Assembly: GCF_900167555.1 (NCBI RefSeq)
Contig: NZ_FUYF01000015.1
Span: forward strand, 1-53,404
Source: Gemmiger formicilis
GTDB lineage: Bacteria; Bacillota; Clostridia; Oscillospirales; Ruminococcaceae
Length of the DNA stretch: 53,404 nt
Direction of reading: 5' to 3'
Positions 1 through 53,404 of the stretch are shown in pieces. The stretch's first letter is position 1. Every line of letters starts with the position of its first letter. A program made the position numbers and the translations under genes. The notes below the pieces were generated by a model. It had not been told where the DNA came from and searched no databases. It saw only the letters and a program-made list of their open reading frames with translations.

Positions 1-35
1 GCGGCTTTGGGGCAGATGTTACCTGTATTACAGCC

Positions 36-186
36 GTAGGGCGGCATGCCCCCATGCCGCCGAAGGTCCGCGTGGCCGCCCGTTTAACGGGTTGCTGCGC
101 AAGGTCGCAGCGGAGGGGTCAAGACCCCTCCCTACGGACTAACGTTCACGGGTGCTTTGTAGGGAGCGGTCTTGACCGCTCCGTGC
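36..186. repeat. Cluster of GTAGGG-type palindromic repeats
   Basis: The gene-free first 228 bases hold several short palindromes that begin or end with GTAGGG/CCCTAC. There is a GGCGGCATG-type copy at 36-62, an inverted GGGGTC/GACCCC copy near 110-136, and a GAGCGGTC/GACCGCTC copy near 157-186. Between them is a GGCCGCCCGTTTAACGGG-like spacer that recurs elsewhere in the window. No gene is seen here. Confidence 0.85.
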
Positions 187-228
187 CCGTGTGCGGCAGC
201 GGAAGTGTCCACGGGAAAGACACCGTCC

Positions 229-1125
229 TTACCCCATCGCCTCCGCAATTTCCGCGTCCGTCAGGGTCTTGCGGACCGGCTGCGGCTCCCCGTCACCTTC
301 GTGCAGAACCATCACCCAGTAATCCAGGTCCAGCCATTGGCCGAACTTGTACCCGGTGCGCTTCTCCGTCGCCATCTTTTTGAAGCCCATCGCGCGGTGG
401 AAATCGTTGCTCTGGCGGTTATTCCCGGCCACAAGGGCAAAGGCGTTGTAATAGCCCTGCGCCTTCAAAAGCGCCAGCAGTGCGCGGTACAGCCGCCCGC
501 CGACGCCCTGACCGACGCAGTCGGGCGCACAGTAGACCGTCGTCTCGACATCCCACGAGTACGCCTCGCGCTCATGCCACAGGTGCGCACAGGCAAAGCC
601 CTGCAGCCGCCCGTCGGCGCTCTCGGCCAGGATAAACGGCGCGTTCTCCCGCACATGGGCAATGTTCGCGCGGTATTCCTCCACGGTGGACGGCGCGTAC
701 TGGAAGGTCTGCGTGCCGTGGCGCACGTACCAGTTGTACAGCGCACAGACCGCGGCGGCATCGTCCGGCGTGGCCATCCGCAGGGTAATTTTGTTGTCGG
801 CGGCCCACCGGGCGGCCAGGGCCTCTTTGTCGGCCTTCAGCAGCTTTTTCAGCGCTGCTTCGCGTTTTAATGCCGCACTTTTATCGGCGCATTTCTCTGC
901 GTAGGCCAGGCGCACGGCATCCCTGCCATGGCTTTTTGTGTACCTGGCCCCGCCCTTGCCGCTGCGGTGGGCTTTTAAGCGGCGGGCCAGATCTTTCGTC
1001 CAGCCGCCGTACAGGCTGCCGTCCGGGCAGCGCAGCAGGTAGGCCCAGGCGGGCGCGGGGGTCGGCTCCTGCGCCTCGGCGGGGCTGGGGGACGGGCCAA
1101 AGCGAATCGGTTCGGCTTCGCTCAT
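229..1125 (-). CDS. GIY-YIG endonuclease domain fused to GNAT acetyltransferase
   Basis: A 298-residue protein with two recognisable parts. Residues about 25-105 form a small GIY-YIG module of the YhbQ/UPF0213 type: AYLLRC, then GSLYGGWT, then LARRLKAH, with a basic KREAALKKLLK helix. From about residue 115 (ITLRMATPDDAAAV) there is a GNAT acetyltransferase of the phosphinothricin-acetyltransferase-like group, with the acetyl-CoA loop in GVGGRLYRALL and a late NRQSNDFHRAMGF. The ATG at 1125 was chosen because it overlaps the stop of the upstream MYG1-like gene as ATGA, which implies translational coupling; a longer ORF begins at 1170. The substrate of either half cannot be told from sequence. 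The domain calls are firm; a joint function is unknown. Confidence 0.85.
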   Translation of the reverse strand: MSEAEPIRFGPSPSPAEAQEPTPAPAWAYLLRCPDGSLYGGWTKDLARRLKAHRSGKGGARYTKSHGRDAVRLAYAEKCADKSAALKREAALKKLLKADKEALAARWAADNKITLRMATPDDAAAVCALYNWYVRHGTQTFQYAPSTVEEYRANIAHVRENAPFILAESADGRLQGFACAHLWHEREAYSWDVETTVYCAPDCVGQGVGGRLYRALLALLKAQGYYNAFALVAGNNRQSNDFHRAMGFKKMATEKRTGYKFGQWLDLDYWVMVLHEGDGEPQPVRKTLTDAEIAEAMG

Positions 1126-1958
1126 TCCTCGCTGACCTTCTTCCCCGCGGCGCGCAGCGTGCGGCGGCATGCCTCGATGGCCGTCGCCTTGTCATCGGCG
1201 GTGATCAGGAACCGGCTGGGGTGGCAGAACCGCAGGCCCAGGCCGCTGACCTCGCGCAGCTTGTCCTCGGGCTTGCCGGCCCAGGCCACCGGGAACGGCT
1301 GCTTGCTGCGCTTGGTGCGGTGGTCGTTGACACACTGCGCACTGTAGCCGCCGCGCTGGCTGGGGTAGACGACAAAGATTGCGTCGGTCTTGTACAGGCC
1401 GTTTTTCCACGGCATGTAGGCGGGCAGCACGACGATGCCGTCCTTCATGCTGGCGTAAGCGCGGCGGACCGTATCGTCGGCGCGGTTCACGGCGTTGGCG
1501 GCGGCGATCTCGTTCTCAAGGATCTGCTTTGCCACGGGCACGGCGCGCCAGAAGCACACGTCGGGGTCATCCTTCGAGTCCCACAGCGGGTTGAAACTGC
1601 CGATGGCGTCGGCCAGCGAGTTCTGCTCGCCGGTGTTGTCGTTCAGATCCAACGGCTGGATGAAGTTCTCGTCCAGCAGGCGGGCCTGATGCTCACCCAC
1701 GAGCTGTGCGCCGAGCAGCCGCCACAGCAGACCGAACGCGGCGTAGGGCACGCCGTTGGGGCGGCACTCCCGCGGCTCGGAGTGGTGGTCGAACATGCCG
1801 CCGCCGACGTCGTAGACGATGCCGTCGAAGTCATCCGGCACAACGAAGCCCCGCGTCACCTGAATGTCAGGGCGCAGGATTTGTAAAAGGGCGGTGGAAA
1901 AAACATCGTCCGCATGGAATTTTCCGCCGTGGGTAAAGCCTTTTGCAGGGATTTTCAT
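1122..1958 (-). CDS. MYG1 family protein (UPF0160, DHH-like phosphoesterase/nuclease)
   Basis: A 278-residue protein with the MYG1/GAMM1 signature at its N-terminus: THGGKFHADDVFS, then a DVGGGMFDHH motif around residue 50, as in DHH-type metal-dependent phosphoesterases. Eukaryotic MYG1 is described as a 3'-5' RNA exonuclease; the bacterial role is not settled. The start has a GAGGAG ribosome-binding site 7 bases upstream. The gene ends in a 4-base overlap with the GIY-YIG/GNAT gene, so the two are probably co-translated. Upstream lies a 200-base block of palindromic repeats separating it from the yfcE-like gene. Length and motif order fit a complete family member. Confidence 0.87.
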   Translation of the reverse strand: MKIPAKGFTHGGKFHADDVFSTALLQILRPDIQVTRGFVVPDDFDGIVYDVGGGMFDHHSEPRECRPNGVPYAAFGLLWRLLGAQLVGEHQARLLDENFIQPLDLNDNTGEQNSLADAIGSFNPLWDSKDDPDVCFWRAVPVAKQILENEIAAANAVNRADDTVRRAYASMKDGIVVLPAYMPWKNGLYKTDAIFVVYPSQRGGYSAQCVNDHRTKRSKQPFPVAWAGKPEDKLREVSGLGLRFCHPSRFLITADDKATAIEACRRTLRAAGKKVSEE

Positions 1959-1987
1959 AGTATACTCCTCGCGTAAATCTATGGTGT

Positions 1988-2162
1988 GCCGCGGTGGCCG
2001 GGGACCGGCCGCCCTACGGGGTGTCGTGTTATGCTTGCATCGGGGGCATGCCCGGCCCCTACCGCGCTATCATGTTTGCATCGTAGGGAGGGGTCTTGAC
2101 CCCTCCGTGCGCCTTGCGGCAGCCGCACGGTTCCGCGGAGCGGTCAAGACCGCTCCCTACAA
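1988..2162. repeat. Cluster of four GTAGGG-type palindromes
   Basis: Between the MYG1-like and YfcE-like genes are four palindromes: a GGCCGG/CCGGCC copy ending CCCTAC (about 1988-2018), a GGGCATGCCCGG copy ending CCCTAC (about 2040-2061), a GGGGTCTTGACCCC copy starting GTAGGG (about 2083-2109), and a GAGCGGTCAAGACCGCTC copy ending CCCTAC (about 2134-2160). Orientations alternate. No gene is seen. Confidence 0.85.
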
Positions 2163-2170
2163 GCTATGTT

Positions 2171-2716
2171 TTAAAGGGATTCCGTGTGGTACGCCTCCCC
2201 GCCCAGCTCCTTCCAGGTAAACACGCCGTTTTCCAGCGTCATATAGCTGTGGGGGGTGCCTGCCTTGGGGATGGAGACCGAGCCGGGGTTGAGATACAGA
2301 TTATCCGTCCCGAACACCTCCCAGGCGGGGATGTGCGTGTGGCCGTGCAGCAGGATGTCCCCGGGCTGCAGCGGCGGCAGGTGGGCCGTGTTGTACACAT
2401 GGCCGTGGGTCGCGTAGAGCAGGCGGCTGCCCGCCGTGAGGACCGCGTAGTCGGCCAGCACCGGAAATTCCAGCACCATCTGGTCCACCTCGGTGTCGCA
2501 GTTGCCGCGCACGCAGAAAATCTGATTTTTCCGCGCGTTCAGCAGGGCGATGACCTCCTTGGGCGCATAGTCGGGCGGCAGGTCGTTGCGCGGCCCGTGG
2601 TAGAGCAGGTCGCCCAACAGCAGCAGGCGGTCTGCGCCCTCACGGTCCCAGGCGGCCAGCAGGTCCCGGCAATAGCCCGCCGCGCCGTGAATATCCGATG
2701 CGATCAGCAGCTTCAT
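2171..2716 (-). CDS. yfcE: YfcE/MJ0936-type metallophosphodiesterase
   Basis: A 181-residue calcineurin-like phosphoesterase. The metal-binding motifs are all present in order: ASDIHG near residue 7, GDLLYHG near 36, GNCD near 71, THGH near 105 and HGHTHIP near 125. YfcE-family enzymes hydrolyse phosphodiester model substrates in a manganese-dependent way; the natural substrate is not established. The start is preceded by AAGGAG. It begins 12 bases after the stop of the C39-like gene, so it is the last gene of a tight three-gene minus-strand group with that gene and the membrane protein upstream. Cytosolic, no signal peptide. Confidence 0.88.
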   Translation of the reverse strand: MKLLIASDIHGAAGYCRDLLAAWDREGADRLLLLGDLLYHGPRNDLPPDYAPKEVIALLNARKNQIFCVRGNCDTEVDQMVLEFPVLADYAVLTAGSRLLYATHGHVYNTAHLPPLQPGDILLHGHTHIPAWEVFGTDNLYLNPGSVSIPKAGTPHSYMTLENGVFTWKELGGEAYHTESL

Positions 2717-2728
2717 AGCGTTCTCCTT

Positions 2729-4045
2729 TTATACCGTCACATCGCCGACGATCATCCGTCCGTCGGTGCCGATGGCGTAGACTGTGTACTTGCGCGGGGT
2801 GTCGCCGTGCTCAAGCAGGATACCGCCCTGCGTCGGCTCCACATAGCTGAACTGCCGGTGGGCCGTGGTGGCGTGGGGGTGCTCATCGGGCAGGCTGTAG
2901 GCCAGAACGCCGCCCTGCGCACAGAAGTCGTCGGGCAGGGGGTGCTCCTCGCCGTTCAGGTAGAGGCGGTAGATGCCGGGCGCGTCGGTGCCCACGGGGC
3001 GTATCCACGCGCTGCACCGGGTACGGCCCTGCGGCGGCGTGCTGGACTTGCGCTGGCGCATCAGCAGGGCCACATTGTCCCACGCGACCATAAAGTCGTC
3101 CAGCGGTATCTCGATCTCGCAGCCGAAATCCTCTGCCGCGGCATACGGGTCACAGAGCAGCACCTTGGGTTCGCCGTCCAGCGACGAGGCAAACCCGCGC
3201 AGCGCTGCGCAGTGCCGCTCCGGCGCACCGGCGGCGATCTGTGCCGGGGTCGATTGCAATGTAACGACAGCGCCGCACCCGGCGCGGGCCTCGGCGCGCA
3301 GCAGCGCCAGGTCCGCGTAGGCCACCCACGCGGGGAAGCCCCACTGCGCCGCCGCGGCGGCGGCAAAGCTCAGGTTTCGGGGGCCGCAGTCATCGGGTGC
3401 GCGCCAGTCGCGCAGCACCTGGGCGAACTCCTCAGGCAGCAGATCGGCGCCCCAGCGGTTCGTCAGGCTGGCCAGCGAGATCGCCGCGTCCATCCAGGGC
3501 TGCAGCGCCGGGGCGCGGCGGGCCGCCGTGTAGGGCATCAGGTGCAGCCGTGCGTTGACGAGCCGCCCGCGCGCGGGGATGACGTCCACCATCCGCACGC
3601 TGGCCCCCAGCAGCATAACAGCAGGGCTCACCTTCTCATTTTTGGAGTAAAGGTAGATGCGCAGCTGCACCGCCGTAGCGTATTTGCTGTCAAGCTGCAA
3701 ACGGTCAGGCCAGCGCTGCACGGGGCCGCGCGCCTGGTAGGGCGGGCCTTCCCGGTGCAGACTGGGGCTCCACTTGCCAAAGCTGTTCCACGTCGTCCAG
3801 TTGCCGTCCACCATGACGCGGACCTGGGCCTCCACCGCCGTGTCCTCGGGCGAGGCCGCGTTCCAGCTGACCCGCAGCGCATCAAACAGCGGCATCGGGA
3901 TCGGTGCGCTGGTGTAGCAGCCGTAGGGCACATAGCCGCCCTGCACCAGATCCAGCACGATGCAGTTCTGCTGGACGGTCACGTTGTCCAGCTCACCGTG
4001 CATGAAGGCTTCGGTGTCCTGCAAAAGGACGGTATTTTTTTCCAT
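2729..4045 (-). CDS. C39-like peptidase family protein, probably catalytically dead
   Basis: A 438-residue protein. Its layout matches actinobacterial proteins annotated as peptidase C39 family: an N-terminal beta-rich module (YTSAPIPMPLFDALRVSWNA, then KWSPSLHREG, then LRIYLYSK), followed by a papain-like region. In those relatives the nucleophile sits in a WCSPTS-like motif; here the matching stretch is PWMDAAISLASLTNRWG, so the cysteine is replaced. The later His (ERHCAALRGF) and Asp (LLCDPYAA) positions look retained. There is no signal peptide, so it should be cytosolic unless exported by another route. Spacing of 12 bases on both sides puts it in one operon with the DUF624-like protein and YfcE. 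Homology is from recall of the family, so it is moderately certain. Confidence 0.6.
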   Translation of the reverse strand: MEKNTVLLQDTEAFMHGELDNVTVQQNCIVLDLVQGGYVPYGCYTSAPIPMPLFDALRVSWNAASPEDTAVEAQVRVMVDGNWTTWNSFGKWSPSLHREGPPYQARGPVQRWPDRLQLDSKYATAVQLRIYLYSKNEKVSPAVMLLGASVRMVDVIPARGRLVNARLHLMPYTAARRAPALQPWMDAAISLASLTNRWGADLLPEEFAQVLRDWRAPDDCGPRNLSFAAAAAAQWGFPAWVAYADLALLRAEARAGCGAVVTLQSTPAQIAAGAPERHCAALRGFASSLDGEPKVLLCDPYAAAEDFGCEIEIPLDDFMVAWDNVALLMRQRKSSTPPQGRTRCSAWIRPVGTDAPGIYRLYLNGEEHPLPDDFCAQGGVLAYSLPDEHPHATTAHRQFSYVEPTQGGILLEHGDTPRKYTVYAIGTDGRMIVGDVTV

Positions 4046-4057
4046 ACCGGGTCCCCC

Positions 4058-4849
4058 TTACTGGTCGAATTTGGGCTGGTTCTGCGCCATGCGCTCCTCG
4101 ATCTCGGCGGCGCGGCGGGCGTTGATCGTTTCCTCGAGCTTAAAGACCTTTTCGAGACCCGGGTAGACGATCATCAGGGCAATCGTGACGGGCAGCCAGA
4201 AGCCGAACGCCAAAATCGTCAGGATCGTGGCTGGCAGGTAGAGCAGCGTTGCGCCCCAGTACAGGGCCAGCACCAGCGCCGCCGCCGCGGTGCGCGGGAA
4301 GAAGCCGAAGAACATCAGCCCGGCGTTTTTGGCGATTTGGGCAAGCGGCAGATCCACGAGCGGCACCTGCGCCAGCAGCCAGGTGAAGAAGCCCGTGCAG
4401 ACGAAAATGCCCGCGAAGGAGGCGACCCACAGGGCGGTGCTGGTGTTGCCGCTCTCGGCCTGGGCGCGGAGCATCCAGGCCCAGCTGCCCACAAACAGGC
4501 CCAGCAGTGCGCCGGGCACAAGGCTCTGCCGCCAGTTCTGCTTCCAGGCGCGTTTATAGGTGTTCCACCAGTAGCCGGGCTCATCGCGCAGGGCGCGCAG
4601 CACGGTATCGATCATACCGGACAGGAACGGCCCGCCGACCAGGCCGCCGACCACACCGCCGACGACAGTCAGCAGCGCGGACCCGGCCATCATGCCAAAG
4701 ACGGCCAGCGCCGTGCCGGGCAGAAAGCCCAGCACGCAGAGGATGCCGGATTTATACAGCGGCCACAGGTCGCGGCCCAGCAGTTCAAAAAAGCGCGCAA
4801 TGCCGACCTTACGGCCCTGGACGGGAGTTTCGTTTGTTTCGTTTGACAT
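4058..4849 (-). CDS. YesL/DUF624-like multi-pass membrane protein
   Basis: A 263-residue integral membrane protein with about six hydrophobic segments. The stretch LRALRDEPGYWWNTYKRAW followed by KQNWRQS and a new membrane helix resembles the DUF624/YesL loop (RDEEGY...F..F.KNF.Q). YesL-like proteins often accompany sugar transport or glycosidase genes, but their function is unknown. The ATG at 4849 was chosen over the longer ORF start at 5002 because it has an AAAGGA ribosome-binding site and because the longer version would read through the structured repeat at 4883-5115. It is the first gene of a three-gene group with the C39-like gene and yfcE. Confidence 0.65.
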   Translation of the reverse strand: MSNETNETPVQGRKVGIARFFELLGRDLWPLYKSGILCVLGFLPGTALAVFGMMAGSALLTVVGGVVGGLVGGPFLSGMIDTVLRALRDEPGYWWNTYKRAWKQNWRQSLVPGALLGLFVGSWAWMLRAQAESGNTSTALWVASFAGIFVCTGFFTWLLAQVPLVDLPLAQIAKNAGLMFFGFFPRTAAAALVLALYWGATLLYLPATILTILAFGFWLPVTIALMIVYPGLEKVFKLEETINARRAAEIEERMAQNQPKFDQ

Positions 4850-4882
4850 GACGAGGTTTCCTTTCTCGGCTAAAGTTTTAAC

Positions 4883-5115
4883 GGCAGTCTCCCGGGAGGT
4901 TGTTCTTTCTTTTGGCAGCAAAAGAAAGAACCAAAGAAAACTGCCGCTGTTTCGACGCAGCGGACCCGCGACTTGGGGGCTGCACGCCCCCAAGACCCCC
5001 AAAGAGGAAGTCGGAAGTCTCGGCGGCTAAACGGACGCAGTATTACTGTCCGTTCTTAACGCCGCCGAGCCTTCCTCCACTTTTGAGTCGGGAGTTCCCC
5101 CGAACCCCCGCTGCC
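4883..5115. repeat. Structured repeat element, copy A (covarying stems)
   Basis: A roughly 230-base element with a second diverged copy at 11459-11687. Visible stems are: 4902-4931 (GTTCTTTCTTTTG, loop GCAG); a short CCGCTG/CAGCGG hairpin near 4945-4964; 4972-4994 (CTTGGGGGC, loop TGCAC); a long 5013-5075 stem (GGAAGTCTCGGCGGC paired to its complement, with an inner AACGGAC/GTCCGTT stem and loop GCAGTATTACT); and a TCGGG/CCCGA hairpin near 5088-5103. Outer GGCAG (4883) and CTGCC (5111) could also pair. Compared with copy B, three stems differ in sequence but stay paired. The strand of any RNA cannot be decided. Confidence 0.8.
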
Positions 5116-5128
5116 GGAAACAGCAGTC

Positions 5129-5218
5129 CGTAGGGAGGGGTCTTGACCCCTCCGCTGCTTTCCGACCAACTACCGTGACCGGGTCATCCGTAGGGGAGGG
5201 ATTCATCCCTCCCGGGGC
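5129..5218. repeat. Two GTAGGG-type palindromes
   Basis: A GTAGGGAGGGGTCTTGAC-type copy lies at about 5129-5157 and a GTAGGGGAGGGATTCATC-type copy at about 5189-5218. They sit between structured element A and the promoter of the next gene. Nothing else is seen before 5300. Confidence 0.85.
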
Positions 5219-5341
5219 GTTTGCGTTTCCACTCGCTTCCGGCCCGCCCCCGCCTACACTATCACAACTATATCATACCCTCTTTCCCCCGCCGTTGCAA
5301 GGCGTGGTCAAAATAAGTTTACAAATTTTCCTGTCGATTTG

Positions 5342-5350
5342 TGTTATAAT
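5342..5350 (+). promoter_or_regulatory. Extended -10 promoter for the 5385 gene
   Basis: TGTTATAAT forms a TGn-extended -10 element 35 bases before the start codon. No good -35 lies at 17 bases; a TTTACA sits too far upstream (5318-5323). An AAAGGAG ribosome-binding site follows at about 5366. Confidence 0.6.
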
Positions 5351-5384
5351 AGAAAAAGTATGATAAAAGGAGCGTACCCGCACT

Positions 5385-6143
5385 ATGGCTTGGGTCACAA
5401 AGGACAGTACCGAAACTTACAATCAGACGCCGGAACCCCCGCGCGAATATACAAAAAAAGAAAAAGCCGCCAACTGGTGGCACTATCACTGGATGGCCGT
5501 GGTCGTGGCCGTGCTGGTCGTCGTGTTCGGCGTGTGGATCATCAAGGACACCGTTTTTCAGACGCGCCCCGACGTGCAGGTCGCTTATGTCGGCACCAGC
5601 GACCTGCCCACCGACACCGTCACCGCGCTGCAGGACGCGCTGACGCCGTTCTGCTCCGACCTGAACGGCGACGGCAAGGTCGTTGTGCAGGTGGACAGCT
5701 ACACCGTTGACTTTGACGCCGCGAATGAGAGCACCGACGCCTACTACCAGATGGCCGGCGTCACCCGGCTGAGCGCCGAGCTGTCGTCCGGCGGCAAGAC
5801 CTACATTTTCCTGCTGGAGGACCCCGAAGGCTTTGAGGCCCAGACCGGCGCATTGCAATATCTGGACGGCACGGTCCCCGACGACCCCGAGACCACCGAC
5901 GCCGACTGGCGCGAGATGGTCTACCGCTGGACCGACTGCCCCGTGCTGACCGGGCTGGATCTGGGCGGCTATGAGGGTCTCACCCTGATGGACGACGTCA
6001 CCGGCACGAACCAGAGCGTGCTGGCGCACCTCTACGTGGGACGCCGCGGCGTCTGGGACGAACAGCAGGTCCCGACTTACGAGGGCTGCGCCGAGCTGTG
6101 GGACACCCTGACCGCAGGGGCTGTCTCCACCGCCGCCGAATGA
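5385..6143 (+). CDS. Hypothetical membrane-anchored protein
   Basis: A 252-residue protein of no recognised family. A charged cytosolic N-terminus (residues 1-36, with EYTKKEKAANWWHYHW) precedes one membrane helix (MAVVVAVLVVVFGVWII, about 37-53). A roughly 200-residue domain follows that would lie outside the cell, rich in Asp and Thr. The KEKxxNWWHYHWM arrangement just before the helix resembles many small Bacillota membrane proteins whose outer domain is uncharacterised. It has its own extended -10 promoter and the Shine-Dalgarno AAAGGAG. Its stop overlaps the next small ORF as ATGA. It is encoded on the strand opposite to its neighbours on the left. Confidence 0.75.
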   Translation: MAWVTKDSTETYNQTPEPPREYTKKEKAANWWHYHWMAVVVAVLVVVFGVWIIKDTVFQTRPDVQVAYVGTSDLPTDTVTALQDALTPFCSDLNGDGKVVVQVDSYTVDFDAANESTDAYYQMAGVTRLSAELSSGGKTYIFLLEDPEGFEAQTGALQYLDGTVPDDPETTDADWREMVYRWTDCPVLTGLDLGGYEGLTLMDDVTGTNQSVLAHLYVGRRGVWDEQQVPTYEGCAELWDTLTAGAVSTAAE

Positions 6144-6289
6144 GCCGGGCGCTGCCGCCCCTGAAGGGGCATCTGCGCAAAAAGATGCAGCCCCGGCCCA
6201 AAACGCCGCCCCTGCCGGACAACCCCTACAAGCGCTTTTTCACGGAAAATCGCAGTTTTGAGGAGCTGGCGAGGAAGCGAAAGCTGTAA
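6140..6289 (+). CDS. Small basic protein, translationally coupled to the membrane protein
   Basis: A 49-codon ORF whose ATG overlaps the previous stop as ATGA. The peptide begins MSRALPPLKGHLRKK, is rich in Lys, Arg and Pro, and ends FEELARKRKL. No family is recognised. It is supported by the exact overlap and by the position of a family-1 repeat and a strong terminator right after it, not by homology. It could be a real small protein or a chance ORF. Confidence 0.45.
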   Translation: MSRALPPLKGHLRKKMQPRPKTPPLPDNPYKRFFTENRSFEELARKRKL

Positions 6290-6296
6290 CTTCCAA

Positions 6297-6500
6297 GCCT
6301 TCCCCCAAGGGACTGCGCCCGCAGGCGCGTGTCGGAGCGCAACCGCCGTAGGCGGCTCTTAGCGCGGAGACTGAAGGTGGCGCCGCAGCGCCGGATGAGG
6401 GGGAAGTTTGCCTTATTGCCCGTTTTTATAGCAGCCACGTAAGCTTTGCCCTCATCAGTCCGCTTCGCGGACAGCTTCCCCCAGATGGGGAAGCCTTTTT
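6297..6500. repeat. Long palindromic repeat of the CTTCCCC/ATGAGGG family, with 64-base module
   Basis: The element starts and ends with CCTTCCCCC/GGGGAAGCC ends and contains GGATGAGGGGGAAG and CCCTCATCAGTCCGC motifs around a variable centre. It also carries the module CTGCGCCCGCAGGCGCGTG...GCGGAGACTGAAG, which recurs near 32300 and, inverted, near 42225. No gene is inside. Confidence 0.8.
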
Positions 6501-6502
6501 TC

Positions 6503-6534
6503 TGTCGCATCCCACCCGGGATGCGACATTTTTT
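6503..6534 (+). terminator. Rho-independent terminator
   Basis: Perfect stem TGTCGCATCCC/GGGATGCGACA with a 4-base loop, followed by six T. It ends the transcript of the membrane protein and its small downstream ORF. Confidence 0.85.
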
Positions 6535-6595
6535 ATATTTCCCATTCGCTACAATAAACTATGCAACAATTTTTGTAACGGAGGGATTCCCAACT

Positions 6596-7243
6596 ATGCT
6601 GCAAACTCTCGAACGTACCAACATCTTTGACGCCCGTGTACTTACCGCCGCCCATGCCGATGCCCTGCGCGCGTTGGCCGGGCCGGGCGGGCTGCCGCTG
6701 CTGCCCTGCCTGCACCCGGCCTTGGAGGAAGGCCAGATCGTCGGCGACTACGCCGGGCAGGACGAATTGCAGGCCGCCGCCGCGCTGCTGCCGCTCTACG
6801 CCGAGGACCCGCTGCCCACAAGTCTGCGTGCCGCAGGCTACGGGGCCGACGGACAGGGTGCGGTGCTGACGCCGCCCATACTGCGCGAGGATTACACGCA
6901 GCTGCGGCATTTTCTGCGGTTGGCGCTGCGCTGGGCCACCGAGCGGTACGCCAGCTACCATGTCTGGGCCGTGCTGCCGCTGGACTTGGAACACCCAGAG
7001 GCGTGTGATGATCTGTGTGCGCAGTATCTCTCGGCAGGGCTGACGCTGCGCGGGATGCGGCCCATGGTCGGGGCCGACCAGATGCTGATTTTTTCAGCGC
7101 ACGGTCTTGTGCAATGGCGCGACCCGCTGCGCCGGTGCCATCTGGCTGACCCGGCCCTGCCGCGGGTGCTCGAGCGCGGGTACGCCGCCGCGGATTTCGG
7201 CTGGGGGAAGAACGGGCTGGAGCTGGTGTTGAGGCCGGTGTGA
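6596..7243 (+). CDS. Hypothetical protein
   Basis: A 215-residue soluble protein. It is rich in Ala and Leu, with no signal peptide or membrane helix. The ATG at 6596 was chosen because GGAGGG lies 10 bases upstream; the ORF is open further left, but that part falls in a terminator and repeat. Segments such as HALEEGQIVGDY-like text in the first third, WATERYASYHVWAVLPL in the middle and FGWGKNGLELVLRPV at the end recall GNAT-like folds, but no motif is clear enough to assign it. A TACAAT at 6550-6555 may be its -10. A repeat cluster follows with no obvious terminator. Confidence 0.7.
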   Translation: MLQTLERTNIFDARVLTAAHADALRALAGPGGLPLLPCLHPALEEGQIVGDYAGQDELQAAAALLPLYAEDPLPTSLRAAGYGADGQGAVLTPPILREDYTQLRHFLRLALRWATERYASYHVWAVLPLDLEHPEACDDLCAQYLSAGLTLRGMRPMVGADQMLIFSAHGLVQWRDPLRRCHLADPALPRVLERGYAAADFGWGKNGLELVLRPV

Positions 7244-7265
7244 AAAAGGAAAACGAACGGCCACA

Positions 7266-7523
7266 TGAACCTGCGGCGGGGTGAGGGCACCCCGCCCTAC
7301 GCACAACCGGGAAAGGGGATTGTAGGGCGGCCTGCCCACAGGCCGCCGCGGAGGTTTTCGTCGGCGGAAAGCTGCCGGGTCGTCGAGGACGCCGACCCCT
7401 ACAGAATAAACCATGTAAGAGGCTGCACCAGCAGGTGCACGGGAGGGGTGAATTCCTCCCCTACAAATTGAAGATTAAAGCGATACAGCGGCGAAGTTGC
7501 GGGCCGGGCATGCCCGGCCCCTA
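7266..7523. repeat. Cluster of GTAGGG-type palindromes
   Basis: Successive palindromes: a GCGGGGTGAGGGCACCCCGC-type copy ending CCCTAC, a GTAGGGCGGCCTGCCC copy (from 7321), a GTCGTCGAGGACGCCGAC copy, a GGAGGGGTGAATTCCTCCCC copy ending CTAC, and a GCCGGGCATGCCCGGC copy ending CCCCTAC (about 7502-7524). The space between 7244 and 7607 holds only these and a terminator. Confidence 0.85.
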
Positions 7524-7532
7524 CAGCTCTAC

Positions 7533-7572
7533 AAAAAAAGTGCCCCACGCATTTCTGCGTGGGGCACTTTTT
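7533..7572. terminator. Bidirectional terminator after nifJ
   Basis: Perfect stem AAAGTGCCCCACGCA with loop TTTC, flanked by A7 on the left and T5 on the right. It can end the minus-strand nifJ transcript and any plus-strand readthrough. Confidence 0.9.
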
Positions 7573-7607
7573 ATGTAGCTTTAGCCGTTAAGCAGCCCTT
7601 GCACAAA

Positions 7608-10600
7608 TTACTTGTACAGGTCGACCAGCTTGGTCAGGTGCTCGTAACGGGCATCGGCGGCAGCCTGGTTCTTCTCGAACAGAGCCTTGGCGCGATCCGG
7701 GAAGGCGCGAGCCAGACGGCTGTAACGAGTCTCGTTGGCCAGGAAGTCCTGATACTTGCTCATGTCGCCGGCCTTGGAGGTCAGGGTGAACGGGTTCTTG
7801 CCCTCGGCCTTGGCAGCGGGGTTGAAGCTGAACAGGTTCCAGTAACCGGCAGCAACAGCCTTCTTCATCTCGTTCTGGCAGTTGGTCATGCCGCCCTTGA
7901 CACCGTGCAGCTCGCAGGGAGCGTAGCCGATGATCAGAGACGGGCCGGGATAAGCCTCAGCCTCGGCGATGACCTTGACAGCCTGAGCCATGTTGGCGCC
8001 CAGAGCGATCTGAGCAACATAGATGTAGCCGTAGGTCATGCAGATCTCAGCCAGAGACTTCTTGCTGATCTCCTTACCGGCAGCAGCGAACTGGCAGACC
8101 TCACCGATGTTGGAGGCCTTGGAAGCCTGTCCGCCGGTGTTGGAGTACATCTCGGTGTCGAAGACCATAACATTGACGTCGTGGCCGGAAGCCAGGACGT
8201 GATCCAGGCCGCCGTAACCGATGTCATAAGCCCAGCCGTCGCCGCCGAAGATCCAGAAGCTCTTCTTGGCCAGGTACTGCTTGTCCTTCAGGATCTCCTT
8301 GGACTCGTCGCAGCCACAGGCCTCCAGGGCAGCGATCAGGGCCTTTGCGGGCTCGTCGTTAGCCTTGGTGTTGTTCTTGGTCTCCAGGAACTTGTCGATG
8401 ACAGCATCCAGCTCAGCATTCTTGCCCTTCAGGGCCTCAACCTTGGTGATCAGGTTCGCGCGGACGGTCTCATAACCGATCTGCATGCCCAGGCCGTGCT
8501 CAGCGTTGTCCTCGAACAGGGAGTTGATCCAGGCGGGGCCGTGACCGGACTCTTTGTTGGTGGTGTACGGGCTGATAGAAGCGGTACCACCCCAGATAGA
8601 GGAGCAGCCGGTGGCGTTGGAGATGAACATCTTCTCGCCGAACAGCTGGGTGATCAGGCGGGCGTAAGAGGTCTCGGCGCAGCCAGCGCAGGAGCCGGAG
8701 AACTCAAGCAGCGGCTGGTTGAACTGGGAACCCTTGACGGAAACCTCGGAAACAACACCGGGGACGTTGTCCTTCTTGCGGATGTTCTCGACGCAGTAGT
8801 CGAAAGCAGCCTGCTGCTCGGACTGGCTCTCCTGCGGCTTCATCTCGATAGCGGCAGTCGGGCAGACGGTGACGCACTCGCCGCAGCCCATGCAGTCCAG
8901 AGGAGACACGGCCATGGTGAACTTGTACTCGCTTGCCTTGGGCTTGGTGTCGGCCAGCTTGGTGGAAGCGGGCGCAGCCTCAGCCTCGGCAGCAGTCAGG
9001 CAGAACGGACGGATGGTGGCGTGAGAGCAGACGAAGGCACACTGGTTGCACTGGATGCACTTCTCGGCGTTCCACTCGGGAACCATAACAGCCGTGCCGC
9101 GCTTCTCGTAAGCGGAAGCACCCTGCTCCCACTCGCCGTTGACGTTGCCCTCGAAGGCGGAGACAGGCAGGCTGTCGCCGTCCATACGGGAGATGGGCTC
9201 CATAACGTCGCGGATCTGCTTGACCAGAGCCTCGGGTCCCTTCAGGGCCTTCGGAGCCGGATCAGCAGCGGGGTTGGACCAGGAGGCGGGGACCTCGACC
9301 TTATGGACAGCGTCCAGGCCGGCGTCGATAGCCTTCCAGTTCATCTGGACAACAGCGTCGCCCTTCTTGCCGTAGCTCTTCTTGGCAGCGGCCTTCATGT
9401 ACTCGACGGCATCGTCGATGGGCATGACGTCGGCCAGCTTGAAGAAGGCAGACTGCAGGATGGTGTTGGTGCGCTTGCCCATGCCGATCTCGATAGCCTT
9501 GTCGATAGCGTTGATGGTGTACAGCTGAATGTTGTTGTCGGCAATGTACTTCTTGTCGGCAGCATTCAGGTGCTCATCCAGCTCGGCATCGGTCCACTGG
9601 CAGTTGATCATAAAGACGCCGCCCGGCTTGACATCCTGGACCATCTTCATGCCCATGTGGATGTAAGCGGGGTTGTGGCAGGCCACGAAGTCAGCCTGGT
9701 TGATGTAGTAGGGGCTGCGGATGGGCTTGTCGCCGAAACGCAGGTGGCTGATGGTGACACCGCCGGTCTTCTTGGAGTCATACTGGAAGTAAGCCTGAAT
9801 GTACTTGTCAGTATGGTCGCCGATGATCTTGGTGGAGTTCTTGTTGGCACCGACAGTACCGTCGCCGCCGAGACCCCAGAACTTGCACTCCTTGGTGCCG
9901 GGGGCGGAGGTGATGGGAGCGGGCTTGACCTCAGGCAGGCTGAGGTTGGTCACGTCGTCGGTGATGCCGATGGTGAAGCGGGACTTCGGAGCGTCCTTCT
10001 CCAGCTCGGTGTAGATAGCAAAGACGCTGGACGGCGGGGTGTCCTTGGAGCCCAGGCCGTAGCGGCCGCCGGTCAGGACGACGTCGTTCATGCCGGCCTC
10101 ACGCAGGGTGGTGGCGACATCCAGGTACAGGGGCTCGCCCAGGGAGCCGGGCTCCTTGGTGCGGTCCAGAACGGCGATCTTCTTGACGGTCTTGGGCAGG
10201 ACCTTCAGCAGGGCGCTGGAGACCCAGGGACGGTACAGGCGGACCAGAACCAGGCCGACCTTCTCGCCCTTGGCGGTCAGGTAGTCAACGACCTCCTCTG
10301 CGACGTCGCAGATGGAGCCCATGGCGATGATGACGCGGTCAGCATCCTCGGCGCCGTAGTAGTTGAACAGGTCGTAGTTGGTGCCCAGCTTCTCGTTGAT
10401 CTTGGCCATGTACTTCTCAACAACGGCAGGCAGAGCCTCGTAAGCGGGGTTGCAGGCCTCACGATGCTGGAAGAAGACGTCGCCGTTCTCGTGGGAACCG
10501 CGCATCTTGGGGTGCTCGGGGTTCAGGGCCTTGGCACGGAACTCCTCGACAGCCTCCATGTTGCACATTTCCTTCAGATCCTCGTAGTCCCACTTCTCGA

Positions 10601-11147
10601 TCTTCTGGATCTCGTGGGAGGTACGGAAGCCGTCGAAGAAGTTCACGAACGGAACGTGGCCCTCGATAGCGGACAGGTGGGCAACGGGAGACAGGTCCAT
10701 GACCTCCTGCGGGTTGCTCTCGGCCAGCATGGCAAAGCCGGTCTGACGAACGGCCATAACGTCGCTGTGGTCACCGAAGATGTTCAGGGACTGGGTAGCA
10801 ACGGTACGGGCAGAAACGTCAAAGACGCAGGGCAGCTGCTCAGCGGCGATCTTGTACATGTTGGGGATCATCAGCAGAAGACCCTGGGAAGCGGTAAAGG
10901 TGGTGGTGATGGCACCGGTACCGAGAGAACCGTGGACAGCGCCTGCGGCGCCGGCCTCGGACTCCATCTCAACAACCTTGACCTGGTTGCCGAAGATGTT
11001 CTTCAGGCCTGCAGCGCTCCACTGGTCAACGGTGTCGGCCATGGGGCTGGAGGGGGTGATGGGGTAGATGGCAGCCACATCGGTGAATGCATAAGCTACA
11101 TGCGCCGCAGCGGTATTGCCGTCCATAGACTGTTTAGCTCTGGGCAT
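7608..11147 (-). CDS. nifJ: Pyruvate:ferredoxin (flavodoxin) oxidoreductase
   Basis: A 1179-residue single-chain enzyme that oxidatively decarboxylates pyruvate with CoA to acetyl-CoA, CO2 and reduced ferredoxin in anaerobic energy metabolism. It begins MPRAKQSMDGNTAAAHVAYA and has YPITPSSPMAD in the thiamine-pyrophosphate region. Two ferredoxin-like clusters follow, CIQCNQCAFVC (about residue 697) and CMGCGECVTVC (about 747). A further cysteine pair is in SGSCAGCAETSYARL, and the TPP/Mg motif is GDGWAYDIGYGG (about 969). Domain order and length are normal for the homodimeric form. The ATG at 11147 was preferred to an upstream ATG because CGGAGG lies 8-12 bases before it. It is flanked by a terminator and stands alone. 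Codon use is strongly biased, as expected for a highly expressed gene. Confidence 0.97.
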   Translation of the reverse strand: MPRAKQSMDGNTAAAHVAYAFTDVAAIYPITPSSPMADTVDQWSAAGLKNIFGNQVKVVEMESEAGAAGAVHGSLGTGAITTTFTASQGLLLMIPNMYKIAAEQLPCVFDVSARTVATQSLNIFGDHSDVMAVRQTGFAMLAESNPQEVMDLSPVAHLSAIEGHVPFVNFFDGFRTSHEIQKIEKWDYEDLKEMCNMEAVEEFRAKALNPEHPKMRGSHENGDVFFQHREACNPAYEALPAVVEKYMAKINEKLGTNYDLFNYYGAEDADRVIIAMGSICDVAEEVVDYLTAKGEKVGLVLVRLYRPWVSSALLKVLPKTVKKIAVLDRTKEPGSLGEPLYLDVATTLREAGMNDVVLTGGRYGLGSKDTPPSSVFAIYTELEKDAPKSRFTIGITDDVTNLSLPEVKPAPITSAPGTKECKFWGLGGDGTVGANKNSTKIIGDHTDKYIQAYFQYDSKKTGGVTISHLRFGDKPIRSPYYINQADFVACHNPAYIHMGMKMVQDVKPGGVFMINCQWTDAELDEHLNAADKKYIADNNIQLYTINAIDKAIEIGMGKRTNTILQSAFFKLADVMPIDDAVEYMKAAAKKSYGKKGDAVVQMNWKAIDAGLDAVHKVEVPASWSNPAADPAPKALKGPEALVKQIRDVMEPISRMDGDSLPVSAFEGNVNGEWEQGASAYEKRGTAVMVPEWNAEKCIQCNQCAFVCSHATIRPFCLTAAEAEAAPASTKLADTKPKASEYKFTMAVSPLDCMGCGECVTVCPTAAIEMKPQESQSEQQAAFDYCVENIRKKDNVPGVVSEVSVKGSQFNQPLLEFSGSCAGCAETSYARLITQLFGEKMFISNATGCSSIWGGTASISPYTTNKESGHGPAWINSLFEDNAEHGLGMQIGYETVRANLITKVEALKGKNAELDAVIDKFLETKNNTKANDEPAKALIAALEACGCDESKEILKDKQYLAKKSFWIFGGDGWAYDIGYGGLDHVLASGHDVNVMVFDTEMYSNTGGQASKASNIGEVCQFAAAGKEISKKSLAEICMTYGYIYVAQIALGANMAQAVKVIAEAEAYPGPSLIIGYAPCELHGVKGGMTNCQNEMKKAVAAGYWNLFSFNPAAKAEGKNPFTLTSKAGDMSKYQDFLANETRYSRLARAFPDRAKALFEKNQAAADARYEHLTKLVDLYK

Positions 11148-11178
11148 TTTCTTTCCTCCGTTTTTATTAGAGTTTTGC

Positions 11179-11210
11179 ATTATAGAGCTGTGCGGTTGTC
11201 AGGGCCGCAC
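11179..11210 (-). promoter_or_regulatory. Candidate nifJ -10 and adjacent inverted repeat
   Basis: On the minus strand TATAAT (11179-11184) lies about 32 bases before the nifJ start. Just upstream an inverted repeat GTGCGG-N9-CCGCAC (11190-11210) covers the place where a -35 would be, but no good -35 hexamer is seen. It may be an operator. Weakly supported. Confidence 0.4.
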
Positions 11211-11293
11211 AAATCCTGCGTCATTTGGCACATGCCCCATTCTTGCTCCGGGCATAGTTCCAGACAAACGCTTTTGCATAGCTTTATTGTACC

Positions 11294-11322
11294 AAAAAAC
11301 CCCCCTTTTCGTAAAGGGGTTT
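11294..11322 (-). terminator. Terminator-like hairpin upstream of nifJ
   Basis: On the minus strand CCCCTTT/AAAAGGGG forms a hairpin followed by GG and six T, about 150 bases before nifJ. It could terminate incoming transcription or act as a leader attenuator. Confidence 0.4.
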
Positions 11323-11458
11323 TGTTCAGAAAGTTGCACATATTTTTAGAGTTGTTGTGTGCATTTTGACCACAATGACGAATAAGGCGGTTTTTAGGGC
11401 GTTTTGGGGTACGGTTTATGGGACAGTGTTCCGGATGGTGGAATCTTTGCCCGGGAAC

Positions 11459-11687
11459 GGCAGCCTCCCGGGAACCCGCTTTCTTTTGACAGCAAAAGAA
11501 AGCTCGCAAAGAAAACTGCCGCTGTTTCGACGCAGCGGACCCGCGACCAAGGGGCTGCACGCCCCTTGGATTCCCAAAGAGGAGGTCGCAGAGGGCGCGG
11601 GCTAAACGAAAGCAGTATTACTTTTCGTTCTTAACGCCCGCGCCCCCTGCTCCGTTTTAAAACTCGGGTGTTCCCCCGAACCCCCGC
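11459..11687. repeat. Structured repeat element, copy B (covarying stems)
   Basis: Second copy of the element at 4883-5115, same orientation. The stems correspond: GCTTTCTTTTG/CAAAAGAAAGC; the identical CCGCTG/CAGCGG hairpin; CCAAGGGGC/GCCCCTTGG at 11547-11569 with the same TGCAC loop; the long stem 11588-11650 (GCAGAGGGCGCGGGC against its complement) with inner AACGAAA/TTTCGTT and the same GCAGTATTACT loop; and TCGGG/CCCGA. The changes relative to copy A are compensatory. Confidence 0.8.
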
Positions 11688-11695
11688 AGGGGAAA

Positions 11696-11852
11696 AGGCC
11701 CCCTTGTCAAAGGGGGCTGTCACCGTTAGGTGACTGGGGGATTCCGACGGGCCTTGTGTCGCCGCTCGTCAACGGTCACCTGCCGTCAACCCCCTGAACC
11801 CCCCCGGCCTGCTTCGCGGCCACCTCCCCTGTGAGGGGAGGCTTTTCTCGCG
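11696..11852. repeat. Palindromic repeat of the CCCCTTGTCAAAGGGG type
   Basis: Starts with GGCCCCCTTGTCAAAGGGG and GTCACC/GGTGAC, and ends with CCTCCCCTGTGAGGGGAGG. The ends resemble the CTTCCCC/ATGAGGG family, but the inside differs. It follows structured element B directly; no gene is seen in 11200-11880. Confidence 0.65.
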
Positions 11853-11881
11853 TCCTTCGCCCACGCAAAAAACATCCTTTT

Positions 11882-12559
11882 TTACAAAATCTCCCGCACC
11901 GTCAGCACATCCCCGTCCACGCTGAACTTTACCTTATTCTCCCCGAAATCCAGCGTGTACACCCGCTCCGGGTCGTGCTGGTAAGCGGGGCGGGGGTCGT
12001 TTTTCAGCACACCGGACAAAGCGGCGCGCTTGTTTTCCGGCACTTTGCACAAAAGCGCGTCGGGACAAACCACCTGCAAAGCGTATTCCTTTGTCGTATC
12101 AGTGAACCCGCCCCGGGCGTCGGGGTAGGCGTCCACATAGGGCAGATACGGCTTGATGTCGAAGATCGGCGTGCCGTCCAAAAGGTCCGCGCCGCGGACG
12201 ATCAGCTCGCCGTTTTCGACGCCCGCCAGCTCCACGCAGGAAAGCCCCAGCGCGTTCGGGCGGTAGGGGCTGCGGGTTGCAAAGACGCCGCGGCGCTCGT
12301 TGCCGCCCAGGCGCGGCGGGCGCACGGTGGGCCTCCAGCTTTTGCCCGCGGCATACTCCGCCGCCACGGTGGAAAACTGCCAGATCAGCCACAGCCGGTC
12401 ATACCCCTCGATGCCGACCAGCGCGTTCGGGTCGCGGTATTCCGGCTCAAACACGATGCGCGCCGTCAGCTCCGGCACCAGCCCGCTCTGCCGCGGGATG
12501 CCGAATTTATCCGTAAAATCCGTGCGGATATGCGCAATCGGATGAATTGTGTACTCCAT
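11882..12559 (-). CDS. trmO: tRNA (N6-threonylcarbamoyladenosine-37) methyltransferase TrmO
   Basis: A 225-residue member of the TrmO/TsaA (UPF0066) family, which uses SAM to methylate t6A37 in threonine tRNA. The family blocks are clear: YTIHPIAHIRTDFTDKFGIP at the N-terminus, then GIEGYDRLWLIWQF. The core RPPRLGGNERRGVFATRSP and YRPNALGLSCVEL is followed by LLDGTPIFDIKPYLPYVDAYP. The last 65 residues match the C-terminal domain of longer members. The start codon is preceded by GGGGGCAGA, an acceptable ribosome-binding site. It is single, divergent from the ABC exporter genes; the shared 130-base gap holds both promoters. Confidence 0.95.
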   Translation of the reverse strand: MEYTIHPIAHIRTDFTDKFGIPRQSGLVPELTARIVFEPEYRDPNALVGIEGYDRLWLIWQFSTVAAEYAAGKSWRPTVRPPRLGGNERRGVFATRSPYRPNALGLSCVELAGVENGELIVRGADLLDGTPIFDIKPYLPYVDAYPDARGGFTDTTKEYALQVVCPDALLCKVPENKRAALSGVLKNDPRPAYQHDPERVYTLDFGENKVKFSVDGDVLTVREIL

Positions 12560-12646
12560 GGTAACGTCTGCCCCCTTTTTGTCGTCTATTATATAGGAAA
12601 GGAACAGATTTTACAACTTCCCCATCTTCCCACCATCGTCGAAATA

Positions 12647-12655
12647 TGGTACAAT
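12647..12655 (+). promoter_or_regulatory. Extended -10 for the ABC exporter operon
   Basis: TGGTACAAT, a TGn-extended -10, lies 33 bases before the TTG start of the ATPase gene. No consensus -35 is seen. The following AAGGAGG is at 12674-12680. Confidence 0.5.
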
Positions 12656-12687
12656 ATGTGGTATATTGCACGTAAGGAGGTGTGCGT

Positions 12688-13470
12688 TTGGCACCAATCA
12701 TCCGTACAGAGAAGCTGCGCAAGGTCTATGCCGTCGGCAAGGAGCGCGTCGTTGCGCTGAATAATGTCGATCTGTCGATAGAAAAGGGCGAGTTCTGCTG
12801 TATCGTCGGCCAGTCGGGCAGCGGCAAGTCCACGCTGCTGAACCAGCTGGCCGGGCTGGAAAAGCCGACGTCCGGCAAGGTATACATAGGAAAGCACGAG
12901 ATCAGCAAAATGACCGAGAACGAGTTGGCCGAGTTCCGCCAGCAGCACCTGGGGTTCATTTTTCAGAGCTACAACCTGCTGCCCACCATGACGGCGGCGG
13001 AGAATGTCGCCCTGCCGCTGATGTTCAAGGGTGTGGACAAAAAGACCCGTCTGGCCCGCGCCCGCAAAGAGCTGAAATCCATGGGTCTGCTGGGCCGCGC
13101 CAACCACCTGCCCACCGAGATGAGCGGCGGCCAGCAGCAGCGCGTCGGCATTGCCCGCGCGTTCGTCAGCAGTCCCAAGGTCATTTTTGCCGATGAGCCG
13201 ACAGGAAACCTCGACTCCCGCACAAGCAAGCAGGTACTGTACCGTATGCTGGAAATGTCCAAAAACAGCGGTGTCACGTTCGTTATGGTCACTCACGAGC
13301 CGGAGCTGGCCGAGTGCGCGGACCGCATTGTGACGATCCTGGACGGCAAGGTCTGCTCCAACGTCGTGCAGGACGAGGAGACGAAGAAGAAAAACCGCGA
13401 CGCCCTTTTTGCCGATCTGGAAGGGAATCTGGATATTGGCGGGGAGGCAGCGAAGGAACAGAAAAAGTAA
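12688..13470 (+). CDS. MacB/LolD-type ABC transporter ATP-binding protein
   Basis: A 260-residue ATPase that would drive an export-type or mechanotransmission ABC system. Walker A is GQSGSGKST (about residue 40), the Q-loop is [13 protein letters not shown], the signature [13 protein letters not shown], Walker [13 protein letters not shown] and the H-loop VMVTHEPEL. About 35 residues follow the fold. TTG at 12688 was chosen: AGGAGG ends 7 bases upstream, whereas the GTG at 12682 is too close to it. It is the first gene of a cluster with a secreted CARDB-like protein and an FtsX-fold permease. A family-1 repeat of 150 bases separates it from the second gene. Confidence 0.93.
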
Positions 13471-13472
13471 TA

Positions 13473-13624
13473 AGCCTTCCCCCTTGGGGGAAGGTGCCCG
13501 AGGCCCCGACCGAGGGCGGTTGAGGGGCGTGTTTCCGCCGCGGCCCGCTCACGGAGCCGCCACACAAGCTCTCCCCTCATCAGCCGCCTGCGGGCGGCAG
13601 CTTCCCCCCAGGGGGAAGCCTTGG
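13473..13624. repeat. Long palindromic repeat of the CTTCCCC/ATGAGGG family
   Basis: Ends CCTTCCCCCTTGGGGGAAGG and GCTTCCCCCCAGGGGGAAGC, inner GGTTGAGGGG and CCCCTCATCAGCCGCC with the GCCGCC-TGCG-GGCGGC hairpin. It sits between two genes of the ABC exporter cluster. Confidence 0.85.
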
Positions 13625-13654
13625 GGTTATAAAATTTGGAGGTACAAACCAACC

Positions 13655-15115
13655 ATGAAACGCCTATTTTCCCTGCTGACCGCCTTTGCTCTGGCGGCGG
13701 CGCTGTGTGCGCCGGTTATGGCAGACGACGTCATCACACCGGATGTCACCGACCCCACCCCCACGCCGACGGCGGCCATTGACACGACCAGCTCCGACGG
13801 CGTCTACGTCTCCGCCTACTCCGTCACCGACACTGCGGGCGGCGAGGTCACCACCGTGCAGGTCGGTGACAAGATCAACATCGTGCTCAAGGTCGTGGAC
13901 CACGCCTCGGCGCGGTACTGCGTCAAGCCGGAGGAGATCTCCGCGCGCATCAACTCCGCCGTGTTCACCTACACCGGCACCGGCGAGATCGGTCAGCTGT
14001 TCGACAGCAACGACGACCCCAACGCCACCCGCCTGCAGAACGTCCGCAACGGCTCGGCCTCGCCGGAGGAGGTTGCGGCGAACGCGCAGTACAATTATTA
14101 CAGCTACGTCATTTTGTTCCGCGACGTCATCTACAACGGCGGCGGCAACACGCTGCCCATCAACCTGTCCTATCTGGACACCGCCAAGCCGCTGCAGCAG
14201 TTCAGCGTCACGCTGGGCCAGTGCGTGGACAAGGACCAGACGACCTCGCCCAACCTGCTCGTGCGCACCTCCAGCTACGGCGACAGCGTCACCGCAGGGC
14301 AGGCGTTCGACCTCTCCCTCGGCCTCTACGCCACCGACGGCAATGAGAACCTCGACGACGTCATCGTCTCGCTGACGCTGCCCGAGAACATCTCCCTGAA
14401 CGGCGGCAGCCTGTCCAGCTACCTCGGCACCATCTGCCCCAAGCAGACCCGGGACGTCACGTTCCAGGTCATGCCCGCCTCCGGCTTTACCGGCACGGTG
14501 GCCAGCATCACCGTCAACATGACCGGCACCGGCTCTGTCACCGGCAAGGAGGTCAGCGGCACCACGACGATTTCCGTGCCCGTCAGCCAGCCCGACCGCT
14601 TTGAGGTCGGCCAGCTTGAGCTGTCCGGCGACACGATCTATGTCGGCGACACCGGCAGCGTCTCCCTCTCCTACGTCAACAAGGGCAAGAACCCCGTCAG
14701 CAATCTGGAAGCCCGTCTGACCGGCACGAATCTAGGTGCGGGCGGCTACCAGTACCTCGGCAACCTGGCCGCCGGCACCGAGGGCAGCGTGGACTTCGAC
14801 ATCGTCCCCGATGCCGCGGGCACGGTCAGCGGCATCATCACGCTGAACTACGAGGATGCCTCCGGCAACCCGCAGACCATCTCGAAGGACTTCTCTGTCA
14901 GTGCCGAGGAGATGAACATGGACGACTTCAACTATGACCCGTCGATGGACGACGTCGAGCCCGAGCAGACCGGTATGCCGGTCTGGGCGTGGGTGCTCAT
15001 CGGTGTCTGCGGCGCAGTGGTCGTGATCGTGGTCATCGTGGTCGTGGTACGCAAGCGCAAAAAGGCCAAGGCACTGGCCGCGCTGGAAGCAGAGGACAGC
15101 GATGAAGATCTCTGA
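13655..15115 (+). CDS. Secreted, membrane-anchored protein with CARDB-like Ig domains
   Basis: A 486-residue protein with a clear signal peptide (MKRLFSLLTAFALAAALCAP, cut near VMA|DD) and a C-terminal membrane helix. That helix (VWAWVLIGVCGAVVVIVVIV) is followed by a basic then acidic tail. The outer region contains repeated beta-sandwich segments: YGDSVTAGQAFDLSLGLYAT with LTLPENISL, and VGQLELSGDTIYVGDTGS with LSYVNKGKNPVSNLEARLTG. This is the pattern of CARDB/COG1361 domains. It has GGAGG before the ATG at 13655. Its end overlaps the permease start by 14 bases. By position it replaces the MacA-like adaptor of a MacB system, so it may receive or guide the exported substrate; this is inferred. 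Confidence 0.82.
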   Translation: MKRLFSLLTAFALAAALCAPVMADDVITPDVTDPTPTPTAAIDTTSSDGVYVSAYSVTDTAGGEVTTVQVGDKINIVLKVVDHASARYCVKPEEISARINSAVFTYTGTGEIGQLFDSNDDPNATRLQNVRNGSASPEEVAANAQYNYYSYVILFRDVIYNGGGNTLPINLSYLDTAKPLQQFSVTLGQCVDKDQTTSPNLLVRTSSYGDSVTAGQAFDLSLGLYATDGNENLDDVIVSLTLPENISLNGGSLSSYLGTICPKQTRDVTFQVMPASGFTGTVASITVNMTGTGSVTGKEVSGTTTISVPVSQPDRFEVGQLELSGDTIYVGDTGSVSLSYVNKGKNPVSNLEARLTGTNLGAGGYQYLGNLAAGTEGSVDFDIVPDAAGTVSGIITLNYEDASGNPQTISKDFSVSAEEMNMDDFNYDPSMDDVEPEQTGMPVWAWVLIGVCGAVVVIVVIVVVVRKRKKAKALAALEAEDSDEDL

Positions 15116-16526
15116 TGAAATCAGCCTGTCGGCGCGCAACCTGCTGCGCCGCAAGGGCCGCACGGCGCTGACGCTCGTCGGCGTCGTCATCGGCACCTGC
15201 ATGGTCGTGCTGATGATCTCGCTGGGCATTGCCCAGACCAAAACCAACGAGGAGATGCTGCAAAGCTGGGGCGACCTGACCCAGGTGCAGATCTACGGCT
15301 ACGGCACGATGGTCGGCAGCGACGGCAAGCCGCTGTATCTGGACGACGCGGCCATCGCCAACATCAAGCAGATCCCCCACGTGGCGGCGGCCACGCCCTA
15401 CGCGCAGGCGTATAATCTGGAGGGCACCATCACGGCGGGCCGCAATGACCGCTACACGATGGAAATTTACAATTTGATCGGCATCGACCCCACCGCACTG
15501 GAGCCGATGGGCTTCGCCCTGCAGAGCGGCAGCTGGCTCACGAACACCCCCGCCAGCGAGAAGGCGGCGAAATTGCAGATTTTGGTCGGCGGGTCCACCG
15601 GGTATGAGTTTCAGGACTCGCGCAAGAGCCCCAACAGCCCCAAGCGCTACCGCTGGCAGGGCCAGACCGATGCCAACGGCAAGGAGCTGCCGCCCTTTGT
15701 GGACATCGACAAGGATAAGATGACCCTGACCATCCGGACCGGCGAGGGCTCCACCGAAAAGACCCGCAGCTGGGAGCTGGAGGTCGTGGGCGTGCTGGAG
15801 CCGGACGGTGCCAAGGGCTACTGGACTCAGAGCGGCATTGTGCTGCGCATTCAGGACATGAAGATGCTGCAAAAGGTCTACAACGACATGACCAAAACCA
15901 AGACCGAGGAAAAGAGCTACGAGCAGGTCTACGTCAAGGTCGATGACCTGAAGAACGTCACCGACGTTGAGACGGCCATCCACGAGCTGGGCTTCACCAA
16001 CACCTACTCGATGAACCAGCAGCGCGAGGAGATGCAGCAGCAGGTCATAAAAAGCCAGATGATCTTCGGCGGCATCGCGGCGGTCTCACTGTTTGTGGCG
16101 GCCATCAACATCATCAACACCATGACGATGGCCATCTATGAGCGCACCCGGGAGATTGGCGTCATGAAGGTGCTGGGCTGTGAGCTGGGCAGCATCCGCA
16201 CGATGTTCCTGCTGGAAAGCTCGACCATCGGGTTTATCGGCGGGCTGATCGGCGTAGCGTTCAGCCTGCTGGCCAGCTTTGTGCTGAACAACCTTTCCAC
16301 AATTTTAGCGGCGTTCGGTCAGGGCGGCGGGTTGGACCTGTCCGGCATGATGGGCGGCGGGTACTACTACATGGACGGGGGCGGCAGCGCAGCCATTTCG
16401 ATCATCCCGCCCTGGCTCATGCTGGCGGCGCTGGTATTCGCCACGCTGGTGGGGCTGGTAGCCGGTATCCTGCCCGCAAACAAGGCGGTCAGGATCAGTG
16501 CACTGGAAGCCATCCGGCACGATTAA
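15102..16526 (+). CDS. MacB/FtsX-type ABC transporter permease
   Basis: A 474-residue permease with the MacB layout. One membrane helix lies near the N-terminus (RTALTLVGVVIGTCMVVLMI). A roughly 270-residue outer domain is followed by three C-terminal helices around residues 325-345, 380-405 and 440-462. The FtsX motif region is TMAIYERTREIGVMKVLGC, followed by the final EAIRHD typical of the family. A Gly-rich insertion (GGGLDLSGMMGGGYYYMDGGG) lies between the last two helices and is unusual. The ATG lies inside the end of the upstream gene. A terminator follows within 25 bases, closing the three-gene operon. Confidence 0.93.
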   Translation: MKISDEISLSARNLLRRKGRTALTLVGVVIGTCMVVLMISLGIAQTKTNEEMLQSWGDLTQVQIYGYGTMVGSDGKPLYLDDAAIANIKQIPHVAAATPYAQAYNLEGTITAGRNDRYTMEIYNLIGIDPTALEPMGFALQSGSWLTNTPASEKAAKLQILVGGSTGYEFQDSRKSPNSPKRYRWQGQTDANGKELPPFVDIDKDKMTLTIRTGEGSTEKTRSWELEVVGVLEPDGAKGYWTQSGIVLRIQDMKMLQKVYNDMTKTKTEEKSYEQVYVKVDDLKNVTDVETAIHELGFTNTYSMNQQREEMQQQVIKSQMIFGGIAAVSLFVAAINIINTMTMAIYERTREIGVMKVLGCELGSIRTMFLLESSTIGFIGGLIGVAFSLLASFVLNNLSTILAAFGQGGGLDLSGMMGGGYYYMDGGGSAAISIIPPWLMLAALVFATLVGLVAGILPANKAVRISALEAIRHD

Positions 16527-16548
16527 GCGCTTATATGCTTATATAAAG

Positions 16549-16590
16549 AACCGAGGCAGTCCCGGGAAAAGGGATCGCCTCGGTTTTTTT
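16549..16590 (+). terminator. Terminator of the ABC exporter operon
   Basis: Stem AACCGAGGC/GCCTCGGTT with an inner CCC/GGG stem, followed by seven T. Confidence 0.9.
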
Positions 16591-16634
16591 GTCGCCGTTC
16601 CCGCACCGCCGCGCGGCGGGGGCGGGCACTCGTT

Positions 16635-17634
16635 GATGGGTCGGTTCGTAGGGAGGGGTCTTGACCCCTCCGTGGGCGTTTATGGACGGCATGGGGCTTG
16701 CCCACCGCCGCGCGGTAGGGGCCGGGCATGCCCGGCCCGGGGGGTGTCCCGGGGATGGGCGGCGGCAGAAGGTTTCCGGGGCGTCGAGGACGCCGCCCCC
16801 TACGTGGGTGGCTGCCCGTTGACGGGCGGCTGCGCAAACTTGCGGCGGGGTGCGGGCACCCCGCCCTACGGATGTAATTCACGTAATCGCTGATGGGTCA
16901 GTCCGTAGGGAGGGGTCTTGACCCCTCCGCGGGCGTTTATGGACGGCATGGGGCTTGCCCACCGCCGCGCGGTAGGGGCCGGGCATGCCCGGCCCGGAGG
17001 TTTTCCCGGGGATGGGCGGTGACGGGAGGTTTCCGGGGCGTCGGGGACGCCGCCCCCTACGTGGGTGGCTGCCCGTTGACGTGTGGCCGCGCGAACTTGC
17101 GGCGGGGTGTGGGCACCCCGCCCTACGGATGTAATTCACGTAAGCGCTGATGGGTCGGTCCGTAGGGAGGGGTCTTGACCCCTCCGTGGGCGTTTATGGA
17201 CGGCATGGGGTTTGCCCGCCGCCGCGCGGTAGGGGCCGGGCATGCCCGGCCCGGGGGTTTTCCCGGGGATGGGCGGCGGCAGAAGGTTTCCGGGCGTCGG
17301 GGACGCCGCCCCCTACGTGGGTGGCTGCCCGTTGACGTGTGGCCGCGCGAACTTGCGGCGGGGTGCGGGCACTCGTTGATGGGGCGGTCCGTAGGGAGGG
17401 GTCTTGACCCCTCCGTGGGCGTTTACGGACGGCATGGGGCTTGCCCACCGCCGCGCGGTAGGGGCCGGGCATGCCCGGCCCGGGGGTTTTCCCGGGGATG
17501 GGCGGCGATAGGAGGTTTCCGGGGCGTCGGGGACGCCGCCCCCTACGTGGGTGGCTGCCCGTTGACGGGTACCCGCGCGAACTTGCGGCGGGGTGTGGGC
17601 ACCCCGCCCTACTGATGTAATTCACGTAAGCGCT
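16635..17634. repeat. Tandem array of four composite repeat units
   Basis: Four direct units of 257, 257, 229 and 257 bases (starting 16635, 16892, 17149 and 17378). Each contains, in order: a GTAGGGAGGGGTCTTGAC palindrome; a GGACGGCATGGGGCTTGCC stretch; a GTAGGGGCCGGGCATGCC palindrome; a CGTCGGGGACGCCGCCCCCTAC half; a GCCCGTTGACGGGC-type hairpin; and a GGGGTGCGGGCACCCCGCCC palindrome ending in CTAC. The units close with ATGTAATTCACGTAAGCGC. The third unit lacks its last 28 bases. Open frames across it on both strands are repeat translations, not genes. Confidence 0.92.
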
Positions 17635-17662
17635 GTAGGGGCGGCATATATGCCGCCCGCGA
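17635..17662. repeat. GTAGGG-type palindrome (GGCGGCATATATGCCGCC)
   Basis: A GTAGGGGCGGCATATATGCC palindrome abuts the last array unit. The next 160 bases to about 17820 show no gene or clear signal. Confidence 0.85.
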
Positions 17663-17826
17663 GTTTATGCGGGATGCCGTTCTCCGGTTGTTGTTTTTCT
17701 TTCAACATTGGGCTGGCCATACGGTTGAAAATGTATCCTCGTTGCCGGGCATGGACGTTTGATAACCGACTGCATCCCACTTTGTTTTCGGTACGGCTAC
17801 ATCTGTGTTTTTAACAACATTTCGGA

Positions 17827-18166
17827 CTTTTCCACCGCGGGGTTCTACAACTATAGGCAGTTTTCAACATTTTCAACAGGAAAATAAGGTCTGCAGAGAG
17901 CCTTTCGCAAAAAGTTCCGCTCGTTTTCTGCGAAACACCGTTATTTTATAGTTTTCCACAGTTTTCACGAGTTTTCCACAGGGAAAACCCCGGGAAACGG
18001 TGGAAAACCGGTTTTCCTGTGGAAAAGGGGTACCTGTAGGGGTGCCGGGCCGTGGTTACGCCTATATCTTGTTTACAAACGGTTCATTTTTGCCCCATGT
18101 ATAGCCGGTTGTGAACGGTGGAAAAATAAGAGTTTTCAACATCACTGTGGAAAACGATGTGGAAAG
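17827..18166. other. DnaA-box cluster upstream of the jag operon end
   Basis: Near-consensus DnaA boxes in both orientations: TTTTCCACC (about 17828), TTTTCCACA (17952-17960 and 17972-17980), TGTGGAAAA (18018-18026 and 18146-18154) and TGTGGAAAG (18158-18166). Weaker TTTTCAACA and GGTGGAAAA copies lie between. The same TTTTCCACA form occurs around dnaA. The 18000-18026 part is also a GGAAAACCGGTTTTCC palindrome. It could be an extra origin region or a DnaA-titrating site. Confidence 0.65.
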
Positions 18167-18209
18167 AGTTTAGCGGGGGAACAAGAGACTGCTCGCTCGC
18201 ATAAAAACC

Positions 18210-18245
18210 AAAAAGCAGCTGCCCGCACAGGAGCAGCTGCTTTTT
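18210..18245. terminator. Terminator at the end of the jag operon
   Basis: Stem AAAAAGCAGCTGC/GCAGCTGCTTTTT with a 10-base loop, 13 bases past the jag stop. It is nearly symmetric, so it can act both ways. Confidence 0.85.
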
Positions 18246-18257
18246 CAACACTGTTGT

Positions 18258-19373
18258 TTAAAACTCGATCTTACCGAAGGCGAAATCGTCACCGTCGTGG
18301 ATGCGCTCGGTGGTCTTGGGTGCCATCGGCTTGGCTGCGGGGTCGCGCGGGGCATCCGCAAACTCGCGGGCGGGCACGCTGGAGCGCGGGCCGCCGTAGC
18401 GGGGGCCACCACGGTTGTCGCGGCGGGGACCACCACCGTAGCGGGGGCCTCTGCCGCCCTCACGCGGGCCGCGGGGGCCGCGTCCGCCGCGGTTGTCACG
18501 GCGGGGACCGCGGCCACCGTCACGGCGTCCGCCGCGCTGGTTGCGGGCGTTGTCGCGGTCAGGCAGGTTGCAGGCATCGGGGTCGGTGGAGTACAGCACC
18601 ACATGGCGGGCCGGGCCGTCGCCCTTGCTCTCGCTGCGCACACCGTCGATCTCGGCGATGGCCGTGTGGATGATGTGGCGCTCGTAGGGGTTCATCGGCT
18701 CCATCTCATAGTAGCAGCCCGTGCGGATGACGCGGTCTGCAATGCGCCTGGCAAGGGCAGAGAGGTCGTCCTCGCGCTTGTTGCGGTAGCCGCCGACATC
18801 CAGGCCCAGCTTGACGTAAGGGCCCTCCATGCGGTTCACAACGAGGCTGGCGAGGTAGGACAGGGACTCCATCGTCTCGCCGCGGCGTCCGATCAGCGCG
18901 CCCATGTGCTCGCCGGAGACCTTCAGGACCGTGGCAGCGCCCTTCTTGACAGCGGTGAAGGTGAAGTTTTCCACACCCATCAGGTTGAAGATCGGGGTCA
19001 GGTAGTCAACGGCGGCCTGCAGGCGCGGGTCGGCGTCGATGTCAAGGGGAACCTCGACTTCCTCACCGGGGACGGGGGCCAACTCGGCCTCCTCGACCAT
19101 ATCCTCGACGACCTCCTTCTGGATTTCAGGGGCGGTCTCGTCAGAGATTTCAACAACCTCGGCGGGCTTTGTGGAAACTTCAGCCGGCTTTTCCGCCTCG
19201 GGCTCCTCGACCTTCACGAGGACCTTGGCGGGGATGGTCTTAAACAGCTTGCGGGTGGGGAATTCGAGGACTTCGTAGCTTACGTTGATGTCATCACGGT
19301 CAACGCCGAGAGCCTCGCAGGCGGCCTGTACGGCGGCCTCAACGGTCTTGGCGCTCATTTCCATACTGCGCAT
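18258..19373 (-). CDS. jag: RNA-binding protein Jag/KhpB with RGG-rich tail
   Basis: A 371-residue protein. The Jag_N domain is at residues 1-50 (MEMSAKTVEAAVQAACEAL and LEFPTRKLFKTIPAKV). A Glu/Val-rich linker runs to about 130, then a KH domain with the GRRGETMESLSYL motif. An R3H domain follows (YRNKREDDLSALARRIADR, then MNPYERHIIHTAI). KhpB/EloR binds RNA and affects cell elongation in relatives. The unusual part is residues about 276-334, a tract of repeated RGG, GRGPR and YGG motifs, much like eukaryotic RGG boxes, before an ordinary end. ATG 19373 is chosen for the AAGGAGG 8 bases upstream. It is the last gene of the rpmH-rnpA-yidD-yidC-jag series. Confidence 0.93.
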   Translation of the reverse strand: MRSMEMSAKTVEAAVQAACEALGVDRDDINVSYEVLEFPTRKLFKTIPAKVLVKVEEPEAEKPAEVSTKPAEVVEISDETAPEIQKEVVEDMVEEAELAPVPGEEVEVPLDIDADPRLQAAVDYLTPIFNLMGVENFTFTAVKKGAATVLKVSGEHMGALIGRRGETMESLSYLASLVVNRMEGPYVKLGLDVGGYRNKREDDLSALARRIADRVIRTGCYYEMEPMNPYERHIIHTAIAEIDGVRSESKGDGPARHVVLYSTDPDACNLPDRDNARNQRGGRRDGGRGPRRDNRGGRGPRGPREGGRGPRYGGGPRRDNRGGPRYGGPRSSVPAREFADAPRDPAAKPMAPKTTERIHDGDDFAFGKIEF

Positions 19374-19423
19374 AGGGGGAACCTCCTTCTTATTTCTTAT
19401 CGTTACGTTCATCACAACGGGGA

Positions 19424-19520
19424 GCGGGGCGGGCGCATATAGAATGCGCCCCTACGGCGGCAGGGGATACACTCCCTCACAGCCGCCAACGGCGCGGGCG
19501 AGCAATGCTCGCCCCTACAG
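19424..19520. repeat. Two palindromes between yidC and jag
   Basis: GGGCGCATATAGAATGCGCC followed by CCTAC (about 19431-19456) and GGGCGAGCAATGCTCGCCC followed by CTAC (about 19495-19518). Both are in the CCCTAC orientation. Confidence 0.8.
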
Positions 19521-19556
19521 TCTCTGCAACGGGAGCGCACCTCTTTTGCCGTGTAA

Positions 19557-20579
19557 TCAATCCTTATTCAGTGGGGTGGTGCGCTCGTCCTTGTAGAGTT
19601 CGGCCTCGCGCTGGCGGGCCATCTCCAGGCGCAGCTTGTTGGCCTCGCCCAGGGTGACCTCTTTTTCGACCTGCTTACCGTTCTGCTCGACGGTGACGGT
19701 GCGCTTTTTCTTCTTCTCGGCGCGCTTGGCGGCAAGCTCGGCCTCATACTGGGCCTTGAACTTCTCGGGGCTGTAGATCTTGTAGGTCACGTAGGACTGG
19801 AAGATCTGGACCACGTTGGACACGCCGTAGTACAGGGAGAAGCCGACGGGGGCATTGAAGCAGAACGTGACGAACATCAGGTTCATGACGAGCATCATGA
19901 CCTTCATGCTGCCCTGCATCTGGGCATCCATGCCGGAGAGCTTCTGGGTGATGAAGTAGCTGACGAACATCGTGACCGTGGCGATGGCCGGGAAGATGGC
20001 GATGGGGGTCAGGTGGAAGCCGGGCACATCGCACATATCCATGCCGAAGAAGGAGGTGTTGAAGTTCTGGATCTCGGCCACAACGCTGGCGGAGATGATG
20101 GACGGGTCGATGGACGCGCCGTTGTGGATGGCCTGGATCAGCGCGGTCTGCATCGTGGAGGTGTTGGTCGTGGCCAGGCCGATGGCCTCGCACGCGGCCT
20201 TGACGGCGGCGTTATCAACGCCGAAGATGTAGTGTACGGGGTAGTACACAACGCCCAGGAAGCCGAACAGGACCAGCATCGTCAGCAGCATGGGCATGCA
20301 GCCGCCCATGGGGTTGTAGCCGTGCTCCTGCTGGAGCTTCATCAGCTCCTCCTGCTGCTTCTGGGGGTCGTTCTTGTACTTCTGCTGGATCTCGGTGATC
20401 AGCGGCTGGAACACGGACATCTTGGCCGTGGACTTCTGCTGATGGATGCTCAGGGGGAACAGCAGCAGCTTGAGGATGAGGGTGGCAACGATCATGGTTG
20501 CCGCGTAGTTGCCGATGAAGCTGTACAGGATCTTCACCAGCGGGCCGATCAATACGGCCAGGAAATACATAAAAGACAT
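19557..20579 (-). CDS. yidC: Membrane protein insertase YidC/SpoIIIJ
   Basis: A 340-residue YidC/Oxa1 insertase that places proteins in the membrane alone or with Sec. It starts with MSFMYFLAVLIGPLVKILYS, so unlike Bacillus SpoIIIJ there is no lipoprotein signal; the first helix is the conserved TM1. Core features are LLLFPLSIHQQKSTAKM, IQQKYKNDPQKQQEELMKL and YGYNPMGGC-like text. Three further helices are interrupted by a roughly 80-residue segment (VKAACEAIGLATTNTSTMQ and on) in the loop before the third helix, seen in clostridial members. The tail is long and very basic (AAKRAEKKKKRTVTVE), suiting ribosome contact. Start 20579 is preceded by AAGGAAAGG. Confidence 0.95.
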   Translation of the reverse strand: MSFMYFLAVLIGPLVKILYSFIGNYAATMIVATLILKLLLFPLSIHQQKSTAKMSVFQPLITEIQQKYKNDPQKQQEELMKLQQEHGYNPMGGCMPMLLTMLVLFGFLGVVYYPVHYIFGVDNAAVKAACEAIGLATTNTSTMQTALIQAIHNGASIDPSIISASVVAEIQNFNTSFFGMDMCDVPGFHLTPIAIFPAIATVTMFVSYFITQKLSGMDAQMQGSMKVMMLVMNLMFVTFCFNAPVGFSLYYGVSNVVQIFQSYVTYKIYSPEKFKAQYEAELAAKRAEKKKKRTVTVEQNGKQVEKEVTLGEANKLRLEMARQREAELYKDERTTPLNKD

Positions 20580-20671
20580 AGCCTTTCCTTCTGCCCCGTC
20601 TGCGCCCGGGACCTTTATTTTTATGTAGGTCTCTGCTGCGCAGTGCAAAGACATGAGAGGCGATGTTGTGG

Positions 20672-20841
20672 AGATAATAGATAATAAAATTGGTGGGTCG
20701 CGGTGCCGGCGCACCGCTCAAAAATCTCTGCCGCCGTAGGGGCGCATTCTATATGCGCCCGTGCAGCTTCCGGCAGGTGCCGCGGGCGGATATGGAATCC
20801 GCCCCTACGGTATGTTTTTTGTTATCTTTTATCTATTATCT
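20672..20841. repeat. AT-armed repeat element between yidD and yidC
   Basis: An AGATAATAGATAATAAAA arm on the left (about 20672-20689) is matched by an inverted TTTTATCTATTATCT arm on the right (about 20827-20841). Inside are a GGTGCCGGCGCACC palindrome, a GTAGGGGCGCATTCTATATG palindrome and a GCGGATATGGAATCCGC palindrome ending CCCTAC. The right arm supplies the last codons and stop of yidD. Confidence 0.65.
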
Positions 20842-21092
20842 TTCGTCAGCCTTCGCTCCGGGTTGACCCACTTACCCTTTTCGGGTACCGGGTCATAGCC
20901 GAATTTTGCAAAGGGCTGGCATCTTAAAAGACGCCACACCGTTAAAATTAGACCCTTTACAAGGCCGTGTACGGCGAGCGCCTGCATGGCGTATTCACTG
21001 CAGGTTGGTATGAACCGGCAGTGATGCCCGAGGTGCGGACTGATATATTTTTTGTAGCCGCGCAAAAGCGCGATGAGAAGGCGTGCGATCAT
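20829..21092 (-). CDS. yidD: Membrane protein insertion efficiency factor YidD
   Basis: An 87-residue member of the YidD (UPF0161) family, a small amphipathic membrane-associated protein that assists YidC. The family pattern is complete: LLRGYKKYISPHLGHHCRF, then PTCSEYAMQAL, then GLVKGLILTVWRLLRCQPF and GYDPVP. Three cysteines and the CRFxPTCSEY core are present. It overlaps the end of rnpA by ATGA, so translation is coupled. The C-terminal LTKDNR lies inside an AT-rich inverted repeat, so the tail may have been altered by that insertion. Confidence 0.95.
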   Translation of the reverse strand: MIARLLIALLRGYKKYISPHLGHHCRFIPTCSEYAMQALAVHGLVKGLILTVWRLLRCQPFAKFGYDPVPEKGKWVNPERRLTKDNR

Positions 21093-21460
21093 TGCGGGGC
21101 CGTCTCGGGCCCGGGGGCCGGGGCGGCCATGTCGGGCAGACCGGCCTTTGCAAACAGCTTGCCCAGCGTTTTGCTCAGCTGGGTGCTTTTCAGGCGGGGG
21201 GTCTGGCCGCGGGCGACCAGGATGATGTCATACCCGCCGATGTTCTGGGCCAGGTGCTCCGACAAAGCGGCGCGCATGACGCGGCGGGCGCGGTTGCGCT
21301 GCACGGCATGGCCGACCTTTTTGGTGGCCGTCAGCCCGATGCGGGTATAGCCCAGCCGGTTTTTGGCCACATACAAAACGCAGTGCGGATGCACATAGCT
21401 TTTGCCCCGGCCATACACCCGGTTGAACTGCCAGTTTTTATCTAAAGTGCGGTAACGCAT
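21089..21460 (-). CDS. rnpA: Ribonuclease P protein component
   Basis: A 123-residue RNase P protein, the basic subunit that helps the RNA subunit mature the 5' ends of tRNAs. The signature is AVQRNRARRVMRAAL, with the earlier YRTLDKNWQFNRVYGRGKSY and RIGLTATKKVG and the later GYDIILVARGQTP. The ATG at 21460 has GGGAGG 10 bases upstream; the longer ORF reading to 21526 would translate a family-1 repeat. A tail of about 12 residues rich in Pro and Ala ends in the overlap with yidD. A terminator and a 150-base repeat separate it from rpmH, unlike the usual close spacing. Confidence 0.96.
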   Translation of the reverse strand: MRYRTLDKNWQFNRVYGRGKSYVHPHCVLYVAKNRLGYTRIGLTATKKVGHAVQRNRARRVMRAALSEHLAQNIGGYDIILVARGQTPRLKSTQLSKTLGKLFAKAGLPDMAAPAPGPETAPQ

Positions 21461-21473
21461 AGTAGTATCCTCC

Positions 21474-21630
21474 CAAGGCTTCTCCCTCGGGAGAAGCTGC
21501 CGCCCGCAGGCGGCTGATGAGGGCAAACCTTTCGGTCAAAACCCATTTGCGGGAAATATCCGGAAGGTTTTCCCTCATCCGTCCGTGGTCGGGGCCACGG
21601 ACACCTTCCCCAAGGGGAAGGCATTCCTAC
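21474..21630. repeat. Long palindromic repeat of the CTTCCCC/ATGAGGG family
   Basis: GCTTCTCCCTCGGGAGAAGC and GCCGCCCGCAGGCGGC with TGATGAGGG on one side; CCCTCATCCGTCCG, a GTGG/CCAC hairpin and CCTTCCCCAAGGGGAAGG on the other. It lies between rpmH and rnpA, just before the rnpA ribosome-binding site. Confidence 0.85.
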
Positions 21631-21672
21631 ACATATATTATAATGAATCCCGGCTTCTGTAAAGCCATATTT

Positions 21673-21711
21673 GAAAAAAGGGCTGCCGATTTTACAATCA
21701 GCAACCCTTTT
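21673..21711 (-). terminator. Terminator after rpmH
   Basis: On the minus strand GGGTTGCTGAT pairs fully with ATCGGCAGCCC (three G-U pairs) around a 6-base loop and is followed by six T. It lies 24 bases past the rpmH stop. Confidence 0.8.
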
Positions 21712-21734
21712 GTTCACTTAATTCTCTGAAGTTA

Positions 21735-21869
21735 TCAGACAGTCAGGCTCTTACGGCCCTTCGCACGGCGGCGGGCGATGACCTTGCGGCCATTCTTGGT
21801 AGCCATGCGGTTCAGGAAACCGTGGACGCGGCTGCGCTGACGCTTCTTGGGCTGGAAAGTACGCTTCAT
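21735..21869 (-). CDS. rpmH: 50S ribosomal protein L34
   Basis: A 44-residue ribosomal protein L34, read directly from the minus strand: [18 protein letters not shown], then [20 protein letters not shown] and KSLTV. This is the canonical family sequence and length. GGAGG lies 9 bases before the ATG. It is the first gene of the rpmH-rnpA-yidD-yidC-jag group, pointing away from dnaA, as in most bacteria. Confidence 0.97.
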
Positions 21870-22037
21870 TTTTCATTCCTCCTGTTGAAATCCCGGTATG
21901 GGCTGTTTGCTCAGGGCTTCGCCCATACACTGGGGCAGCCTTGCAGAGTTAGATTATACGCGATTTACCCCCACTTTGTCAAGGGGGTTTGGGCAGAATT
22001 TTTCGCTCCCGCGTCAAAGAATTGGAGCTACAGAGAG

Positions 22038-22130
22038 TTATCCACTACATTTTGTACTATTTACTGTTGAAAATTGCATCTGTTGTGGAAAACTTTTATT
22101 TTTCTTTGCTCCGCGGAAAAATTTTCAACA
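22038..22130. other. DnaA-box cluster upstream of dnaA
   Basis: TTATCCACT (22038-22046), TGTTGAAAA (22065-22073), TGTGGAAAA (22084-22092) and TTTTCAACA (22122-22130) lie in an AT-rich stretch between rpmH and dnaA. This matches the upstream half of a bipartite Bacillota origin or autoregulation of dnaA. Confidence 0.7.
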
Positions 22131-22173
22131 ATTCCGGCGTATAAAAAAATTCCTACTTTATTATATATAGGTG

Positions 22174-22202
22174 TTGTTTAAAACCCGGTTTTGTGGTATA
22201 CT
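22174..22202 (+). promoter_or_regulatory. dnaA promoter
   Basis: TTGTTT (22174-22179), a spacer of exactly 17, and TATACT (22197-22202), 75 bases before dnaA. DnaA boxes lie just upstream, so autoregulation is likely. The leader contains a CGCCC/GGGCG hairpin near 22218-22240. Confidence 0.8.
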
Positions 22203-22276
22203 GTATTTAGTATTTTTGCGCCCTGTTTGGATATGGGGCGTTTACTTATAACAGGAAGTGGGGAGTATCGAGAATC

Positions 22277-23599
22277 ATGGATTCCTTCAATGATGTAATG
22301 GACGCCGTCAAGGCGTACTGCAAAGGACGAGTATCCGATGCATCATACAGAGTTTTCATCCAGGACCTCAATCTGCTGAATTTTGAGGGCACGAACATCA
22401 TCATCCTGGAGGTTCCCAACGACGTCGTCATGCGGTTTGCGGCGGCGCGCTATGCCGATCTGCTCAAGGAGGCGTTTGCCTCGATCCTCGGCTTTGAGGT
22501 GGAGCTGAAGTTTGTGCTGGCCGCGCCCGCACCGGACGGCGGCAAGGCTGCCGAGAAGCCGAAGCTGGACGAGAACGACCTGCCCAGCGGGCGGTACGAG
22601 TTCACGTTCGAGAACTTCATCAAGGGGCCGTCGAACCAGTTTGCGTTTGCCGCCGCGCAGGCCGTGGCCGCGAACCCCTCCGGCGCGTACAACCCGCTGT
22701 TCATTTACGGGCCGTCGGGTCTGGGCAAGACGCACCTGCTGAACGCCATCAAAATTGAGATCCAGAAGAATCACCCGGATTTCAACATTGTCTACGTGGA
22801 TTGTGAAAAATTCACGAACGAGACGATCACCGCCATCAAGACGGCAACGATGGAGCAGTTCCGCCAGCGCTACCGCAAGGCGGACGTGCTTTTGATCGAC
22901 GACATCCAGTTCCTGGCCGGCAAGGAGAGCACGCAGGAGGAGTTTTTCCACACCTTCAACACGCTGCACAACGATGGCCGCCAGATCGTCATCGCGTCGG
23001 ACCGCCCCGCGAAGGAGATCAAATCCCTGGAGGAGCGTCTGCGCACCCGGTTTGAGTGGGGCCTGACCGCCGACATCCAGCCGCCGGATTTTGAAACGCG
23101 CGTTGCCATCGTCAAGCGCAAGGCCGAGCTGTTGAATCTGGACCTGCCGAACGACGTGGCCGAGTACATTGCGAACCACTTAAAGCAGAACATCCGCCAG
23201 CTGGAGGGCGCGGTCAAAAAGCTGAACGCCTACTATCTGCTGGAGGGCATCGAGCCGTGCATCGGCGTAACGACGACGGCGATCAAGGACACGCTGAACG
23301 ACAGCCAGCCGATCCCGGTCACGATCGAGAAGATCCTGAACGAGGTCGCGCGCACCTACAATGTGATGCCGTCGGACATCCGCGGCAAGAAGCGCAATGC
23401 GAATGTGAGCGCGGCGCGGCAGATGACGATGTACATTATCCGCGAGGTGACCGGCATGAGCATGGAGGCCATCGGGCAGGAGTTCCAGCGCGATCATTCC
23501 ACGGTGGTGTATTCCATCAAAACGATGGAGGAAAACATCAAGCGCGACCAGCACCTGAAAGAGATGTGCAGCGACATCATGAAAAACGTCCGCACCTGA
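22277..23599 (+). CDS. dnaA: Chromosomal replication initiator DnaA
   Basis: A 440-residue initiator. Domain I is at residues 1-80 (MDSFNDVMDAVKAYCKGRVS), followed by a short linker. The AAA+ domain starts at YEFTFENFIKGPSNQFAFAA, with Walker A GPSGLGKTH (about 146) and Walker B VLLIDDIQFLAGKE (about 204). Domain IV contains the helix-turn-helix VSAARQMTMYIIREVTGMS and the DnaA signature QEFQRDHSTVVYSI. It opens the origin and loads helicase. DnaA boxes flank the gene on both sides, and the DnaA-trio tract lies downstream. The start follows GGAAGTGGGGAG and fits domain I. Confidence 0.98.
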   Translation: MDSFNDVMDAVKAYCKGRVSDASYRVFIQDLNLLNFEGTNIIILEVPNDVVMRFAAARYADLLKEAFASILGFEVELKFVLAAPAPDGGKAAEKPKLDENDLPSGRYEFTFENFIKGPSNQFAFAAAQAVAANPSGAYNPLFIYGPSGLGKTHLLNAIKIEIQKNHPDFNIVYVDCEKFTNETITAIKTATMEQFRQRYRKADVLLIDDIQFLAGKESTQEEFFHTFNTLHNDGRQIVIASDRPAKEIKSLEERLRTRFEWGLTADIQPPDFETRVAIVKRKAELLNLDLPNDVAEYIANHLKQNIRQLEGAVKKLNAYYLLEGIEPCIGVTTTAIKDTLNDSQPIPVTIEKILNEVARTYNVMPSDIRGKKRNANVSAARQMTMYIIREVTGMSMEAIGQEFQRDHSTVVYSIKTMEENIKRDQHLKEMCSDIMKNVRT

Positions 23600-23600
23600 G

Positions 23601-23760
23601 TTACTTTCTTGAAAGACCTACTTTCTTGAAAGAAAGTAGGCAAAGAACTTTCAATATTTTATCCCGGGGACGGGATTTGGGATGGACTTTACGCAGCATC
23701 GCACATTTTCACCCGAGCATCTGGAATTTCTTTGGTTCTTTCTTTGCAAAGAAAGAACAC
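23601..23760. repeat. Hairpin-ended repeat element just after dnaA
   Basis: The left end is a perfect hairpin CTACTTTC TTGAAAGAAAGTAG (23618-23639) followed by GCAAAGAA. The right end, read inverted, is GTTCTTTCTTTG/CAAAGAAAGAAC (23735-23758) followed by CAAAGAAA. Both resemble the first hairpin plus CAAAGAAA of elements A and B. A partial extra copy of the left hairpin (TTACTTTCTTGAAAGA) lies at 23601. Confidence 0.6.
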
Positions 23761-23764
23761 CCCG

Positions 23765-24031
23765 TTTTTCAACAAAGTTTTCAGTTATCAACAGCGCGTA
23801 TTCCACGGCGCTTGTTGAAAAAAGGCGTTTTCCGGGTTTTCCACAGAAAAGTCCACAGACTGTTCAAAACAATACACCCGCGATTTTCCGCGGCGCAATC
23901 GGGTCCCGCGGAGTTTTCCACCAAACTAACACCCCCTACTACGACTACTACCATAGTTTAATAGTTTCTGCGAACGGAACCGCAAAATACACTTCCTCAC
24001 ACCTACAAAACACCGCTCCAGCTGTGGAAAA
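23765..24031. other. oriC: oriC unwinding region: DnaA boxes and DnaA-trio tract
   Basis: DnaA-box-like sites TTTTTCAACA (23765), TTATCAACA (23785-23793), TTTTCCACA (23837-23845), AAGTCCACA (about 23849), TTTTCCACC (23914-23922) and TGTGGAAAA (24023-24031). After the 23914 box comes CCCC and then CTACTACGACTACTACCATAG-like triplets (23936-23956) and the AT-rich GTTTAATAG. That order of box, GC clamp and CTA-type trios is the basal unwinding system described for Bacillus subtilis. Confidence 0.82.
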
Positions 24032-24114
24032 CAGAAGGAGCACCCTTTATAGAGACCGCTGAACGTTTTTTGCCGAGGCTTTTTTCCAAAAAAGCCGGAG
24101 AAAGAGATAGAAAC

Positions 24115-25224
24115 ATGAAATTTGAATGCGAAAAAACACTGCTGGCCAGCGCCATCGACGGCGTTTCCCGCGCGATCACGAACCGCGCCGCCATCCCCGT
24201 GCTGGAAGGTATCTACATGAAGGCCGAGGGCTTTAACCTGACGCTGACCGGCTACGATATGGAAATGGGCATCACGACCACGATTGAATGCAACGTTCTT
24301 GTACCAGGTGAAACCGTACTTGACGCAAAACTGCTGAGCGCCATGGTCAACCGTATGCCTGCGGGCGATGTCTGCATTGAGCTGAACGACGAGGGCCAGG
24401 CAAAAATCAGCGGCGGTGTGGCAGAATTTGAGATCCCCGCGCTGAACGCCAGCGATTATCCGAGCCTGCCCGTGACCGGCGCCGACAATACGATGACCGT
24501 CAAGTGCGGCATGCTGCGCGAGATGATCGAGAAAACCATCTATGCTGTCAGCCAGGACGACAAAAAGCCCGCCCACACCGGCGAGCTGTTCGTCATTGAG
24601 CCGGGCAGCCTGACGATTGTGGCCCTGGACGGCTACCGGCTGGCCATTATCCAGCGCGAAGTCGAGTGTACCCGCGACATCCGCATCATCATCCCCGCCA
24701 AGACACTGCAGGAGCTGCTGAAAATTATGGGCGGCGCGGACGACGACGTGAAGATCGACGCGAACCGCCGCTATGTCGTGTTTACCTCCAACGGCTATAC
24801 GATCATGAGCCGCCTGATCGAGGGCGACTTCCTCAACTATGAGAGCGTCATCCCGAAGGACAAAAAAACACGTGTTACCGTTGAATGCAAGAACTTCATC
24901 GACACGATCGAGCGTGCGTCGCTCATTATTACCGAGCGTTTGAAGAACCCGCTGCGCATCTCCTTTGCCGAGGATCGCGTGACGGTCCGCTGCCAGACGC
25001 CGCTGGGCAAGGTCGTGGACGAGTTCGCGCCGGTCTCGATGGAAGGCGACGCGGTAGAAATCGGCTTCAACAACCGGTATCTGCTGGATGCACTGCGCTT
25101 CTCGAAGTGTGAGAAGATGGTGCTGGAAATCAACGGCCCCTTAAGCCCCGTCAAGCTCCTGCCCGAGGACGGCAAGGACTTTATCTATCTGGTGCTGCCG
25201 GTACGGTTCAAGAACGAGGGCTAA
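24115..25224 (+). CDS. dnaN: DNA polymerase III beta sliding clamp
   Basis: A 369-residue clamp. It begins MKFECEKTLLASAIDGVSRA, with three repeated clamp domains. Visible family blocks are NRAAIPVLEGIYMKAEGFNL, FVIEPGSLTIVALDGYRLAI and FNNRYLLDALRF, ending VKLLPEDGKDFIYLVLPVR-F. It forms the ring that holds the polymerase on DNA. The ATG at 24115 was chosen over one at 24070 because of GGAGAAAGAG upstream and the family N-terminus. A GGCTTTTTTCCAAAAAAGCC palindrome (24077-24096) lies just before its ribosome-binding site. It follows oriC directly. Confidence 0.98.
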   Translation: MKFECEKTLLASAIDGVSRAITNRAAIPVLEGIYMKAEGFNLTLTGYDMEMGITTTIECNVLVPGETVLDAKLLSAMVNRMPAGDVCIELNDEGQAKISGGVAEFEIPALNASDYPSLPVTGADNTMTVKCGMLREMIEKTIYAVSQDDKKPAHTGELFVIEPGSLTIVALDGYRLAIIQREVECTRDIRIIIPAKTLQELLKIMGGADDDVKIDANRRYVVFTSNGYTIMSRLIEGDFLNYESVIPKDKKTRVTVECKNFIDTIERASLIITERLKNPLRISFAEDRVTVRCQTPLGKVVDEFAPVSMEGDAVEIGFNNRYLLDALRFSKCEKMVLEINGPLSPVKLLPEDGKDFIYLVLPVRFKNEG

Positions 25225-25237
25225 AAACTACGCTGCT

Positions 25238-25345
25238 CCGTAGAGGCCGGGCATGCCCGGCCCGCAACATAAAAAGGCTTGCCCGTTGCCGGGCAGTTGC
25301 CGCAAGGCCGCGGGCCGGACATGTCCGGCCCCTGCCGCTGCAATA
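25238..25345. repeat. Palindromic repeats between dnaN and rlbA
   Basis: A GTAGAGGCCGGGCATGCCC copy, a TGCCCGTTGCCGGGCA hairpin and a GCCGGACATGTCCGGC copy fill the gap. The last one ends CCCCTGCC, a variant of the usual CCCCTAC. Confidence 0.8.
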
Positions 25346-25356
25346 GAAGGAATTGT

Positions 25357-25572
25357 ATGGAAAAGATTCGTATCACCACCGAGTTTATCAAGCTGGATGC
25401 GCTGCTCAAGTTCGCCGGTCTGTGCGAGACGGGCGGCGAGGCGAAGGAGCTGATCCAGGGCGGGGCCGTTAAGGTCAACGGCGAGGTCTGCACGATGCGC
25501 GGCAAAAAGTGCCGCGCAGGGGATACCGTGGAGCTGGACGGCCAGACCGTGCAGATCGCGGAGGGCGCGTAA
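25357..25572 (+). CDS. rlbA: S4-domain RNA-binding protein YaaA/RlbA
   Basis: A 71-residue S4 domain protein found between dnaN and recF in Bacillota and implicated in ribosome assembly. The S4 pattern is [20 protein letters not shown], then [20 protein letters not shown] and the closing [17 protein letters not shown] 25357 has AAGGAATTGT upstream. Its TAA overlaps the recF ATG by one base (TAATG), which indicates translational coupling. Length is normal for the family. Confidence 0.93.
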
Positions 25573-26666
25573 TGCGCTTAACGCACTTAGAAGTAACGGA
25601 TCACCGCAATATTGCCCACGCAGAGCTGCACCCAGACCCGCACCTGACCGTGCTGTGCGGCCCGAACGGCCAGGGCAAGACGAACCTGCTGGAGGCTATT
25701 TGGCTGCTGACCGGCGGCAAGAGCTTCCGCGGGTCAAAGGACGCGGAGCTTATCAAGCGCGGCTGTGACTTTTCGGTCATCGAGGGCGCGTTTGAGACAC
25801 AGGACGTGGAAAAATCCATCCGCCTGACCGTGGGCAGCAGGCAGAGCCAGCGCCCGGGCCGCACCGGCAAATTAAACGGCGCGGACGTTGGGCGCGCGGC
25901 GGCGCTGGCGGGGAACTTTCAGGCCGTCGTCTTTGAGCCGGACCTGCTGGGGCTGGTCAAGGGCGGCCCGGACGGGCGGCGGCGGTTTATGGATTCCGCA
26001 CTGTGCCAGGTCTACCGGCCCTACCTTGTGGCGCTGCGGCGGTACATGCGGCTGACGGCCCAGAAGAACGCCCTGCTGAAAAGCTACGATATTACGCCAA
26101 ACGGCAATATGCTGCTGGACACCTACGACGAGCAGCTGGCCGAGTACGGCGCGCTCATCATGGAGCACCGCTGCAAGTTTCTGGCGGCGGCGGCTCCCAT
26201 CGCCGCGCAGAATTATAAGGACATCTCCCACGGTGCCGAGGTGCTGGCGCTGAACTACCAGATGTGCACCGCGGCCCCCACCGCCGCGGCGCTGACCGAA
26301 AAGATGCGGGCCATGCGCAGTGCCGAGCTGCGCGCCGGGTTCTGCCTGGCCGGGCCGCACCGCGAGGATCTGGAAATTTTGCTGGACGGCCAGCCCGCCC
26401 GGGTGTTTGGCAGTCAGGGCCAGCAGCGCAGCTGCGTGCTGGCAATGAAGCTGGCCGAGGCGACAGTGGTCGGTGATTTGTTCGGTGAGCACCCGGTTTT
26501 GCTGCTGGACGACGTTTTGAGCGAGCTGGACGATGAGCGCCAGACCTACCTTTTGACCCGCATGGGCGAGCACCAGACGATTGTGACCACCTGCGACACC
26601 GCCGCTTTTGCGCGTACCAATGGAAAAATTGTGATGGTGAAGGGCGGAGTGGTCGAAGAAGCGTAG
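25572..26666 (+). CDS. recF: DNA replication and repair protein RecF
   Basis: A 364-residue SMC-like ATPase that helps load RecA at gaps. Walker A is GPNGQGKTNLLEAIW (about residue 30), the family block LTGGKSFRGSKDAELIKRG follows, then FEPDLLGLVKGGPDGRRRFMD. The signature is FGSQGQQRSCVLAMKLAE and Walker B LLLDDVLSELDDERQTYLL. The start in TAATG is one base into the rlbA stop. A GTAGGGG palindrome abuts the stop codon (TAG is shared with the repeat's GTAGGGGCC). Confidence 0.97.
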   Translation: MRLTHLEVTDHRNIAHAELHPDPHLTVLCGPNGQGKTNLLEAIWLLTGGKSFRGSKDAELIKRGCDFSVIEGAFETQDVEKSIRLTVGSRQSQRPGRTGKLNGADVGRAAALAGNFQAVVFEPDLLGLVKGGPDGRRRFMDSALCQVYRPYLVALRRYMRLTAQKNALLKSYDITPNGNMLLDTYDEQLAEYGALIMEHRCKFLAAAAPIAAQNYKDISHGAEVLALNYQMCTAAPTAAALTEKMRAMRSAELRAGFCLAGPHREDLEILLDGQPARVFGSQGQQRSCVLAMKLAEATVVGDLFGEHPVLLLDDVLSELDDERQTYLLTRMGEHQTIVTTCDTAAFARTNGKIVMVKGGVVEEA

Positions 26667-26690
26667 GGGCCGGGCATGCCCGGCCCCTAC
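26663..26690. repeat. GTAGGGG palindrome at the recF stop
   Basis: GTAGGGGCCGGGCATGCCCG and its continuation fill the whole gap between recF and the remB ribosome-binding site. The repeat supplies the recF stop codon TAG. Confidence 0.85.
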
Positions 26691-26705
26691 AGGGAGGTGC
26701 AGGAT

Positions 26706-26966
26706 TTGTACTTTCACGCAGGCCAGGACTTTGTCCTGAATACCCGGGATGTGATCGGGGTGTTTGATCTGGACACAGCCGGGGCGTCGCGGCGAACGGA
26801 GGAATACTTCCGCCACGTCGAGAGCGAGGGCGCCGTCGTGGACCTCTGCGCCCCGGGCACGCTGCCCAAGAGCTTTCTTGTCACCGATTTCCCCGACGAG
26901 ACCATTTATATCAGTCAGTTATCGCCCGCCGCGCTGAAAAAAAGAGCGGAGAGGCTGGAATTTTAA
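26706..26966 (+). CDS. remB: Extracellular matrix regulator RemB (DUF370)
   Basis: An 86-residue protein of the RemB/YaaB family (DUF370), small proteins related to RemA, a DNA-binding activator of biofilm genes in Bacillus. The pattern is YFHAGQDFVLNTRDVIGVFD, then LDTAGASRRTEEYF, then FLVTDFPDETIYISQLSP. The start is TTG at 26706: GGAGG ends 8 bases upstream and the resulting N-terminus MYFHAG fits the family, whereas the ATG at 26676 would translate the palindromic repeat. It sits at its usual place between recF and gyrB. Confidence 0.92.
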   Translation: MYFHAGQDFVLNTRDVIGVFDLDTAGASRRTEEYFRHVESEGAVVDLCAPGTLPKSFLVTDFPDETIYISQLSPAALKKRAERLEF

Positions 26967-26993
26967 GAGTTACAGCTGCTGTTTATCTTGCTT

Positions 26994-27066
26994 TGTAGGG
27001 AGGGGTCTTGACCCCTCCGCAGACAGGCAGCCGCGTAAACACGGAGGGGTCAAGACCCCTCCCTAC
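26994..27066. repeat. Inverted pair of GTAGGG palindromes before gyrB
   Basis: A GTAGGGAGGGGTCTTGAC copy (26995-27021) and a GGAGGGGTCAAGACCCC copy ending CCCTAC (about 27040-27066) face each other across a 20-base spacer, so the pair could fold as one long hairpin. Confidence 0.85.
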
Positions 27067-27092
27067 AGAACATCCGAAAACGGGATGTATAG

Positions 27093-29108
<2,016 letters not shown>

Positions 29109-29124
29109 TGTTCCATGTGGAACA
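29109..29124. promoter_or_regulatory. parS: parS-like site after gyrB
   Basis: TGTTCCATGTGGAACA differs in one base from the exact palindrome TGTTCCACGTGGAACA found at 33676 and 38847. It begins one base past the gyrB stop. Confidence 0.7.
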
Positions 29125-29134
29125 TTGGTAGTCT

Positions 29135-29632
29135 ATGGACAATGTGTTTCCGAAACGAAAATGGATGCGGCTGCGCAACTATGATTATGCCTCTCAAAAG
29201 GTTTATTTCATAACGCTGTGTACGCAAAATCGTGAAAGAATCTTATCTGAGATTGTAGGGAGGGGTCTTGACCCCTCCGTGCGCGCGGAAGTTACGCTGA
29301 TGCCGTATGGGTCAATTGCTGAACATGATTTGATGGAAATACCAAATCATTTTCCTAATGTGGAAATTTTGAATTATGCCATAATGCCGGATCATCTGCA
29401 TATCTTATTGGCGCTGGGCTGCCGGGAGGTTGTAGCGGAGGGGTCAAGACCCCTCCCTACAGTGTCAACCATTATAGGGCAATATAAAGCTGGTGTGAGC
29501 CGCAAATGTAAGCGTGCAATATGGCAAAAATATTACCACGACCACATCATCCGCAACCAACTCGATTTTGAAGAAACATGGAAATATATCGACAACAACC
29601 CGTTGCAATGGGTGTTGGACGGAAAAGCGTAA
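29135..29632 (+). CDS. REP-associated tyrosine transposase (RAYT), Y1/HUH family
   Basis: A 165-residue IS200-like Y1 transposase of the RAYT group. These act on single-stranded palindromes tagged with GTAG. It begins MDNVFPKRKWMRLRNYDYAS, then KVYFITLCTQNR. The HUH motif is MPDHLHILLAL and the likely catalytic Tyr region is WQKYYHDHIIRNQ, ending with the family's YIDNNPLQWVLDGKA. Two GTAGGG-type palindromes lie inside the frame: 29254-29284 (translated as IVGRGLDPSV) and, inverted, 29432-29462 (VVAEGSRPLPTV). Base composition is much more AT-rich than gyrB and gyrA, which suggests transfer. There is no clear Shine-Dalgarno. It stands alone between the two gyrase genes. Confidence 0.9.
   Translation: MDNVFPKRKWMRLRNYDYASQKVYFITLCTQNRERILSEIVGRGLDPSVRAEVTLMPYGSIAEHDLMEIPNHFPNVEILNYAIMPDHLHILLALGCREVVAEGSRPLPTVSTIIGQYKAGVSRKCKRAIWQKYYHDHIIRNQLDFEETWKYIDNNPLQWVLDGKA
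29254..29284 (+). repeat. GTAGGG palindrome inside the RAYT gene, copy 1
   Basis: GTAGGGAGGGGTCTTGAC and its complement, same sequence class as the intergenic copies, kept in frame. Confidence 0.92.
29432..29462 (-). repeat. GTAGGG palindrome inside the RAYT gene, copy 2
   Basis: Inverted relative to the first copy: GGAGGGGTCAAGACCCC followed by TCCCTAC, in frame. Confidence 0.92.
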
Positions 29633-29668
29633 AGTTTTTGAAACGTAATAAATAGTTAAGGTGATACA

Positions 29669-32248
29669 ATGGAAGAAAACATCATCATGGTGCCGGGGTC
29701 CGGTACGAAGGTCATTGTGCGCGATGTGAAGCAGGAGATCGAGACGGCGTTCCTTGACTACTCGATGTCTGTTATCGTGGCGCGCGCTCTGCCCGATGTG
29801 CGCGACGGCCTGAAGCCCGTCCACCGCCGCATCCTGTACACGATGCACGAGCGCGGCAACGACCCGCAGCACCCCTACCGCAAATCTGCCGATACCGTCG
29901 GTGCGGTGCTGGGCTCGTACCACCCGCACGGCGACGCCTCGGTCTATGATGCCATGGTGCGTCTGGCGCAGGATTTCAGCCTGCGTTACCCGCTTGTGGA
30001 CGGCCAGGGCAACTTCGGCTCCGTGGACGGCGACCCCCCGGCTGCTTACCGTTACACCGAGGCCCGCATGTCCAAGATGGCCTGCGAGATGCTGACCGAC
30101 ATTGAAAAAGACACCATCGACTGGGACCCCAACTTTGACGAGACCAAGAAGGAGCCCCACGTCCTGCCCAGCCGTTTCCCGAACCTGCTCGTCAACGGCA
30201 GCCAGGGTATTGCCGTCGGCATGGCGACGAACATCCCGCCCCACAACCTGCGCGAGATCGTCAACGGCATGGTCGCCCTGATGGACGACCCCGAAATCGA
30301 CCTGGCCGGGCTGATGGAGTATGTCAAGGGCCCCGACTTCCCGACGGGCGGCATCATCATGGGCCGCAGCGGCATCCGCGCTGCTTACGCCACGGGCCGC
30401 GGCAAAATCACGCTGCGGGGCCGTGCCGAGATCATCGAGAAAAAGAACGGGCGCTATGAGATCCTGATTTCGGAAATCCCCTACATGGTCAACAAGACCC
30501 GCCTGATCGAGTCCATCGCTGACCTTGTCAAGGATAAGCGCATCGAGGGTATCAGCGACCTGAACGACGAGTCCTCGAGCCGCACCGGCATGAAAATCGT
30601 CATTGAGATCAAGAAGGACGCGAACCCCCAGGTCGTGCTGAACCAGCTCTACCGCTTCACCCAGCTGCAGGACACCGTCGGCGTCATCATGCTGGCGCTG
30701 GACGACGGCGTGCCCAAGATCATGAGCCTGAAAACCATGATGGAGCGCTATATTGAGTTCCAGATGCAGGTCATCCGCCGCCGCACCGCGTTTGAACTGA
30801 AGAAGGCAAAGGAGCGCGAGCACATCCTCGAGGGCCTGCACAAGGCCGTTGACATCGTCGATGAGATCATCGCGACGATCCGCGCCTGCAAGGGCGGCTT
30901 TGCCGAAGCGCGGCAGGCCGTCATGGACAACTTCGGCTTTGACGAGCTGCAGGCGGACGCCATTGTCAAGCTGCAATTGGGCCGTCTGGCCGGTCTGGAA
31001 ATCCTCAAAATCGAGCAGGAGTTGGGAGAGCTGCGCGAGGCCATCGCCGATTACGAGGACATTCTGGCCAACGACGAGCACGTCAAGCGCATCGTCAAGA
31101 CCGACCTGACCGCGCTGGCCGACAAGTACGGCGACGAGCGCCGCACCTCCATCGAGACCGTCTCCGGCGAGGTCGATATTGAGGACCTGATCCCCGAGGA
31201 GACCTGCGTCTTTACGCTGACCCACGAGGGTTACATCAAGCGCACGACGCTGGACACCTACCAGGCACAGAACCGCGGCGGACGCGGCGTGCAGGGCATG
31301 ACCCAGAAGGACGACGACTTCACCGAGGAACTTTTTGTCGGTTCTACGCATGATTATATGCTGTTTATGACGAACCAGGGCCGCGTCTACCGCCTGAAGG
31401 GCTATCAGGTGCCCGAGGGCAGCCGCACGGCCAAGGGCAGCCATATTGTGAACCTGCTGCAACTGCAGGAGGGCGAGAAGGTCACGCTGATGCTGCAGCA
31501 GAAGGCCGGCGTGGACGAGGACAACACCTACGCCACGATGGTGACGAAGCAGGGCCTCATCAAGCGCACGCCGCTGTCCCAGTTCCGCAACATCCGCAAG
31601 ATGGGCCTGATCGCCATCGCGCTGAACGAGGGCGACAGTCTGGTGTGGAGCCACCTGACCAAGGGTGACGACGAGATCATTGTTGCCACCCACGACGGCG
31701 CGGCCATCCGCTTTACCGAGGACGGTGCCCGCTCGATGGGGCGTACCGGCCACGGCGTCCGCGTCATCAAGCTGCGCGAGGGCGACTATGTCGTCGGTGC
31801 AGGCGTCTGCCGCCCGGGTGCAAACGTGCTGACCATCAGCGAGGAGGGCAAGGGCCGCCGCAGCCGCATTGACGACTACCGCATCACGAAGCGCGGCGGC
31901 TTGGGCATCCGCAACTACTCTAACGGCAACGTGGCGGGCATCAAAATCGTGGATGACACCGACGATCTGATACTCATCAGCCAGAACGGCATTCTGATCA
32001 GAATCCATGCGGCGGACATCAACGTCCAGAGCCGCTACGGCAGCGGTGTCCGCGTCATGCGCCTGGTCGAGGACGACAAGGTGGCCGTGGTCGCCCGCGT
32101 GGACCGCGACAACGACGCCGAGACCGCAAAAATCGAGGATACCGGCGAGACCGACCCGACCCCCGAGGAGCTGGCGGCCATCGAGGCCGAGGAGCTGGCG
32201 CAGGAGGCCGCGGAGGACGCAGCCCCCGAGAACGAGACCGAAGAATAA
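29669..32248 (+). CDS. gyrA: DNA gyrase subunit A
   Basis: An 859-residue gyrase A, the breakage-reunion subunit. The quinolone-resistance region reads [20 protein letters not shown], and the active-site Tyr is in [14 protein letters not shown]. The GyrA-box of the C-terminal wheel is QNRGGRG in [15 protein letters not shown], followed by repeated blades. The last 30 residues are very acidic ([20 protein letters not shown]), a tail that in other gyrases tunes activity. The ATG at 29669 is preceded by AAGGTG. A terminator follows within 15 bases, then repeats. RAYT and its repeats separate it from gyrB. Confidence 0.98.
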
Positions 32249-32259
32249 ACCAATACAGG

Positions 32260-32290
32260 GGAGAGGCCGCGGGTCGGCCTCTCCTTTTTT
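32260..32290 (+). terminator. gyrA terminator
   Basis: Stem GGAGAGGCCG/CGGCCTCTCC with a 5-base loop and six T. Confidence 0.92.
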
Positions 32291-32291
32291 A

Positions 32292-32541
32292 AAGGCTTCC
32301 CCTGAGGGGCTGCGCCCGCAGGCGCGTGTCGGAGCGCAACCGCCGAAGGCGGCTCTTAGCGCGTAGACTGAAGCTGCCGCCAGTTCTAAAGGCTTCCCCT
32401 TCGGGGGAAGCTGCCGCCCGCAGGCGGCTGATGAGGGCAAAGTTCGCGTAGCCTCCCTTTTAACGGGCAACCTCCGCAGGCTCTCCCCTCATCCGTCCGC
32501 GGGCGGGGCCGCGGACACCTTCCCCCGAGGGGGAAGGCATC
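32292..32541. repeat. Compound CTTCCCC/ATGAGGG repeat with 64-base module
   Basis: First a GGCTTCCCCTGAGGGGCTG half with the CTGCGCCCGCAGGCGCGTG module, then a complete element from GGCTTCCCCTTCGGGGGAAG to CCTTCCCCCGAGGGGGAAGG, as if one element had inserted into another. It fills the gap before mnmE. Confidence 0.8.
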
Positions 32542-32629
32542 ACGCCCATGAATTTACTGCACCTACTGGAAAATATCCCTGTTTCATGGTATTCTAAAGT
32601 ATTCCCATCACAAAAAAGGAGCGCTCCAC

Positions 32630-34021
32630 ATGGAACATCTGCACACAACGATCTGCGCACTGGCGACGCCACCGGGCGAGGGCGGCATTGCCACCGTCCG
32701 CGTGTCCGGGCCGGACGCCTACGGCATCGTCGGCAAAATCTTTGCGCCGGTGCGGCAGGGGAAAAGCGTGGCCGACGCGAAGGGCTACACCGCCATGCTG
32801 GGCCACTACCTGCTGCACGGGGCCGAGATGGACGAGTGCGTGGCGCTGTTTTTCCGCGCACCGCACTCCTACACCGGCGAGGACGTTATTGAGCTGTCCG
32901 TCCACGGCGGCACGGCCATGGCGGACGGTTTGTTAGAAGCGCTCATCACCGCGGGCTGCGCGCCTGCCGGACCGGGGGAGTTCACCCGCCGCGCACTGGA
33001 AAACGGGCGGATGTCGCTGACGCAGGCCGAGGCCGTGATGGAGGTCATTGCGGCGAACGGGCGGCAGGGGGCTGCGCTGGCAAAATCCGCGCTGGACGGG
33101 CGGCTGGCAAAGCGCATCGGTAAGATACAGACCGCGCTGCAAACGCTGAACGCCCACCTGACCGCCTGGGTCGATTACCCCGAGGAGGACGTGCCCGAGC
33201 TGTCCGACGCGGCGTTTGTCGGGACGCTGACCGAGCAAAAGGCCGCGCTGGACGCGCTGATCTCCGGCTACAGCGCGGGCGCGGTGCTGCGCCATGGCGT
33301 GGACTGTGTGCTGCTGGGGCGGCCCAACGTGGGCAAAAGCACGCTGCTGAACCTGCTGGCCGGGTTTGACCGTGCCATTGTCACGCCCGTGGCCGGTACG
33401 ACCCGCGATATTGTGGAGCAGGCCGTGCAGCTGGGCAGCGTGCGGCTGAACCTGTTTGACACCGCCGGTGTGCGGGAGGTGGGCGCGGACGGCGACGCCA
33501 TCGAGGCCGAGGGCATCCGCCGCAGCTGGCGCAAGCTCGACGAGGCCGGGCTGGTGCTGGCCGTGTTCGACGCCGCACAGCCGTTGTCTGATGATGATTT
33601 GGAGCTGGCCCGCAGATGTCAGGGCCGCCCGGCCATCGCGGTCTTGAATAAGCAGGACCTGGCGGGGGAGACGGATGTTCCACGTGGAACATTGGAGCCG
33701 TATTTTAAGAAGATCGTCCCGATGTGTGCGCGGGATGCCGTCGGCCTGCAGGCCCTGACGGATGCGGTTGCGGATTTGTTAGGCACAGCGCAGCTGGACC
33801 CGGAGGCTGCGCAGTTATGCAGTGCCCGCCAATTGGCCGCCGCGACCCGCGCGAGAGATGCGCTGGCGGAAGCGATTGCGGCGCGGCAGAACGGCTTTGG
33901 GCTGGACGCCGCCGCGGTGTGTTTGACGGACGCCTTGCAGGCGCTGTTTGATTTGACAGGAGAAAACGCCAGCGACGCAACGATAGAGGAAGTTTTTGAG
34001 ACGTTCTGTGTGGGCAAGTAA
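32630..34021 (+). CDS. mnmE: tRNA modification GTPase MnmE
   Basis: A 463-residue GTPase that works with MnmG to add carboxymethylaminomethyl-type groups to U34 of certain tRNAs. The N-terminal folate-binding domain begins HTTICALATPPGEGGIATVR. The G domain has GRPNVGKSTLLNLLAG (about 230), GTTRDIVE, DTAGVRE and NKQDLAG. The protein ends in the diagnostic FCVGK. An exact parS site lies inside the gene at 33676-33691, coding DVPRGTLE between the G4 and G5 regions. AAAAGGAGC lies upstream of the ATG. In Bacillus this gene lies next to jag; here it follows gyrA. Confidence 0.97.
   Translation: MEHLHTTICALATPPGEGGIATVRVSGPDAYGIVGKIFAPVRQGKSVADAKGYTAMLGHYLLHGAEMDECVALFFRAPHSYTGEDVIELSVHGGTAMADGLLEALITAGCAPAGPGEFTRRALENGRMSLTQAEAVMEVIAANGRQGAALAKSALDGRLAKRIGKIQTALQTLNAHLTAWVDYPEEDVPELSDAAFVGTLTEQKAALDALISGYSAGAVLRHGVDCVLLGRPNVGKSTLLNLLAGFDRAIVTPVAGTTRDIVEQAVQLGSVRLNLFDTAGVREVGADGDAIEAEGIRRSWRKLDEAGLVLAVFDAAQPLSDDDLELARRCQGRPAIAVLNKQDLAGETDVPRGTLEPYFKKIVPMCARDAVGLQALTDAVADLLGTAQLDPEAAQLCSARQLAAATRARDALAEAIAARQNGFGLDAAAVCLTDALQALFDLTGENASDATIEEVFETFCVGK
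33676..33691. promoter_or_regulatory. parS: parS site within mnmE
   Basis: Exact 16-base palindrome TGTTCCACGTGGAACA, one base class away from the Bacillus parS consensus (TGTTNCACGTGAAACA). ParB/Noc-family genes lie 4-7 kb downstream. Confidence 0.88.
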
Positions 34022-34033
34022 GCCTTCTGTGTG

Positions 34034-34585
34034 GCAAATAATAAATAAAAAATAATAAATAATAAATATGGTGGAGTTTGCGCCCTTGGGCGCAAACAAA
34101 ATCCTCTATAATTGGGAGGTTTGCGGTGATACAGAATAATGTACTGCTGGATAAAACGCTGGAATTTTCGGTACGGATCGTGCGAAGCTATCAATACCTT
34201 ACCAGAGAAAAGCACGAGGAAATCATGGCAAAGCAGCTGCTGCGCAGCGGAACCTCCATTGGGGCAAATGCACACGAGGCTGTGTACGGAACCAGCAAGC
34301 AGGACTTTATTGCAAAGCTGCACATTGCTTTAAAAGAGGCATCCGAGACAGAATATTGGCTTATTCTGTTGACCCGAACGGAATACTTGACTACAATACA
34401 AAGTGAATCTTTAATGAGCGACTGCTTGGAAATCAAAAAGATACTAATTGCAACACTCAATAAGACAAAGAAGGCAGAAGCGTAAAAACAAAATGCCTTT
34501 AAAGAAAGTTGCAAACGCATTTTAAAATTGCGCGCGCGGCGCGCAAACCACATTTATTATTTATTATTTCTTATTTTTTATTTGC
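34034..34585. mobile_element. AT-armed cassette carrying a four-helix-bundle gene (IVS-like)
   Basis: The left arm 34034-34083 (GCAAATAATAAATAAAAAAT... ending GTTTGCGC) and the right arm 34541-34585 (GCGCAAACCAC... ending TTTTTTATTTGC) are inverted repeats over about 45 bases. The gene at 34126-34485 is between them. Inner hairpins TTTGCGCCCTTGGGCGCAAA (left) and GCGCGCGGCGCGC (right) adjoin the arms. Outside the left arm, TTCTGTGTGG-CAA-TAA is repeated from the mnmE end (about 34002 and 34025), which may be a target duplication. Confidence 0.7.
34126..34485 (+). CDS. Four-helix-bundle protein (23S rRNA intervening-sequence/S23 family)
   Basis: A 119-residue protein of the four-helix bundle family first seen in 23S rRNA intervening sequences and related to the Avd proteins of diversity-generating retroelements. 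The family pattern is LEFSVRIVRSYQYL, then QLLRSGTSIGANAHEAVYG, then FIAKLHIALKEASETEYWL and LLTRTEYL. The start is GTG at 34126 with GGGAGG 6 bases before it; the ATG at 34078 lies in the left arm. Its function is unknown; members form ring oligomers that can bind nucleic acid. It is AT-rich compared with mnmE and mnmG and is framed by inverted repeats, so it probably arrived as a unit. Confidence 0.85.
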   Translation: MIQNNVLLDKTLEFSVRIVRSYQYLTREKHEEIMAKQLLRSGTSIGANAHEAVYGTSKQDFIAKLHIALKEASETEYWLILLTRTEYLTTIQSESLMSDCLEIKKILIATLNKTKKAEA

Positions 34586-34618
34586 AAAACAACAAACTGG
34601 AAAAGGAAACCACAAACC

Positions 34619-36484
34619 ATGGATAAACTATCTTCCTACGACGTCATCGTCATCGGTGCGGGGCATGCGGGGATCGAGGCGGCGCATGCGGCGGCACGGC
34701 TGGGGGCAAGGACCGCGGTGTTTACGCTGTCGCTGGATTTCATCGGCAATATGCCGTGCAACCCGTCCATCGGCGGCACGGCCAAGGGGCATCTTGTGCG
34801 GGAGGTCGATGCGCTCGGCGGGCTGATGGGTCTGGCCGCAGACGCCACCTACCTGCAAAGCCGGATGCTCAACCGCGGCAAAGGCCCCGCCGTACACAGT
34901 CTGCGCGTGCAGACAGACCGCAAGCGCTACCACATCTGGATGAAGCACGCGCTGGAGCAAACCGCCAACCTCGACATCCACCAGGGCGAGATCGTCGGCG
35001 TGGACGTGCAGGACGGCAAGGTCTGCGGCGTGTTCACGAACCTGCACGGCTACTACGCCTGCAAGGCCGTCGTCATTGCCACCGGCACCAACCTGGGCGG
35101 GCGCATCTTTGTGGGCGACGCCCACTATGACAGCGGCCCAGACGGCACCCACGCCGCCACCGCGCTGACCCGGTGCCTTGTGGAGAACGGCTTCACGCTG
35201 CGCCGCTTCAAGACCGGCACGCCCGCCCGCGTCCACCGCCGCAGCATCGACTTCTCGAAGCTCGAATGCCAGCCCGGCGACCCCGATGCCGAGCTGCAGC
35301 CGTTCAGCTTTATGACCCGCGTGCCGATGCACAACAAGGTCAACTGCTACATCGCCTACACGAACCCCGCGACCCATAAGGTCATTCTCGACAACCTGCA
35401 CCGCTCGCCGCTCTACGGCGGCGACATTCAGGGCGTCGGCCCGCGGTACTGCCCGTCCATTGAGGATAAGGTTGTCCGCTTTAAAGAGAAGGAGCGCCAC
35501 CCGGTCTTTGTGGAGCCCTGCGGCGAGGACACCGAGGAAATGTACCTGCAGGGTCTCTCGTCCAGCCTGCCCGAGGCCGTGCAGAACGAGATGTACCGCA
35601 CGATTGCCGGGTTTGAGCATCTCGAAATCATGCGCCCGGCCTACGCCATCGAGTATGACTGCGTGGACCCCACGACGCTCAAGCCCACGCTGGAAAGCAA
35701 GGTCGTGGGCGGCATCTACGGCGCGGGGCAGTTCAACGGCACGTCCGGCTATGAGGAGGCCGCTGCGCAGGGCTTGCTGGCGGGTCTGAACGCCGCCCGC
35801 CACGCGCTGGGCAGGGAAGAACTTGTGCTGGCGCGGCACACAAGCTACCTCGGCACGCTGGTGGACGATCTTGTCACGAAGGGTGTCATGGACCCCTACC
35901 GCATGATGACGAGCCGCAGCGAGTACCGCCTGAGCCTGCGCCAGGACAACGCCGACGAGCGGCTGACCCCGATTGGCCGCGAGTACGGGCTGGTGGACGA
36001 TGACCGCTGGGCACTGTTCTGCCGTGACCGTGAGGTCAAGCAGGCCGAGCTGCACCGACTGGAGACGACGAGCATCAGATTGGCCGACCTGCGCGCCGCC
36101 GCCCCTGAGGGCGCGGAGCTGGGCGAGATCGGCGGTTCGGCCATCGAGCTGATGCGGCGGCCCTACATCAGCTATGATCTGATCGCGAAGGTCATTGGCC
36201 GCGGCGAGGGCGTGACCCCCGCCATGGCGCAGCGCATCGAGACGGAGATCCGCTATGCCGGGTACATTGCGCGGGAGGAGCGGATCATACGGGATATTCA
36301 GCGGCACGAGAATGTGAAGATCCCCGACGACTTTGACTATGCGCCGATTGAAACGATGACGCTGGAATCCCGCGAGAAGCTGACGAAGATAAGGCCGCGC
36401 ACGCTGGCGCAGGCCGGGCGGATACCGGGTGTATCGCCGAGCGACCTGGCGCAGCTGAGTATTGTGCTGCTGAAGCTGAAATAA
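34619..36484 (+). CDS. mnmG: tRNA uridine-5-carboxymethylaminomethyl enzyme MnmG (GidA)
   Basis: A 621-residue FAD enzyme, partner of MnmE in modifying U34. The FAD-binding N-terminus is [20 protein letters not shown]. Further family blocks are [54 protein letters not shown] and [20 protein letters not shown]. The C-terminal helical MnmE-contact part ends [20 protein letters not shown]. Length is normal. The four-helix-bundle cassette separates it from mnmE. GGAAAAGGAAACC precedes the ATG. Confidence 0.97.
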
Positions 36485-36489
36485 ACAGG

Positions 36490-36643
36490 ATGCCTTCTCC
36501 CGCGAGGGAGAAGGTGCCCGAGGCCCCGCCCGAGGGCGGATGAGGGCCGAGTATATCGATTTCACCCGCAACCGGGCAGCCACATACAGTCTGCCCTCAT
36601 CAGCCGCCTGCGGGCGGCAGCTTCCCCCGAGGGGGAAGCCAAG
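36490..36643. repeat. Long palindromic repeat of the CTTCCCC/ATGAGGG family
   Basis: Ends CCTTCTCCCGCGAGGGAGAAGG and GCTTCCCCCGAGGGGGAAGC, inner GGATGAGGG and CCCTCATCAGCCGCC with GCCGCC-TGCG-GGCGGC. It ends just before the rsmG ribosome-binding site. Confidence 0.88.
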
Positions 36644-36651
36644 GAGACGCT

Positions 36652-37356
36652 ATGATTGATAAAAACAGATTACAAGCCAAATGTTCCACGTGGAAAATCC
36701 CCTTGACCGGCGCACAGCTGGACCTGCTGGACAGGTACGCCGAGCTGCTGGTCAGCTATAACGAAAAGGTCAACCTGACCGCCATCACCAGCCCCGAGGG
36801 CATCGAGGACCGCCACTTTGCGGACAGCCTGCTGTTTGCGGCGCAGCCCGAGGTCAGCGGCAGGCTGGTGGACGTCGGCACCGGTGCGGGGTTCCCGGGC
36901 ATTGTGGCAAAAATCTACAAGCCTGACCTGGAGCTGACGTTGATGGAGCCGACGGGCAAGCGCGTGGACTTTTTACGCTACGCCTGTGCCGAGCTGGGTC
37001 TGACCGGTGTCGAGTTTGCGAAGGAACGCGCCGAGGAGGCCGCCCGCAAGATCTGGCGCGAGCAGTTCGACGTGGCCAGCGCCCGCGCGGTGGCGGCACT
37101 GCCTGTGCTGTGCGAATACTGCCTGCCGCTGGTCAAAGTCGGCGGGCGGTTCATCGCGATGAAGGGCCCCGAGGCAGACGCAGAAGCAAAAGCCGCCGCC
37201 AACGCGCTGAAAAAGTTGGGCGGCCAATATGAGGAAACGCGCGCCTTCACGCTGCCGGACGGCAGTGCCCGCGGGCTGGTGTTCTGCAAAAAAATATCGC
37301 AGACTCCGACGGTTTACCCCCGAAACGGCGGAAAAATTGCAAAGAAGCCGTTGTAA
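36652..37356 (+). CDS. rsmG: 16S rRNA (guanine527-N7)-methyltransferase RsmG
   Basis: A 234-residue SAM-dependent methyltransferase (GidB) that modifies G527 of 16S rRNA. The family pattern is YAELLVSYNEKVNLTAITSP, then HFADSLLF, the SAM loop VDVGTGAGFPGIVAKIYKP, then EPTGKRVDFLRYACAELGL and SARAVAALPVLCEYCLPLV. The ATG at 36652 has AAGGAGACG upstream. A degenerate parS site (36682-36697) lies within the first 15 codons. A strong terminator follows the gene, closing the mnmE-mnmG-rsmG stretch. Confidence 0.96.
   Translation: MIDKNRLQAKCSTWKIPLTGAQLDLLDRYAELLVSYNEKVNLTAITSPEGIEDRHFADSLLFAAQPEVSGRLVDVGTGAGFPGIVAKIYKPDLELTLMEPTGKRVDFLRYACAELGLTGVEFAKERAEEAARKIWREQFDVASARAVAALPVLCEYCLPLVKVGGRFIAMKGPEADAEAKAAANALKKLGGQYEETRAFTLPDGSARGLVFCKKISQTPTVYPRNGGKIAKKPL
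36682..36697. promoter_or_regulatory. parS: parS-like site at the start of rsmG
   Basis: TGTTCCACGTGGAAAA matches the palindrome at 33676 except for one base near the end. Confidence 0.7.
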
Positions 37357-37413
37357 CAGCGCAAAAAATTGAACATAAGGGCGAACGATTTTTCTTCCCC
37401 GAAACTGCGGTTT

Positions 37414-37449
37414 ATGCTATGCTTTTTGTAGAAAAGCATAGCATTTTTT
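37414..37449 (+). terminator. rsmG terminator
   Basis: Perfect 13-base stem ATGCTATGCTTTT/AAAAGCATAGCAT with loop TGTAG, followed by T6. Confidence 0.93.
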
Positions 37450-37461
37450 GTAGGCCGCTTT

Positions 37462-37488
37462 AGTAGGGGCCGGGCATGCCCGGCCCTC
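37462..37488. repeat. GTAGGGG palindrome before noc
   Basis: GTAGGGGCCGGGCATGCCCG plus GCCC, the same class as at 26663. Confidence 0.85.
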
Positions 37489-37531
37489 AACTTTGCGGCA
37501 GGCACACTGAACCCAAGGGGAGGAACCGAAA

Positions 37532-38398
37532 TTGCCTAGAAATGATATACAAAAGCAGGGGCGCATTCTGATGCTGCCTGTGGACTGCATCGAGCCGTCG
37601 CCCTACCAGGCGCGCACCGCCTTCGACGAGCCGGAGATCGCCGCGCTGGCCGTCAGCATTTTGCAGAACGGTCTTTTGCAGCCCATCAGCGTGCGGCGGG
37701 TCGGACTGCACAAATACCAGCTTGTGGCGGGGGAGCGCCGCCTGCGCGCCTGCCGTCTGGCCAAGCTGGACAAGGTGCCGGCGATACTGGCCGACTACGA
37801 CGACAGCGAATCCGCCGCGCTGGGGCTTTTGGAAAATTTGCAGCGCAGCCAGCTGGACCCGTTCGACACGGCGCGGGGCATTAAAGAGGTCATCCGGCTG
37901 TGGGGCTGCACCCAGGCCGAGGCTGCGCGGCGGCTGGGGTTGAGCCAGCCGGCCCTTGCCAACAAGCTGCGCCTGCTGACCCTGACGCCGGAACAGCAGC
38001 AGCTTTGCACGGCCAGCCATCTGAGCGAGCGACACGCCCGCGCCGCCCTGCGCCTGCCCGAGGGACGCCGCACCGCCGCGCTGGAAAAGATGGCGCGGGA
38101 CAAGATGAGCGTGCGCCAGGCGGACCGCCTTGTGGACCAGATGCTGGCCGCCCCCAACGGGCCCAGCCCCTGCCGCCGCACGATCCCCATGGTGCGGGAT
38201 GTGCGGTTCTTTGTAAATACATTGCAGCACGCGGTGGATTTGATGACCCAGAAGGGGATCGCCGCCACGACCCGGTGCGATAAGCATGACGGGTGTCTGG
38301 AGTACATTGTGAGAATTCCGGTCAGCAGCGACGGTACGGCGGGAAAGGTGGAGAACGGCGCGAAGGAGGAAGAAGGGGAGTTTGAGGTGAAGGTGTGA
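37532..38398 (+). CDS. noc: ParB-family nucleoid occlusion-like protein (Noc)
   Basis: A 288-residue ParB/Noc family CTPase and DNA-binding clamp. The ParB N-terminal region is IEPSPYQARTAF, NGLLQPISVRRV and the CTP-binding box LVAGERRLRACRLAK. LLENLQRSQLDPFDTARGIK and the helix-turn-helix (EAARRLGLSQPALANKLRLL) follow. Its position between rsmG and parA is that of noc in Bacillus, and it differs from the second ParB at 39754. The start is TTG at 37532, with GGGGAGG ending 8 bases before it. The tail is acidic (GAKEEEGEFEVKV). The binding site is not shown by the sequence; no Noc-type ATTTCCCGGGAAAT site was seen. Confidence 0.88.
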   Translation: MPRNDIQKQGRILMLPVDCIEPSPYQARTAFDEPEIAALAVSILQNGLLQPISVRRVGLHKYQLVAGERRLRACRLAKLDKVPAILADYDDSESAALGLLENLQRSQLDPFDTARGIKEVIRLWGCTQAEAARRLGLSQPALANKLRLLTLTPEQQQLCTASHLSERHARAALRLPEGRRTAALEKMARDKMSVRQADRLVDQMLAAPNGPSPCRRTIPMVRDVRFFVNTLQHAVDLMTQKGIAATTRCDKHDGCLEYIVRIPVSSDGTAGKVENGAKEEEGEFEVKV

Positions 38399-38465
38399 GG
38401 GGGGAGGCTTTCTGCGGCGCTGCCGCGCCGGGATGGCTGCGTTGGTGTACGCTTTTTGGCTGCCG

Positions 38466-38695
38466 CGCGGTAGGGGCCGGTCATGCCCGGCCCGCGGGTT
38501 TCCCATAAGCGCCCGTTTGCCGTACACTGCCGGGCCGCATATATGCGGCCCCTACACCTCAGCAATATATTTTACCATGCAGCAACGGCACGCGTCCCCG
38601 GAACGGTCAAGACCGTTCCCTACAAAGCACCCGTGAACCACATCTGTAGGGAGGGGTCTTGACCCCTCCGCTGACGTTTGCCCGATACCGGGCGT
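38466..38695. repeat. Cluster of GTAGGG-type palindromes between noc and parA
   Basis: Includes GTAGGGGCCGGTCATGCCCG (a one-base variant that breaks the palindrome), GGGCCGCATATATGCGGCCC followed by CTAC, GAACGGTCAAGACCGTTCC followed by CTAC, and GTAGGGAGGGGTCTTGAC. The 38399-38830 interval has no gene. Confidence 0.8.
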
Positions 38696-38838
38696 TCACG
38701 GGCAGCCGCGGCGGCATTATCCCAAAAGGCAGCTGCCCGCGCACCCCCCGCGGGCCTTCGCTGACGCCGCCCCCTGCAACGGCCTGCGAGCTTTCCCACC
38801 ATCGTTCACGCCCGCGCTGTTTGCGGCATGGCATACCC

Positions 38839-38870
38839 CCGGCAGATGTTCCACGTGGAACATCTGCCGG
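38839..38870. promoter_or_regulatory. parS: parS site inside a perfect 32-base palindrome, upstream of parA
   Basis: TGTTCCACGTGGAACA (38847-38862) is extended by matched arms (CCGGCAGA/TCTGCCGG) to a perfect 32-base palindrome. Six T follow at 38873-38878, so the same DNA could act as an intrinsic terminator upstream of the parA promoter. Confidence 0.88.
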
Positions 38871-38912
38871 ACTTTTTTGTTGGAAAAACCCCTTTTTTAT
38901 CCCTTCCGTTTG

Positions 38913-38921
38913 TGCTATAAT
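38913..38921 (+). promoter_or_regulatory. Extended -10 promoter for parA-parB
   Basis: TGCTATAAT, TGn-extended, 56 bases before the parA start and 43 bases after the parS palindrome. No clear -35. Confidence 0.65.
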
Positions 38922-38976
38922 AGATACAAGCGGCTCCAAAGCCGCCAAAAAAACGCAAAAACAGGGGAGGTACGGC

Positions 38977-39741
38977 GTGGCAAAAGTCATCGCAATAGCA
39001 AACCAGAAGGGCGGCGTTGGCAAAACCACCACCGCCGTCAACCTGAGCGCCTGTGTGGCGGCACTCGGCAAAAAGGTCCTCATCGTCGATCTGGACCCGC
39101 AGGGCAACACCACATCGGCGTATGGCATCTCCAAAAACAAGGTGGAGGCCGACACCTACACCTGCCTGATCGACGATGATGACGTCCGCGAGGCCATCAT
39201 CAAGAGCGAGTACAACGCCGATGTGCTGCCGTCCAACACCCAGCTGGCGGGCGCGCCCATCGAGCTTGTGTCGGTGCCGCGGCGGGAAATGCGCCTGCGC
39301 ACCGTGCTGGCCCCCGTCGTGCCGCTGTACGACTACATCTTCATCGACTGTGCGCCGTCGCTCGACCTTTTGACCGTCAACGCGCTCTGCGCGGCGGACA
39401 CCGTCATCATCCCGATGCAGTGCGAGTTCTTCGCGCTCGAGGGCCTGAGCGAGCTGATGGCGACCCTGAAAACCGTGCGCAAAAAGTACAACCGGTACTT
39501 AGACATCGAGGGCGTGCTGTTCACGATGTACTCCGGGCGGCTCAACCTGACGATGCAGGTCGTCGCGCAGGTCAAAAAGTACTTTGGCGACAAGGTCTAC
39601 CGCGCCGTCATTCCGCGCACCGTGCGCCTGAGCGAGGCCCCGAGCTTCGGTATGCCGATCAACTTCTATGAGCCGAACGGCAAGGGCAGCGAGGCATACA
39701 TGGAATTGGCGCGGGAATTTTTGGCAAACAACGAACGATAA
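38977..39741 (+). CDS. parA: Chromosome partitioning ATPase ParA (Soj)
   Basis: A 254-residue deviant-Walker ATPase. The P-loop is NQKGGVGKTTTAVNLSACVA near the N-terminus, with VLIVDLDPQGNTTSAYG, then FIDCAPSLDLLTVNALCAAD and VIIPMQCEFFALEGLSEL. It works with ParB-parS to move and order origins and can influence DnaA. The start is GTG at 38977 with GGGGAGG 6 bases before it; reading frames further left cross the parS palindrome. It is followed 12 bases later by parB, so they form an operon. Confidence 0.97.
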   Translation: MAKVIAIANQKGGVGKTTTAVNLSACVAALGKKVLIVDLDPQGNTTSAYGISKNKVEADTYTCLIDDDDVREAIIKSEYNADVLPSNTQLAGAPIELVSVPRREMRLRTVLAPVVPLYDYIFIDCAPSLDLLTVNALCAADTVIIPMQCEFFALEGLSELMATLKTVRKKYNRYLDIEGVLFTMYSGRLNLTMQVVAQVKKYFGDKVYRAVIPRTVRLSEAPSFGMPINFYEPNGKGSEAYMELAREFLANNER

Positions 39742-39753
39742 GGAGGGACGCCG

Positions 39754-40638
39754 ATGGCCAAAAAGAAGATGGGCGGGCTTGGCAAGGGGCTGGACAGCCT
39801 GTTTGCCGACCTGTCCGACGATACCGGCAGCGAAGCGTCCAACTCAACGCTGCCGCTGCGGGAAATCGAGCCTGACCCCGAGCAGCCCCGCAAGCGGTTT
39901 GACGACGACGCGCTGAACCAGCTGGCCGACAGCATCACCGAGAACGGGCTTTTGCAGCCCATTGCGGTGCGGCCCAAAAAGGTCGGCCCGGGGTACATCA
40001 TCATTGCGGGCGAGCGCCGCTGGCGTGCCGCGCGCCTGGCCGGGCTGGACGAAGTGCCGGTCATCATCAAGGATGTGACCGACGAGCAGGCCGCCGCGCT
40101 GGCGCTGATTGAAAACCTGCAGCGCGAGGACCTCGACCCCATCGAGGTCGCTGAGGGCTGTCGGCAGCTGATCGACAAGTACGGCTTAACGCAGGAATCT
40201 GCCGCGAAAAAGCTGGGCAAGAGCCGCAGCGCCGTGACCAACAGCCTGCGCCTGCTGGCCCTGCCTGAGGATGTGCGCCGTATGGTCAGCGGGGGCAAGC
40301 TGAGCTTTGGCCACGCCAAGGTCCTGCTGGGGCTGCCCAATGAGGATCTGATGCGGCAGGCTGCGGCGGAGGTCACGGCGCAGAATCTGAACGTGCGCCA
40401 GACCGAGGCCCTGTGCAAAAAGCTGACGAAGCCCGTCAAACCGCCCAAGGCGAAGGACGATAACTTCACCCGCCCGAAGCGCGCCGTGGAGGTGGAGGCG
40501 GCCTTGAAAGAGGTCACCGGCAGCGAGGTCCATGTTGACTACAAGGACGGCAAGGGCTCGCTGAAAATCGACTTTTACAGCGATGATATGCTGCAAAAGT
40601 TCGTGAGCCTGCTGGGAATGTATGACCCGGAAGGGTGA
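39754..40638 (+). CDS. parB: Chromosome partitioning protein ParB (Spo0J)
   Basis: A 294-residue ParB. An N-terminal GLGKGLDSLF motif (typical of Spo0J/ParB) precedes the linker. The ParB fold follows with REIEPDPEQPRKRFDDDALN, ENGLLQPIAVRP and the CTP box IIAGERRWRAARLAG, then IENLQREDLDPIEVAEG. The helix-turn-helix is SAAKKLGKSRSAVTNSLRLL. The C-terminal dimerisation part is GSEVHVDYKDGKGSLKIDFY. AAGGAGGG precedes the ATG. It should bind the TGTTCCACGTGGAACA sites in this window. Confidence 0.97.
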   Translation: MAKKKMGGLGKGLDSLFADLSDDTGSEASNSTLPLREIEPDPEQPRKRFDDDALNQLADSITENGLLQPIAVRPKKVGPGYIIIAGERRWRAARLAGLDEVPVIIKDVTDEQAAALALIENLQREDLDPIEVAEGCRQLIDKYGLTQESAAKKLGKSRSAVTNSLRLLALPEDVRRMVSGGKLSFGHAKVLLGLPNEDLMRQAAAEVTAQNLNVRQTEALCKKLTKPVKPPKAKDDNFTRPKRAVEVEAALKEVTGSEVHVDYKDGKGSLKIDFYSDDMLQKFVSLLGMYDPEG

Positions 40639-40653
40639 GCAGCCCGGAAATCT

Positions 40654-40742
40654 GTAGGGGCGGGGCATGCCCCGCCCGCAGCCTACCCATAAAATGCTAT
40701 TTATTTGTAAAGCCGCGGGCCGGACATGTCCGGCCCCTACAA
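40654..40742. repeat. Two GTAGGG palindromes between parB and serS
   Basis: GTAGGGGCGGGGCATGCCCC and, inverted, GGGCCGGACATGTCCGGCCC followed by CTAC, separated by 35 bases. Confidence 0.85.
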
Positions 40743-40771
40743 AAGCAAATATTGAATAGAGGAGTACCACT

Positions 40772-42079
40772 ATGTTAGACATTCGTTTTGTCCGTGAAAA
40801 CCCGGACGCCGTCAAGGAAAACATCAGGAAAAAGTTCCAGGACGCCAAGCTGCCCCTCGTCGATGAGGTCATCGCGCTTGACGCCGAGTACCGCGCCGCC
40901 ATCGGTGAGGCCAGCGACCTGCGCGCAAACCGCAACAAGCTGTCCAAGCAGATCGGCGCGCTGATGGGCCAGGCCAAGAAAGACCCCTCCAAGGCTGCCG
41001 AGGCCGAGGAAATCAAGAAGCAGGTCACGGCCCAGGCTGACCGCCTGAAGGAGCTGGAGGCCAAGGAGACCGAGCTGCAGGCCAAGATCCAGGAGATCAT
41101 GTACACGATCCCCCAAATGATCGACCCCAGCGTGCCCATCGGCCCCGACGACAGCCATAACGTCGAGGTCCAGCGCTTCGGCGAGCCCGTTGTGCCCGAC
41201 TATCCCATCCCGTACCACGTGGACATCATGGAGAGCTTCGACGGCATCGACCTTGACGCCGCAGGCCGCGTCTCCGGCAACGGCTTCTACTACCTGCTGG
41301 GCGACATTGCCCGCCTGCACGAGGCTGTGCTGGCCTACGCCCGCGATTTTATGATCGACAAGGGCTTTACCTACGTCATCCCCCCGTTCATGATGCACGG
41401 CGACGTGGTCAAGGGCGTTATGTCCTTCCCTGAAATGGACGCTATGATGTACAAAATCGAGGGCGAGGACCTGTACCTGATCGGCACGTCCGAGCACACG
41501 ATGATTGGCCGCTTCATCGACCAGACGCTGGACGGTGCCAAGCTGCCCCTGACCCTGACCAGCTACAGCCCCTGCTTCCGCAAGGAGAAGGGCGCCCACG
41601 GCATCGAGGAGCGCGGCATCTACCGCATCCATCAGTTCGAGAAGCAGGAGATGATCGTCGTCTGCAAGCCCGAGGACAGCATGGACTGGTACGATAAGCT
41701 GTGGAAGAACTCCGTCGAGCTGTTCCGCTCCATGGAGATCCCCGTCCGCCAGCTGGAGTGCTGCTCCGGCGATCTGGCCGATCTGAAGGTCAAGAGCTGC
41801 GACATCGAGGCGTGGAGCCCGCGCCAGCAGAAGTACTTCGAGGTCTGCTCCTGCTCCAACCTGGGCGACGCCCAGGCCCGCCGCCTGCGCATCCGCTTTA
41901 AGGATGAGAACGGCAAGACCCAGCTGGCCCACACGCTGAACAACACCTGCGTGGCCCCGCCGCGTATGCTGATCGCCTTCCTGGAGAACCACCTGCAGGC
42001 CGACGGCACCGTGACCATCCCCGAGGTCCTGCGCCCCTACATGGGCGGCAAGGCCGTGCTGGTGCCCAACAAGAAGTAA
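40772..42079 (+). CDS. serS: Serine-tRNA ligase
   Basis: A 435-residue class II synthetase that charges tRNA-Ser. It starts MLDIRFVRENPDAVKENIRK, and the long coiled-coil arm occupies residues 30-105. Class II motif 2 is FRKEKGAHGIEERGIYRIHQF and motif 3 is NNTCVAPPRMLIAFLENHLQ. DIEAWSPRQQKYFEVCSCSN is the serine/ATP region. AGAGGAG lies before the ATG. No T-box leader is seen in the short upstream gap, which is filled by repeats. Confidence 0.97.
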   Translation: MLDIRFVRENPDAVKENIRKKFQDAKLPLVDEVIALDAEYRAAIGEASDLRANRNKLSKQIGALMGQAKKDPSKAAEAEEIKKQVTAQADRLKELEAKETELQAKIQEIMYTIPQMIDPSVPIGPDDSHNVEVQRFGEPVVPDYPIPYHVDIMESFDGIDLDAAGRVSGNGFYYLLGDIARLHEAVLAYARDFMIDKGFTYVIPPFMMHGDVVKGVMSFPEMDAMMYKIEGEDLYLIGTSEHTMIGRFIDQTLDGAKLPLTLTSYSPCFRKEKGAHGIEERGIYRIHQFEKQEMIVVCKPEDSMDWYDKLWKNSVELFRSMEIPVRQLECCSGDLADLKVKSCDIEAWSPRQQKYFEVCSCSNLGDAQARRLRIRFKDENGKTQLAHTLNNTCVAPPRMLIAFLENHLQADGTVTIPEVLRPYMGGKAVLVPNKK

Positions 42080-42087
42080 TTTTGAAA

Positions 42088-42296
42088 GAGCCTTCCCCCG
42101 AGGGGGAAGGTGGCCGAGGCCCCGCCCGAGGCCGGATGAGGGGAAAGCTGCCGTGGCCGCCCATAACCGGGTAACTGCCGTAAGTTCGCCCCTCATCAGT
42201 CCGCTTTGCGGACAGCTTCAGTCTCCGCGCTAAGAGCCGCCTTCGGCGGTTGCGCTCCGACACGCGCCTGCGGGCGCAGCCCCTCGTGGGAGGCCT
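42088..42296. repeat. Long palindromic repeat of the CTTCCCC/ATGAGGG family with inverted 64-base module
   Basis: CCTTCCCCCGAGGGGGAAGG and GGATGAGGGG at the left, CCCCTCATCAGTCCGC and the inverted module (CTTCAGTCTCCGCGCTAAGAG...CTGCGGGCGCAG) at the right. Its right end abuts the MITE-like element. Confidence 0.82.
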
Positions 42297-42475
42297 TTAG
42301 GCAACACCTCATAATTCCCGCCTTACGGCTTAAGCACCGCTCCGGCGGCTGCGGCACGGCATCTGCGTTGCCAAAATGCTCGATAAGACATCCAGTATTA
42401 TCTGCGCTTTTGGCTTAGCAGCTGCCGCACCGCGCTCGCCGTATCGGCACTTAGAATTATGCAGTGTTGCCTTTA
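42296..42475. mobile_element. MITE-like element with inverted ends
   Basis: TTTAGGCAACACCTCATAAT at the left and the inverted GAATTATGCAGTGTTGCCTT at the right match at about 19 of 21 positions. The roughly 135-base inside has no ORF of note. It abuts a long palindromic repeat on one side and a terminator on the other. Confidence 0.6.
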
Positions 42476-42484
42476 GAGTTTTCC

Positions 42485-42517
42485 CCCGCATTGCACACGC
42501 AATGCGGGATTTTTTTT
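42485..42517 (+). terminator. Terminator after serS
   Basis: Stem CCCGCATTGC/GCAATGCGGG, loop ACAC, then A and T8. The MITE-like element and repeat lie between serS and it. Confidence 0.9.
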
Positions 42518-42548
42518 GCATTTTTGAAAAAAATCGGGAAAAACTACT

Positions 42549-42577
42549 TGACATAGGGGAGAATGTCGGCTATAATA
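42549..42577 (+). promoter_or_regulatory. Consensus promoter for the tRNA pair
   Basis: TTGACA (42549-42554), spacer of 17, TATAAT (42572-42577), 34 bases before tRNA-Met. A full consensus match, as expected for stable RNA genes. Confidence 0.95.
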
Positions 42578-42610
42578 ATATAGCGTTCTCAAGAGCGCGA
42601 CGACAAATGT

Positions 42611-42687
42611 GGCGGTATAGCTCAGTTGGCTAGAGCATTCGGTTCATACCCGAAGTGTCACCGGTTCAAATCCAGTTACCGCTACCA
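42611..42687 (+). tRNA. tRNA-Met (CAT)
   Basis: A complete cloverleaf with encoded CCA. The acceptor GGCGGTA pairs with TACCGCT-type 3' arm, the D arm is GCTCAGTTGGCTAGAGC, the anticodon arm TTCGG-TTCATAC-CCGAA, and the T arm CCGGTTCAAATCCAGT. The CAT anticodon could also mark a lysidine-modified tRNA-Ile; the overall sequence fits elongator Met better than initiator, because the acceptor end is fully paired. Confidence 0.88.
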
Positions 42688-42691
42688 CATG

Positions 42692-42773
42692 ATACAGGAT
42701 TTCGCTAAAATACTTGGGGGTCGGTTGCAATAGTAGCCGATAAGTTGCTTGCTGTTTTAGCGAAATCTTGTAT
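42692..42773 (+). ncRNA. Large hairpin between the two tRNAs
   Basis: A 19-base stem, ATACAGGATTTCGCTAAAA (42692-42710) with 42755-42773, is complete with one G-U pair. The 44-base loop contains a nested TCGG...CCGA stem. It starts 5 bases after the CCA of tRNA-Met and ends 5 bases before tRNA-Glu, so it is in the same transcript. Possibly a processing signal or a small RNA released by tRNA maturation. Confidence 0.6.
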
Positions 42774-42778
42774 TATAT

Positions 42779-42853
42779 GGCCCGTTGGTCAAGCGGTTAA
42801 GACACGGCCCTTTCACGGCTGTAACATGGGTTCGATTCCCGTACGGGTCACCA
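42779..42853 (+). tRNA. tRNA-Glu (TTC)
   Basis: A complete cloverleaf with encoded CCA: acceptor GGCCCGT, D arm GTCAAGCGGTTAAGAC, anticodon arm CGGCC-CTTTCAC-GGCTG with TTC, T arm ATGGGTTCGATTCCCGT. It is followed at once by a terminator. Confidence 0.95.
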
Positions 42854-42890
42854 AAAAGCTCAACTTCGCAAGAGGTTGAGCTTTTTTCTT
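42854..42890 (+). terminator. Terminator after tRNA-Glu
   Basis: Stem AAAAAGCTCAAC/GGTTGAGCTTTTTT around TTCGCAAGA, with trailing T. It starts right after the CCA. Confidence 0.93.
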
Positions 42891-42918
42891 TTTATTGTAC
42901 ATTGTAAGGAGTAGAGGA

Positions 42919-43023
42919 GTACGGGAATCGAACAGCCCGTGCCCCGCGTCCGCGTCCCGCGGGGCAAAAACAGCCCCGCGGGCTGTTTTTAGGGCGCGGG
43001 AGATGGACGGGAGGGTCACCAAA
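42919..43023. other. tRNA-Glu fragments (inverted T arm and direct 3' end)
   Basis: GTACGGGAATCGAAC (42919-42933) is the exact reverse complement of the T-arm part of tRNA-Glu. GGGTCACCAAA (43013-43023) repeats its 3' end in direct orientation. Between them an AAAACAGCC/GGGCTGTTTT hairpin (about 42967-42990) is present. This looks like a remnant of integration or rearrangement at the tRNA gene. No gene is seen here. Confidence 0.5.
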
Positions 43024-43056
43024 GGGGCTGTTGTACATCCCCTCGTTTTCTTTTGC

Positions 43057-43695
43057 CTATTCCTTCGGCCTGACCACCGTTACGGTACACTGCGCTGTAA
43101 AACCGCCGCAGTCGGCGGTCAGGGTCGTGGTGCCGTAATTCACGGGGACGAGCCAGGAGCCGTCGAAGCGGGCGATGCGCTCGTCGGCGATGTGATAGGT
43201 CACGGCGGGGTGGTCGGTGGTGTCCTCCGGCAGAAGATGGCAGACTGCGCCGACGCGGCTGGCGTAGGCGTAGTCGGACTCGCGCGTGCCGTCGGCGGTG
43301 ATCCAGGTCACAAGCTCGTCGTCAAAATACAGCGTGTAGTCGTCCAAAGCGATGCCGCGCAGCGGGCTGGACACCTGCACCGGGCAGCTGGCGGAAATTT
43401 TCCCGTCGGCGCTTTGCAGCGTCAGGGTGGTCGAGCCGCCGCGCAGACCGGTCACAATGCCGCTGGGATCGACCTCGGCAATCGTGTCATCGGCCACAGA
43501 CCAGCGCCACTCGGTCAGGGCGGCGCGGCGGGGGCTGACCTCACGCCCGTCGGCATCCTCGTAGAGGACGGCGGTCTCGGCGGTCTGGGTCTTTTCGACC
43601 TGCACGGCGTCGGGTAGGGTCACGGCGGCCACCGGCGCACCGCAGGCCGTCAGGCCCAGCAGCAGGGCGGGCAGAACAAAAAACAGCGATTTCAT
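43057..43695 (-). CDS. Lipoprotein with bacterial Ig-like (Big_2) domains
   Basis: A 212-residue lipoprotein. The signal MKSLFFVLPALLLGLTAC ends in a lipobox (LTAC|G), so it should be anchored outside the membrane by a lipid. The mature part shows two Big_2-type segments: WSVADDTIAEVDPSGIVTGL with RGGSTTLTLQSADGKI, and YHIADERIARFDGSWLVPVN with YGTTTLTADCGGFTAQCTVTV. A possible degenerate module lies between them. The start 43695 has AAGGGGGC upstream and gives the signal peptide; the longer ORF start does not. Its function is unknown; such domains bind surfaces or hold cell-wall proteins. It is divergent from the metallopeptidase gene. Confidence 0.85.
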   Translation of the reverse strand: MKSLFFVLPALLLGLTACGAPVAAVTLPDAVQVEKTQTAETAVLYEDADGREVSPRRAALTEWRWSVADDTIAEVDPSGIVTGLRGGSTTLTLQSADGKISASCPVQVSSPLRGIALDDYTLYFDDELVTWITADGTRESDYAYASRVGAVCHLLPEDTTDHPAVTYHIADERIARFDGSWLVPVNYGTTTLTADCGGFTAQCTVTVVRPKE

Positions 43696-43749
43696 GCAAA
43701 AGCCCCCTTTTGGCAGTATCATACCACAATGCGCCGCCGCAGGCAACTG

Positions 43750-43778
43750 TTGCACTTTTGGGCAAATGCGTGTACAAT
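43750..43778 (+). promoter_or_regulatory. Promoter of the YgjP-like gene
   Basis: TTGCAC (43750-43755), spacer of 17, TACAAT (43773-43778), 33 bases before the start codon. Confidence 0.8.
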
Positions 43779-43811
43779 AAACTATATACTTTTGCAAAAG
43801 GGGGGCCGGGC

Positions 43812-44360
43812 ATGGAGCGGACGGCGGGCGGCATCACCTACACGCTGACGCGGCGGCGGGTGCGCAACATCAACCTGCGCGTGCGGGCCGACGGCAGTGT
43901 GGCGGCCAGTGCGTCGCCGCGGGTGCCTGCGGCTTATGTGGACGCCTTTGTCACGGCGCGGGCCGACTGGGTGCGCACCGCACAGGTGCGTGCCGCGGCC
44001 CGGCGCGAACGAGAGGCCGCCGAGGCCCCCGCGCTGCCGCCCAAGGCCGAGGCGCTGGCCTATATGCAGGCGCTGTGCCGGGCATACTATCCGCAATTCG
44101 CGGCGACCTGCCCGGGCGGCGCGATGCCCAAAATTGCGGTGCGTGACATGAACACCCGCTGGGGGTCGTGCAGTCTGCGCACCGGCACGCTGGCGTTTGC
44201 GCGGCGGCTCTGCACGATGCCGCTGCCCGCGCAGGAGTACGTTGTTGTGCACGAGTTCTGTCACTTTGCCCACCCCGACCACAGCCCGGCGTTCTGGGCC
44301 GCGGTGGCGGAGGTGCTGCCGGATTATAAGCAGCGGGAACGGATGCTGAAGCTGCGGTGA
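43812..44360 (+). CDS. YgjP-type M48-like zinc metallopeptidase domain protein
   Basis: A 182-residue member of the YgjP/DUF45 family (WLM/SprT-like metallopeptidase fold). The first part has ITYTLTRRRVRNINLRVRAD, typical of the family. The centre has MNTRWGSCSLRTGTLAFARR, and the zinc site is VVHEFCHFAHPDHSPAFWAA (HExxH with the second part HSPAFW), ending LPDYKQRERMLKL. The biological substrate is unknown. ATG 43812 follows the weak site AAGGGGGCCGGG. No signal peptide, so it acts in the cytosol. A half repeat lies between it and the flippase gene. Confidence 0.92.
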   Translation: MERTAGGITYTLTRRRVRNINLRVRADGSVAASASPRVPAAYVDAFVTARADWVRTAQVRAAARREREAAEAPALPPKAEALAYMQALCRAYYPQFAATCPGGAMPKIAVRDMNTRWGSCSLRTGTLAFARRLCTMPLPAQEYVVVHEFCHFAHPDHSPAFWAAVAEVLPDYKQRERMLKLR

Positions 44361-44407
44361 GAGCGGAAGTTTGCCGCGATTGCCCGTGAACGGGGTGCCG
44401 GCGGAAG

Positions 44408-44466
44408 GTTTGCCCTCATCCGACCTTCGCGTTCGCTCGGCCACCTTCCCCCGGAGGGGAAGGCTT
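44408..44466. repeat. Half copy of the CTTCCCC/ATGAGGG repeat
   Basis: Only the right half is present: TTTGCCCTCATCCGACC, a GCGTTCGC hairpin and CCTTCCCCCGGAGGGGAAGG. A small GCCTTCCCCCTCGGGGGAAGGC piece also lies at 45940-45961, before the nitroreductase. Confidence 0.75.
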
Positions 44467-44496
44467 CATACTCTACAAACAAGGGAGGTTCCCATC

Positions 44497-45930
44497 TTGC
44501 CGTCTCCACAGAAAAAATATACGACGCTGGTCAGCAATACGCTGCTGTTTGCCATCTCCAACTTCAGCTCCAAGCTGCTCAGCTTCTTCATCCGCCCGTA
44601 TCTGAGCTACGCGCTCGACTCGCCGGACGTTATGGGCGTGTCCAGCCTTTTGCAGCAGGCCACAAACCTGCTGATCCCGGTGGTCAGCCTTGGCGTGGCC
44701 TATGCGGTCATCCGGTTCGGGCTGGACAAAGCGACCAACAAATCCAGCGTCTTTGTCAACGGCGCGGCGACTATCGGGCTGGGCTTTGTGGTGCTGCTGC
44801 TGGCCATGCCGCTGGTGCGGCTCATCCCCAACGCTGCGGAGTACCTGGGCTTTTTGTACCTCTGCGTGCTGGCCAGCTGTATGAGAACGCTGTGTACCCA
44901 GTTCATCCGCTCGCGGATGCTGAACCGGCTGGTCGCCATAGACGGTGTGCTGACAACGCTGAGCCTGCTGCTCTACTACCTGCTGTTCCTGAGCGTCTTA
45001 AAAATGGGCGCTGCAGGCTTTTTGCTGGCAAACGCGCTGGCAGATTTGACATCCATGGTGTTTGTGTTCATTGCGGGCGGGTGCTGGCGGTACTTCAAGC
45101 CCAAGGCGTTTGACAAGACGCTGTGGAAGGAGATGCTGCGCTACTGCCTGCCGATGATCCCGGCGTCCATCAGCTTTTGGATCATCAACGCCAGCGACAT
45201 GTTCTTTGTGCAGGGCATGTGCGAGGGCTACGCGGGCCGCAGCGGCAACCACTGGGTCGGGCTGCTGTCGGCGGGGTACTTCCTGCCGCAGATCATCACG
45301 ATTTTGGGCAGCATCTTCTACGAGGCGTGGCAGCTCTCCGCCGTGACCGAGGAGACGGACCGCGAGGCGTTCTTCTCCAAGATATTCCGCGTGTATGCCA
45401 GCGTGCTGTTCTGCTGCGTGGCGGGCATCATCATGCTGTGCCAGCTGCTCATGCGGGTGTTCAAGGCTGAATATTTTGACGCCTGGACGTTTGTTCCGTT
45501 CCTGACGCTCTGCTCGATGCTGACCTGCCTGAACCAGTTCCTGAACAGCGTCTACGTCGTGTATAAACGGTCTACCGGCTCGCTGTTCACAATGCTGGCC
45601 GGTGCGGTGCTGAACCTGATTCTGAACTACCTGTTCATTTTGCAGTGGGGCCCGTGGGGCGTAACCCCGGCCAGCTTCCTGAGCCTGATGCTGGTGTTTT
45701 TGCTGCGCGCCTACTCGACCCGCGGTCTGCTGGAGATCGACTTCCACCCGGCGTGGCTTGTGCTGAATCTGGCGCTGGTGCTGGCGGAAATCTGGTGCAT
45801 GATGAACCTGACCCATTGGGCGCTGCCCGTCGTGGGCATCACCGCGGTGGTCTGCGTGCTGAACATCCGCGAGGTGCTGAGCATGCTGGATACGCTGATC
45901 GGGAAGTTTTTGAAGAAACGGAAAAATTGA
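44497..45930 (+). CDS. Polysaccharide flippase-like membrane protein (MOP superfamily)
   Basis: A 477-residue multi-pass protein, about 12-14 helices, of the oligosaccharide flippase group (Wzx/RfbX; MOP superfamily). It starts by reading KYTTLVSNTLLFAISNFSSK, which matches the family's first helix with its conserved Asn and Ser residues. FVQGMCEGYAGRSGNHWVGLL occupies the middle and FMILVKNVYVVYK-like text the second half (NQFLNSVYVVYKRSTGSLF). It should move lipid-linked glycans across the membrane. The start is TTG at 44497, 8 bases after GGAGG; the earlier ATG reads through a repeat. Its substrate is unknown, with no glycosyltransferase nearby. Confidence 0.88.
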   Translation: MPSPQKKYTTLVSNTLLFAISNFSSKLLSFFIRPYLSYALDSPDVMGVSSLLQQATNLLIPVVSLGVAYAVIRFGLDKATNKSSVFVNGAATIGLGFVVLLLAMPLVRLIPNAAEYLGFLYLCVLASCMRTLCTQFIRSRMLNRLVAIDGVLTTLSLLLYYLLFLSVLKMGAAGFLLANALADLTSMVFVFIAGGCWRYFKPKAFDKTLWKEMLRYCLPMIPASISFWIINASDMFFVQGMCEGYAGRSGNHWVGLLSAGYFLPQIITILGSIFYEAWQLSAVTEETDREAFFSKIFRVYASVLFCCVAGIIMLCQLLMRVFKAEYFDAWTFVPFLTLCSMLTCLNQFLNSVYVVYKRSTGSLFTMLAGAVLNLILNYLFILQWGPWGVTPASFLSLMLVFLLRAYSTRGLLEIDFHPAWLVLNLALVLAEIWCMMNLTHWALPVVGITAVVCVLNIREVLSMLDTLIGKFLKKRKN

Positions 45931-45976
45931 TTTTGATTTGCCTTCCCCCTCGGGGGAAGGCTTAAAGGAGCTTATT

Positions 45977-46726
45977 ATGGAAAACAACGCTATCCTCTCC
46001 GCCCTCTCCGCCCGCAAAAGCGTGCGGGTATTCACCACTGACCCCGTCACGCCGGACGAGCGGGCAGCCATCCTGAACGCGGCGTTCCAGGCACCGACGG
46101 CGGGCAACCAGCAGCTGTACACGATCCTGGACATCACCGACCCGGCGCTGAAGGCCACGCTGGCCGACCTGTGCGACCACCAGCCGTTCATTGCCGGTGC
46201 GCCGCTGGTGCTGGTGTTCCTGGCCGACTGCCGCCGCTGGCTCAACGCCTACCACGCCGCGGGCATCACGGACGCCCGCAAGCCCGGGGCAGGGGACTTG
46301 ATGCTGGCCGTGGCCGACACCTGCATTGCCGCCCAGAACGCCGTGGTCGCCGCCGAGTCTCTGGGCATCGGCAGCTGCTACATAGGCGACGTCCTCGAGA
46401 ATGCTGAGGCCATGCGCGACGCCCTGCACCTGCCGCAGTACGTTGTGCCCGCCTGTATGCTGGTGTTTGGCCGCCCCACGGAGCAGCAGCAGCGCCGCCC
46501 CAAGCCCGCCCGCTTTGCCGAGCAGGCCGTCGTCTGTGAGAATGTGTACACGGACCGCACGCCCGACGAGCTGCGCGCCGACTTTGCGGCGAAAGCCGCC
46601 GCCAACGGCCAGCTCGACTACGACTTTGACAAAGCCGTGCAGGCATTTTGCAAGCGCAAGTACGCGAGCGACTTTTCCCGGGAGATGACGAGAAGCGCAG
46701 AGATTTACTGGAAAGAGTTTTTGTGA
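45977..46726 (+). CDS. NADPH-dependent FMN nitroreductase
   Basis: A 249-residue flavin reductase of the nitroreductase superfamily, similar to NfsA/FRP types. FMN contacts are ALSARKSVRVFTTDPVTPDE, FQAPTAGNQQLYTILDI and the later ESLGIGSCYIGDVLENAEAM, plus VVPACMLVFGRP. The C-terminus continues FSREMTRSAEIYWKEFL. It should reduce nitroaromatics, quinones or flavins with NADPH; the real substrate is not known. ATG 45977 has AAAGGAGC upstream. It lies 46 bases after the flippase with a small hairpin between, so it may be co-transcribed. Confidence 0.92.
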   Translation: MENNAILSALSARKSVRVFTTDPVTPDERAAILNAAFQAPTAGNQQLYTILDITDPALKATLADLCDHQPFIAGAPLVLVFLADCRRWLNAYHAAGITDARKPGAGDLMLAVADTCIAAQNAVVAAESLGIGSCYIGDVLENAEAMRDALHLPQYVVPACMLVFGRPTEQQQRRPKPARFAEQAVVCENVYTDRTPDELRADFAAKAAANGQLDYDFDKAVQAFCKRKYASDFSREMTRSAEIYWKEFL

Positions 46727-46738
46727 TTGGCAGAGAAC

Positions 46739-46800
46739 GCAGGGGCGAATCCCATATCCACCCGGGAGCGTTGCCGCTGCCGCCGCACCCCTGCAATCTC
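46739..46800. repeat. Degenerate GTAGGG-type palindrome
   Basis: CAGGGGCGAATCCCATATCC and CACCCCTGCAATCTCTAC are remnants of a repeat that has lost its exact symmetry. Confidence 0.5.
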
Positions 46801-46813
46801 TACAAATAAACCA

Positions 46814-46858
46814 CCCCCACCCAACCGTAGATGTTCTGCGGCTGGGTGGGGGCTTTCT
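46814..46858. terminator. Convergent terminator
   Basis: CCCCCACCCA/TGGGTGGGGG stem with an inner CCG/CGG pair, between the convergent nitroreductase and pilin-like genes. The T-tracts are short on both sides. Confidence 0.75.
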
Positions 46859-49503
46859 TATTGATTGAGGGTGAAATTATATATATTTTGATTTTTATCC
46901 TGTAGTTTATGCTCTAGCGTAGTAAAGTTTTCATTGCTGAGAAAATCAGAGGTAAGAGGTAAATCCTTGTCACCGATATAGACATATACTTTTTTGTTCT
47001 TTTTATCGTCAGGAACTCCGTCCCCATAATTATCAGGAATAATAATGTCACCTTTTTTGAGTGTTACATTTTGCTCACTATAAAGATAAGCCTTGCCCGT
47101 AAGGGGAACAATATAGTCGGCTGCTTTTTTATCGGATTTTTTTTCATTGAGATAATTGCTTAAAAATGTCATGGGATCGGGAGCATTATTCAGTTCAGGA
47201 GAATCAACTTTTTTATAGTCATCACGCTTGTTATTCGAAATATTATAGGTATAGTCCGAATTCTTAGCATAATTGTAGTAAGCGATACCCTTCCAGCAAA
47301 TAATTTCACCGCCACTAAAACTGATTTCATTATCCGTAGTGAGTTTGTGTGCCCAGTTATTTGCCTGATTAAAAGTGACCTTGTCGAACTTTATATCAGA
47401 TTTATCCTCACTTGAGTTATGGTCAATCATAGAGACAGTAAAAGTATCCGCGTCTGACGGAACTGTGAAAGTAATCTTTTCAGCTTTTGTGTAATGCTGT
47501 GGTGGGGTTTGCTCCTCTAATACATAGGTCTTCCCACGGCGGAGTTGTACAACATAGTAAGGAGCGGAGGTAGTGGTAAAAGATTGATAACTAGACAATT
47601 GGGGAGTACCGCCGCCGCCACTGTCAAAGCCAAGAAGAATATGATTCCCATCTTTAGAGCTGAGAACAAGGGTTGCGTCGGATACGGCATTACCGGCGTC
47701 ATCAATTTTGTACAGATAGGTGGTGCAGGTCAATTTCTTGCTGTTGACAACATGAATAATATCACCATTATCTCCATACTGCTCAACACGGCCCCATTCA
47801 CCGTAATCATGGTTATAAATATTTAGCTTAAACCATGTATTATGGGCAGCGGTCTGTCGCCCGGGCGTTTTCATGTATGCATCCGGATACGGGCTGAAAT
47901 TAAAAGCAAGAGAGCAGTTGACGCCACTCTGATATCCGGTAGGTGCAGTAACTTCGATGAGTTTATAAGTTTTTGCACTATCCAGATAAACAAGGTCAGT
48001 CATGCCATCTCCGGAATTAAGCTGCAGAGGAACAAAGCAATAACCCTGTGAATTACTTCTTAGATTCTTAAAAATGACGTTCCCTGATGTGTCTGTGATG
48101 TTAAAGAAAGCATCAGCAAGGGGATGATTTTCTGCATCGGTTGTTAGAATTTTTACAACGGCAGTGGGAAAGTACTGCAGGGTAATCACATTGCCTTCTG
48201 CAAAAGTACCGTTCGTATTGCCGCCGAAAACAAAGTTACTAAAGGTACAGCCGAGGTATTTGCCGCTATTATAAGATTTGTTGATTTCGATGGTGAAAGA
48301 TTCCGTTTTTAGGGGCTGATATCCCGGTATAGGGTCTTTTTCTGTAATGGTAAAATTGTTTACCCATGTGGGTAACTGACCGGCAACAATGGGTTTGCCC
48401 GATGCTTTATCATAAATCTCAAAAGGAATATTGCCGTTAGCATCAGTAGTGACTTCGTAGGTAATCTTAGGGTCGGGAACCGTTACAGTGTATGTTTTAT
48501 TGGCAAAATTACTGGAAGACCCTGTTACGACATCCTGTAAATGGATAAAGACTTTGTCATCCTTTGTAGGATCCAACTTTTCATCTTCCATGGTGATGCT
48601 GTTTCCGGTAGCAGATACTCCAGAATCGCCGCTCAAGGTCAATGTTTCACCGTTCTTTGTAATGAAAAACGAAATATCTTTTGCAAGAGCATAATTTCCG
48701 GGAGCTGAAGTTTCGCGCAGCACATAATTACCAACCGGCAAACTAACGGAATACCCTGAACTGCTGGTTGACGAAGTCCAAGAAGCAACCTCCGTACCAT
48801 CTTTAAGAATCTGTAGCTTTGCATCGCCAAGTGGAATCTTGGTGGTGGCGTCTACTTTTAAAATCGTAACCCCTAAGAGAGTTGGTTCTGGGCCCGGTGC
48901 AGGCTCCGGGTTGGGGTTTGGTTCCGGTTTGGTATCATCAGGCTTTGGAACAACGATGCTGTCAATACTTCCGTCCACACGCGCATTCGTTCCGGTGGCC
49001 GTGTATACGACCTGTATCCCATCGGCGCTGGTATACACTAAGTATAAAACCTGCCCGCTGGCGTTGCAGGTCATCCCCTGCACGGTGCCCTTGACCCCGG
49101 CATCTGCCGCAATCGTGGTCGTGGCAATACTGCCCGCAGGCGGGCTTGCCACATCCAGCAGATACTGCCCGCTGCCCTCGGTCAAGGCGACCTTGCCGCC
49201 TGTGACCTCGGGTGCGTTTGCTTCTAATGGGCCTGCCCAGCTTGTCAGGGCATCTGCACCATCGCTTTTTCCCGTTATCGATGCGTTCTGCACCAGGGCG
49301 TAGTTCTGCGCACCCTGCCGGGTCGCCGTCATCACACACGCCTGCGTCTCGCTGACGGCCTGCTTTTCCTTGGCGCTGTCAATGTACCCGGTCAGCGCCG
49401 GGACGGCAAAGGCCGCCAGCACGCCCAGAATCACCAATACCACGATCAGCTCCACCAGCGTGAAGCCGCTGCGGCTGCGCGGGGTTTGTTTCAGACCTGT
49501 CAT
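46858..49503 (-). CDS. Type IV pilin-like N-terminus fused to Cna-B/SpaA-like domains
   Basis: An 881-residue protein. It starts MTGLKQTPRSRSGFTLVELI; GFTLVELIVVLVILGVLAAF is the class III prepilin cleavage/methylation site and N-terminal helix. A short pseudopilin globular part runs to about residue 190, then a Pro/Glu linker (PNPNPEPAPGPEP, about 197-209). From about 212 there are several SpaA/Cna-B-like modules: LKVDATTKIPLGDAKLQILK with YVLRETSAPGNYALA, then VVKILTTDAENHPLADAFFN with YKLIEVTAPTGYQ, and YLYKIDDAGNAVSDATLVLS with YVLEEQTPPQHYTKAE. No LPxTG sorting signal is visible at the end. The N-terminal 200 codons are GC-rich, the rest AT-rich. GAGGAGG precedes the start. It follows the LTA-synthase-like gene by 15 bases. 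Confidence 0.85.
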   Translation of the reverse strand: MTGLKQTPRSRSGFTLVELIVVLVILGVLAAFAVPALTGYIDSAKEKQAVSETQACVMTATRQGAQNYALVQNASITGKSDGADALTSWAGPLEANAPEVTGGKVALTEGSGQYLLDVASPPAGSIATTTIAADAGVKGTVQGMTCNASGQVLYLVYTSADGIQVVYTATGTNARVDGSIDSIVVPKPDDTKPEPNPNPEPAPGPEPTLLGVTILKVDATTKIPLGDAKLQILKDGTEVASWTSSTSSSGYSVSLPVGNYVLRETSAPGNYALAKDISFFITKNGETLTLSGDSGVSATGNSITMEDEKLDPTKDDKVFIHLQDVVTGSSSNFANKTYTVTVPDPKITYEVTTDANGNIPFEIYDKASGKPIVAGQLPTWVNNFTITEKDPIPGYQPLKTESFTIEINKSYNSGKYLGCTFSNFVFGGNTNGTFAEGNVITLQYFPTAVVKILTTDAENHPLADAFFNITDTSGNVIFKNLRSNSQGYCFVPLQLNSGDGMTDLVYLDSAKTYKLIEVTAPTGYQSGVNCSLAFNFSPYPDAYMKTPGRQTAAHNTWFKLNIYNHDYGEWGRVEQYGDNGDIIHVVNSKKLTCTTYLYKIDDAGNAVSDATLVLSSKDGNHILLGFDSGGGGTPQLSSYQSFTTTSAPYYVVQLRRGKTYVLEEQTPPQHYTKAEKITFTVPSDADTFTVSMIDHNSSEDKSDIKFDKVTFNQANNWAHKLTTDNEISFSGGEIICWKGIAYYNYAKNSDYTYNISNNKRDDYKKVDSPELNNAPDPMTFLSNYLNEKKSDKKAADYIVPLTGKAYLYSEQNVTLKKGDIIIPDNYGDGVPDDKKNKKVYVYIGDKDLPLTSDFLSNENFTTLEHKLQDKNQNIYNFTLNQ

Positions 49504-49518
49504 AGGGATGCCTCCTCT

Positions 49519-51405
49519 TTATTCGGCGGGGTCAAAAATGCTCTGGTCGCGCTTGGCGTGCGCGCCGATGTTGTTGTATTCCAGCATCAGATACCCCTTG
49601 GCCCACTCGTCCAGCGCGAGGTCTGCACCGTACTCGGCTGTGCTGCCGTCCACCTTCATGTAGTCGTTGGCGGCGGTCACAACGGGGGTGTTGTGCTTCA
49701 TTTCCAGCAGGTACTCGTAGTAGTCGCTCAGGGGCAGACCCGCCTGCTGCAGCAGGGTGGGGGTCAGCATGACCATGTCCATGCGGTTCAGCGGGTCGGT
49801 GGTGCTGGTGGCGGCTGCTGTGTGCTCCAGCGGGTAGTTGGCCCAGATGAAAAACGGCGTGCTGCGCTCCAAAATCTGCAGCTCGTTGTCGGTTTCGGCA
49901 AAGCTGGGGTCGGCCACATGGCCCACAAAGCTGGGCGCGTGGTCACCGGCCATGGCCACAATGACCTTGCGGCCCGTCTTTTCGTACTGCGCGGTAAAGT
50001 AATCGCACAGCTCCTGCACGGCGGCGTCGGTCTTTTTGATGCAGCTCAGGTACTCGTCCATCAGCGCATCGTAGTCGCCGTAGTCGGTGGCGGCGTGGAC
50101 AATATCCAGCGACGCATCGTTCATATCGTAGTCGCCGTGGCTCTGGATGGACACCAGGAAGCTGAACCGCGGCTTGTCCTCCGGCATGGCCTCGTACATC
50201 GTTTCCCAGTCGCGGTAGGTGGCCGAGTCGGTCTGGTACGGGCGGTCTCCGTAGGTCTCCTGCGTGGTAAAATCGCTCTGGAAATGGGTCTCGTCAAAGC
50301 CCAGCGCCAGCCAGGCGGAGTCGCGGCGGTAGTTGGAGTTCGTGTAGGGGTGGGCGGCCATCGTGGAGTAGCCCAGACCCTTGAGGTAGCTGACAACGCT
50401 GTTGGCGTTGTACAGGTTCAGCCAGTTGAACGGCGTGATGCTGGGCATCAGGATCAGCGAGTTGGAGGTCAGCATCTCGTACTCGGTGGAGTTTGTGCCG
50501 CCGCCCACATGGGGGCTGATCGTGTGGCCGTAGACCGAGTTGGGCAGGTTCTTGGTGACCGGCATGATGTCGGTGTCGGCCTGCAGGTCGGTGACAAGGT
50601 CAAAGTCGTAGAAGCTTTCGGACAGGATCAGCACAATGTCGGGGTAGTCCTCGGCGCTCTCGGGACTGGCAGGGGCGATGTAGTCGTCGGCCTTGCGGGC
50701 GGTGTTCACCGCCGCGGCGTCGTTGTAGTTCTCCGGCTCAATGACCGGGTCGGCCATCAGGCTGGTGGCCTCAATCGTCCCGGCCAGATAGCCGTAGGTG
50801 TAGTAGGTGTTCTGCCACGCCCAGCCGTAGGTCGTCTTGGGCTTGATGGTCACGGGGCCGAAGTAGCCGAAGAACATGACCAGAAACACGCCCAGTGCGC
50901 TGCCCGCCGCCCGCACGCCGCGGGCCTTCCAGCCGGCGCGCTTAGGCGCACCCTTGACCAGCTGCGCCTGCACGAACACAATCGCCAGAATCGGCAGGTA
51001 GAGCAGCACGATCTTCACAACGTCCTGCGTGATTTTCAGGGTGTAGCTGCCCATGACCTCAGCGGCGGTGCCGAGGTTCAAAATGTCCTGGGGCATCAGC
51101 GCCGAGCCGTGCAGGTCGCGGGTGTAGTAGTTGATGAGCGCAATGAGGGTGAACACCGCGCCCGAAATGCCCGTTGCGCGGCTCCATTTGCCGAGCAGCG
51201 CAAACAAAATCAGCGTCAGGCAAAAGGCGGTCAGCGCATTGAGCGGCGCGTAGAGCGGCCATTGAAGCTGCAAAAAGCTCTCGGTCACGCCGTCGGACAG
51301 CTCCAGCTGATAGCGGGAGATGAACCCCACCGCCACCGCCAGCAGGCAGGGGAGCACCCCCTGCAAGAGAAATTTCTTCCAGTTAAAGTTTTTCAAATGC
51401 TGCAT
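49519..51405 (-). CDS. Lipoteichoic-acid-synthase-like sulfatase family protein
   Basis: A 628-residue membrane enzyme with the LtaS layout. There are five to six helices within residues 1-190, then an outer sulfatase-fold domain beginning DIVLILSESFYDFDLVTD. The likely nucleophile region is GGGTNSTEYEMLTSN (Thr at about 305, close to Thr300 of LtaS). Later metal-binding motifs include the PYTNSNYRRDSAW region and AMAGDHAPSFVGH. LtaS-type enzymes transfer glycerol phosphate from phosphatidylglycerol to build lipoteichoic acid or related polymers; the exact product here is inferred. The ATG at 51405 has no strong Shine-Dalgarno. An extended -10 lies 56 bases upstream. The pilin-like gene follows in the same operon. 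Confidence 0.85.
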   Translation of the reverse strand: MQHLKNFNWKKFLLQGVLPCLLAVAVGFISRYQLELSDGVTESFLQLQWPLYAPLNALTAFCLTLILFALLGKWSRATGISGAVFTLIALINYYTRDLHGSALMPQDILNLGTAAEVMGSYTLKITQDVVKIVLLYLPILAIVFVQAQLVKGAPKRAGWKARGVRAAGSALGVFLVMFFGYFGPVTIKPKTTYGWAWQNTYYTYGYLAGTIEATSLMADPVIEPENYNDAAAVNTARKADDYIAPASPESAEDYPDIVLILSESFYDFDLVTDLQADTDIMPVTKNLPNSVYGHTISPHVGGGTNSTEYEMLTSNSLILMPSITPFNWLNLYNANSVVSYLKGLGYSTMAAHPYTNSNYRRDSAWLALGFDETHFQSDFTTQETYGDRPYQTDSATYRDWETMYEAMPEDKPRFSFLVSIQSHGDYDMNDASLDIVHAATDYGDYDALMDEYLSCIKKTDAAVQELCDYFTAQYEKTGRKVIVAMAGDHAPSFVGHVADPSFAETDNELQILERSTPFFIWANYPLEHTAAATSTTDPLNRMDMVMLTPTLLQQAGLPLSDYYEYLLEMKHNTPVVTAANDYMKVDGSTAEYGADLALDEWAKGYLMLEYNNIGAHAKRDQSIFDPAE

Positions 51406-51460
51406 AGGTGATGAATAAATACCTTTCTCTGTAAATTTTGTACATAACTATACATAATAT

Positions 51461-51469
51461 ATTATAACA
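51461..51469 (-). promoter_or_regulatory. Extended -10 promoter for the LTA-synthase-like gene
   Basis: On the minus strand TGTTATAAT (complement of 51461-51469) in a very AT-rich stretch. No consensus -35 at 17 bases. Confidence 0.6.
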
Positions 51470-51477
51470 CGACACCA

Positions 51478-51511
51478 CAAAAAAAGAAAGAGGTGCAAGC
51501 AGCACCTCTTT
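51478..51511 (-). terminator. Minus-strand terminator downstream of coaX
   Basis: AAAGAGGTGC/GCACCTCTTT stem with 5-base loop and seven T on the minus strand. It ends any transcript reading through the repeats from coaX. Confidence 0.87.
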
Positions 51512-51562
51512 GGATATAGAATGATGTTTGTCCGGAATACGGATAGTACAATACGCCCTGCC

Positions 51563-51981
51563 CGTAGGGAGCGGCATATATGCCGCCCGCACCTCCCGGC
51601 CAGCACCCGCCAACCATCCACCACCCCGTAGGGGCCGGGCATGCCCGGCCCGCAACCCTGCGTCGCCGCCTGTTACTGGTTTGCATCGTAGGGAGGGGTC
51701 TTGACCCCTCCGCGGGGCGTCGAGGACGCCGCCCTCTACAGAGATGGCCCGAAAACATACCCACACCCATACACGCCCGCGGCGGCCTGAGGGCAGGCCG
51801 CCCTACAATCTCCCGTTCACATAACCCGTAGGGGGAGGGATTCATCCCTCACGCGCACCTCCCAGCCAGCACCCGCCAACCATCCACCACCCCGTAGGGG
51901 CCGGGCATGCCCGGCCTGCAACTTTACGTCGGCAGACGTTACAGCCCCGGCCCGTAGGGAGCGGTCTTGACCGCTCCGCGC
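51563..51981. repeat. Cluster of at least seven GTAGGG-type palindromes
   Basis: In order: GTAGGGAGCGGCATATATGC, GTAGGGGCCGGGCATGCCC, GTAGGGAGGGGTCTTGAC, CGTCGAGGACGCCG followed by CCCTCTAC, GGCGGCCTGAGGGCAGGCCG followed by CCCTAC, GTAGGGGGAGGGATTCATCC, GTAGGGGCCGGGCATGCCC and GTAGGGAGCGGTCTTGACC. CACCTCCC-GCCAGCACCCGC spacers repeat between them. The region has no gene. Confidence 0.88.
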
Positions 51982-52027
51982 CGCTTTGCCCACGACGCCT
52001 TCTTACCTTATATACCGGTAACCAACG

Positions 52028-52807
52028 TCACTTCCGCGTATTCTTCTTCCAGATCCAATACAGCCCTTCCAGCACCAGCGTCTCGCGGTACACAATATCC
52101 GTCGCACACGCCGTGCGCACACTGTCGGGCAGCGTGCCGGTTGCGACCACCGGCGCGTCGGGTGCGCCCAGCGCTGCGCGGATCTGCGCGACCATGCCGT
52201 CCAGCATGGCCGCCGTGCCGTACACAATGCCGCTGTGCAGACAGTCCGCCGTGTTGGCCCCCAGCAGACGCCGCGGGCGGGCCTCCAGTTCCACCTGGGG
52301 CAGCTGCGCCGTGTTGCGCACCAGCGCCGACAGCGAGCACTGCGGCCCCGGCAGGATGCTGCCGCCCACCAGTGCGCCGGTGCTGTCCACAGCCAGCAGG
52401 GTAGTGGCGGTATCAAAGTTCACCACCACGCAGGGCGGCGTGCACCGCTGCAGCGCGCCCACGATGGCACACAGCAGCTCGCCGCCCAGCTGGGCCGGGT
52501 TGTCCATGCGGATGCGCACCCCGCTTTTCAGCCCGGGGCCGACCTCCATGATCTGGCACTCGCACATTTTGCGCAGGGCCTCGCGCAGCCGCGGTGTCAG
52601 CGCCGGCACCACGCTGGAAAAGATGACCGCCGTGATTTGCTGCGGCTCCGCCCCGTACAGCGCCAGCATGTTTACGATTTTGTACAGGAGCTCATCACTG
52701 CTCAGCGCCGTGTCCGCAAACAGCCGCGACGAAAACACCAGCTTGCCGTCCGGCGTATACCCGCCAAACGTAATATTGGAGTTGCCGATATTCAATGCCA
52801 GGATCAT
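52028..52807 (-). CDS. coaX: Type III pantothenate kinase
   Basis: A 259-residue CoaX, which phosphorylates pantothenate in the first step of coenzyme A synthesis. It belongs to the ASKHA fold. Motifs include LALNIGNSNITFGGY at the start, VIFSSVVPALTPRL, then the PNPAQLGGE-like RMDNPAQLGGELLCAIVGAL and VVNFDTATTLLAVDSTGALV with GGSILPGPQCSLSALV. The initiator ATG at 52807 has GAGG 10 bases upstream; the longer ORF start at 53020 would translate the upstream repeat. It is monocistronic, with a palindrome containing DnaA-box-like arms just upstream. Confidence 0.96.
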   Translation of the reverse strand: MILALNIGNSNITFGGYTPDGKLVFSSRLFADTALSSDELLYKIVNMLALYGAEPQQITAVIFSSVVPALTPRLREALRKMCECQIMEVGPGLKSGVRIRMDNPAQLGGELLCAIVGALQRCTPPCVVVNFDTATTLLAVDSTGALVGGSILPGPQCSLSALVRNTAQLPQVELEARPRRLLGANTADCLHSGIVYGTAAMLDGMVAQIRAALGAPDAPVVATGTLPDSVRTACATDIVYRETLVLEGLYWIWKKNTRK

Positions 52808-52867
52808 GACAGGACCTCGTTTCAAGTATGTTGCCTCTATACTATTATAATAAGGTAGAAATTGCAA

Positions 52868-52906
52868 GTGTTTTCCACATTCATGTGCGCCGAATGTGGA
52901 AAACAC
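52868..52906. promoter_or_regulatory. Long perfect inverted repeat upstream of coaX
   Basis: GTGTTTTCCACATTC (52868-52882) and its exact complement (52892-52906) around a 9-base centre. Each arm contains TTTTCCACA, the DnaA-box form used around dnaA. The repeat overlaps a likely coaX promoter (minus-strand TTGCAA about 52862-52867). Operator or DnaA-binding site. Confidence 0.6.
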
Positions 52907-52928
52907 ACCGCTCCTTCCACCATCACCC

Positions 52929-52956
52929 CCGTAGGGGCCGGGCATGCCCGGCCCGC
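52929..52956. repeat. GTAGGGG palindrome
   Basis: GTAGGGGCCGGGCATGCCCG and following bases, between coaX and the rRNA promoters. The next 130 bases show nothing recognisable. Confidence 0.85.
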
Positions 52957-53102
52957 AACCTTCCCATCGCCTGCCGTTAATCTTCCACCACCCACCACCC
53001 CCATAATTTGTGCCCGCCAACCGCCGTCACCCCAATATACACCTTGCCCAAAGTTCTCCCTCAAACTTTGTCGAAAAAATCAAAAAAACTTGCAAAAACC
53101 TG

Positions 53103-53131
53103 TTGACAAAGGTCATACTACTTGCTATAAT
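53103..53131 (+). promoter_or_regulatory. rRNA promoter P1
   Basis: TTGACA (53103-53108), spacer of 17, TATAAT (53126-53131) with an extended TGC. It is followed by CAAGCTGTC, also found after P2. Confidence 0.93.
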
Positions 53132-53201
53132 AATCAAGCTGTCTCGCGAGCCCAGCCCGCGGCGGCAGCCGCTGGAGCCTTTACCTACAGCTTGTACGCC
53201 G

Positions 53202-53228
53202 TTTTTTGAAGAAAACTTCTTCAAAAAA
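53202..53228. other. Palindrome between the two rRNA promoters
   Basis: TTTTTTGAAGAA-AAC-TTCTTCAAAAAA, a 12-base perfect stem just upstream of P2. It could serve as an attenuator or an UP-like AT-rich element. Confidence 0.55.
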
Positions 53229-53243
53229 CTTTCAGAAAACCTC

Positions 53244-53272
53244 TTGACAAACGAGAGAATCTGATATATAAT
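53244..53272 (+). promoter_or_regulatory. rRNA promoter P2
   Basis: TTGACA (53244-53249), spacer of 17, TATAAT (53267-53272), then the same CAAGCTGTC start region. Confidence 0.95.
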
Positions 53273-53404
53273 ATACAAGCTGTCACGGAGACGCGACAGC
53301 GCAGCAGGACCTTGAAAATTGAACAAAACTGAAACTTGTGGAACCTTGATCGTGGGTTTGGAAACCCACGTTAATCAATTCCAAATTTACAAGTAATTCA
53401 TACA
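53273..53404 (+). other. 16S rRNA leader (gene starts past the window)
   Basis: After P2 come a CTGTC/GACAG stem, ACCTTGAAAATTGAACAA (a motif typical of rRNA leaders and spacers), a perfect CGTGGGTTTGGAAACCCACG hairpin (53352-53371) and an AT-rich end. The mature 16S sequence does not appear before the edge. Confidence 0.75.

Follow-up and report, generated by a model that had tools for sequence, protein, structure and literature searches.

What is being kept when two copies of a repeat share their loops and differ in their stems, a folded RNA or a folded DNA? This question is raised by a 53,404-nucleotide stretch of a Gemmiger genome (the window), for which an original prediction had placed two copies of a structured element at 4883-5115 and 11459-11687, with loops in common and with stems that diverge while staying paired. 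The positions were right, the repeat being slightly longer (4880-5120 and 11456-11687, both on the + strand), and the common loops and quoted stems are present in both copies. The outer stems, also said to be paired, are broadly so, each with one mismatch (T.C in copy A, A.C in copy B). Copies A and B align over ~230 bases with divergent stems, and a 32-base core common to both occurs twice against 0.00 expected (100 shuffles). A search of the assembly (3.24 Mb) with copy A returned 15 dispersed copies (contigs C39, C40, C61, C65 and C68), one of them split by an insert. We refer to these as the own copies.

Anatomy of the repeat

The copies and their parts in the window are as follows.

4880..5120, + strand: whole element, copy A
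4902..4944, + strand: module A of copy A, predicted; hairpin arm 4902-4914, loop GCAG 4915-4918, purine arm 4919-4931, purine linker 4932-4940 (mirror of the arm), and CTGC 4941-4944 pairing with the loop as a pseudoknot, with a predicted triplex
4945..4962, + strand: module B, hairpin CGCTG / TTTCGACG loop / CAGCG, varying in the genus set only
4972..4994, + strand: module C, hairpin CTTGGGGGC / TGCAC loop / GCCCCCAAG
5013..5075, + strand: module D, long hairpin; outer arms 5013-5027 and 5061-5075, inner arms 5030-5036 and 5048-5054, loop 5037-5047, one-sided bulge CTTAAC 5055-5060
5088..5103, + strand: module E, short hairpin TCGGG / CCCGA, then ACCCCCG
5130..5155, + strand: GTAG-tagged REP-like hairpin beside copy A, a separate repeat, read from sequence
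5190..5213, + strand: second GTAG-tagged REP-like hairpin beside copy A, read from sequence
11456..11687, + strand: whole element, copy B; module A 11476-11519, modules B and C within 11520-11569, loop of module D 11612-11622

On the + strand, the hairpin of module A has pyrimidines in its 5′ arm and purines in its 3′ arm, with 4-6 bases in the loop between them; it is followed by a linker, also of purines, and then by a short stretch that is complementary to this loop. Module B carries the loop TTTCGACG or a variant of it (exact in 9 of 16 full elements, variants in the remainder), module C is a G/C hairpin, and module D is a long hairpin in two parts with the loop GCAGTATTACT. All 16 full elements agree exactly in that loop, in the TGCAC loop and in the CTTAAC bulge. 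With DNA parameters the whole + strand folds far below shuffled sequences (z -7.39), none of 200 shuffles being as low. At locus L073 of the genome G009 the D hairpin has unrelated stems, yet the CAGTA loop and the CTTAAC bulge are kept; L072 and L074 are near-copies of this locus, and we therefore count the three as one further D-hairpin subfamily.

The element is followed in the window by islands of other hairpin repeats (5121-5215 and 11688-11860) of GTAG-tagged and CCCCTTGTCAAAGGGG types; a GTAG tag family of REPs has been described (PMC3733652). Moreover, some copies are interrupted by a repeat of ~140 bp, which sits at the loop of module E or at module B (L085 near 4868-5003, L088 near 12885-13020, L082 near 5016-5155, and L064), as if hairpin loops were its target.

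Stems change in pairs

The full-element set comprised 16 sequences, namely 14 of the 15 own copies and two from G. formicilis, the interrupted copy (L015/L016) being left out. Over 65 named pairs, 97.1% of 1009 cells are paired and 29 are unpaired. Two-sided changes account for 95 cells in 19 pairs, spread over five of eight helices including the pseudoknot, whereas one-sided changes account for 2 cells. Slid controls reached at most 54.3% paired, with no more than 4 two-sided pairs and 15 two-sided cells. Because 42 of the 65 pairs never vary, these are uninformative, and the same invariance means that module E offers no covariation test. There are weak spots: the first pseudoknot pair fails in 7/16 sequences, helix 5 is 88.4% paired, and mismatched cells occur in the outer stem. 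When weak helices and mismatches are counted, copies A and B alone differ two-sided at 12 pairs and one-sided at 4, and all comparisons among the 14 own copies give 753 two-sided versus 222 one-sided differences. Stem decay without compensation was sought in the further copies (14 own and 2 sister sequences, and 59 from the genus), and the claim that stems differ while pairing is kept held up in all these sets.

Wobble pairs are nearly absent

Modules A, B and C recur as a unit across the genus. We aligned 65 such units (59 distinct) from matches at E<=1e-7 at 47 chosen loci, a subset of the genus matches. The 1391 cells of this set are Watson-Crick in 1365 cases, G.T in 4, A.C in 8 and other in 14, and the 59 distinct sequences show 299 two-sided versus 0 one-sided changes. 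RNase P RNA of the same genus served as control (30 of 34 matches used, one per locus, 29 distinct; structure from RNAalifold), one RNA family and no survey. Here G.U fills 339 of 2608 cells (13%), and 104 one-sided changes stand against 36 two-sided ones. For the control count, pairs with at least 50% letters and at least 70% standard pairing were kept, which in the full element left 58 of 61 nested pairs, the pseudoknot excluded. With no pair dropped and all sequence pairs compared, the ratio of one-sided to two-sided changes is 0.06 for the A-B-C unit, 0.27 for the full element and 2.62 for RNase P.

Since G.T on one strand is A.C on the other, the scarcity of wobble applies to both strands. 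Wobble and one-sided change are thus nearly absent, unlike in RNase P RNA, and we therefore regard the structural evolution of the element as DNA-like and an RNA as disfavoured. Judging from these sequences, the pattern is what selection on DNA pairing, or the copying of one arm onto the other, would leave, and what a functional RNA usually would not. The two-sided changes support the earlier claim that the folded form matters. As to what that form might be, the original prediction had offered a non-coding RNA or an element moving as folded single-stranded DNA; the first is disfavoured by the comparison with RNase P, and the second fits better, with no mobilising enzyme found. It had recognised no known RNA class, in agreement with Rfam, where no family scored above its gathering score for the element. 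More generally, the missing wobble pairs suggest a simple test of whether the structure of another repeat family is kept at the level of DNA or of RNA.

A predicted pseudoknot and a mirror tract, both covarying, in hairpin A

Three things went beyond the original prediction: the pairing of the loop with the block after the linker, the mirror relation within hairpin A, and how large the family is. The loop and the post-linker block occur in 21 distinct combinations, for example GCAG/CTGC, CAA/TTG, GAC/GTC, CGC/GCG, GCGAC/GTCGC and GCGCG/CGCGC, with a complementary run of at least 3 in 20 of them and of 2 in the other. The mean run is 3.24 versus 1.74 when partners are shuffled, and none of 10,000 shuffles was as high. 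The purine linker likewise mirrors the purine arm, with a mirror run that averages 6.12 over 26 types and 4.11 after shuffling (0/10,000 as high). In each of 14 unique pairs, arm and linker agree in the length of the first A-run (3, 4, 5 or 6), and the base after it is G on both sides in 13, counted by hand. The shuffles ignore relatedness and therefore the counts overstate the number of independent events; because related sequences are not independent, we take both statistics as strong indications, short of proof.

Hairpin A is thus predicted to form a pseudoknot together with an intrastrand triplex, both features covarying. The triplex would be of the purine type on the + strand and of the pyrimidine type on the - strand, and, from the geometry, the third strand would end beside the loop, where its neighbour pairs. 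For the related E. coli motif, footprinting in vivo gave no support for a stable triplex, and a duplex formed once the complementary strand was added (PMC4666352). The footprinting result makes a standing structure less likely in the present repeat and still allows a transient one. Pattern searches have found intrastrand triplex motifs in bacteria, one of which was shown to fold in vitro (PMC4666352); the available part of that paper offers no evidence for selection on the third strand itself. In the present family the third strand, the pseudoknot and the stems change in step across species, and selection on the third strand can therefore be tested from sequence.

Distribution in the genus and beyond

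A covariance model of the A-B-C unit, searched against the genome and its relatives, matches at least 28 of 35 genus genomes at E<=0.1, and at least 21 of 35 have a best match at E<=1e-6 (own genome included). Matches at E<=0.1 number at least 58, 54, 46 and 42 in G016, G023, G018 and G007, respectively. In 14 of 20 regions (L126-L145), about 11 of which were chosen for a listed nearby partner, two units face inward as an inverted pair spanning ~360-780 bp, seven regions having been read as sequence; none of the 15 own copies is so arranged. Some of the weak matches may belong to a separate, simpler triplex palindrome. Such a palindrome lies in the window at 23727-23762 on the - strand; its purine tail is a mirror sequence, which makes it a short intrastrand-triplex motif, and it recurs in the own and other genus genomes (L022, L024, L025, L044, L046, L048-L050 and L060), often, by eye, after a stop codon and before a terminator-like hairpin.

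Outside the genus, searches with strict filters, at which weak matches are lost, found 7 genomes with low-scoring matches (30-48 bits) among 146 from other genera of the family, and none among 298 others of the phylum. The idea that the hairpin is common in many phyla was unsupported for this phylum, the exact stem pattern being found in 0 of 397 other genomes. A stretch of 63 bases had no match among plasmids, and viral contigs gave 0 matches to the loop pattern. The phage search matched one unverified, unannotated 12-kb 'bacteriophage' contig from human faeces (L242), whose end is occupied by a copy (12139-12373) with 89.8% identity to copy A; this contig may be a bacterial fragment. Among genome contigs the loop pattern was found in five stretches, three of Gemmiger formicilis MCC627, one of Mangrovibacter and one of Colwellia, and a rough estimate leads us to expect a few matches by chance. 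No description of the element was recognised in the literature, as judged from titles and the openings of abstracts, and the part of PMC12306157 covered by a word search names neither Gemmiger nor Subdoligranulum nor Faecalibacterium.

Insertion sites and the search for a mover

By RNase P sequence (n=30) the genomes closest to our own are G013 and G014, at 99.4%. The sister G014 has no element by BLAST or among the model matches listed. Six of the 15 own copies were traced by their flanks, and the element is absent from all six sites in G014 and from five in G013, with the flanking DNA aligned; these empty sites could be losses. In seven comparisons the left-hand homology stops 3-15 bases short of the element, and on the right the ends run into other repeats; no target-site duplication was resolved in any of the seven, and copy A compared with G014 has no clean breakpoint. 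In sister species, other repeats occupy some of the same sites. By reading, CGGCAG on the left is matched by CTGCCG on the right in 4 of the 15 copies and by a one-base variant in 2 more. With gene edges inferred from open frames and codon-position GC, 9 of the 15 copies start 4-15 nt past a same-strand stop codon, 5 start ahead of a divergent start codon (4 of them at a distance of 25-44 nt and 1 at 127 nt), and 1 has neither.

Some sites are held in common with G. formicilis and carry copies with differing stems (L062 with L006, L064 with L012, L065 with L002). Matched by flanks and occupied in both species, L006 and L062 differ by 15 two-sided and 3 one-sided changes, and the stems in the C-D part of L012 and L064 differ mostly by paired changes. 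Given the differing stems at shared sites, copies may be overwritten within a genome.

The Y1 transposase family (PF01797) has two matches in the own genome, one of them inside the window. There, a 165-codon frame (29135-29632, + strand) matches the transposase and contains GTAG-type hairpins, the frame staying open through them; its flanking genes are presumably gyrB and gyrA. PF01797 has no match in 4 of the 11 genus genomes with at least 10 model matches listed, namely G018, G019, G022 and G031 (at least 46, 11, 12 and 24 matches), all of them drafts in which absence is not proof. We also considered a larger, gene-carrying element between distant copies in G005 and G009, and recognised no transposase by eye among the open frames. 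Neither the PF01797 searches nor the open frames of these two stretches thus yielded a mobilising enzyme, and the repeat family is a lead to a new one.

What the element may be

We consider that the element is probably a non-coding, mobile, mosaic DNA repeat of the genus Gemmiger, with folded single-stranded or cruciform DNA as its working form. Its core unit would be a hairpin locked by the loop-linker pseudoknot and a purine third strand, followed by two hairpins; one such unit is joined to the long hairpin in the own species, and in several relatives two face each other in what resembles a REPIN. Folding would take place while the DNA is single-stranded, on the lagging strand or during repair, whereupon a trans-acting enzyme would recognise the fold and insert copies at gene edges. 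The perfect arms would persist through two processes, selection acting on the folded DNA and the copying of one arm onto the other by template switching. A bolder version is that a DNA pseudoknot with an intrastrand triple helix, selected throughout the genus, is the recognition signal, and that the repeats are moved as folded single-stranded DNA by a novel enzyme; this we offer tentatively, as possible and somewhat doubtful.

Template switching might also have made the paired changes as a mere by-product of replication, copying arm onto arm without selection on the fold. Such copying has been described as the source of paired changes in RNA genes (PMC8794818), and it is expected to give two-sided changes without wobble intermediates. 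However, it leaves unexplained why the tract following the stem is a mirror and not an inverted repeat, and why two subfamilies with different stems have the CAGTA loop and the CTTAAC bulge in common, and on its own we find it unlikely. Were the element instead a structured non-coding RNA or 3′-UTR element, transcribed from the + strand of the copies just past genes, the nine copies right after a stop codon, the strong predicted RNA folds and the invariant loops of modules D and C, as in functional RNAs, would all be in keeping, and the pyrimidine-type triplex, the kind of the - strand, has been reported in RNA (PMC4666352). Against an RNA stand the near absence of G.U and one-sided change on either strand, the lack of an Rfam match, the four copies upstream of divergent genes, where transcription would read the opposite strand, and the report that the purine-type triplex, which the + strand would form, does not form in RNA (PMC4666352); taken together these render it quite unlikely.

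An RNA working in both orientations would exclude wobble on both strands and would agree with copies lying both after genes and upstream of divergent genes. Nevertheless, it requires an RNA and its complement both to be functional, with the mirror tract giving a different kind of triplex on each strand, and seems to us extremely improbable. A REP family mobilised by a RAYT, or a decayed insertion sequence moved by the Y1 transposases of the genome, gains from the two PF01797 matches and from the REPIN-like pairs of relatives; it is made very unlikely by the four draft genomes that carry the element and have no PF01797 match, and by the REP-like hairpins in and near the Y1 gene of the window, which are of the GTAG kind and distinct from the element. 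The mobile DNA repeat therefore remains the reading that we favour.

Comparison with known repeats

MITEs are small, non-autonomous and dispersed. The element is all of these, and differs in that neither a target-site duplication nor a parent transposase was found. With the REP, REPIN and BIME repeats associated with RAYTs (PMC3733652, PMC3116915) it shares interspersed palindromic units between genes and mosaic neighbours, and its inward-facing pairs in relatives may correspond to their inverted pairs. Its unit, in contrast, is ~100 bp long with three hairpins, whereas a REP is one palindrome of 20-40 bp (PMC3733652); the GTAG tag of RAYT REPs is not seen in the aligned unit and is present in the neighbouring hairpins; and RAYT REPs are linked to a Y1 transposase, while the unit is not tied to one. 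CGTC-tagged REPs are likewise palindromic repeats, which mostly occur as inverted dimers and have no transposase of their own (PMC3733652), but have a single stem of 8-9 bp, and the available part of that source mentions no pseudoknot or mirror tract for them.

The BoxC/PIT/TM repeats (PMC4666352) are likewise intergenic and multi-copy in bacteria, and in them a hairpin precedes a block of purines that supplies the third strand; they exist in many copies, fold in vitro, and have no mover reported adjacent in the part of the paper available. Their layout of pyrimidine, loop, purine, loop, purine (PMC4666352) is that of module A, which is a hairpin with an adjacent mirror block. By eye, module A does not fit the G/C-rich TM consensus: the BoxC/PIT/TM motif is G/C-rich, 37 nt long and from proteobacteria (PMC4666352), whereas the tract here is A-rich and variable and covaries with the stem. 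Unlike there, the tract is also coupled to a loop-linker pseudoknot, and makes up a single module within an element of ~230 bp (~360-780 bp as inverted pairs). Our best reading is a hitherto undescribed mosaic repeat, similar to REPINs and BIMEs, that has an intrastrand-triplex motif as its foundation; BoxC/PIT is the nearest known system. Module A resembles BoxC/PIT/TM, the pairs and sites resemble those of REPs, and neither the GTAG tag nor the Y1 association of RAYT REPs was seen; we therefore place the element as a variant of the bacterial interspersed repeats of folded DNA.
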